From NCBI GenBank assembly GCA_903858655.1, contig CAIOJS010000058.1:1-33379 (forward strand): 33,379 nt of DNA, written 5' to 3'. The translations under genes and the position numbers were made by a program. How positions within the stretch are numbered: the stretch's first letter is position 1; each line of letters opens with the position of its first letter. This stretch comes from an uncultured bacterium (GTDB lineage: Bacteria; Bacteroidota; Bacteroidia; Bacteroidales; CAIWKO01). Shown one piece after another: positions 1 to 33,379 of the stretch. The notes under the pieces are model-generated. The model was not told the DNA's origin, searched no databases, and saw only the letters and a program-made list of their open reading frames with translations.

Positions 1-60
1 CTTTGTTTAATCTGAACCTCCGTTTAATCAACTTTTATCAAAAGTTCCCAAACTATAGTA

Positions 61-420
61 TTTCATCCGATATTATTTTATAACATCCGATATTATTTTA
101 TAACATCCGATATTATTTTATAACTTCTGATATTATTTTATAACTTCTGATATTATTTTATAACTTCCGATATTATTTTATAACATCCGATATTATTTTA
201 TAACTTCCGATATTATTTTATAACATCCGATATTATTTTATAACTTCCGACATTATTTTATAACTTCTGATATTATTTTATAACATCCGATATTATAATA
301 TAATTCCCGATAATATTTTATTTCTTCCGATAATATTTTATTTCTTCTGATATTATTTTATTTCATCCGATGATATCCTTTTTCTTCCGATATACTGCTT
401 GTTTATCCGACATTATAATA
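61..420. repeat. Tandem array A1: 18 units, 20-bp period
   Basis: Eighteen head-to-tail 20-bp units with consensus TAACWTCYGATATTATTTTA. Inner units (81-280) are nearly identical and vary mainly at the W and Y positions. The last units (301-420) are degenerate, with TTTC replacing TAAC and internal changes such as GATGATATCC. There are no unique spacers, so this is not CRISPR. The period is not a multiple of three, which argues against coding. It lies downstream of the lpxH operon. A small hairpin (AACTTTT / AAAAGTT, 30-46) sits just before it. Confidence 0.97.
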
Positions 421-505
421 TTTCTTGACAAATAAAAAGAAGACGACTTACACGAATGCTTTCGTATAATCCATTATATTAAGTAGTTGAAAATCCAAGT
501 TGTTC

Positions 506-535
506 AAAGTATTTTTTTTATCAAAATACTTTTTT
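506..535 (+). terminator. Possible hairpin terminator
   Basis: Inverted repeat AAAGTATTTT (506-515) and AAAATACTTT (523-532) with a 7-nt loop, continuing into a short T stretch. It is AT-rich and weak, and lies between array A1 and the 3' end of the lpxH operon. It could end minus-strand transcription from lpxH or plus-strand transcription from the array side. The rest of 421-589 shows nothing recognisable. Confidence 0.35.
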
Positions 536-589
536 AAATAAGTGCCTATAATAATCATTAAAAAATTATTCCCTATCCCCATGCTCTTA

Positions 590-1351
590 CTAGCCTTCCT
601 CTTCAAATTTCTTCAACTCAAAGGTAGTTCCATCGAGTTCTCCGTAGGTGAAATTATAGAACCAATCGCCCAAATTGATGTAACGCGACGCTTCGCCCAC
701 GGGCATATCCATAGGCAAATGCCGATGTCCGAACACAAAAAGGTCTATCGGTTCTCGTTTGATGTGTTCATGGCAATACACCAAAAGGCGCTCCCGTTCG
801 TCCCCTTTATAGATGCTATCGCTGTTGCCGCGCGCCAAACGGCTGCGACGCGAAAAAAACAAACCCAAGCCCAAGGCAAAATTGGGATGCAGGCGGGCAT
901 AAAACCATTGACACACCTTGTTGGCAAACACTTTTTTGATAAACTTGTAGCCATAATCGCCCGGACCCACCCCGTCGCCATGCCCTATCATCATGCGCAG
1001 CCCATGCATCTGTTTGACCACGGGCGCGCGAAACAGGTCAATGCCCAACTCGCTAGGGAAATAATCGAACATCCACATGTCGTGGTTGCCCGTAAACAGA
1101 TGTATGCGGATGCCCGCGTCGGTCAGCTCGGCAAGTTTGCCCAACAGGCGCACATAGCCGCGGGGGATGACGGTTCGATATTCAAACCAAAAATCAAACA
1201 AATCGCCCAAGATATAAATCTCCGAAGCATCGGCTTTGATAGCATCGAGCCAAGCAATAAAGCGCTTTTCGCGCACCAGGCTTGCCGCGCGATTGGGGAT
1301 GCCGAAATGGCAATCCGAAACAAAATATATTTTCAAATGTTCCTGTGTCAA
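590..1351 (-). CDS. lpxH: UDP-2,3-diacylglucosamine diphosphatase (LpxH-like)
   Basis: A 253-aa calcineurin-like metallophosphoesterase. LpxH hydrolyses UDP-2,3-diacylglucosamine to lipid X plus UMP, an early lipid A step at the inner face of the cytoplasmic membrane. The full di-metal motif set is visible: SDCHFG (Asp13, His15), GDLFDFW (Asp50), GNHD (89-91), GHGD (123-126) and GHRH (208-211). Length fits the LpxH family (about 240-260 aa), and a hydrophobic/basic insertion around residues 140-175 matches the membrane-associating lid of LpxH-type enzymes. It is the last gene of a minus-strand operon, starting 9 nt after the upstream stop. A sister branch (LpxH2-like or generic UDP-sugar diphosphatase) cannot be fully excluded without phylogeny. 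Confidence 0.88.
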   Translation of the reverse strand: MTQEHLKIYFVSDCHFGIPNRAASLVREKRFIAWLDAIKADASEIYILGDLFDFWFEYRTVIPRGYVRLLGKLAELTDAGIRIHLFTGNHDMWMFDYFPSELGIDLFRAPVVKQMHGLRMMIGHGDGVGPGDYGYKFIKKVFANKVCQWFYARLHPNFALGLGLFFSRRSRLARGNSDSIYKGDERERLLVYCHEHIKREPIDLFVFGHRHLPMDMPVGEASRYINLGDWFYNFTYGELDGTTFELKKFEEEG

Positions 1352-1360
1352 CTTTTTATT

Positions 1361-2551
1361 TTAAAATTTATACATCTTATACAGCCGCGTCGAAAGTTCT
1401 TCCATGGTGATGCCGCGCTTGATAATCCGCCCGTCGCGGTCAATCAACAGCGCGTGGGGAATCGTTTCCAGCGCGTAGGTCTTCACCACAGGCGACTCCC
1501 ATTCCAACAAATCGCTCACGTTTATCCACGTGAGTTTGTATTTTCGAATAGCTTCTTCCCATTGTTGGCGATATTTGTCGAGCGAAACGGCATACACCGT
1601 GAAGCCCTTGGGTCCATATTTTTTCTGCATCCATTTCAGTGGGTCCAACACCTTTATGCTCGGCAGACTCGATGCCGCCCAAAACAACACCAGCGTAACT
1701 CTGCCTTTCAGGGACGATAAAGGCTGCGAAAACCCTCCAACATTCTTCAAAGAAATATCGGGCGCCATCATGCCCGTATCCAACTTGGCTTTGGCTGCCT
1801 GCAACTCCTGTTTAAAGGTTTTTATATCGCTTACGCGGATGTGGAGCTCCTCCACATAATCATTTTTCGGATATTGCAACATCAGCGAACTGTCCAACAT
1901 GGCGTAAAACGCAAAATCGTCACGCTCATTCAGCACCTTTTGTCTGCCGAAAATCTGATACAAAGCAAACAACGAAGCCAAGGAAGTGGGATTTTTTGTG
2001 ATGAACCCGCGAACAAACCTTTGTTGCTTTTCGTAAAGGATTTGATACAAGGAATCATTTTCTTTTTTTATTTTTTTATAGATAACGCTATCTTGGTGTC
2101 TCAATTGATTTATAAACAAGGAATCGGCTGTCTTATAATTCTTGCGTGTAAATTGCGTCAACTCATGCAACAGCTCAGAGCCTTGCGATCCGCTGACGCG
2201 ATATTCGTTTGCCAATTGCCGACTGTTGCCCGAGATTTCCACCGTTTCGCCTTTGTCCAACAAAAGCGTGATGAAATTATCGTTACTCATTTTGAGCATA
2301 TAAAAACAAATATCTTTGGGTTTATACCTGAAGCGGAACTCCCCGTTGTCATCAATTTTCATCGAATCCAAAGGTTTCAGGCTATCGGCTTTCATCTGAA
2401 CCAACACGATTTTTTCTCCATTAGTATTTTTTAATTTACCATGAAGGATAAACGTGTCGCTAGGAGTTTTGCTACGATTGCCGCAAGAAGCTGCCACCAA
2501 AACAAGCAGCGCGGCGCATGCCACCAAAAAAGAAAATCTATTTCTATTCAT
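1361..2551 (-). CDS. DUF4369/thioredoxin-fold lipoprotein lacking CXXC
   Basis: A 396-aa predicted lipoprotein: an N-terminal hydrophobic segment ends in VAASC with Cys23 as the likely lipidation site. Residues about 33-125 resemble the Bacteroidota DUF4369 beta-domain. A charged helical region follows (about 130-250), then a TlpA/AhpC-like thioredoxin fold from about 265 to the end, with a typical core (RVTLVLFW, cis-Pro context ETIPHALLIDRDGRII). Where family members have WxxWCxPC, this protein has WAASSLPS, so both redox cysteines are absent. Known relatives act as periplasmic thiol-disulfide reductases or resa-like proteins; this one is probably redox-inactive and may be a binding or chaperone-like variant. 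It sits 5 nt downstream of the membrane-anchored gene and 9 nt upstream of lpxH. Confidence 0.85.
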   Translation of the reverse strand: MNRNRFSFLVACAALLVLVAASCGNRSKTPSDTFILHGKLKNTNGEKIVLVQMKADSLKPLDSMKIDDNGEFRFRYKPKDICFYMLKMSNDNFITLLLDKGETVEISGNSRQLANEYRVSGSQGSELLHELTQFTRKNYKTADSLFINQLRHQDSVIYKKIKKENDSLYQILYEKQQRFVRGFITKNPTSLASLFALYQIFGRQKVLNERDDFAFYAMLDSSLMLQYPKNDYVEELHIRVSDIKTFKQELQAAKAKLDTGMMAPDISLKNVGGFSQPLSSLKGRVTLVLFWAASSLPSIKVLDPLKWMQKKYGPKGFTVYAVSLDKYRQQWEEAIRKYKLTWINVSDLLEWESPVVKTYALETIPHALLIDRDGRIIKRGITMEELSTRLYKMYKF

Positions 2552-2556
2552 AAAAA

Positions 2557-3126
2557 TTATTCTGTATTGCCAAAAGTATAAACCGTGGGTTGATAGGTCA
2601 CCACTATCGTGCCCAACCTTTTATCCAATCCCATGATGGGGCAAATGCAAATCAACACGGCATCTTTGCCCGTTTGGGTCATCACCTCGTTCACTGTAGC
2701 CAATTGCGACGCCACAGGACCTGCATACACATTGCCTTCGAATTTTTTATTGGTTGATAACGCCACGATGCCATCGGTTTTAATGATGGATATATCCTGC
2801 AAATCGGCAGTTTTCACCAATTCGTTCATATAACTATTCACCTGACCAATATTTTCGTGCAAAAGTTCGGAGCGCACCGCCCAAGAAAAAACCCGTGTCA
2901 GCGACTCTAAATTTTTTTGAGTGATACTTTTCACGGTGGTGCCTGCTTGCGCCCTAACCTCCGCCAGTTCGGTTTTATGTTTATCTTTCAAATTGTTTAT
3001 TTTGATGAGGTCGAACACATAAACCCCTGTCGGAATCAAAATCATCAAGCATAGAATGATGATATAAAAGATGGTTCTCGAACTTAATTGTTTCTTTTTT
3101 GGTGGTGTTTCTTTTTCTTTTTCCAT
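2557..3126 (-). CDS. Single-pass membrane protein, possible sensor-like periplasmic domain
   Basis: A 189-aa protein that I do not recognise as a named family. A lysine-rich cytoplasmic N-terminus (residues 1-16) precedes one transmembrane helix (about 18-38, TIFYIIILCLMILIPTGVYV). A short coiled-coil-like stretch follows (40-60), then an extracytoplasmic domain (about 70-189). The segment DISIIKTDGIVALSTNKKFEG resembles the central strands of PAS/CACHE-type sensor domains, but no signalling output domain is present. First gene of the operon with the thioredoxin-fold lipoprotein (5-nt gap) and lpxH, so an envelope role is likely by context only. Confidence 0.75.
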   Translation of the reverse strand: MEKEKETPPKKKQLSSRTIFYIIILCLMILIPTGVYVFDLIKINNLKDKHKTELAEVRAQAGTTVKSITQKNLESLTRVFSWAVRSELLHENIGQVNSYMNELVKTADLQDISIIKTDGIVALSTNKKFEGNVYAGPVASQLATVNEVMTQTGKDAVLICICPIMGLDKRLGTIVVTYQPTVYTFGNTE

Positions 3127-3210
3127 GATTCAATAACGTATTTAAAATACAAACCTACACATTTTTTCAAAAACATTTAAAAAAAAACGTTCATTGTCAC
3201 GAATTTTTTT

Positions 3211-3218
3211 TACTTTTG
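3211..3218 (+). promoter_or_regulatory. -7 box for tRNA-Cys
   Basis: TACTTTTG matches the Bacteroidota housekeeping -7 consensus TAnnTTTG and lies 10 nt before the mature tRNA 5' end. No convincing -33 TTTG is visible at the normal spacing. Confidence 0.7.
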
Positions 3219-3228
3219 CACCCGCAAT

Positions 3229-3299
3229 GGTACCATAGCCGAGCGGTTAGGCAGAGGTCTGCAAAACCTCCCACAGCGGTTCGAATCCGCTTGGTACCT
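3229..3299 (+). tRNA. tRNA-Cys (anticodon GCA)
   Basis: A cloverleaf folds by eye. The 7-bp acceptor is GGTACCA (3229-3235) with TGGTACC (3292-3298), followed by discriminator T, as expected for tRNA-Cys. The anticodon stem is GAGGT/ACCTC with loop CTGCAAA, putting anticodon GCA at 3261-3263. The T-arm GCGGTTCGAATCCGC is canonical. CCA is not encoded. The 71-nt length is normal for a class I tRNA with a short D-loop. Confidence 0.97.
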
Positions 3300-3350
3300 C
3301 TAAAATGCTTGAAAACAGCAATAAAGAAAAACGCAAAACGAATGCATTAC

Positions 3351-3387
3351 AAAGAAAGGAGTCCACTAGGGCTCCTTTCTTTTTTTT
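3351..3387 (+). terminator. Strong intrinsic terminator after tRNA-Cys
   Basis: A 14-bp stem, AAAGAAAGGAGTCC (3351-3364) with GGGCTCCTTTCTTT (3369-3382; one T-G pair), loop ACTA, running into an uninterrupted T tract to 3387. It ends the tRNA transcript about 50 nt past the tRNA 3' end. Confidence 0.9.
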
Positions 3388-3537
3388 CATCTCTTTCTTC
3401 CACCTTTGTTAATTTTGAGGACCGACAAGCTATATTTGTTGGATAGGGTCGCGACTCCGTTAAAAAAACATCTTTTATTGATGATGCATTTCGAGCACAA
3501 AAGCACAAAAGAAATGAAATCATAACACGAAAACTCG

Positions 3538-3545
3538 TAACTTTG
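3538..3545 (+). promoter_or_regulatory. -7 box for the M13 peptidase unit
   Basis: TAACTTTG fits TAnnTTTG. A start of transcription a few bases downstream would fall just before the ATG of the 46-codon ORF at 3559, giving an almost leaderless small ORF. No clear -33 element. Confidence 0.55.
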
Positions 3546-3558
3546 TACAAAATTATTA

Positions 3559-3699
3559 ATGAGAAAACTCCAAGGCAAAATCAGCAGCTTCGATGTGGTC
3601 CATTTTCATCCACAGGAAACGATTCGTTTGCTCGATTTTGTAGGAGGAGAGAAAAAAGTAAATTATCGTAAACAACAAAAATCAAAATCAGTATTATGA
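3559..3699 (+). CDS. Small ORF (46 aa) translationally overlapping the M13 peptidase
   Basis: Reads MRKLQGKISSFDVVHFHPQE… to a TGA that overlaps the ATG of the downstream peptidase in the classic ATGA arrangement. The peptide is mixed-composition and soluble, with no signal sequence, membrane span or family I recognise. It begins 13 nt after a -7 box. It could be a real small protein, a leader ORF that couples ribosomes to the peptidase start, or the remnant of a longer gene. A purine-rich GTAGGAGGAGAG inside it (about 3640-3651) is too far from 3696 (roughly 45 nt) to act as a normal SD. Confidence 0.4.
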   Translation: MRKLQGKISSFDVVHFHPQETIRLLDFVGGEKKVNYRKQQKSKSVL

Positions 3700-5738
3700 A
3701 AAAACTACTATCCATTTCCGCTTTCGTAATCCTTGTCTTACTAGGATTATCATCATGTCATCAACCAAAAAAAGATCAGGGGAATGATGCCTTGCTCGCC
3801 CATATTGATTCCACAGTTAAACCGGGAACCGATTTTTTTCAATATGCCAATGGCAAATGGTTTAAGCAAAATCCGATTCCTGCCAGCGAACAAAGCAATG
3901 GCATTTGGCAGTTGATACAGGATACTATCAATGCGCAGATTCGTAAAGTATGCGAATCGTCGGCAGCCATAAAAGATGCGCCAAAAGGCAGCAACAAACA
4001 AAAGATTGGCGATTTTTTTTTCACGGGGATGGATAGCGTAAATCTGAATAAAAAAGGTTTGGCAGATCTAAAAAGTGATTTCGATGCTATTGATGTATTG
4101 AAAGACATACCTGGCATTATAAAAGAAGCAGCGTATATTCACATGGTTGCTAACTCACCTTTGTTTGGATTTTATGTGGCTCAGGATGATAAAAAAAGTA
4201 GTAAGATTGCTGTTTTTCTGAGTCAGGGCGGATTGAGTTTACCCGACCGAAATTATTATTTTGATAAGGATGCCCGCGCGGTAACGGTTCGCCAGAAGTT
4301 TATCATCCATCTCGAAAATGTTTTTTCACTGATGGGATATGCTGCCGATAAAGCCAAAGCAAGTGCCACAAATTTGATGAAACTCGAAACTTCCCTTGCC
4401 CAGGTTTCAAGAAAAAGAGAAGATTTACGCGACCCGTGGAAGAATTATAACAAAATGACGTTTAAACAAGTTAGCGAACTTACTCCTAACATTGATTGGA
4501 AATTATTTATGGATGGCGTAGGTTTGCATACTATTGATAGTGTAATTGTAGGTCAGCCCGAATTCCTCAAAGCCTTGAATGGCTATCTGAAGACCTACAG
4601 CATTGACCAATGGAAGGATTATTTAAAATATCAATTGGTTAGGGGTGTTGCCCGCTATGTGGATGATAAAACTTATAAGGAGTTTTTCAGCTTTTATTCC
4701 TCCACTTTGCGCGGTGTTCAAGAGCCCAAACCTCGTTGGAAACGCGTAGTAGAAGAAACCGATGGCTCCTTGGGAGAACTTATTGGTCAGGTGTATGTGG
4801 ATGAATATCTGCCCAAAGGAACCAAAGAAAAACTTGTGGAGATTGGCAATGCCATCAAAACTGTGTTTGGTGAGCGCATAAAAGCCCTCGATTGGATGAG
4901 CCCCGTTACCAAAGATAAGGCACTTGCCAAACTAAATGCCGTGATTATGAAAGTGGGATATCCCGATAAATGGAAGGATTTAAGTAGTATGCAAATTGAC
5001 CGCAGCTCGTTTGTTAAAAATGTGATGGCTGCCAACAAATGGGAAACTGCCTATGAGATTGCCAAATACGGCAAGCCTGTTGACCGCACCGAATGGGATA
5101 TGGAACCGCAAACCTATAATGCATATTACAACCCATCGAACAACGAAATTGTGATACCGGGATGTAATATACTTGTGCCGGGCTATGAAGGCAAACTGGC
5201 TGACGATGCGTTGCTTTATTCAATAATTGGCGCCACTTTCGGGCATGAAATGACGCATGGTTTCGACGATCAGGGCTGCAAATATAATGCTCAGGGCAAT
5301 CTGCAAAACTGGTGGACCACCGAGGATAGTGCTAAATTCTTTGCCAAAACCAAGATGATTGTAAAGCAATTTAATAGTTATATTGCTGTAGATAGTTTGC
5401 ACATAAATGGTGAACTTACGCAAGGCGAAAACATCGCCGATTTGGGTGGAATAATATTTGCGTATGTGGCTTTTCAAAAAACAGAACAATATAAAAAAAA
5501 TCAAATGATAGCCGGCTTGAATCCTGCGCAACGTTTTTTCTTGGGATATGCCTTGGCATGGATGGTGAATGAACGCCCTGAAGCTACCGCCAATCAGGTG
5601 AAAAGCAACGAACATTCCCCGGCTAAATTCCGTGTAAACGGACCTCTATCTGATATGCCTGAGTTTTATGAAGCTTTCGGCGTGAAACAAGGAGATAAAA
5701 TGTGGCTACCCGATAGTTTAAGAGTAAGAATCTGGTAA
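3696..5738 (+). CDS. M13 (neprilysin/PepO) family zinc metallopeptidase, lipoprotein
   Basis: A 680-aa lipoprotein endopeptidase. The N-terminus is MKKLLSISAF… with lipobox LSSC and Cys21 as the lipidated residue, so the enzyme is likely anchored in the envelope. Peptidase_M13_N covers about residues 40-425 and the catalytic M13 domain about 470-680. Diagnostic motifs are all present: substrate-positioning NAYYNPSNNEIVIPG from residue 475, zinc ligands HEMTH at 517-521, and ENIAD with third ligand Glu578 and Asp582 followed by LGG. The protein ends in the family-typical arginine-rich …RVRIW. Length is normal for PepO-type enzymes, which cleave oligopeptides of up to a few dozen residues. The start is fixed by the signal peptide and by the ATGA overlap with the preceding small ORF. 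Confidence 0.95.
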   Translation: MKKLLSISAFVILVLLGLSSCHQPKKDQGNDALLAHIDSTVKPGTDFFQYANGKWFKQNPIPASEQSNGIWQLIQDTINAQIRKVCESSAAIKDAPKGSNKQKIGDFFFTGMDSVNLNKKGLADLKSDFDAIDVLKDIPGIIKEAAYIHMVANSPLFGFYVAQDDKKSSKIAVFLSQGGLSLPDRNYYFDKDARAVTVRQKFIIHLENVFSLMGYAADKAKASATNLMKLETSLAQVSRKREDLRDPWKNYNKMTFKQVSELTPNIDWKLFMDGVGLHTIDSVIVGQPEFLKALNGYLKTYSIDQWKDYLKYQLVRGVARYVDDKTYKEFFSFYSSTLRGVQEPKPRWKRVVEETDGSLGELIGQVYVDEYLPKGTKEKLVEIGNAIKTVFGERIKALDWMSPVTKDKALAKLNAVIMKVGYPDKWKDLSSMQIDRSSFVKNVMAANKWETAYEIAKYGKPVDRTEWDMEPQTYNAYYNPSNNEIVIPGCNILVPGYEGKLADDALLYSIIGATFGHEMTHGFDDQGCKYNAQGNLQNWWTTEDSAKFFAKTKMIVKQFNSYIAVDSLHINGELTQGENIADLGGIIFAYVAFQKTEQYKKNQMIAGLNPAQRFFLGYALAWMVNERPEATANQVKSNEHSPAKFRVNGPLSDMPEFYEAFGVKQGDKMWLPDSLRVRIW

Positions 5739-5758
5739 GAGGATAAGATATTTTATAC

Positions 5759-5797
5759 AAAAGGAGGGACGATTTTTTTTGCTCCTCCTTTTTTTTA
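5759..5797 (+). terminator. Intrinsic terminator of the M13 peptidase gene
   Basis: AAAGGAGG (5760-5767) pairs with CCTCCTTT (5784-5791), followed by a T tract to 5796. The loop is 16 nt and T-rich. It lies 20 nt after the stop codon. Confidence 0.85.
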
Positions 5798-6447
5798 TGC
5801 CATTTAAACTTAACCCTTCTTTTATCGAAAGGTTTCTTGAAAACATTCTATTTTGATAAAGAATTAAGTGAGTTCAGAGTGATATTGACTTAGATTGAAA
5901 TAATAATTTGCTTATTAATGTCGGCATAAGGTGTTTGTCGTACGAGTTAGCAATATTTTACGTTTTATTTCTTGCTATGCTAGGGAGATATCCATAGCAA
6001 GAAATCCCCCCCCAATGCATTTTAATTTATTTGGTGATATATGATTTTCAACTCAAGAATCCATGTTGATATAAATCAAGTTCACATTAGGGATTAATTA
6101 ACTTTTGAAAAAGAACAATAATTCCATATATCTTTTTAAAGTGTTTAATTTTTCTTAAAAATATGTATTAAAAAGTTAAAAACCCTATTCTTAAAGCAAG
6201 CTTTTTTATTTTTTGGAAGATTAATATGTCATACTTTTTAATGATTGATGCTGTAAAAAAATTGATTATTAATGTTACAAAAATTGATTTATATCATTCT
6301 TACAATGTTGTCAAAATTTAAAGATATCTCCTATAAGTCACATTGACTGTGATTTAAAATTCATAATTCTTCTGTAGCCTTTAAATGCAAAAAAGCACAT
6401 TTCACTTCCATAAATATTTACGAAAATTGAATCAAAATTCCGAACAA
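5798..6447. other. AT-rich gap without genes; one perfect hairpin
   Basis: No plausible coding frame on either strand. The only structure seen is a perfect inverted repeat, ATTTCTTGCTATG (5967-5979) and CATAGCAAGAAAT (5993-6005), with a 13-nt loop. It is followed at once by eight C residues (6006-6013), not by T, so it is not a normal terminator. The remainder is A/T-rich sequence upstream of the giant-protein operon and may carry regulatory sites that I cannot identify. Confidence 0.6.
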
Positions 6448-6478
6448 TTGAAAGATAATATCGAATAATATACTTTTG
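6448..6478 (+). promoter_or_regulatory. Promoter of the giant surface-protein operon
   Basis: A -33 TTG (6448-6450), a 20-bp spacer and a -7 TACTTTTG (6471-6478) match the Bacteroidota sigma-ABfr pattern. The start codon is at 6565, giving a 5' leader of roughly 80 nt that is AT-rich and has no SD, as usual for the phylum. Confidence 0.75.
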
Positions 6479-6564
6479 CTTTTTAAAATATTAATGCTAT
6501 TGACAATTCTTTGCATTGAAAGAAAAAATATATTAATCAACAAATAAATCAATTATTAATTTTT

Positions 6565-9500
6565 ATGAAACAACAAATTACACGAAAAGCCCGATATTTA
6601 GGGCTTAAACTAACAGTGGTTCTCATTTTTGTCATGCTTATGTGCGGACAAGGCTGGGGACAAACGGCAGGAACTTTGTCGTTTACTCTTAATCCTGTGG
6701 CACATACGATTGCAAGTTACCAACCAAAGCATTTAGCTGCTGCTTGGATTGAAAGTGCATCAGGAACATTTATTAAGACGCGGGACAGACTTTCATCTTC
6801 GGGTAATGCTTCGAGCCATTTACTCTCTTGGAAAGCAGCATCAGTGCAAAGCGTTACCGATGCAAATGCCGGAGCTACTTTAGCTAATTATACTGCCCCC
6901 GTTACTATTACACCATGGACTGGCAACGATTTAACAGGCACCACACCCTATTATTTAGTTCCAGATGGCGATTACAAAGTTTGGTTTGAATTTGCGTGGG
7001 ACGACCCAGCCGGACCTGCCACGGAGGATTATATTTCGGTTCAATTTACGAAAGGACCAAATCCAGTAACCATTACTCCTGCTAATGTTACTAACTTTAC
7101 AGGAATATCATTGATATGGACTCCAAGTTTTACCAATACAATTACAACTTCAGCAGTAGCTCCAACAACATATGCTGCAGGAGCCGCAGTAAGTGTCCCT
7201 TTTACAATTGGAGGAGGTACTGTATATAATAATAATTTATGGACAGCGCAATTATCTGATGCTTCAGGAAGTTTTGCCAGCCCAGTTACTATAGGATCTT
7301 TAACAAGTGCTACCGCTGGAACTGTATCAACGACCTTGCCTGCCGGAACTCCAAGTGGAACAGGCTATAGAATTAGAGTGGTTGGGAGCCAACCTTCAAC
7401 AATCGGATCTAATAATGGAGCAAATATTACTGTTACAAATGGTATTTCACCAACCTTAACTGCAACAGTAGGAGCGACGGTGGATAATCCATTTGTTGTT
7501 ACTTTTACAGATGATCCAGCTTGGAGAGCCGCAGTTACAGGAATAAAGATTGGAGGAGTTGCATTAACTTCAGGATACGCGATAGGTGCCGGGACTATTA
7601 CTTTTACACCTTCGGCTTCTTTACCTATAAGTTTATTACAAAGTTCGGGTTTGAAAAATATTGTTGTAAGTGCTGCTGCATATGGTGATGCAAGTGTAAA
7701 CCAACAATTAGATGCTGGTGTTTCTTCTAAATTAGGTATTAAAACACAGCCTATTTCTCCTTTAATAAACGGAGCAGTATTTGCTACTCAACCAGCTATT
7801 TATATACAAGACCAATATGGAAACACAACCACCAGCACTGCTACTGTGACAGCTGCTGTTGGAACAGGCACCTGGACATTGGGAGGAACAACATTATCAA
7901 CTGCCATAGTAGGAACTGCAACTTATACCGATTTAACTGCAACCACTGCTATTTTAGGTGGTTCAACAATATTATTTACGTCGCCTGGTTTAACCTCAGT
8001 TTCATCGAACACATTTTTTATTCCTTTCCCATTAACTGGTACTTTTAATGTTGGCACCGGTGGCGATTTTACCTCTTTTACACGTCCTGATGGTTTATTC
8101 TCTGTAATTAATGCATCCGGCTTATCAGGCAATGTCACAATTAATGTTATCAGTGATATTACTACAGAAAACGGTGCAGTAGCATTAAATCAATGGACAG
8201 AAACCGGCGTTGGTGGTTATACGCTAACAGTTCAACCTAGCGGTGGAGTTACGAGAACTTTATCGGGTACGATTGCCGGTCCGTTATTTAATTTCAATGG
8301 CGCAGACCGTGTAACCATTAATGGTTTGAATACAGGTGGCAACGCTCTTTTTATTTCAAATTTAAGTACGGCAGCAACTGCTGGGACTTCAACTATACAG
8401 TTTATAAATGATGCAACCAATAATACTATCACCAATTGCTCGATACTTGGTTCAACTACTGCATCAACATCAGTTAACGGGGGTAATGTTTTGTTTAATA
8501 CAGGAACTGTTACCGGTAATGATAATAACACCATCTCCTATTGTAAAATTGGACCTGCCGGAACGAATTTACCTTCAAAAGGCGTTTGTGCTAATGGAAG
8601 TACAACTTCTGCAGCAATTGCCAATAGTACTATTAGTATAACCAACTGCGAAATTTATGATTTTTTCCTGACAGGAGGTTGTGCAGGTATTTACGCTTTG
8701 ACAGGAAATACAGACTGGAGTATTACCAATAATAAAATTTACCAGACTGCAACGAGAACATTTACTGCAGCAGGAACGATGAGTGGAATTTATTTTGTTA
8801 ATTCAACCTATGGAGACAATGTTCAGATTACGGGAAATACAATTGGTTATGCTTCCAATGCAGGAACTGGCACCTTTACATTAACTGGTAGTAGTATAGC
8901 AGGTGTTTTTCAGGCGATATATATGCAGACAATGTCAACATCAGCGGTTGCTTGTACCATAAACAATAATATTATTTCTGATATTTCATTTACATCTTCA
9001 TCAGGAGCTTTTACTGGTATTTATAATAACTCTTCAGCTTCATCAAATACCATTAATATTAATGGCAATCAGATAAAAAATATTGCTCTATTAACCACAA
9101 CAGGTACTGCTCAAGCCATTTATACCGGTTCGGCAACAACATTGAATTGTAATTCGAACACTATTGATGGTATCACAAGAAATGCGGCGGGTACTTATTA
9201 TATAATAAGATATAACGCTCCAACCGCTATAACTTTAAATGGGAATATAATTAGAAATATTGCGTCGAATATTACAAGTTCCACATCTGCATTTTATGCA
9301 GTTTATTGTAGCGGTTCAGTAACGACGGAGAACTTTATTGGCAATACAATTTATAATTTAACATCTACTGCTACCGGGGCTATGAATATTATTGGATGGT
9401 ATTCGTCATCATCTAATGGAACAAAGACGATTCAAAACAACAAATTCTACAATTTTACTGTAGGTGTTGGTTCCGGAGTACTCTATGGAATACGTTATGC

Positions 9501-12500
9501 TTCCGGTTCAACTATTGAAGTAAGCGGGAATCAAATTTATACATTTAGTGGTGGTATTACTCAATATGGTATAAACGTAGGTGGTGGAACAACCAATAAT
9601 GTGTTTAAAAATAAGATTTATGATATGTCTAATTTAAATGCTGCTCCTGTAATTTATGGTATTTATGTTAGTGCAGGAACCACCAATAATATATATAACA
9701 ACTTTGTTGGAGATTTAAGAGGAACTGCAGCAAATGCTGTTAATCCTTTGGTAGGTATTTATTTGAATTCTGGTACTACCAATAATGTATATTATAATAC
9801 TGTTTATTTAAACGCCACAAGTTCGGGCGCAGCTTTTGGTAGCTCAGCAATTTATGCGTCTATTACACCAACCGTTAACTTGCGTAATAATATCCTTGTA
9901 AATACCTCTACCCCGATGGGCGCTACTGGTTATACCTGCGCTTATCGTCGTAGTGCAGGTGCTGCCGGAAATCTTTCTACGTATGCTGCAACCTCAAATA
10001 ACAACTTATTCTATGCAGGAACTCCAAGTACAAATAATTTAATCTATTATGATGGAACAAGCTCTGCTCAAACTCTTGCTGCTTATAAAGCAGGTGTTTT
10101 TACAGCAGGAACTATTGCACCAAGAGATGCAAATTCAATTACAGAAAATCCATTATGGGTTAGCACCACAGGTTCTTCAGCAACATATTTACATATAAAC
10201 ACAACAACAGCTACTCAAATTGAAAGCGGTGCAACAACACTTGCTGGAATTACTGATGATTTTGATGGTGATATACGTAATGTTTCAACTCCTGATGTTG
10301 GAGCAGATGAATTTAATGGTGTTGGTGTTGACTTATCACCTCCTGTTATTTCTTATACAAACTTAGGCAATCAGGTTGCTAGTGCTACAGTAGTTTTAAC
10401 GGCAACAATTACTGATTTATCAGGTGTTCCAACAACAGGTTCGGGCTTACCTGTATTATATTATAAAGTTAATTCAGGAACTTATGCTTCAGCCACTGGA
10501 GTATCAATCGGTTCAAATCAATATACATTTACATTTTCACCAACAACGCTAGTTGGAGATATAGTTTCCTATTATGTTGTTGCACAGGATTTAGCTGCAG
10601 CTAAAAATACAGTAGCCAGTCCATCGATAGGTGCAAATGGTTATACACAAGATCCTCCTTCATGTTCGACAGCACCAACCACACCCAATACATTTTTGGT
10701 TGCAGGAACTTATACCGGAACTTATAATGTTGGAACAACGGAAACCTATACATCTTTAACCAATGCAGGTGGTTTCTTTGCTGCAATAAATGCTGGCGTT
10801 TTAACAGGCAATGTTACAATAATTATAACTTCAGATTTGACAGAAACCGGACTCAATGCATTAAACCAATGGGCTGAAGCTGGTGGAAGTGGTTATACTT
10901 TGACTATAAAACCAAGCGGTGGTGTTGCAAGAACAATTTCAGGAACTGCTGATGGCATACCGATGATAAATTTTAATGGAGCAGACCGCGTAACCTTTGA
11001 TGGATTAAACACAGGAGGCAATTCATTAACTATATCTAATTTAAGCGTTGCTGTAACTGCTAATACCTCTACTATACAATTCATCAATGATGCAACAAAC
11101 AATACAATAACAAATTGTACTATTCTTGGCTCATCTCTTACCCCATTGGCAACAGTAGGTGGAAACATTGTTATAGCTACTGGTGCAACAAGTGGTAATG
11201 ATAATATAACAATATCGAACAGTAAAATTGGTCCTGCCGGTGTTAATTTGCCTTCAAAAGGAGTTTTTAGTTCAGGAAGCACAATTTCAGCAGCAATTGC
11301 CAATAGCAACGTTACCGTAACAAATTGTGAGATATATGATTTCTTTTTAACAGCTGGATGCGCTGGTGTGTATGCAACCACCGGTAATACAGATTGGAAT
11401 ATTACAAACAACAAAGTTTACCAAACTGCTACACGAACATTTACTGCAACAGGTACCATGACCGGGATTTATTTTGTGAATGCAACTTATGGCGATAATC
11501 TTCAAATTACCGGTAATACTATTGGTTATGCATCAAATGCAGGTACAGGTGTATTTACTTTAACTGGAAGTACTATTGCAGGTGCTTTCCAAGGAATTTA
11601 TGTGCAACCTATGTCAACAGCAGCAGTTGCATGTAATATTAATAACAATATTATTACGGATATTTCTTTAACATCATCTACCGGAGCATTTACGGGTATT
11701 TATAATAACTCTTCTGCTTCATCGAATACTATTAATATTAATAATAATCAGGTTAAAAACATTGCTCTTATAACAACTACGGGTACTGCGCAGGCAATTT
11801 ATACTGGTTCTGCTACAACACTAAATTGTAATTTGAATACCATTGATGGTATAACTCGTAATGGTGCTGGTACACTATATGGAATTCAATATAATGCTCC
11901 AACCAGTATTACTTTTAATGGGAATACGATTACAGACCTATATTATACAAGCACAAGCGGAACATCAGCATTTTATGGTTTATATGGAAGCGGATCTGCT
12001 ACTAACGAAACACTTATTGGAAATAATGTTTATAACTTAATTTCTAGTTCTACAGGTACTCAAACCATCATTGGATGGTATAACAATACCGGTACAGGAA
12101 CGAAAACTGTTCAGAACAATAAGTTCTATAACATATCAGCCGCCGGTGGTGCAACTATTTATGGTTTCAGGTTACGTTATGGAGCCACTGTTGAAGTGAG
12201 CGGAAATTCAGTTTATACCATAAGTGGTGCTGCAACTACCTATGGAATGTACATTTATCCTCCTGCAACAGTTGATAATATATTTAAGAACAAGATTTAT
12301 GATTTGTCTTCAACCAGTACAAGCGCTATTGTTTATGGATTATATATTGCAGCAGGTACAACAAATAATATTTATAATAATATTATAGGCGATTTAAGAG
12401 CTACGGCATCGAATACGGCTAATGCTATAAACGGTATATATCTTTCAGCAGGGACAAATAACAACGTGTATTATAATACAGTTTACCTAAACACTAGCAG

Positions 12501-15500
12501 TTCAGGTGCTGCTTTTGGAAGTACTGCTCTTTACACAAGCACGACTCCTGTATTAGATTTACGTAACAATATATTTGTAAATAATTCAACACCTAATGGA
12601 GCGACATCTTATACTTGTGCGATTCGTAGAAGTGATGCAACTTTAACCAATTATGCTGCCACATCAAATAACAACTTGTTTTATGCAGGAACTCCGGGAA
12701 CAAACAATTTAATTATGCATGACGGCACAACATCCTTCCAAACTTTAGCATCTTACCAAGCGTTAGTTGCTACACGTGATGCAGCATCAATAACAGAGAA
12801 TCCGTACTGGACAAGTACGGTTAGTTCGGATGCCAATTTCCTTCATGTTAATGTATATATTCCAACAGCAATAAGCAATGGCGCAACAAATATTGCAGGA
12901 ATTACAGATGATTTTGACGGAAATACCAGACAAGGTAATGCTGGATATACTGGTACAGGTATAGCGCCAGATATGGGTGCAGTTGAATTTGATGTTGCTG
13001 TTGGTTGTACTGGAATGCCAGCTGCTTCCACCATTGTTGGTGCAACAAGTTTATGCGCAGGCAGTGGTACAACATTATCATTGAGCACAACCTATACTGA
13101 TCCTGGTATCATTTACCAATGGGAAAAAGCAAGTGTAATTACCGGACCCTATACAAATATGGGCATTGCAATAACTCAGGCAACGGGTAACTTAGCAGTT
13201 ACTACCTATTATATATGTATAATAACTTGCGGAAGTAGTGGATTGTCTGATACGACTAATGTTGCAACTGTGAGCATATCCCCAACCTCTGTAGGGGGAA
13301 CAGTATCACCAGCAACTGCAACTGTTTGTTCTGGAACTGGGACCACTTTAACATTATCAGGAAATACAGGAAATATTCAATGGCAATCTTCCTTAGATAA
13401 TTCTACATGGGCTAATATTAATGGAGAAACTTCCGCTACATTAGCTACCGGAAACTTAAATGCTATGACTTATTATCGTGCAATTGTTACCAGCGGAGTT
13501 TGTTCATCTGCTACATCATCTGTTGCTACTGTAAACGTGGATGCTATTCCCGTTGCAGGTACGGTTACAGGTGGAACCACAATTTGTTCGGAAAGTACTA
13601 GTGGTTTATTAACCTTAGGTGGTTATACTGGAACTATAGTTAGATGGGAATCTTCAACCGATGGAAACACATGGGCACCAATCGTTAATATACTTTCAAC
13701 CTATACATCAAATGCATTAACTTCAACGACTCAATTTAGAGCTGTAATTCAAAATGGTGTTTGTAACAATGTCAATTCAGTTGCAACAACAGTTAATGTT
13801 GATTCAACGACATACGCAGGAGAAGTTACTGGAGGAACAACCGTTTGTTATGGAACAACAAGTGGATTGTTAACTTTAGGTTCACATACCGGAAGTGTTG
13901 TAAGATGGGAATCATCAGAAGATGGAAACATTTGGACACCTATAACGAATACTAACGCAACCTATACTTCCGCTCCATTAACAACAACAACGATGTTTAG
14001 AGCTGTAGTTCAAAATGGCGTATGTACTATTGAAAATTCTATAGAAACCACTGTAAGCATTGACCCTGCAACTGTTGCAGGTGCTGTCACAGGCGGAACA
14101 ACTATTTGTAATGGCAGCTCAAGCGATATTTTAACCTTAGGCGCTCATACGGGTACTATTCTAAGATGGGAATCTTCTGAGGATGGCAACATCTGGACAC
14201 CTATTGCAAGTACATTAGCAACCTACACATCGGGAGCTTTAACTACAACAACACAATTCAGAGCCGTTGTTCAGAGTGGTGTTTGTGGTGCAGCGAACTC
14301 TACAGCAACCACTGTTACCGTTGACCCAACTACAATTGCAGGTGCCGTTACAGGCGGAACAACCATTTGTGCAGGAACTACGAGTGGATTATTAACTCTT
14401 GGTACACACACAGGAAATGTTATTGGATGGGAATCATCTATTGATGGTACGAACTGGAATCCAATTTCGAATACTTTGACAACTTACATATCAGGCACTT
14501 TGATTGCAACAACACAATTTAGAGCTGTTGTTCAGAGTGGTGTTTGTAATGTAGAATACTCATCACCAACCACAGTTACGGTTGATGCAGTTACTGTTGC
14601 CGGTGCCGTTACAGGTGGAACAACAGTATGTACTGGAAACATAAGCAGTCTTTTGACTTTAGGTACTTACACAGGTACTATTGTTAGATGGGAATCTTCA
14701 ACGGACGGAAATATTTGGTCACCAATTTCCAATACTTCTTCAAATTATACATCTGGTATATTAAGCGCTACTACCCAATTCAGAGCCGTTGTTCAAAACG
14801 GTGTTTGTAATATCGCAAACTCATTAGCAACAACCGTTAATGTAACTCCATCCGTTAGCGTTTCGTTCTTATCACCTACAGCAACACGCTGTCAAGGACC
14901 TGGAGTTTCAATCAACACAGCAACAGCTACTAATTCAACTGGATTAGTTTACAGCTTAGATGGAGCAAGTGTTAGCGCCGGCAATACTGTGAATCCAAAT
15001 ACAGGCGTTGTATCTTATGCTGCCAATTGGAGTGGTACTACTACAATTATTGCTACAGCATCAGGATGTAATGGTCCTGCTATTGCAACACAAGTTGTAA
15101 CAATAACACCTAGCGTAACTATTTCAGCATACTCCCCTGCAAGCTCAACACGTTGTCAAGGAGCTGGAACGGCTACTATTACAACAAATGCTACGAATTC
15201 AACAGGCATTACTTACAGTTTAGATGCAGCAAGTACAACAGGTGGAAACACCATCAACGCTTTAACAGGTGTTGTGACGTATGCTTCTTCTTGGAGTGGT
15301 AGCAGCATTATCACAGCCAGCGCAGCCGGTTGTAACGGACCTGCTTTAACAAATCATACTGTAACCATTGCACCAAGCGTAAGCATTGTACCTTTCACAC
15401 CAGCAACATCCATACGTTGTCAAGGATCTGGAAGTGTTACAACAACAACTTCAGCTACCAATTCAACAGGTATTACCTACAGTTTAGATGCATCGAGTTT

Positions 15501-17244
15501 GGCTGGTGGAAATACCATTAATGCAGCAACAGGTGCTGTAAACTACAATGCTAGCTGGAGTGGAAGCACTACAATAATAGCAAGTGCAGCAGGATGTAAT
15601 GGTCCGGCTATAGCTACCCATGTTGTGACGGTAACTCCTTCTGTAACGATTAATGCATTTTCACAATCAATCGTAACAAGATGTCAAGGAGTTGGAACGC
15701 ATACAGCAACTACTAGTGCTAACAATTCAACAGGCATTACATATAGTTTAGATGGTGCTAGCATAGCAGGTGGTAATACCATTGTTGCAGCATCAGGTCA
15801 AGTTACTTTTGCAGCTAACTGGAATGGAACAACTACAATTACTGCAAGTGCAGCAGGATGTAATGGTCCGGCTACAACAACTTATACGGTTACGACCACA
15901 CCAACGGTGAGCATCACAGCTTTCTCTCCTGCAACATCAACACGTTGCCAAGGAACAGCAAATGTTACCTATAATACCACAGCTAGCAATTCAACAGGTC
16001 TGGCTTATAGTCTTGACGCACTAAGCATCGCCGGAGGCAATACTATCAATGCTGCTACAGGAATTGTTACGTATGCTGCTAACTGGAATGGCACAACGAC
16101 AATCACCGCTATTGCTTCAGGATGTAATGGTCCTGCAACAACAACACATGTTGTTACTACTACACCTCTAGTTGCAATCACTCCATTCTCACCGACAACA
16201 TCAACCCGTTGTCAAGGAGCAGGCATGATAGCTTACACAACAAATGCTACGAATGCAACAGGTATTACATATACATTAGATGCTTTAAGTTTGGCTGGTG
16301 GAAACACTATCAACGCGCTGACTGGTGAAGTTACTTTTGATGCAACATGGAATGGCACATCAACTATTACTGCTACAGCTACAGGTTGTAATGGTACTGT
16401 TGTTACAAGCTGCACCGTAACAACATTGGCTCCGGTTTCCATAACACCGTTCTCTTCGCCAACAGTGACTAACTGTCAAGCAATAGGCACTTATGCAACT
16501 ACGACTACTGCTACGAACTCAACAGGAATTACCTATAGTTTGGATGCTCCAAGTATTGCAGGCGGCAACACCATTAACCCAACAACAGGCGCTTTGACAT
16601 TTGCTCCAACATGGGCAGGCACAACAACAAATACTGCTAGTGCTGCAGGTTGTAATGGTCCCGCCACGACAACGCAAGTGATTACAATTACACCTTTACC
16701 GGGAGCAGCAGGAAGTATCACTTCGGTGGGCAATGACAGTGTTAGCATCAATGAAAACAATGTACTATACAGTGTTGCGACTATTGCTAATGCAACATCT
16801 TACATTTGGACATATTATAGTGGAGGTTCGAATGTTGACGTGGAAACCGCAACAAACAGTCTTACCCTTAACTTCTATGCTTCTGCAACATCAGGTAACT
16901 TGACTGTAAAAGGTCATAATGCTTGTGGCGAAGGCGTTGTTTCAAATAATTATCCTATTTGGGTTTCTCCGGTTGGTGTTGATGAAATTGAATCCAATGT
17001 CACCTATCAAATCTATCCGAATCCCACAAATGGCGTTGTTACTATTAGCATAAATGGAATAAACGACGATTTAGATTTACAAATTATCAATTTACAAGGG
17101 AAAATAATCCGTGCTTCAAAACTAACAAACGATACACCATCTTTCACACAAGATATAGATTTATCGAAGTATGCAAAAGGCATATATTATATTAAACTTA
17201 CAAATAAAAACTTCACGAAAGTTGAAAAACTTGTAGTTCAATAA
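6565..17244 (+). CDS. Giant T9SS-secreted beta-helix and Ig-repeat surface protein (3559 aa)
   Basis: A signal peptide (residues 1-33, ending GWGQ) is followed by a DUF2271-like domain (about 34-185; AAAWIESASGTFIKT, then VPDGDYKVWFEFAW). Next is a beta-sandwich module (about 195-300) shared with the next gene. Two tandem right-handed parallel beta-helix modules follow (about 491-1250 and 1383-2145), rich in NNTITNC / INGNQIKNI-type Asn ladders. An Ig/cadherin-like spacer lies between them (about 1255-1380). Then come about two divergent Ig-like domains (2150-2329), five close Ig-like repeats of about 87 aa (2330-2762), seven repeats of about 88 aa (2763-3378), a PKD-like domain and a T9SS type A tail (3481-3559, IYPNPTNG). 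Likely an adhesin, polysaccharide-binding or matrix protein; no catalytic motif was recognised. A 42-nt gap suggests an operon with the next gene. Confidence 0.93.
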   Translation: MKQQITRKARYLGLKLTVVLIFVMLMCGQGWGQTAGTLSFTLNPVAHTIASYQPKHLAAAWIESASGTFIKTRDRLSSSGNASSHLLSWKAASVQSVTDANAGATLANYTAPVTITPWTGNDLTGTTPYYLVPDGDYKVWFEFAWDDPAGPATEDYISVQFTKGPNPVTITPANVTNFTGISLIWTPSFTNTITTSAVAPTTYAAGAAVSVPFTIGGGTVYNNNLWTAQLSDASGSFASPVTIGSLTSATAGTVSTTLPAGTPSGTGYRIRVVGSQPSTIGSNNGANITVTNGISPTLTATVGATVDNPFVVTFTDDPAWRAAVTGIKIGGVALTSGYAIGAGTITFTPSASLPISLLQSSGLKNIVVSAAAYGDASVNQQLDAGVSSKLGIKTQPISPLINGAVFATQPAIYIQDQYGNTTTSTATVTAAVGTGTWTLGGTTLSTAIVGTATYTDLTATTAILGGSTILFTSPGLTSVSSNTFFIPFPLTGTFNVGTGGDFTSFTRPDGLFSVINASGLSGNVTINVISDITTENGAVALNQWTETGVGGYTLTVQPSGGVTRTLSGTIAGPLFNFNGADRVTINGLNTGGNALFISNLSTAATAGTSTIQFINDATNNTITNCSILGSTTASTSVNGGNVLFNTGTVTGNDNNTISYCKIGPAGTNLPSKGVCANGSTTSAAIANSTISITNCEIYDFFLTGGCAGIYALTGNTDWSITNNKIYQTATRTFTAAGTMSGIYFVNSTYGDNVQITGNTIGYASNAGTGTFTLTGSSIAGVFQAIYMQTMSTSAVACTINNNIISDISFTSSSGAFTGIYNNSSASSNTININGNQIKNIALLTTTGTAQAIYTGSATTLNCNSNTIDGITRNAAGTYYIIRYNAPTAITLNGNIIRNIASNITSSTSAFYAVYCSGSVTTENFIGNTIYNLTSTATGAMNIIGWYSSSSNGTKTIQNNKFYNFTVGVGSGVLYGIRYASGSTIEVSGNQIYTFSGGITQYGINVGGGTTNNVFKNKIYDMSNLNAAPVIYGIYVSAGTTNNIYNNFVGDLRGTAANAVNPLVGIYLNSGTTNNVYYNTVYLNATSSGAAFGSSAIYASITPTVNLRNNILVNTSTPMGATGYTCAYRRSAGAAGNLSTYAATSNNNLFYAGTPSTNNLIYYDGTSSAQTLAAYKAGVFTAGTIAPRDANSITENPLWVSTTGSSATYLHINTTTATQIESGATTLAGITDDFDGDIRNVSTPDVGADEFNGVGVDLSPPVISYTNLGNQVASATVVLTATITDLSGVPTTGSGLPVLYYKVNSGTYASATGVSIGSNQYTFTFSPTTLVGDIVSYYVVAQDLAAAKNTVASPSIGANGYTQDPPSCSTAPTTPNTFLVAGTYTGTYNVGTTETYTSLTNAGGFFAAINAGVLTGNVTIIITSDLTETGLNALNQWAEAGGSGYTLTIKPSGGVARTISGTADGIPMINFNGADRVTFDGLNTGGNSLTISNLSVAVTANTSTIQFINDATNNTITNCTILGSSLTPLATVGGNIVIATGATSGNDNITISNSKIGPAGVNLPSKGVFSSGSTISAAIANSNVTVTNCEIYDFFLTAGCAGVYATTGNTDWNITNNKVYQTATRTFTATGTMTGIYFVNATYGDNLQITGNTIGYASNAGTGVFTLTGSTIAGAFQGIYVQPMSTAAVACNINNNIITDISLTSSTGAFTGIYNNSSASSNTININNNQVKNIALITTTGTAQAIYTGSATTLNCNLNTIDGITRNGAGTLYGIQYNAPTSITFNGNTITDLYYTSTSGTSAFYGLYGSGSATNETLIGNNVYNLISSSTGTQTIIGWYNNTGTGTKTVQNNKFYNISAAGGATIYGFRLRYGATVEVSGNSVYTISGAATTYGMYIYPPATVDNIFKNKIYDLSSTSTSAIVYGLYIAAGTTNNIYNNIIGDLRATASNTANAINGIYLSAGTNNNVYYNTVYLNTSSSGAAFGSTALYTSTTPVLDLRNNIFVNNSTPNGATSYTCAIRRSDATLTNYAATSNNNLFYAGTPGTNNLIMHDGTTSFQTLASYQALVATRDAASITENPYWTSTVSSDANFLHVNVYIPTAISNGATNIAGITDDFDGNTRQGNAGYTGTGIAPDMGAVEFDVAVGCTGMPAASTIVGATSLCAGSGTTLSLSTTYTDPGIIYQWEKASVITGPYTNMGIAITQATGNLAVTTYYICIITCGSSGLSDTTNVATVSISPTSVGGTVSPATATVCSGTGTTLTLSGNTGNIQWQSSLDNSTWANINGETSATLATGNLNAMTYYRAIVTSGVCSSATSSVATVNVDAIPVAGTVTGGTTICSESTSGLLTLGGYTGTIVRWESSTDGNTWAPIVNILSTYTSNALTSTTQFRAVIQNGVCNNVNSVATTVNVDSTTYAGEVTGGTTVCYGTTSGLLTLGSHTGSVVRWESSEDGNIWTPITNTNATYTSAPLTTTTMFRAVVQNGVCTIENSIETTVSIDPATVAGAVTGGTTICNGSSSDILTLGAHTGTILRWESSEDGNIWTPIASTLATYTSGALTTTTQFRAVVQSGVCGAANSTATTVTVDPTTIAGAVTGGTTICAGTTSGLLTLGTHTGNVIGWESSIDGTNWNPISNTLTTYISGTLIATTQFRAVVQSGVCNVEYSSPTTVTVDAVTVAGAVTGGTTVCTGNISSLLTLGTYTGTIVRWESSTDGNIWSPISNTSSNYTSGILSATTQFRAVVQNGVCNIANSLATTVNVTPSVSVSFLSPTATRCQGPGVSINTATATNSTGLVYSLDGASVSAGNTVNPNTGVVSYAANWSGTTTIIATASGCNGPAIATQVVTITPSVTISAYSPASSTRCQGAGTATITTNATNSTGITYSLDAASTTGGNTINALTGVVTYASSWSGSSIITASAAGCNGPALTNHTVTIAPSVSIVPFTPATSIRCQGSGSVTTTTSATNSTGITYSLDASSLAGGNTINAATGAVNYNASWSGSTTIIASAAGCNGPAIATHVVTVTPSVTINAFSQSIVTRCQGVGTHTATTSANNSTGITYSLDGASIAGGNTIVAASGQVTFAANWNGTTTITASAAGCNGPATTTYTVTTTPTVSITAFSPATSTRCQGTANVTYNTTASNSTGLAYSLDALSIAGGNTINAATGIVTYAANWNGTTTITAIASGCNGPATTTHVVTTTPLVAITPFSPTTSTRCQGAGMIAYTTNATNATGITYTLDALSLAGGNTINALTGEVTFDATWNGTSTITATATGCNGTVVTSCTVTTLAPVSITPFSSPTVTNCQAIGTYATTTTATNSTGITYSLDAPSIAGGNTINPTTGALTFAPTWAGTTTNTASAAGCNGPATTTQVITITPLPGAAGSITSVGNDSVSINENNVLYSVATIANATSYIWTYYSGGSNVDVETATNSLTLNFYASATSGNLTVKGHNACGEGVVSNNYPIWVSPVGVDEIESNVTYQIYPNPTNGVVTISINGINDDLDLQIINLQGKIIRASKLTNDTPSFTQDIDLSKYAKGIYYIKLTNKNFTKVEKLVVQ
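8035..12996 (+). repeat. Internal duplication of a ~760-aa beta-helix module
   Basis: Segments 8035-10314 and 10714-12993 encode the same module in the same order. Each starts TGT[FY]NVGT and goes through NGADRVT, STIQFINDATNNTITNC, KIGPAG, NCEIYDFFLT and TNNVYYNTVYLN. Each ends in ITDDFDG…PD[VM]GA[DV]EF. Amino acids agree over long stretches while many third codon positions differ, so the duplication is old and the protein sequence is under selection. Copies are separated by an Ig-like spacer of about 130 aa. Confidence 0.9.
13552..14850 (+). repeat. Five ~87-aa Ig-like repeats (GGTT[IV]C…GVC type)
   Basis: Each unit runs AGxVTGGTTxC, then LLTLGxxTGxxxRWESSxDGNxW, TYTSGxLTxTTQFRAVVQ and xGVC. 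The pattern is common in Bacteroidota cell-surface proteins. Each unit has two Cys, which could form one disulfide per domain. One more divergent unit (VGGTVSPATATVCSG) precedes at about 13289-13551. Confidence 0.9.
14851..16698 (+). repeat. Seven ~88-aa repeats (TRCQG…GCNGP type)
   Basis: Each unit has the sequence landmarks TRCQG, NSTG[IL][TA]YSLDA, AGGNTINAxTGxVTY, WxGTTTITAxAxGCNGPA and a T/V-rich link ending TPSV. The last copy departs from the pattern (TNCQAIG) and leads into the PKD-like C-terminal region. Two Cys per unit. Confidence 0.9.
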
Positions 17245-17286
17245 TCCTTAATTTATAGAAATAGTAACTTTAGAAATATATCAATT

Positions 17287-20200
17287 ATGAAAACAAAATC
17301 AAATAAAATACAAATCGTTTTAGCATTTATTCTGGGAATTTTCTTTTCCATAAATACTAATGCGCAAACAGCTGGAACACTGTCCTTCAATGTCACTACC
17401 ACCTTTACGGGTGGTAGTTGGGGCAACAGTTCAAATTTTGTTGTTTGGATGGAAAATTCATCAGGAACATTTATCAAAACAAGAATAGAGTATGGCGGAG
17501 AAACAGACCATTTAATGCAATGGTCTGCAAAAACACCAACATACGATGTTACAGATGCCATCACAGGCGCGACCAAAACAACAAGTCCTTTTGTTTATCC
17601 TGCAGTTATCTGGACAGGCAACGATATCACAGGTGCTACTCCTTACAATTTATTACCTGACGGAACCTATACCGTCTCTATGGAATTAGCTTGGGCGAGT
17701 TCAAAAGTTTTAGGCGTTGGGCGACAAATTTATTCCGCTTCTTTCGTCAAAGGACCTTCACCACAAACGGTAACTCCAACAGCACAAACCAATTTTACAG
17801 GCATGACCTTACAATGGACTCCTGCAAATGCCATCACGGTTACCACATCAGCATTGGCATCTAATGCGTATTGTTCAGGCAGCACGCTGAATGTTTCTTT
17901 CACCAAAGGAGCCGGCACGGTTTATAACAACAACGTATGGACAGCCCAATTATCAAATGCTAGCGGAAGCTTTGCAAGTCCCGTTACTATTGGAACACTC
18001 AATGGAACAGCAGCAGGAACTATTGCTTGCACTATCCCGGGAGGTACTGCTTCAGGAACAGGTTATAGAATCAGAGTTGTAGGCAGCCAACCTGCTTGCA
18101 CAGGTAGCGATAATGGCGTTGATATCATCATGGGACCACCTAACGCACCAACGTTAGGCACCATCACACAGCCTACATGTACCTTGGCTACAGGCAGTGT
18201 TGCTTTGTCAGGGTTACCATCAGGAGCTTGGACATTAAATCCGGGAGCTATCGGAGGTTCGGGAACAACTTTTACCGTGACAGGACTTACGGCTAGTACC
18301 TATAACTTCACCGTTTCGAATGCTTGTGGCGCTTCAACAGCTACCGGCAATGTGTTGATTAATCCACAACCTGCAACTCCGGCAGTACCAACCGTAGGCA
18401 CTATCACCCAACCTACATGTACCGTTGCAACAGGTGGCGTTGTGTTGACAGGTCTCCCATCATCAGGAACATGGACCTTGACACGCACCCCGGGCGGTAG
18501 CACAACCAATGGAACAGGAACTAGCAAAACCATCACAGGGTTGGCAGCAGGAACCTACACTTATACGGTTATGAATTCTTTAGGATGTACATCAAGTGCT
18601 ACGATTAATATCGTTATCAATCCTCAACCTGCAACACCAACAACTCCTACCATAGGCACTATCACTCAACCTACATGTACAGTAGCTTCGGGCAGCGTTG
18701 ATTTGTCAGGTTTACCTTCAGGAGCATGGACCGTAACTAGAACTCCCGGCAGTGTGACCACCACCGGCGCAGTCGCTACAACAACCATTACAGGTGTTCC
18801 CGCAGGAACTTATACTTATACCGTGAACGACGGCAATTGCACCTCTTTAGCATCTGCCAACGTTGTGGTGAATGCTCAACCGGCAACACCAACGGCTCCC
18901 GCTATCGGAACCATCGTACAACCTTCATGCACTTCTACAACGGGTAGTGTTACCCTCAACAGTTTACCTGCATCGGGAACTTGGACATTAACAAGAACTC
19001 CCGGCAATGTTACCACAACAGGCAGTGGCATTACTACCACTATCTCAGGTTTGGCAACAGGCACTTATACTTATACAGTTACCAATGCAGCTACCTGCAC
19101 ATCGGCAACATCAGCCAATGTGGTTATCGGTTCGCAACCGGCATCACCAACTGCACCAGTTGTTGGTACTATCACCCAACCTAGTTGCTCTTTGGCTACT
19201 GCAAGCGTAAGCTTTAGCGGTTTGCCCGCTTCTGGAACATGGTCAATCACATGCAACCCCGGCAGTGTTGTTACTTCTGGTACAGGCGCTACCACTGTTA
19301 TTACAGGCGTTCCACCCGCACAAACTTATACTTTTACGGTTGCTAATGCAGCAGGATGTACATCAACAGCTTCGTCGAATGTTGTTGTGGATGCTCAACC
19401 GGCAACACCTGCTGTTAGTGCTCAAACATCATCCATCATTACCGGTGGTACTTTCGTGGTTTCTCCAACAGGAGTTCCCGTAGGTACAACTTACACTTGG
19501 GATGCTCCTTCTTACACCGGTGGTGTTACAGGTGGCAGCGCACAAGCTGTTCCACAAACTGACATCACAGGCACCTTATTCTTAGCTTCGGGAACAGGCA
19601 CCGCGATGTATATCGTTACACCTACTTCAGGAAGTTGCGTTGGCGCACCTTTCACCGTAATCGTAGATGTTTCTTCTTCCTGCGAAGCAGTTACGATAGG
19701 CACTCCTATTGTTGCCAACCATACTGTTTGCGCATCCACAGGAAATGCTTCGTTCACCGTGGCTGCCAGCGGCACCGCTTTGACCTACGCATGGCAATAT
19801 TTTAATGGCAGCACCTGGGCAAATGTTGTAAACAATACACCTTTAGGCGCTGTTTATACAAATGCAAATTCGGCTACCTTAAATGTAACAGGCATAACAA
19901 CTCCAAACGCTTATCTATATCATTGTTATATCACCAACTGTAATGGCAACAACAATGCTACATCCAACAATGCTACCTTAACCGTGAATCCATTATCTAC
20001 CGTAATGACCATCGGAACAATCACCCAACCTACTTGTGCCGTGGCTACCGGTAGTGCTGCTGTTAGCGGATTACCCGCTTCAGGAACATGGACCATCAAC
20101 CCGGGCAACATTTCAGGTACGGGCGCTACCACCACCTTGACAGGATTGGCAGCAGGCACCTATAACTTCACCGTTGCTAATGCTTCGGCATGTGTTTCGA

Positions 20201-21708
20201 ATCCTTCAGCGAATGTGGTTATCGCTCCACAACCTGTTACTCCAACAGCACCTGCAATTGGACCTATCACACAACCTACATGTTCTGTAGCAACAGGAAC
20301 CGTTGTACTAAACAGTTTGCCTGCAACAGGAACCTGGACATTAGTAAGAAATCCCGGAAGTGTAACAACAACAGGTACTGGATTAACTTCGACTATCACC
20401 GGACTTGCTCCCGGAACATACACCTATACTGTAACAAATTCGGATGGATGTACTTCAGTGGTTTCGTTTGATGTGGTTATCAATGCTGCTCCTGCTCCTC
20501 AAGTAGCACCTACCGTTGGAACCATCACCCAACCTACTTGTACTTCGGCTACGGGTAGCGTAGAATTGACCAACTTGCCTGCAACGGGAACCTGGACAGT
20601 GAATCCTGGCAACATCAGTGGCTTCGGATCCAATTACACCATTTCAGGTCTTGCCGTTGGAACATACAACTATAGCGTTACCAACAATGCTTCTTGCACC
20701 TCTATTCCTTCAGCAAATATCGTTATTAATGCACAACCTGCGACATTAACAGCACCTGTTGTGGGCACTTTAACCCAGCCTACATGTACCCTAGCCACCG
20801 GAAGCGCAATTTTAAGTGGTTTACCTGCAACGGGAACTTGGACATTGACCAACACAGCGGACAACACCACGACCACGGGAAGCACCGCCAGCACCACATT
20901 GACAGGACTGGCAACAGGCACCTATACCTTCACGGTTAGCAATAGCACAGAATGTACCTCTGGAGCTTCGGGCAACGTTGTTATCAATGTTCAACCTGCA
21001 ACTCCTATAGCTCCTGCCGTTGGAACGATTACATCACCTACTTGTACTGTTACAACAGGCGGCGTAGTGTTATACAATCTGCCTACATCAGGAACATGGA
21101 CCATCAACCCGGGCAGCATCAGCGGAACAGGTTCAACCACCACCCTGAGCGGTTTGGCTTCGGGCAACATCACCTTCACAGTGACCAATGCTGCCGGATG
21201 TACCTCAGCGGCTTCTGCCAATGTGGCGATACCAACTCATGCGGTTACTCCTGCAACACCTACCATCACCAATAATGCTAATGTGTTGCACTCAAGTGCT
21301 GCTATCGGAAATCAATGGTACAACACTGGTGGTATTATCATTGGTGCGATATATCAAAACCTAAATGTTATCTATAACAATGGCTATTATGTTATAGTGA
21401 CCGTGGGCGAATGTAGTTCAGCACCATCAAACACTATCACCGTGTCGAACGTGGGCATTGAAAGCATCGAAAACACCAACAAAATCAGTGTATATCCTAA
21501 CCCTGTTGCCAACGAACTGACTATAGAAGCCGTTGGAAACACAGAAGCGATGACATTTGATATTTTGAATTCAGTGGGACAAATCGTTTACCAAGGCACG
21601 ATGACAGAAAAAGCCAGTGTGGAAACTTCCAACTTCGCCACAGGCATGTATGTTCTCAGACTAGTGAACGGCAAAACCATCCAATATAAGAAAATTATAA
21701 AGGAATAA
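17287..21708 (+). CDS. T9SS-secreted repeat protein, partner of the giant protein (1473 aa)
   Basis: The signal peptide is residues 1-27 (…SINTNAQ), and the mature N-terminus TAGTLSF is the same as in the upstream protein. A DUF2271-like domain follows (about 28-180; VVWMENSSGTFIKT, LLPDGTYTVSMELAW), then the shared module (about 185-283) with TVYNNNVWTAQLSNASGSFASPVTIG. Ten SprB/PKD-like repeats of about 82-87 aa come next: five at 287-710 and five at 906-1325, separated by a 195-aa insert with an Ig-like domain. Each repeat has GTITQPTC, GLPxxGTWT, ITGLAxGTYTYTV and GCTS. A T9SS type A tail ends the protein (1400-1473, ISVYPNPVANELTIEA). The start lies 42 nt after the upstream stop. TAACTTTA just before it could be a weak internal -7 box. 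Likely a cell-surface adhesin or gliding/biofilm-type protein. Confidence 0.92.
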   Translation: MKTKSNKIQIVLAFILGIFFSINTNAQTAGTLSFNVTTTFTGGSWGNSSNFVVWMENSSGTFIKTRIEYGGETDHLMQWSAKTPTYDVTDAITGATKTTSPFVYPAVIWTGNDITGATPYNLLPDGTYTVSMELAWASSKVLGVGRQIYSASFVKGPSPQTVTPTAQTNFTGMTLQWTPANAITVTTSALASNAYCSGSTLNVSFTKGAGTVYNNNVWTAQLSNASGSFASPVTIGTLNGTAAGTIACTIPGGTASGTGYRIRVVGSQPACTGSDNGVDIIMGPPNAPTLGTITQPTCTLATGSVALSGLPSGAWTLNPGAIGGSGTTFTVTGLTASTYNFTVSNACGASTATGNVLINPQPATPAVPTVGTITQPTCTVATGGVVLTGLPSSGTWTLTRTPGGSTTNGTGTSKTITGLAAGTYTYTVMNSLGCTSSATINIVINPQPATPTTPTIGTITQPTCTVASGSVDLSGLPSGAWTVTRTPGSVTTTGAVATTTITGVPAGTYTYTVNDGNCTSLASANVVVNAQPATPTAPAIGTIVQPSCTSTTGSVTLNSLPASGTWTLTRTPGNVTTTGSGITTTISGLATGTYTYTVTNAATCTSATSANVVIGSQPASPTAPVVGTITQPSCSLATASVSFSGLPASGTWSITCNPGSVVTSGTGATTVITGVPPAQTYTFTVANAAGCTSTASSNVVVDAQPATPAVSAQTSSIITGGTFVVSPTGVPVGTTYTWDAPSYTGGVTGGSAQAVPQTDITGTLFLASGTGTAMYIVTPTSGSCVGAPFTVIVDVSSSCEAVTIGTPIVANHTVCASTGNASFTVAASGTALTYAWQYFNGSTWANVVNNTPLGAVYTNANSATLNVTGITTPNAYLYHCYITNCNGNNNATSNNATLTVNPLSTVMTIGTITQPTCAVATGSAAVSGLPASGTWTINPGNISGTGATTTLTGLAAGTYNFTVANASACVSNPSANVVIAPQPVTPTAPAIGPITQPTCSVATGTVVLNSLPATGTWTLVRNPGSVTTTGTGLTSTITGLAPGTYTYTVTNSDGCTSVVSFDVVINAAPAPQVAPTVGTITQPTCTSATGSVELTNLPATGTWTVNPGNISGFGSNYTISGLAVGTYNYSVTNNASCTSIPSANIVINAQPATLTAPVVGTLTQPTCTLATGSAILSGLPATGTWTLTNTADNTTTTGSTASTTLTGLATGTYTFTVSNSTECTSGASGNVVINVQPATPIAPAVGTITSPTCTVTTGGVVLYNLPTSGTWTINPGSISGTGSTTTLSGLASGNITFTVTNAAGCTSAASANVAIPTHAVTPATPTITNNANVLHSSAAIGNQWYNTGGIIIGAIYQNLNVIYNNGYYVIVTVGECSSAPSNTITVSNVGIESIENTNKISVYPNPVANELTIEAVGNTEAMTFDILNSVGQIVYQGTMTEKASVETSNFATGMYVLRLVNGKTIQYKKIIKE
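18145..21261 (+). repeat. Ten SprB/PKD-like repeats in two blocks of five
   Basis: Units 1-5 (18145-19416) and 6-10 (20002-21261) share GTITQPTC…TGSV…GLP…GTWT…GTYTYTV…GCTS…NPQPATP. Two central variants alternate: TRTPGxVTTTG and NPGxISGTG. The middle insert (19417-20001) carries an unrelated Ig-like domain. Confidence 0.9.
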
Positions 21709-21720
21709 ACTAGATGATAC

Positions 21721-21772
21721 GAAACAAAGCTGCCGACGATTCGCACTCAGTTTAGGCACTTTGTTTCTTTTC
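21721..21772 (+). terminator. First terminator of the giant-protein operon
   Basis: GAAACAAAG (21721-21729) pairs with CTTTGTTTC (21759-21767). Inner TGCC/GGCA pairs after a one-base bulge. TTTT follows. It lies 12 nt after the stop codon. Confidence 0.75.
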
Positions 21773-21784
21773 ATGATTAATGAG

Positions 21785-21818
21785 ATCCGCAATGGCGAAA
21801 GCTGTTGCGGATTTTTTT
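21785..21818 (+). terminator. Second, back-up terminator
   Basis: ATCCGCAA (21785-21792) pairs with TTGCGGAT (21805-21812), followed by a run of T to 21818. Two terminators in series would insulate the highly repetitive operon from downstream DNA. Confidence 0.85.
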
Positions 21819-21900
21819 ATGATGAGATATGCTATGTGCAGACATGGGTAAGCATCATGTTTCCTGCAGATTTAGCAGCTTTAAGCGAATGAAACACATA

Positions 21901-21990
21901 GTGTTCCTTGTGTATTTTCTTAGTGTTCCTTGTGGTAAAGAAAAAATTTAACCACAAAGGACACAAGGGAAAGCACAAAGAGCACAAATA
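21901..21990. repeat. Imperfect inverted repeat of CACAAAGG-type motifs
   Basis: GTGTTCCTTGTGGT (21923-21936) pairs with ACCACAAAGGACAC (21951-21964) at 12 of 14 positions. Further half-copies lie outside (GTGTTCCTTGTG at 21901; AAGCACAAAGAGCAC at 21971). Simple repeats built from CACAAAG words are familiar in Bacteroidota intergenic DNA; function unknown. The rest of 21819-22030 shows nothing else. Confidence 0.7.
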
Positions 21991-22030
21991 ACAATAGAAC
22001 AATCCAACCATAGAACCATTCAGAATGCCG

Positions 22031-22058
22031 GTAGGGGCAGAAAATTTTCTGCCCCTAC
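22031..22058. repeat. Perfect 28-bp GTAGGGG palindrome (copy 1)
   Basis: The arm GTAGGGGCAGAAAA is followed directly by its exact reverse complement. It lies 52 bp beyond the stop of the minus-strand gene at 22111. The same design recurs at 26173-26200, so this is a dispersed REP-like palindrome. No T tract follows on either strand, so it is not a classical terminator. Confidence 0.9.
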
Positions 22059-22110
22059 GGTGTAAGCTTTTTCCACAATTTTCCTTAACGGAAATCCCAC
22101 AAAATCCTCT

Positions 22111-22725
22111 TTATAAAATCTTAAATTTAAAGGGTCCTCTCGGTCCCAATTCTTCTTCCGAAGAAACCGTATAATAGCGTAGCCACATATAGGTGTCAAC
22201 CGGAATACCCGAAATGGATTGATAATGTCTTGTACACATTGGATGACGTTGCCAACGTTGGTCGGCAGGCAAAGGCGGAATGGGATCGGCATGTGTTTCC
22301 ACTTGATAAGCAACCACCTTTTCACCTTTTTGAATGACCACTTTTGCCACCCCGCGTTGCGACGATGGCAATATTTCTATTTCCGGACGAGGTGTTCTAA
22401 CTGGAATTTTTGCCAAATCATAACCGCTAGACATCAAATTCGTTATGTCTCCATCGGCAGTAAAGTTGATGTAGATTCCATTCTTTTTCAGCATCAAATC
22501 CAACTCTTTTCTGTATTTCCGAGCCAGTGTGGTGGCTTGATGATCTCCTGCTTTCGACTTGTCTAATTGTTCTTCATACGCTTCTTTTTTGGCAGTGATA
22601 AGAGCAAGCGCAATGACCAAGGCGGGGAAGTTGTCGTTGTCGGTACATGAAAAAATGATGAAGCCAAGTTTTTCGAGAAATGTGCCTTGGGCTAACCTTG
22701 AATAATTGTATTTAATTGTGCTCAT
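22111..22725 (-). CDS. Hypothetical Bacteroidota protein, 204 aa
   Basis: No signal peptide or membrane span. The N-terminal half (residues 1-110) is helical: LEKLGFIIFSCTDNDNFPAL, an Ala/Lys-rich segment around 41-75, and NFTADGDITNLMSSGYDLAKIPV at about 87-109. From memory this resembles small Bacteroidota proteins with an N-terminal helical domain and a C-terminal fibronectin III-like part. The C-terminal half here (115-204) has beta-rich segments (KVVIQKGEKVVAYQVETH, SGIPVDTYMWLRYYTVS) compatible with a degenerate FnIII domain. The function is unknown. It appears monocistronic. Confidence 0.75.
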   Translation of the reverse strand: MSTIKYNYSRLAQGTFLEKLGFIIFSCTDNDNFPALVIALALITAKKEAYEEQLDKSKAGDHQATTLARKYRKELDLMLKKNGIYINFTADGDITNLMSSGYDLAKIPVRTPRPEIEILPSSQRGVAKVVIQKGEKVVAYQVETHADPIPPLPADQRWQRHPMCTRHYQSISGIPVDTYMWLRYYTVSSEEELGPRGPFKFKIL

Positions 22726-22855
22726 GATAATTAGGATTTTTGGTTAAACATTTATTTAATTTTATCGATAATTTCATTTTGCGTATAAAATCACAGTAAT
22801 CGCCACTAATTTGATTCATTATGAGCCTGTTCCATTTTGTATAGCAATTCTTCCT

Positions 22856-23148
22856 CTAATTATCTCTACATAGCCTCTAAGTATCTCTACAAAGGAGCTA
22901 AGTATCTCTACAAAGGAGCTAAGTATCTCTACATAGCCTCTAAGTATCTCTACATAACTTCTAAGTATCTTTACACAGCCTCGATGTCTCTCTACACAGC
23001 TTCTAAGTATCTCTACAAAGCCCTGACGTATCTCTTCAAAGCTTCTAAATAACTCTTCACAGCCTCGATGTACCTCTTCACAGCTTCTAAGTATCTCTAC
23101 ACAGCCTTTAAGTATCTCTATTAATCTCTAAGTCGGCTCGACAAAGCC
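22856..23148. repeat. Tandem array A2: ~14 units, 21-bp period
   Basis: Units begin CTAAGTATCTCTACA and end in AGCCT, AGCTT or AGGAG. The three units at 22877-22939 are the best conserved. Units from 23024 onward decay (TGACGTATCTCTTCA, CTAAATAACTCTTCA), and one is 20 bp. One plus-strand frame happens to read a KYLYxAS heptad, but it is broken by a TAA at about 23050. The array lies between the start of the 22725 gene and the 3' end of the LytTR gene. No further structure is seen in 22726-22855 or 23149-23339. Confidence 0.95.
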
Positions 23149-23339
23149 AAATCTGTCGTATCCTTTACATATTGTTTGGAAATGCCGCAGAGATTTTAAG
23201 TGTTTTTATACGGTTTTCAAAGAACAAAAATTTTGTATTCATGTCATAATTAGATCAAATATTTTTTCTCATTTTGACACTGACAGGGGTATTCGAGAAC
23301 TTTCCTCGGAATTGCCGAAAACAAATTCCTTTTAATTTC

Positions 23340-23813
23340 TTAGCAAATAATCAACCTGTCAAACAAATAAAAAACAAAGTTACTACACCCTAGGCTCAAA
23401 ACAATGATAATATTCATAAGTGGGACACGCTTTCTCTTCATTCTGCGCTTATATTTGGCAAACTCCTTCAGAAAAGCGGTGAATTTCAATACGCTACGTT
23501 TGCTCACAGGAATTTCTACATTATTTTTAAGTTTGACAATAATATTGCGTTTTTTGTGCCTATAACGCTTCTTAAAATTCATATTAACGATGTAGGAACC
23601 GCCGCAACGGAAAAAGCATATTGGGTTGAGCCGTTCCTGCGCATATTTGAGGCAAACGCAAAAAGTCCGCTGCGGAAGGTTTATGAAATGAATATCTATA
23701 GAATGTCCATCGGCTTCTATATAGGCAATGTCATCGGGGTTAACAGTTTTTCTGCCATTAGCACTCGGGAATGAAATGATTCCGAAGTCGTCAGTTTCGG
23801 TTTTTTGTTTCAT
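23340..23813 (-). CDS. LytTR-domain DNA-binding regulator with C-terminal membrane segment
   Basis: A 157-aa protein. Residues about 18-115 form a LytTR DNA-binding domain: DDIAYIEADGHSIDIHF, then QERLNPICFFRCGGSYIVNM, then KKRNIIVKLKNNVEIPVSKRSVLKF. There is no receiver or histidine-kinase domain. A strongly basic linker (KYKRRMKRKR, about 120-129) is followed by a hydrophobic helix (about 131-152), so the protein may tether DNA to the membrane. This is unlike canonical AlgR/LytR response regulators. It is transcribed divergently, 181 bp from the lipoprotein/outer-membrane operon, a natural candidate target. Confidence 0.85.
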   Translation of the reverse strand: MKQKTETDDFGIISFPSANGRKTVNPDDIAYIEADGHSIDIHFINLPQRTFCVCLKYAQERLNPICFFRCGGSYIVNMNFKKRYRHKKRNIIVKLKNNVEIPVSKRSVLKFTAFLKEFAKYKRRMKRKRVPLMNIIIVLSLGCSNFVFYLFDRLIIC

Positions 23814-23886
23814 AATGCAATAAAAATTATTTACGGGTTAAACTTTATTTATGCAAAATTAAAAAAGATATTTGAGAAATAAGTTG

Positions 23887-23894
23887 TACCTTTG
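23887..23894 (+). promoter_or_regulatory. -7 box of the lipoprotein/beta-barrel operon
   Basis: TACCTTTG fits TAnnTTTG and lies 100 bp before the first ATG. The -33 element is not obvious. LytTR binding sites (paired short repeats) were looked for in 23814-23994, but none could be assigned with confidence. Confidence 0.6.
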
Positions 23895-23994
23895 AAAAAT
23901 ATTTTGATCCGAGATTAGCTATAGATTTGAATATTCAAAGAATCGTTTAAAACAGACAATAAAAAATCAGTATCCATCAAAAAATCAATATTAG

Positions 23995-24375
23995 ATGAAA
24001 ACAAAACTCATACTTTTGATACTGTGCTTTTTCATGTTCGGATGCAAAAAGAATCCCTTTGACTATCGTACTAAATATCTAGGCGATTATATTTTTGTTG
24101 TGCATAATTCATCTTGGAATCCGACTAATGGGCAATTTGATACAACTTATACCGTTGACGGAAATGTTGATTATGTTTCGGACAAAAATTCAGTTCTAAT
24201 TTCCTCTCCAACTTTTTCTTTACAGGCAACTGTTTATGAAGATGGGACTTTAGAAGGATACTGGAATAATAATGGCGAAGGAGAATTTGAATCAACAAAA
24301 AAAATTAAATATCATTGCGGGTATTATTGGCCTGGTGGTCAAAGCAATTCTTATATAACAGGAGAAAAGAAATGA
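23995..24375 (+). CDS. Small lipoprotein, paralogue 1 (126 aa)
   Basis: The N-terminal hydrophobic helix ends in MFGC, with Cys17 as lipidation site, followed by KKNPFDYRTKYLGDYIFVVH. The mature part is about 110 aa and looks beta-rich (TTYTVDGNVDYVSDKNSVLI, ATVYEDGTLEGYW). No family is recognised; such layouts are typical of small Bacteroidota lipocalin-like or META-like lipoproteins. Its TGA overlaps the ATG of paralogue 2 (ATGA), so the genes are translationally coupled. Confidence 0.82.
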   Translation: MKTKLILLILCFFMFGCKKNPFDYRTKYLGDYIFVVHNSSWNPTNGQFDTTYTVDGNVDYVSDKNSVLISSPTFSLQATVYEDGTLEGYWNNNGEGEFESTKKIKYHCGYYWPGGQSNSYITGEKK

Positions 24376-24758
24376 GAAAACTAAAATTTATTTTATCACT
24401 TATGCTAATTCCCTTAATAAATTGCGGATGCAAAAAGAATCCTTTTGATTATCGTACTAAATATTTGGGCAATTACGTCTTTGTTGTTCATAGCTCTTCT
24501 TATAATCCGACTGACGGTGCAATTGATACCACCTATACCCTTGATGGAAAAATTGATTATGGTTCAGATAAAAATACCATATTAATTACTTCTAATGGCA
24601 TAACAGGAGGGGATTATAAGATTTATGAAGATGGCACAGTGGAAACAGAACATTGTTCGGGAGAATTCGCAACCTCCGACAAACTTTTATATTCTTGCTA
24701 TATACACGTAAGTATGATGGCAAAGTGGTCGTGGGACGTTGTAGGAGAAAAGAAATGA
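24372..24758 (+). CDS. Small lipoprotein, paralogue 2 (128 aa)
   Basis: The start at 24372 is chosen because it begins a signal sequence (MRKLKFILSLMLIPLINCGC), overlaps the preceding stop as ATGA and follows a GGAGAAAAG purine stretch; a longer reading upstream would lie inside paralogue 1. Mature residues align with paralogue 1: CKKNPFDYRTKYLGNYVFVVH, a TTYTLDGKIDYGSDKNTILI block and KIYEDGT, with the same C-terminus GEKK. This is clearly a tandem duplication. Function unknown, outer-membrane or periplasmic by lipidation. Confidence 0.82.
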   Translation: MRKLKFILSLMLIPLINCGCKKNPFDYRTKYLGNYVFVVHSSSYNPTDGAIDTTYTLDGKIDYGSDKNTILITSNGITGGDYKIYEDGTVETEHCSGEFATSDKLLYSCYIHVSMMAKWSWDVVGEKK

Positions 24759-25504
24759 GAAAACTATTCCTTATAATGAGTATAATTCTTGCAACATACG
24801 TTTCGTATGGTCAAGATACTATTAGAGCTAAAGCTCATCATTCGAAATATCAATTCTCGTTTTTGGTTGGAGGCTTTTATAAAAGTTTTTTTGGGAATAG
24901 GTATATAAAACCTACCACTTTTGAATTGGGAGACTCGTTTGAACAACATCAATATGAGAGGTCAATACAAACACCTACAGGTGGATTCAAATTCGGGGCT
25001 TTAGTAGATATAAGAATGGCAAAACATTGGTACTTTACAACAGGAATGCTGTTTTGCTACCGTAAGGATATTTTTGAATACAATAGTGATACAGTTAAAA
25101 AATACAATAACATTAGTTACACTCGAAATATTCATAATGTACTTACGTATAATTATGCCTACACTAATTTAGAAATCCCTTTGATGATATTGTTAAAATT
25201 GAAGAGGATAAGCCTATACGTGGGAGCCAATATCCCTATATTGAGCTATAAAGTAGCAAATTATTCGTATATTATTCGACAATCTTACTACCCCATTTCT
25301 TATGGCACTTCTGAAAAAACAGTCAAAAACCTTGAAGTCCCCTTTAAGATTTATCCTACTTGGCTCCTGAGTTATTCTTTTACATTACCGAAACACACCC
25401 TTGAACCATTTATTGGGATGGATTTTGGAGCAAGAAAATCATTTTTTATACAAGGAGGTTTGATTTTTACGATGAACGCAAAACAATGCACTAAAACCAT
25501 TTAA
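24755..25504 (+). CDS. Outer-membrane beta-barrel protein (249 aa)
   Basis: The start at 24755 is set by the signal peptide (MRKLFLIMSIILATYVSYGQ) and the ATGA overlap with paralogue 2. Alternating polar/aromatic strands (YQFSFLVGGFYKSFF, GFKFGALVDIRMAKHWYFTTGMLFCYRK, YAYTNLEIPLMILLKLKRISLYVGANIPIL, PFIGMDFGARKSFFIQGGLIF) match the Bacteroidota outer-membrane beta-barrel families (PorT/OMP_b-brl type). Third gene of the operon, so it probably works with the two lipoproteins. The last 4 bases overlap the convergent lipoate ligase gene. Confidence 0.82.
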   Translation: MRKLFLIMSIILATYVSYGQDTIRAKAHHSKYQFSFLVGGFYKSFFGNRYIKPTTFELGDSFEQHQYERSIQTPTGGFKFGALVDIRMAKHWYFTTGMLFCYRKDIFEYNSDTVKKYNNISYTRNIHNVLTYNYAYTNLEIPLMILLKLKRISLYVGANIPILSYKVANYSYIIRQSYYPISYGTSEKTVKNLEVPFKIYPTWLLSYSFTLPKHTLEPFIGMDFGARKSFFIQGGLIFTMNAKQCTKTI

Positions 25505-26142
25505 CCATTCAACAATTCAGCCATCGCTCCATTGTTCTCATGAGCAAACCGCTCCCGAATGTCAGCCATTAGATGCTCTATATGGATCTCATACCCCTCC
25601 GCATGTAGCGAAGTGACGAATTCTGCATGGGAGCGTCCTTGGCGGTAATCGGGTTCTTTGGCGGGATGGCGTATGTATTTTGCAATAATGCTGACATCTT
25701 CCCCCATGTTCAACACGGCATGATACAAAACGCGCTTGGGTTTGCGATAAATGGACGACCCCAATATCTTCTTTTCGCCTATGGCAATATCCGAGATGCC
25801 TTTTTGGAGGAGGTTTTTGACGCCATGCTGTGCTAAGACAGCCATGATACTTTCGTTAATCGTATGGAAGTATGCGCGCGGGTTTTTCAACGTCTCTGTT
25901 GCGAACGAAACGGCAATGACGATAGTGTTGGGCGTTAGGATGACCGTTTCGCCTCCCGAAGGACGTTTCATCACCGTGATTTGATCCGCCAAAACGGCAT
26001 TCATATCCAAGGAAGTCTCCGCTTTGTTGCTTTGCCCCAACACCAGATAGGTTCTATCGGGCTGCCACACATAGGCAGAAACCGCCACCGCGGAATCCAT
26101 GATATCCAAATCGGGGAGGGTGTATTTTTGAATGTTGATCAT
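25501..26142 (-). CDS. lplA: Lipoate-protein ligase A-type enzyme
   Basis: A 213-aa BPL/LplA catalytic domain. The family attaches lipoate (via lipoyl-AMP) or transfers octanoate to the lysine of lipoyl domains. Visible motifs are VMKRPSGGETVIL (58-69), in place of the usual RRxSGGGTV with the third Gly changed to Glu, and SDIAIGEKKILGSSIYRK, with Lys125 in the position of the invariant catalytic lysine. LYHAVLNMGEDV and KYIRHPAKEPDYRQGRSHAEFVTSL follow. The C-terminal accessory domain of E. coli LplA is absent, so the form is short. It is the last gene of the dehydrogenase operon, 54 nt after lpdA, and its target is very likely Lys43 of the E2 encoded here. An octanoyl- or amido-transferase role (LipM/LipL-like) remains possible. 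Confidence 0.82.
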   Translation of the reverse strand: MINIQKYTLPDLDIMDSAVAVSAYVWQPDRTYLVLGQSNKAETSLDMNAVLADQITVMKRPSGGETVILTPNTIVIAVSFATETLKNPRAYFHTINESIMAVLAQHGVKNLLQKGISDIAIGEKKILGSSIYRKPKRVLYHAVLNMGEDVSIIAKYIRHPAKEPDYRQGRSHAEFVTSLHAEGYEIHIEHLMADIRERFAHENNGAMAELLNG

Positions 26143-26172
26143 TCTATGTAATTAATTGGGGATAAATTTGGC

Positions 26173-26200
26173 GTAGGGGTAATTCATGAATTACCCCTAC
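26173..26200. repeat. Perfect 28-bp GTAGGGG palindrome (copy 2), overlapping lpdA stop
   Basis: The arm GTAGGGGTAATTCA is followed by its exact reverse complement. It has the same architecture and length as 22031-22058, with a shared outer GTAGGGG/CCCCTAC. The lpdA stop codon (TAG on minus, 26199-26197) lies inside its edge, so the end of lpdA is formed by the element. It sits between lpdA and lplA in one transcript, where it would fold as an RNA hairpin. Confidence 0.9.
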
Positions 26201-27543
26201 TTATGTATCGCCCTATCCACCGCTTCAAATCCCGCTTCCATAAATATCTCGGAAACGGTAGGATGGGCATGTATGGTTTGCGAAATATCAAAGATGGTGC
26301 CTTCTATCTGCATATAGGCAGCGGCTTCGGCTATCATATCGGTGGCATGGTCGGCAATGATTTGCACACCGAGCACCTGCCCGAATTTCTTTTCGGAGAA
26401 CATACGTATCAAACCTTCGGTATGCCCTTCGGTCATGGCTTTTGCATTCACAGAAAGGGGAAACTCGCTCAGTTTATAGTCCACGCCTGATGCTTGCAGG
26501 TCTTGTTCGGTCTGACCAATCTGCGCCATTTCGGGGAAAGTATAAATGTTGAGCGGATAATTCTTTATGTTGAAATCCGTTTTAATCCCTTTTATCTTAT
26601 TGATAAGCCAGATGCCTTGTGCCGAAGCCACATGAGCCAGATAGCTGCGTCCGTTCACATCACCGATGGCATAGATTCCCGATGCAGAGGTTTGCAGATT
26701 ATCGTCGGTCTGAATATAGCCGTTCTCATCCAACGCAATCTTCACATCGCTTGGGGGCAAAATGGCTTTGCGGAAGTTGCAGTTAAGAACCTTGTCGCAT
26801 TGCAGCATGGTGTCGCCAATATACAGAAGCCCGTCATCCACCTTGTCAATAGTATCGGCATACACCACGGGAATGCCCAATTCGTTGAATTTTTTAATGA
26901 CATATTTAGATAAATAGCTGTCGGCGCCCGGTATCAGATTCTCGTCAGGGGTAATCAGGCTGACATTCTTTTCTATCATGTGTAGAAACTGAACCATTTC
27001 GATGGCTACCGCTCCTTTGCCAAACACCACGATGTTTTTGGGAAGTTCCGGCAGGTCGAATAGTTTCTCCAATTGCACCACATGGCGCGCATCAATAGGT
27101 GCTTCCAAAGGAGCAGGATAGGACCCCGTGGCGATGATGATGTGTTCACATTCCAGGCTGCGATTCTCAACGGTAATGGTGTTGCCCTCGTGAATCACTG
27201 CCTCGCCCATGATAACATCCACGCCATTCTTTTTCAACAAAAAGTCAACGCCGCCCGAAAGCTTTTTGACTATGCCTGTAGAGCGTTTCTTGGCTTTATC
27301 CCAATTGAACCGTAGTTGGTTCTTGTCAATGCCATCCACGCCAAATTCGGAAGCGCTGATGACGCGAGCAAACATCTTGCCGCTTTCTATCATGGCTTTA
27401 GTAGGGATGCAACCCCAGTTGAGGCACATGCCGCCAATATATTTCTTCTCAATCAGGGCTGTTTTCAGTCCCACTTGTCCGGCACGGATAGCAGCCACAT
27501 AACCTGCGGGTCCGGCACCAATTATTACGATATCGTATTTCAT
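26197..27543 (-). CDS. lpdA: Dihydrolipoyl dehydrogenase (E3)
   Basis: A 448-aa flavoprotein that reoxidises dihydrolipoyl-E2 with NAD+. An N-terminal FAD Rossmann motif, GAGPAGYVAA (9-18), precedes the redox disulfide CLNWGC (Cys40, Cys45) followed by IPTKA. The NAD-binding motif is at about 175-181, FGKGAVAIE, with Ala for the last Gly, a tolerated variant. The second FAD motif is GIYAIGDVNGRS. The active-site HAHP (His427 with Glu432) lies in the dimerisation domain. Length is slightly shorter than the usual 460-475 aa. Gene order E2-E3 has a 15-nt gap. Its stop codon lies in the palindrome at 26173-26200. Confidence 0.95.
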   Translation of the reverse strand: MKYDIVIIGAGPAGYVAAIRAGQVGLKTALIEKKYIGGMCLNWGCIPTKAMIESGKMFARVISASEFGVDGIDKNQLRFNWDKAKKRSTGIVKKLSGGVDFLLKKNGVDVIMGEAVIHEGNTITVENRSLECEHIIIATGSYPAPLEAPIDARHVVQLEKLFDLPELPKNIVVFGKGAVAIEMVQFLHMIEKNVSLITPDENLIPGADSYLSKYVIKKFNELGIPVVYADTIDKVDDGLLYIGDTMLQCDKVLNCNFRKAILPPSDVKIALDENGYIQTDDNLQTSASGIYAIGDVNGRSYLAHVASAQGIWLINKIKGIKTDFNIKNYPLNIYTFPEMAQIGQTEQDLQASGVDYKLSEFPLSVNAKAMTEGHTEGLIRMFSEKKFGQVLGVQIIADHATDMIAEAAAYMQIEGTIFDISQTIHAHPTVSEIFMEAGFEAVDRAIHK

Positions 27544-27558
27544 ATTTTCGTGCTTTAA

Positions 27559-28842
27559 TTATTCAATAATCATCGAAACAGGATCATTTAGATAGGCAGT
27601 CAAGGTGTTCACAAAGCGAGTAACTTCGCCGCCATCTACTATTCGGTGGTCAACAGACAAGGATAAGGGGAAGAAACGTCCTTTCACAACTTCCTCACCT
27701 CTGAAGATGGGTTTTTCTATCAAACGTCCGATGCCCAATATTCCTGCTTGGGGATAATTGATAACGGGAGTGGCAAAGATGCCGCCAATAGAACCATAAT
27801 TGGTGATGGTAAACGTGCCGTCTTTCATGTCGTTCATCGAGAGTTTTCGGTCGCGGGCTTTGTCGGCAATCTCGGTAACTTTCTCTGCCAATTGTTTGAT
27901 GGTTAGTTTATCCACATCATAGATAACGGGAACCAACAAACCATCTTCAGTATCCACGGCTATGCCGATATTAAAGTAATTCTTATACACCATGCGGTTG
28001 TTCTCCATATCTATTTCAGAGTTCAGCGATGGGAACTTTTTCAGACTTAATGCCACCGCTTTTAATATAAATGGAAGAAAACTCAGTTTGATTCCCTCAG
28101 CAGCCAGTATAGCTTTGTATTTTTCGCGAACGCGTATCAATTCAGAGATTTCAACCTCTTCATGCATGGTCATGTGGGCAGCACTATGCTTCGAGTTAAC
28201 CATATTCTTAGCAATGGTTTTGCGAAGCTGCGAAAGCGGTTTATAGCTTATGCGGTCTTCAGCCAATTGCGGAATCTGTTTCGCTTGGTCTTCCATGCGT
28301 TTCGAACTTTCGAAGTACTTCTTGATATCAGCCGTCATGACGCGTCCCGCAGGACCACTTCCTGTAACCAAATTGATATCCACACCCATTTCTTTTGCCA
28401 TAGCACGTGCCACAGGTGTTGCCAAAGCCTTCTTGACAGGCTTGCTGACGTGAGCAGCATCCGCATCAACGCCTTCCTCGCTGGCAGGCATATACGCATT
28501 GTTGCCGGCAACTTCCAAGGTTCCAACCACACCGGCACCTTCTTCTACCACTTCTTCCACCAAGACTTTCTGCACTTCAGCCACAGCAGCAGCACCGGCA
28601 ATGCCTTCCATCTCTATTTCCACCAAAGGGTCGCCCACTTTGATGGTTTCGCCAATTTTACCATACACCGCAGCGATGACACCTGTTTTGGGAGAAGGGA
28701 TATCAGTAACCACCTTATCGGTTTCCATCTTCACCAAAGCATCACCCGAACTCACCTGCTGACCTTTCACAACATACCATTCAGCGATGGTGCCCTCGTC
28801 GAGTCCTTCGCCTATATCCGGAAATTTAAAAATGTATCTCAT
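27559..28842 (-). CDS. pdhC: 2-oxoacid dehydrogenase E2, dihydrolipoamide acyltransferase
   Basis: A 427-aa E2 with one lipoyl domain (residues 2-78; METDKVVTDIPSP with lipoylated Lys43). An Ala/Val/Glu-rich linker (80-135) is followed by a peripheral subunit-binding domain (140-178; ATPVARAMAKEMGVDINLVTG, GPAGRV). The CoA acyltransferase core (about 200-427) ends with VDHRIVDGGEV, giving catalytic His399 and Asp403. It transfers the acyl group from lipoyl to CoA and forms the core of the complex. Twelve nt separate it from the E1-beta stop. Substrate (pyruvate versus branched-chain 2-oxoacids) cannot be fixed from E2 alone; the E1-alpha points to pyruvate. Confidence 0.92.
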   Translation of the reverse strand: MRYIFKFPDIGEGLDEGTIAEWYVVKGQQVSSGDALVKMETDKVVTDIPSPKTGVIAAVYGKIGETIKVGDPLVEIEMEGIAGAAAVAEVQKVLVEEVVEEGAGVVGTLEVAGNNAYMPASEEGVDADAAHVSKPVKKALATPVARAMAKEMGVDINLVTGSGPAGRVMTADIKKYFESSKRMEDQAKQIPQLAEDRISYKPLSQLRKTIAKNMVNSKHSAAHMTMHEEVEISELIRVREKYKAILAAEGIKLSFLPFILKAVALSLKKFPSLNSEIDMENNRMVYKNYFNIGIAVDTEDGLLVPVIYDVDKLTIKQLAEKVTEIADKARDRKLSMNDMKDGTFTITNYGSIGGIFATPVINYPQAGILGIGRLIEKPIFRGEEVVKGRFFPLSLSVDHRIVDGGEVTRFVNTLTAYLNDPVSMIIE

Positions 28843-28854
28843 CCGTATTAAAAT

Positions 28855-29832
28855 TTAAAATTTGACAGTTTTTTCCAATTCATAAAAGATCTTTTCAGGA
28901 GTAATCAAATAGAAATGCTCCGTAGCAGGCAAAGGAACGATGGTGTCGAAACCGGCAACACGTTTCACAGGGGCTTCCAAATACAAAAATGCTTCTTCGT
29001 TGGCGATGGCGGTGATTTCGGCAGCCACACCAAAAGATTTCGGCTCTTCGGTAACTATCATCAGGCGTCCCGTCTTTTGAACTGATTTGATGATGGTTTC
29101 CTTATCTATTGGATAAATACTTCTCAGGTCAATCAATTCAACCGAAATGTTCTTACTTTTAGCCATCACCATTGCCTTCTGAACTTCGCGTATCATGGCG
29201 CCATAAGCCACTACGGTGATGTCATCCCCTGCGGTGAGTACTTTTGCTTTCCCGATAGGAATAGAATATTTTTCTTCTGAAACCTCTTGTTTGATGGCTC
29301 TATAAATACGTTTGGGTTCCATAAACATCACCGTGTCGTCGCTTTCGATAGCGGCTATCAACATCCCTTTGGCATCATGAGGGGTGGAAGGAATGATGAC
29401 TTTTAACCCGGGGATATGCCCAAACATAGCTTCCATACTTTCCGAATGATGTTCCAAGGCATTGATGCCTCCACCATAAGGAAAACGAATCACCATAGGA
29501 GTTTTGAATTTTCCTCTGCTTCTGTTGTGTATCCTGGCTGCATGAGAAATAATCTGGTTGAATGCCGGGTAAACAAATCCACAGAATTGTAGTTCCACAA
29601 TGGGTCTCAAACCTGCAATTGCCATACCAACGGCTGTTCCCACGATGCCCGATTCCGCCAAAGGCGAATCAAACACACGTTGCTCACCAAATTTCTCCTG
29701 AAGACCTTCCGTCACGCGAAACACGCCGCCTTCAAAACCGGCATCCTCCCCATACAATACCACCGTTGGGTCTTCTCTTAATTTTATTTCCAAGGCGTTG
29801 TTAATCGCCTGAACCATATTCATTACTTTCAT
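28855..29832 (-). CDS. pdhB: 2-oxoacid (pyruvate) dehydrogenase E1 component, beta subunit
   Basis: A 325-aa subunit starting MKVMNMVQAINNAL. This start is preferred over the ATG 18 nt upstream because AAGGAGG (29846-29840) is spaced 7 nt from it and it overlaps the E1-alpha stop as ATGA. Family marks: VLYGEDAG with the Glu that supports ThDP, FDSPLAESGIVGTAVGMA, VELQFCGFVYPAFNQI, MVIRFPYGGG, HHSES and PGLKVIIPSTPHDAKGML. It forms the alpha2beta2 E1 with the preceding gene and binds thiamine diphosphate at the interface. Length matches Gram-positive-type PdhB and BkdA2. Confidence 0.92.
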   Translation of the reverse strand: MKVMNMVQAINNALEIKLREDPTVVLYGEDAGFEGGVFRVTEGLQEKFGEQRVFDSPLAESGIVGTAVGMAIAGLRPIVELQFCGFVYPAFNQIISHAARIHNRSRGKFKTPMVIRFPYGGGINALEHHSESMEAMFGHIPGLKVIIPSTPHDAKGMLIAAIESDDTVMFMEPKRIYRAIKQEVSEEKYSIPIGKAKVLTAGDDITVVAYGAMIREVQKAMVMAKSKNISVELIDLRSIYPIDKETIIKSVQKTGRLMIVTEEPKSFGVAAEITAIANEEAFLYLEAPVKRVAGFDTIVPLPATEHFYLITPEKIFYELEKTVKF

Positions 29833-30917
29833 TTTTGTGCCTCCTTCCATTTTAAGAACTTCTCATGTTCCATCTGTTGAATTTTCAAGTCTTCGGGGAT
29901 GTCCACGTAGGTGTATTTAAAAACATCATCCAAAACGGTAGGCGGATAGTTTTCTGCCTCCTCAAAACTCCGGTCAACTTCCTTTTTATATTGCTCAATC
30001 AAGGTTTGTTCTTCGGTGTCGGTAATCAATTTCTTTGCCTTCAAAAACTTATTCAATCGTGTCAAAGGGTCTGTCAATCCCCAGAAGTCTTCTTCTTCTT
30101 TTGTCCTGTATTTAGTAGGATCATCCGAAGTGGTGTGCGCTCCCTTGCGATAGGTCAAGGCTTCTATCAACACAGGACCCTTACCTTCTGAGGCATAGTT
30201 GCGTGAATAATCCAAAGCGCTGTACATGGCAAAATAGTCATTGCCATCCACTTTAATGCCCGGCATTCCATACGCTAAGGACTTCACAGCCACGTTAACC
30301 GAAGCCGTTTGTTTGCTGAAAGGCACCGAGATGGCAAACTGATTGTTTTGTACCACAAATATCACAGGCACTTTCCATACAGCCGCAAAATTCAAAGCTT
30401 CATGAAAATCACCTTCCGAAGTGCCGCCGTCGCCGACAACAGTATAGACGATGTCTTTTTCATTTCTCAATTTGATGGCATAGCCAATGCCCACTGCATG
30501 CAACAACTGCGAAGCTATGGGCACCGCCATCGGCAGCAATTTCTTTACATTTCTGAAAGCATTTCCTTCTTCATTTCCTTTAAAATAAAGAAAGATATCT
30601 TTCAGTGTAGCTCCTTTGGCGAGCCAGGCACCCAATTCGCGAAAAGCCGGCACAAGCCAGTCTTCTTCTGTCATTATATTTCCTAAAGCCCCTGAAATGG
30701 CTTCCTGTCCCAAATTGGGCGGATAGGTGAACATGCGCCCCTGACGTTGATACGACACCGCCATAGTGTCGGCAACTCTGGCAAAAAGCATATCATTATA
30801 TGCCTTTTGTATCTGCTCATCAGCCAATTGGGGCATCCATTTTTTATTGATTAGTTGCCCCTCGTTGTCAATTACTCTTAGTATTTTATCTTCTGCGGGA
30901 TTAAATTCTTTAAACAT
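29829..30917 (-). CDS. pdhA: Pyruvate dehydrogenase E1 component, alpha subunit
   Basis: A 362-aa ThDP-dependent decarboxylase subunit. The ThDP/Mg motif runs from GDGGTSEGDFHEA at 162 to NN at 191-192. The N-terminal region (RQGRMFTYPPNLGQEA, 59-73) and the loop RKGAHTTSDDPTKYRT with WGLTDPLTRLNKFLK resemble Bacillus-type PdhA more than branched-chain E1-alpha, hence the pyruvate call. First gene of the operon E1alpha-E1beta-E2-E3-LplA. It has a full SD, AGGAGGT (30928-30922), 4 nt before ATG, unusual for a phylum with few SDs. A -7 box lies about 60 nt upstream. Confidence 0.9.
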   Translation of the reverse strand: MFKEFNPAEDKILRVIDNEGQLINKKWMPQLADEQIQKAYNDMLFARVADTMAVSYQRQGRMFTYPPNLGQEAISGALGNIMTEEDWLVPAFRELGAWLAKGATLKDIFLYFKGNEEGNAFRNVKKLLPMAVPIASQLLHAVGIGYAIKLRNEKDIVYTVVGDGGTSEGDFHEALNFAAVWKVPVIFVVQNNQFAISVPFSKQTASVNVAVKSLAYGMPGIKVDGNDYFAMYSALDYSRNYASEGKGPVLIEALTYRKGAHTTSDDPTKYRTKEEEDFWGLTDPLTRLNKFLKAKKLITDTEEQTLIEQYKKEVDRSFEEAENYPPTVLDDVFKYTYVDIPEDLKIQQMEHEKFLKWKEAQK

Positions 30918-30977
30918 TATACCTCCTGATTCATTAAATTATTATTTAGAAAATTTCCAGATAGTAAAAATTCCATG

Positions 30978-31010
30978 CAAAAGTACATAAATTAATTGAA
31001 TTACTTGCAA
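30978..31010 (-). promoter_or_regulatory. Promoter of the pyruvate dehydrogenase operon
   Basis: On the minus strand TACTTTTG (30985-30978) is a perfect TAnnTTTG -7 box. TTG (31010-31008) stands 22 bp upstream, slightly long for a -33. The leader to the pdhA ATG is about 55 nt. Confidence 0.6.
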
Positions 31011-31042
31011 TATTATTTTAAAAAAAAACATAAAGGGGTTAC

Positions 31043-31170
31043 TAATACCGATACGATTATAGTCCAAGCCTGATATGTCCATGTCGGGACATGGACATTG
31101 AAAATAACAGCTACTCTATCGGCATTATACCAAAAGCGTTTGGACTAAAACTTAGTATGTAATGGTATTA
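31043..31170. mobile_element. MITE-like element with imperfect terminal inverted repeats
   Basis: A 128-bp non-coding segment. The left end is TAATACC, 10 nt, TAGTCCAA (31043-31067). The right end is the inverted form, TTGGACTA, 16 nt, GGTATTA (31140-31170). The centre carries a perfect palindrome, ATGTCCATGTC, GG, GACATGGACAT (31075-31098). No transposase. A related arm occurs at 32748-32779, supporting a dispersed family. Target-site duplication is not clear. Confidence 0.5.
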
Positions 31171-31204
31171 CATGTACGGGACAGGTTCGTGTGCGGGACA
31201 GGTT

Positions 31205-31248
31205 GGTGGTCATTTATTGTCATTATTGGTCATTTGGTGGTCATTGAT
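31205..31248. repeat. Short direct repeats of GGTCATT words
   Basis: Four to five irregular copies of GGTCATT/GTCATTATT (TGACC on the other strand). Just before, CGGGACAGGTTSGTG occurs twice in a row (about 31177-31208). Low-complexity intergenic sequence. Confidence 0.55.
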
Positions 31249-31287
31249 GAGATTTAGGCAGAGCCTAAAAAGATAGAAGCGACAGAG

Positions 31288-31473
31288 ATGAAATCTCTGC
31301 CGAACGGGGATTTTGTGCCTCGGACGACTAACAAAGAAATCAATAAGTTTTTGGAGCAAGGCTATGATAGCATTTTTGAGGTGCGCATCAATAGAATATG
31401 CGCCGAGGAACACCCTGAAAATCAGTCGCATGTGGTGGCTTTTTTGAAGGCGAATGAAGGAGCTAAACTTTAG
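31288..31473 (+). CDS. Possible small hypothetical gene or gene fragment (61 aa)
   Basis: An open frame reading MKSLPNGDFVPRTTNKEINK…, ending …KANEGAKL. Composition (charged, FEVRINRICAEEHPENQSHVVAFLK) looks protein-like, unlike the repeats around it. It extends open upstream of the ATG to a TAG at about 31255, so it may be a truncated 3' part. The ATG lies inside a hairpin (CAGAGAT, GAA, ATCTCTG; 31283-31299). No promoter or SD is seen. No family recognised. Confidence 0.35.
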   Translation: MKSLPNGDFVPRTTNKEINKFLEQGYDSIFEVRINRICAEEHPENQSHVVAFLKANEGAKL

Positions 31474-31479
31474 AATTGA

Positions 31480-31697
31480 GATTATGGACAACCCAGTAGA
31501 TATTATGGACACCTGAGTAGATATTATGCACACCTGAGTAGATATTATGCACACCTGAGTAGATATTATGCGCACCTGAGTAGATATTATGGACACCTGA
31601 GTAGATATTATTGACACCTGAGTAGATATTATTGACACCTGAGTAGATATTATGCACACCTGAGTAGATATTATTGACACTTGAATAGATATTATCA
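31480..31697. repeat. Tandem array A3: nine good units plus partial ends, 21-bp period
   Basis: Units at 31499-31687 read GATATTAT followed by GCACACC, GGACACC or TGACACC and TGAGTA. The first (31480-31498, 19 bp) and last (from 31688) are degenerate. Because 21 is a multiple of three and the unit lacks stops in two minus frames, long artificial frames cross it (IISTQVS and NNIYSGVH heptads). I treat these as by-products. Confidence 0.95.
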
Positions 31698-31756
31698 AAT
31701 ATAAAATACAGAAATAATAATAACAAACAAATAATCAATTATTTACAAATAAAAAA

Positions 31757-32038
31757 ATGGGAAAATAAAACAATCTCGCTTTGATGCGAATGAAAGAGTA
31801 GAGGAATTTACTGTTACTCATGCCATTATATTGGCAGTAATCCTCGCGTTTGCAGGTTATAAAACAGCCCACGACGTGCTGATGGCGGAAATTAGGAAGG
31901 CTATACAGAAGCAAACGGATATATTATCGTGCTCGCAGAGTATTGACCAAAGGACGTTATGGCGAATGGACCTTATGGTTTTCGGAATTCGCACCCAGAG
32001 ATGGCAACCTCAATTTTTTTGTGGTTGACTCTAAGTGA
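31757..32038 (+). pseudogene. Frameshifted small gene remnant
   Basis: ATG GGA AAA at 31757 runs into TAA at once, but one extra A in the A4 run at 31762-31765 would give MGKIKQSRFDANERVEEFTV… and an open frame to about 31880. The end is clearly coded in another frame, 31883-32038 (TLWFSEFAPRDGNLNFFVVD, then SK and stop), a W/F-rich natural-looking C-terminus. At least two indels are therefore needed for a continuous protein of about 93 aa. No family recognised. The final TGA (32036-32038) lies in the palindrome at 32034-32066. Sequencing error is an alternative to true decay. Confidence 0.5.
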
Positions 32039-32066
32039 AGCCTTCACTTTGAGTGAAGGCTTCACT
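32034..32066. repeat. 33-bp compound palindrome
   Basis: AGTGAAG-C-CTTCACT (32034-32048), then TTG, then AGTGAAG-G-CTTCACT (32052-32066). The two halves are exact reverse complements, and each half is itself a palindrome around one base, so four copies of AGTGAAG/CTTCACT alternate. It can fold as one long hairpin or two small ones. It overlaps the stop of the preceding remnant. No T tract follows immediately. Confidence 0.9.
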
Positions 32067-32145
32067 AACAAAAAACATCTTTTTTGTGAAATACTACACG
32101 TATAAAAGATTTCTACAACAATATACATTTAACCTTTTAAAATTC

Positions 32146-32186
32146 AGAAACGCTATTTAATAACTAAATAGCGTTTCTTTTTTTTT
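32146..32186 (+). terminator. Strong orphan intrinsic terminator
   Basis: A perfect 14-bp stem, AGAAACGCTATTTA (32146-32159) with TAAATAGCGTTTCT (32165-32178), a 5-nt loop and nine T (32178-32186). It is the best terminator in the window, but no intact gene precedes it. It could end a small RNA or the former transcript of the remnant at 31757-32038. Confidence 0.88.
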
Positions 32187-32317
32187 GATACCTCCAAGTC
32201 AATAATGAAGTGATTGTAAAAAATATGCTTCACAAGCGCCTTAGGGATTAAGACGTTTCACTTTGGAATTAAATGAGGCGCGATAGTTTTTAAGTCATCC
32301 GTGATGGTTATTAAGTA

Positions 32318-32485
32318 GCGTCAGAAAATTATTAATTGATTTCAGAAAATAATTGAATGATACGTTCAAACAATTAAATGACCTTCGACAATAATTAATT
32401 GGCGCTAGAAAATAATTAAATGGCGACAGAAAATAATTCGTTGAGACGTTAAAATACCTAACTGCGATGATGCAATAAAAAAATA
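32318..32485. repeat. Tandem array A4: eight degenerate units, 21-bp period
   Basis: Units such as GCGCTAGAAAATAATTAAAT+G (32402) and GCGACAGAAAATAATTCGTT+G (32423) keep an AGAAAATAATT core. Flanking units (32360, 32444, 32465) are strongly decayed yet keep the 21-bp register; a trace continues upstream to about 32276. Confidence 0.85.
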
Positions 32486-32631
32486 CTAACACTAAATCCC
32501 CAAGACCTCGCAGTTGAAACCCGGGTAGGCTGTTACGACAATTATATAGAATGTCTTAATACCTGACTACTATCACTTACTCTTTAACTGCTGTCAGTTC
32601 ATAAGGAAATCATCGCAGTCGAAAACCGGAT

Positions 32632-32757
32632 AGCATGAGTTCGTTATTAAATGGTGATAGTTAATCATTAGATGGGAGGAGTTAGCTTCTTGATAGCAGG
32701 AGTTAACTTCTTGATGGGATATGATAGTTGCTTGATGATAGCAGTGGATTATACCGA
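32632..32757. repeat. Tandem array A5: about six degenerate units, 21-bp period
   Basis: Units start at 32632, 32653, 32674, 32695, 32716 and 32737. The best pair is GGAGTTAGCTTCTTGAT and GGAGTTAACTTCTTGAT. Outer units match only partly (GATAGTTAATCATTAGAT). It runs straight into the MITE-like arm at 32748. Confidence 0.78.
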
Positions 32758-32800
32758 TACGGTATCTGTAATAGTCCAACCCCGACATTACATGTACGGG
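32748..32800. mobile_element. Partial copy of the MITE-like element
   Basis: TTATACC, 16 nt beginning GATACG, TAGTCCAA (32749-32779) matches the arm of the element at 31043-31170, sharing ACCGATACG and AGTCCAA. The segment ATTACATGTACGGG (32787-32800) is identical to 31167-31180, just past the other element's right end. It therefore looks like an internally deleted copy. Confidence 0.5.
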
Positions 32801-32945
32801 TGGCGGCACTATTGTCACCAATGTGGAAGAACCCGCCACGCGTACGGCAAGCACCAAAACGCACAAACGCATCTTTCAAGCAGCCGATGGTATAGAAACT
32901 TCTAACTATAACTTTGGCGATTGGATTTATTTTGTTGTGCTGTAA
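32775..32945 (+). pseudogene. 3' fragment of an unknown gene
   Basis: A 56-codon open frame without a start codon: it opens after a TAG at 32772 and reads …GGGTIVTNVEEPATRTASTK… ending DGIETSNYNFGDWIYFVVL and TAA. Composition is protein-like and distinct from the surrounding repeats. Its first codons come from the MITE-like copy, so the gene may have been cut by insertion. No family recognised. Confidence 0.4.
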
Positions 32946-32987
32946 ACAAAACGTTCCTACGTTTTAAATTAAAAGAAAATATTTAGG

Positions 32988-33379
32988 AATTACAACGCCT
33001 AACATTGTCGTTACAACGATAATGGTAGGCGTTATAACGTTAATGGTAGTCGTTATAACGATAATGGTAGTCGTTATAATGGCAATGGTAGTCGTTATAA
33101 CGGCAAAGCTAGTCGTTACAACGGCAAAGCTAGTCGTTATAACGGCAAAGCTAATCGTTATAACGGCAAAGCTAATCGTTACAACGGCAAAGCTAATCGT
33201 TATAACGGCAAAGCTAGTCGTTACAACGGCAAAGCTAGTCGTTACAACGGCAAAGCTAATCGTTACAACGGCAAAGCTAATCGTTACAACGGCAAAGCTA
33301 ATCGTTACAACGGCAAAGCTAGTCGTTACAACGGCAAAGCTAATCGTTACAACGGCAAAGCTAATCGTTACAACGGCAA
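32988..33379. repeat. Tandem array A6: at least 18 units, 21-bp period, runs off the window
   Basis: From 33093 onward units are almost identical: CGTTAYAACGGCAAAGCTA then RT. The earlier units (33009-33092) read CGTTATAACGATAATGGTA and variants, and 32988-33008 is a decayed unit. Variation is nearly all transitions at two sites (Y and R). Each T-type unit contains the palindrome CGTTATAACG. The plus frame is open from about 33003 to the window end as an RYNGKAN/S heptad, but without a start codon in the window. The array continues beyond 33379. Confidence 0.96.

Follow-up and report, generated by a model that had tools for sequence, protein, structure and literature searches.

The closest described relatives of the palindromes studied here are the double-foot REPs of TnpA_REP subclass 2.4, which is equivalent to RAYT group 4. 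As characterized in the sections of PMC6006769 devoted to them, these elements have a 5' GT[AG]G foot, a 3' foot C[TC]AC that is its reverse complement, and a long stem; they are located in or beside subclass 2.4 genes, with an in-frame copy in the transposase gene between the HuH and Y motifs, and are abundant in Cyanobacteria and Bacteroidetes. For GTAG repeats, the part of PMC3733652 that surveys them lists Proteobacteria, Cyanobacteria, Chloroflexi, and the PVC group as sources, with Bacteroidetes being named for CGTC repeats. The RAYT biochemistry in the relevant part of PMC8266576 is that of groups 2 and 3, and group 4 is not covered there. A literature text search with the DNA strings of our palindromes returned no evidently related paper among the matches listed.

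Within the window (i.e., the whole 33,379-nt stretch of DNA analyzed), the only perfect 28-bp palindromes are those at 22031..22058 (REP 1, family 1; GTAGGGGCAGAAAATTTTCTGCCCCTAC) and 26173..26200 (REP 2, family 2; GTAGGGGTAATTCATGAATTACCCCTAC), and no further gap-free perfect palindrome with an arm of at least 9 was found there. The first-pass annotation had described both as perfect GTAGGGG…CCCCTAC palindromes of 28 bp, and their positions and exact symmetry were confirmed. Both match GTAGGGG(N14)CCCCTAC without mismatch and carry the subclass 2.4 feet, starting with GTAG (5' GT[AG]G) and ending with CTAC (3' C[TC]AC). Each element equals its reverse complement, so a 5' GTAG hairpin is presented identically by both strands; no strand was assigned to either element. 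The gapped pattern alone is weak evidence because 8 of 100 shuffled windows gave at least two matches when 3 mismatches were allowed (mean 0.49). The improbable feature is the perfect symmetry; by simple arithmetic (33379/4^14), the chance of one perfect 28-bp palindrome in the window is ~1e-4. In both palindromes GTAG is paired with CTAC, so neither has the unpaired GTAG of one-footed canonical REPs. This closed hairpin, unlike the canonical free foot, was counted against a RAYT explanation.

REP 2 and the stop codon of lpd (26197..27543, minus strand; dihydrolipoamide dehydrogenase) overlap, the TAG being provided by the GTAG of the palindrome. About 30 bp downstream on the minus strand starts a lipoate-protein ligase gene (25501..26142, minus strand; Pfam LplA-B_cat), and REP 2 therefore lies between two same-direction genes. 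The placement of both elements at gene 3' ends, as initially annotated, holds for REP 2; REP 1 is found ~52 bp beyond the 3' end of a 204-aa ORF without a Pfam match (22111..22725, minus strand). REP 1 is embedded in a composite dispersed repeat (21896..22071, no strand assigned; 1366-1541 of locus L001), which was delimited by blastn among the fetched loci and shares stretches of 71-168 bp at ~80-89% identity with nine other REP-bearing loci, three in the same genome and six in congener G001. The lpd orthologue of congener G002 (L107, 74% identity) also ends in AAG-TAG, without a palindrome there. Neither a precise empty site nor a target duplication emerged; the only orthologue from a congener (G002 lpd) has diverged too far beside the stop. 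The Rfam search of the window returned a single tRNA and nothing else.

The first-pass annotation had proposed a genome-wide search for further GTAGGGG(N)14CCCCTAC copies. This search uncovered 9 places in the genome of origin, as against 1 for the same pattern read backwards, in agreement with the dispersal of subclass 2.4 double-foot REPs. REP 1 is identical (28/28) to four other places in the genome, one of which is within a transposase ORF. Of 393 genomes from the order, 2 have the family 1 motif GTAGGGGCAGAARATYTTCTGCCCCTAC, namely, this genome and that of G001 (96% complete), where the GTAGGGG..CCCCTAC pattern has 12 matches and 9 of the 11 matches listed belong to family 1. This genome and G001 have two REP sites in common (C68/C40 and C295/C68 of G001), which are therefore older than their split. 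Among the 18 dispersed copies inspected in these two genomes, 9 are imperfect. A pattern match on contig C157 (GTAGGGACAGATACCCACCTGTCCCTAC) was rejected as a REP, being imperfect and part of a stretch with 97.6% conservation in G001. Family 2 has a low copy number, its pattern GGGNNATTCRYGAATNNCCC loosely matching four places in the genome, i.e., REP 2 itself, one on contig C176, and two within a single RAYT ORF on contig C359; no place was found in congeners G001 to G003. REPs 27/28 identical to REP 2 adjoin a RAYT in Gracilimonas (L363).

A search for a RAYT-like transposase gene, also proposed at first pass, revealed three ORFs of the double-foot (subclass 2.4) type in the same genome, on contigs C340, C359, and C326. 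The C340 ORF contains an in-frame REP identical to REP 1 (28/28), read as VGAENFLPLQ. The REP of the C359 ORF (GTAGGGGCGATTCATGAATCGCCCC) corresponds to REP 2 by similarity, sharing GTAGGGG and the centre ATTCATGAAT, with an incomplete 3' foot (CAGC for CTAC), and the C326 ORF carries GTAGAGACGCCCAATTTGGGCGTCTCTAC along with two shorter repeats of the same sequence. Together with the further copies, these ORFs, C340 above all with its exact copy of REP 1, support the original suggestion that the palindromes are REP elements of the TnpA-REP (RAYT) type. The subclass 2.4 motif set (NH[IFV]H, WQ, YIxNNP, and a variable insert) is present in C359 (NHVH, WQ, YIINNP), with partial departures in C340 (NHVH, WQ, YIIHNP) and C326 (NHVH, WH, YIEHNP). 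All three ORFs match NF047646 (REP_Tyr_transpos) with 40-65 bits, short of the curated cut-off of 80 bits, and the sole solved structure matched by profile at E<=0.01 was the TnpA_REP 4er8; their link to RAYTs is drawn through these two matches. Pfam Y1_Tnp (PF01797) gave five hit loci in the genome, and the three that were classed are all IS200-like. The C340 ORF has no Pfam match at 1e-3, probably because the domain is split by the hypervariable, REP-containing insert. The impression of "no cognate RAYT" left by the PF01797 search was overturned by NF047646 and by a search with a RAYT query; Pfam Y1_Tnp overlooks REP-bearing RAYTs.

With regard to related genomes (n = 59), RAYT homologues were found in 14 of the 15 with at least 6 pattern matches vs 12 of the 44 others (p=8e-6), and the control pattern showed no link with RAYT homologues in the same genomes (p=0.44). 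An internal double-foot palindrome is present in 23 of the relatives' 45 ORFs having both motifs and was not seen in the other 22, several of these loci having been picked for a palindrome nearby. Among the 80 loci from named genomes, 25 have an internal double-foot palindrome (that of L349 probably by chance) and 55 do not, compared with 3 of 80 for control feet. RAYT-borne REPs (n = 43) are 28 bp long in 40 cases and 29 bp in 3; their GTAG falls in codon phase 0 in 35 and in phase 1 in 8, and in none does it fall in the phase where TAG would act as a stop. Pattern and RAYT do not always coincide. In G001, the sole RAYT found (C54) carries another REP, and this congener retains family 1 REPs for which no matching RAYT was found; G004 has 7 pattern matches and no RAYT found by any of the RAYT searches run; and RAYT homologues without any pattern match occur in G003, G020, and G022, the G003 RAYT holding a GTAGGGT variant that is invisible to the pattern.

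We also built a tree of the transposase core from 41 RAYTs, 20 of them from the order of the window and 21 from named genomes spanning ~ten phyla. Five of the 46 RAYTs chosen were left out (2 in which REP codons extended into the retained part and 3 without recognizable motifs), and L272 had been left out at an earlier stage. Arm type (GTAGGGG or GTAGAGA), scored in 35 of the 41 rows, requires 2 changes on this tree, whereas 1000 shuffles gave a mean of 11.9 and a minimum of 7; the REP centre requires 22 changes, against a shuffled mean of 31.2 and a minimum of 26. Arm type follows RAYT clade. Collectively, RAYT-borne and dispersed REPs are alike or identical, they co-occur, and their arms go with the transposase lineage.

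Since REP 1 matches the REP of C340 and REP 2 that of C359, they are best read as two families, each with a resident RAYT as its putative master, rather than as compensating mutation of one element. The initial mention of compensating arm changes, which implies a single element drifting under selection for structure, should be corrected, since the data accord with two families that each match a RAYT-borne REP of their own. We consider it very unlikely that the palindromes are host stem-loops (i.e., terminators or stabilizers of 3' mRNA ends) kept symmetric by site-wise compensation, their REP likeness being secondary. Both do lie at or just beyond gene ends, REPs are generally reported downstream of genes and acting in RNA in the pertinent part of PMC3733652, and REP 2 is among the 4 terminator-like sites of the region. 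However, shuffles gave 3.3 such sites, i.e., an equal number, and no hairpin followed by a T run was flagged on the gene strand, REP 1 being unflagged and REP 2 being flagged on the plus strand only, opposite to its neighboring genes. Moreover, the four identical places of REP 1, one of them in a transposase ORF, indicate dispersal rather than site-wise compensation, and G013 has such palindromes in frame within protein genes. Given the identical dispersed copies, a host stem-loop origin is largely refuted.

Movement by another enzyme, such as the IS200-like Y1 transposases of the genome, would accommodate the five Y1_Tnp hit loci and the palindromes of G001 and G004, for which no matching RAYT was found. 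No GTAG-ended palindrome was found around those hits, though, and several adjoin different palindromes (e.g., CTCCGCC..GGCGGAG); high pattern counts track RAYT homologues and arm type tracks RAYT clade, which makes this idea very improbable. A greater, albeit still low, probability attaches to both palindromes being old, immobile relics passively carried in larger dispersed repeats. The composite repeat that REP 1 shares with nine other loci, the two sites predating the split from G001, and the imperfect half of the inspected copies speak for it; against it, the two copies in the window are both perfect, the C340 ORF is open, retains its motifs, and contains an identical REP, and family 2 is missing from three congeners.

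We are highly confident that the palindromes are double-foot REPs of a subclass 2.4/group 4 system, most probably dispersed by such RAYTs. That a RAYT mobilizes them, and that cutting and copying run from the RAYT to the dispersed copies, we infer from sequence comparison. Group 4 RAYT genes often hold a REP of their own in frame, inside a hypervariable segment that mostly lies between the HuH and Tyr motifs. In the proposed mechanism, the transposase would most likely recognize the single-stranded hairpin of that REP by its GTAG foot and specific arm; both strands of this self-complementary element offer the same hairpin. The transposase would then cut beside the hairpin, and copies would be placed elsewhere, the predicted outcome being dispersed 28-bp copies of the RAYT-borne REP. 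Constant-length perfect palindromes with different centres would thereby be explained without site-by-site compensation. More tentatively, we postulate that the RAYT-internal REP is the master of the dispersed copies, that core and arms are co-inherited as a specificity pair, that the enzyme, recognizing the paired arm that adjoins GTAG (GGGGC or AGAC), can act on either strand owing to the self-complementarity of the element, and that orthologues can swap the middle segment with its REP. If true, such a swap between orthologous RAYTs would create another REP family at a single stroke. The orthologous C359 and C54 (G001) RAYTs are 93-95% identical at their ends. The expectation that REP exchange in the G001 RAYT had seeded a new dispersed family in that genome did not hold: the REP of C54 has a single occurrence, within C54 itself, and no second copy. 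The agreement between arm type and RAYT clade across ~ten phyla makes a direct prediction for specificity swaps.

Compared with known systems, the palindromes share with the canonical GTAG REPs and REPINs of E. coli, Pseudomonas, and Stenotrophomonas, as presented in the relevant parts of PMC3733652 and PMC8266576, the GTAG tag, a stem-loop, a RAYT partner, and a position near gene ends. They differ in that the canonical GTAG is unpaired and at one end only, whereas here it pairs with CTAC and the strands are equivalent. The atypical palindromes of TnpA_REP subclass 2.6 in Bacteroidetes likewise flank Y1-type genes and are dispersed in the genome, but have no GT[AG]G foot, and their Tyr motif is YIH[QN]NP (sections of PMC6006769 on that subclass). 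The double-foot REPs of subclass 2.4, as far as the description in PMC6006769 considered here extends, agree in the feet, the long stem, and the in-frame RAYT-borne REP, and nothing in it excludes membership. Features beyond that description are the exact match between a dispersed copy and the REP inside a RAYT, the tight 28-bp length, and the partition of arm type by RAYT clade. This is a known kind of element in an unusually clear form, one small genome combining a RAYT ORF that is open, the exact REP within that ORF, and dispersed copies identical to it; what is new is its members and the quantified match between RAYT and REP.

The first-pass annotation had singled out a pair of perfect palindromes, 22031-22058 (palindrome 1, REP family 1) and 26173-26200 (palindrome 2, REP family 2), and these proved to be the only perfect 28-bp palindromes in the window. 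They share GTAGGGG/CCCCTAC ends and differ in their centres. The loose gapped pattern (up to 3 mismatches) matched at least twice in 8 of 100 shuffles of the window; it is the perfect symmetry that is rare, not the loose pattern. The claim that both lie at the ends of minus-strand genes holds closely for palindrome 2, which overlaps the lpd stop codon ~30 bp from the start of lplA (both genes minus strand), and more loosely for palindrome 1, located ~52 bp past a minus-strand ORF. The lpd orthologue of congener G002 (74% identity) also ends in AAG-TAG and lacks the palindrome. The 33-kb contig additionally hosts five tandem arrays of 20-21 bp units (66-361, 22853-23120, 31481-31695, 32321-32438, and 33007-33379); the second array falls between palindromes 1 and 2.

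Further copies were predicted, and a search of the same genome (81% complete; 4.2 Mb in 558 contigs) uncovered GTAGGGG..CCCCTAC at 9 places, the reversed pattern at 1, and the wider pattern GTAGRGR..YCYCTAC at 11, all copy counts being limited by draft assemblies in which certain contigs stop at palindromes. The wider pattern occurs in 37 of 59 genomes (this one and relatives), with 1 to 68 copies each and 298 in total vs 145 for a control pattern. Among the matches listed for copy-rich genomes, length is almost constant and centres group as families. A search of 393 genomes from the order placed the family 1 motif (GTAGGGGCAGAARATYTTCTGCCCCTAC) in two: this one (5 copies) and congener G001 (7 copies). 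A composite dispersed repeat with AACCACAAAGGACACAAGG-like sequence surrounds palindrome 1 (21896-22071) and is common to nine other REP loci. In the related genome G013, double-foot REPs lie in frame within large ORFs encoding two FGE-sulfatase-domain proteins and one DNA methylase (L152 609-636, L153 6836-6863, and L155 2630-2657), adding the residues VETLHATSLQ or VETTHALSLH; G013 also carries chimeric arms (e.g., GTAGAGACGCCCGCATGCAACGTCTCTAC) and, at L156 480-575, a full palindrome directly after three tandem half-units, GTAGAGACAACGCAT.

Pfam Y1_Tnp matches in the genome led to IS200-like enzymes, near which palindromes of other kinds occur. The anticipated RAYT (TnpA_REP) gene was instead reached through NF047646, which leads, with scores under its cut-off, to contigs C340, C359, and C326, each with one ORF containing NHVH, YI..NP, and a variable middle. 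Among solved structures, the RAYT profile matched only 4er8, a TnpA_REP. The C340 ORF holds palindrome 1 exactly, in frame and translated as VGAENFLPLQ; decayed half-arms (GTAGGGGCAAATGATGG and similar sequences) lie ahead of it. In the C359 REP, GTAGGGGCGATTCATGAATCGCCCC, each arm departs from palindrome 2 at two positions, and the 3' foot differs as well; the core of this REP occurs at 4 places in this genome and at none in three congeners.

Across the 59 genomes, RAYT homologues were present in 14 of the 15 with at least 6 pattern matches vs 12 of the 44 others (p=8e-6; p=1.7e-5 with the window's own genome removed). Among 45 two-motif (NHVH-type plus Tyr) RAYT ORFs of relatives, from fetched loci partly selected for nearness to palindromes, 23 contain a double-foot palindrome (5' GTAG, 3' CTAC), and 25 have one internal or near. 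GTAG/GTGG-footed palindromes lie inside 19 of 45 RAYT ORFs vs 10 of 256 others (at least 140 aa, searched loci; the 256 include overlapping frames). For named loci (best 80 of at least 427 relatives), REPs were internal in 25 and internal or near in 30, and control feet in 3 and 5, respectively. RAYT-borne REPs measure 28 bp in 40 of 43 cases and 29 bp in 3, and none of the 43 is in codon phase with TAG as a stop. In Gracilimonas (L363), REPs 27/28 identical to palindrome 2 adjoin the RAYT. Another of the named loci, L318 (VHAX01000034.1, a contig binned as Sphingomonadales), carries a 28-mer identical to palindrome 1 within an ORF that has no Tyr part, and the first part of this RAYT fragment is 61% identical to C340; either transfer or mis-binning may account for it.

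On a RAYT-core tree that excludes the REP-coded part (41 of 46 rows retained), arm type (GTAGGGG vs GTAGAGA) requires 2 changes over 35 labelled rows (1000 shuffles: mean 11.9, minimum 7), and centre class requires 22 for 20 classes (shuffles: mean 31.2, minimum 26). On a smaller order-level tree, where REP codons remain in the kept part of 2 of 22 rows, centre classes take 9 changes, the minimum possible. In the partial literature available to us, we found no published statement of the match between arm type and RAYT clade, and one may exist in print.

Several observations depart from a simple RAYT-REP relationship. An internal double foot is missing from roughly half of the RAYT ORFs, the pattern has no match in three genomes that do contain RAYT homologues, and related genome G004 carries REP copies, including at least one perfect palindrome, but no RAYT was found there. 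Some family 1 copies may have spread passively, because many, including that of the window, are embedded in the larger repeat. G001 carries family 1, yet no matching RAYT was found there; its sole RAYT found (C54, L224) is the C359 (L220) orthologue, with ends and flanks 93-95% identical and an unrelated middle segment, REP included, a pattern suggestive of cassette exchange. The C54 REP is single-copy in G001.

PMC8266576 describes TnpA_REP enzymes of groups 2 and 3 as binding REP hairpins in single-stranded form, making use of GTAG, and cleaving at a nearby CT (or CA). We infer that C340- and C359-type RAYTs would act on the two REP families in the window. In the closed double-foot hairpin, GTAG is paired, which may affect recognition. 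The inverse of a canonical REP is inactive, whereas the symmetry of the double-foot REPs described here makes both strands the same substrate. Subclass 2.4, as PMC6006769 describes it, has double-foot REPs and in-frame REPs within its genes; palindromes 1 and 2 are members of this already known kind of element.
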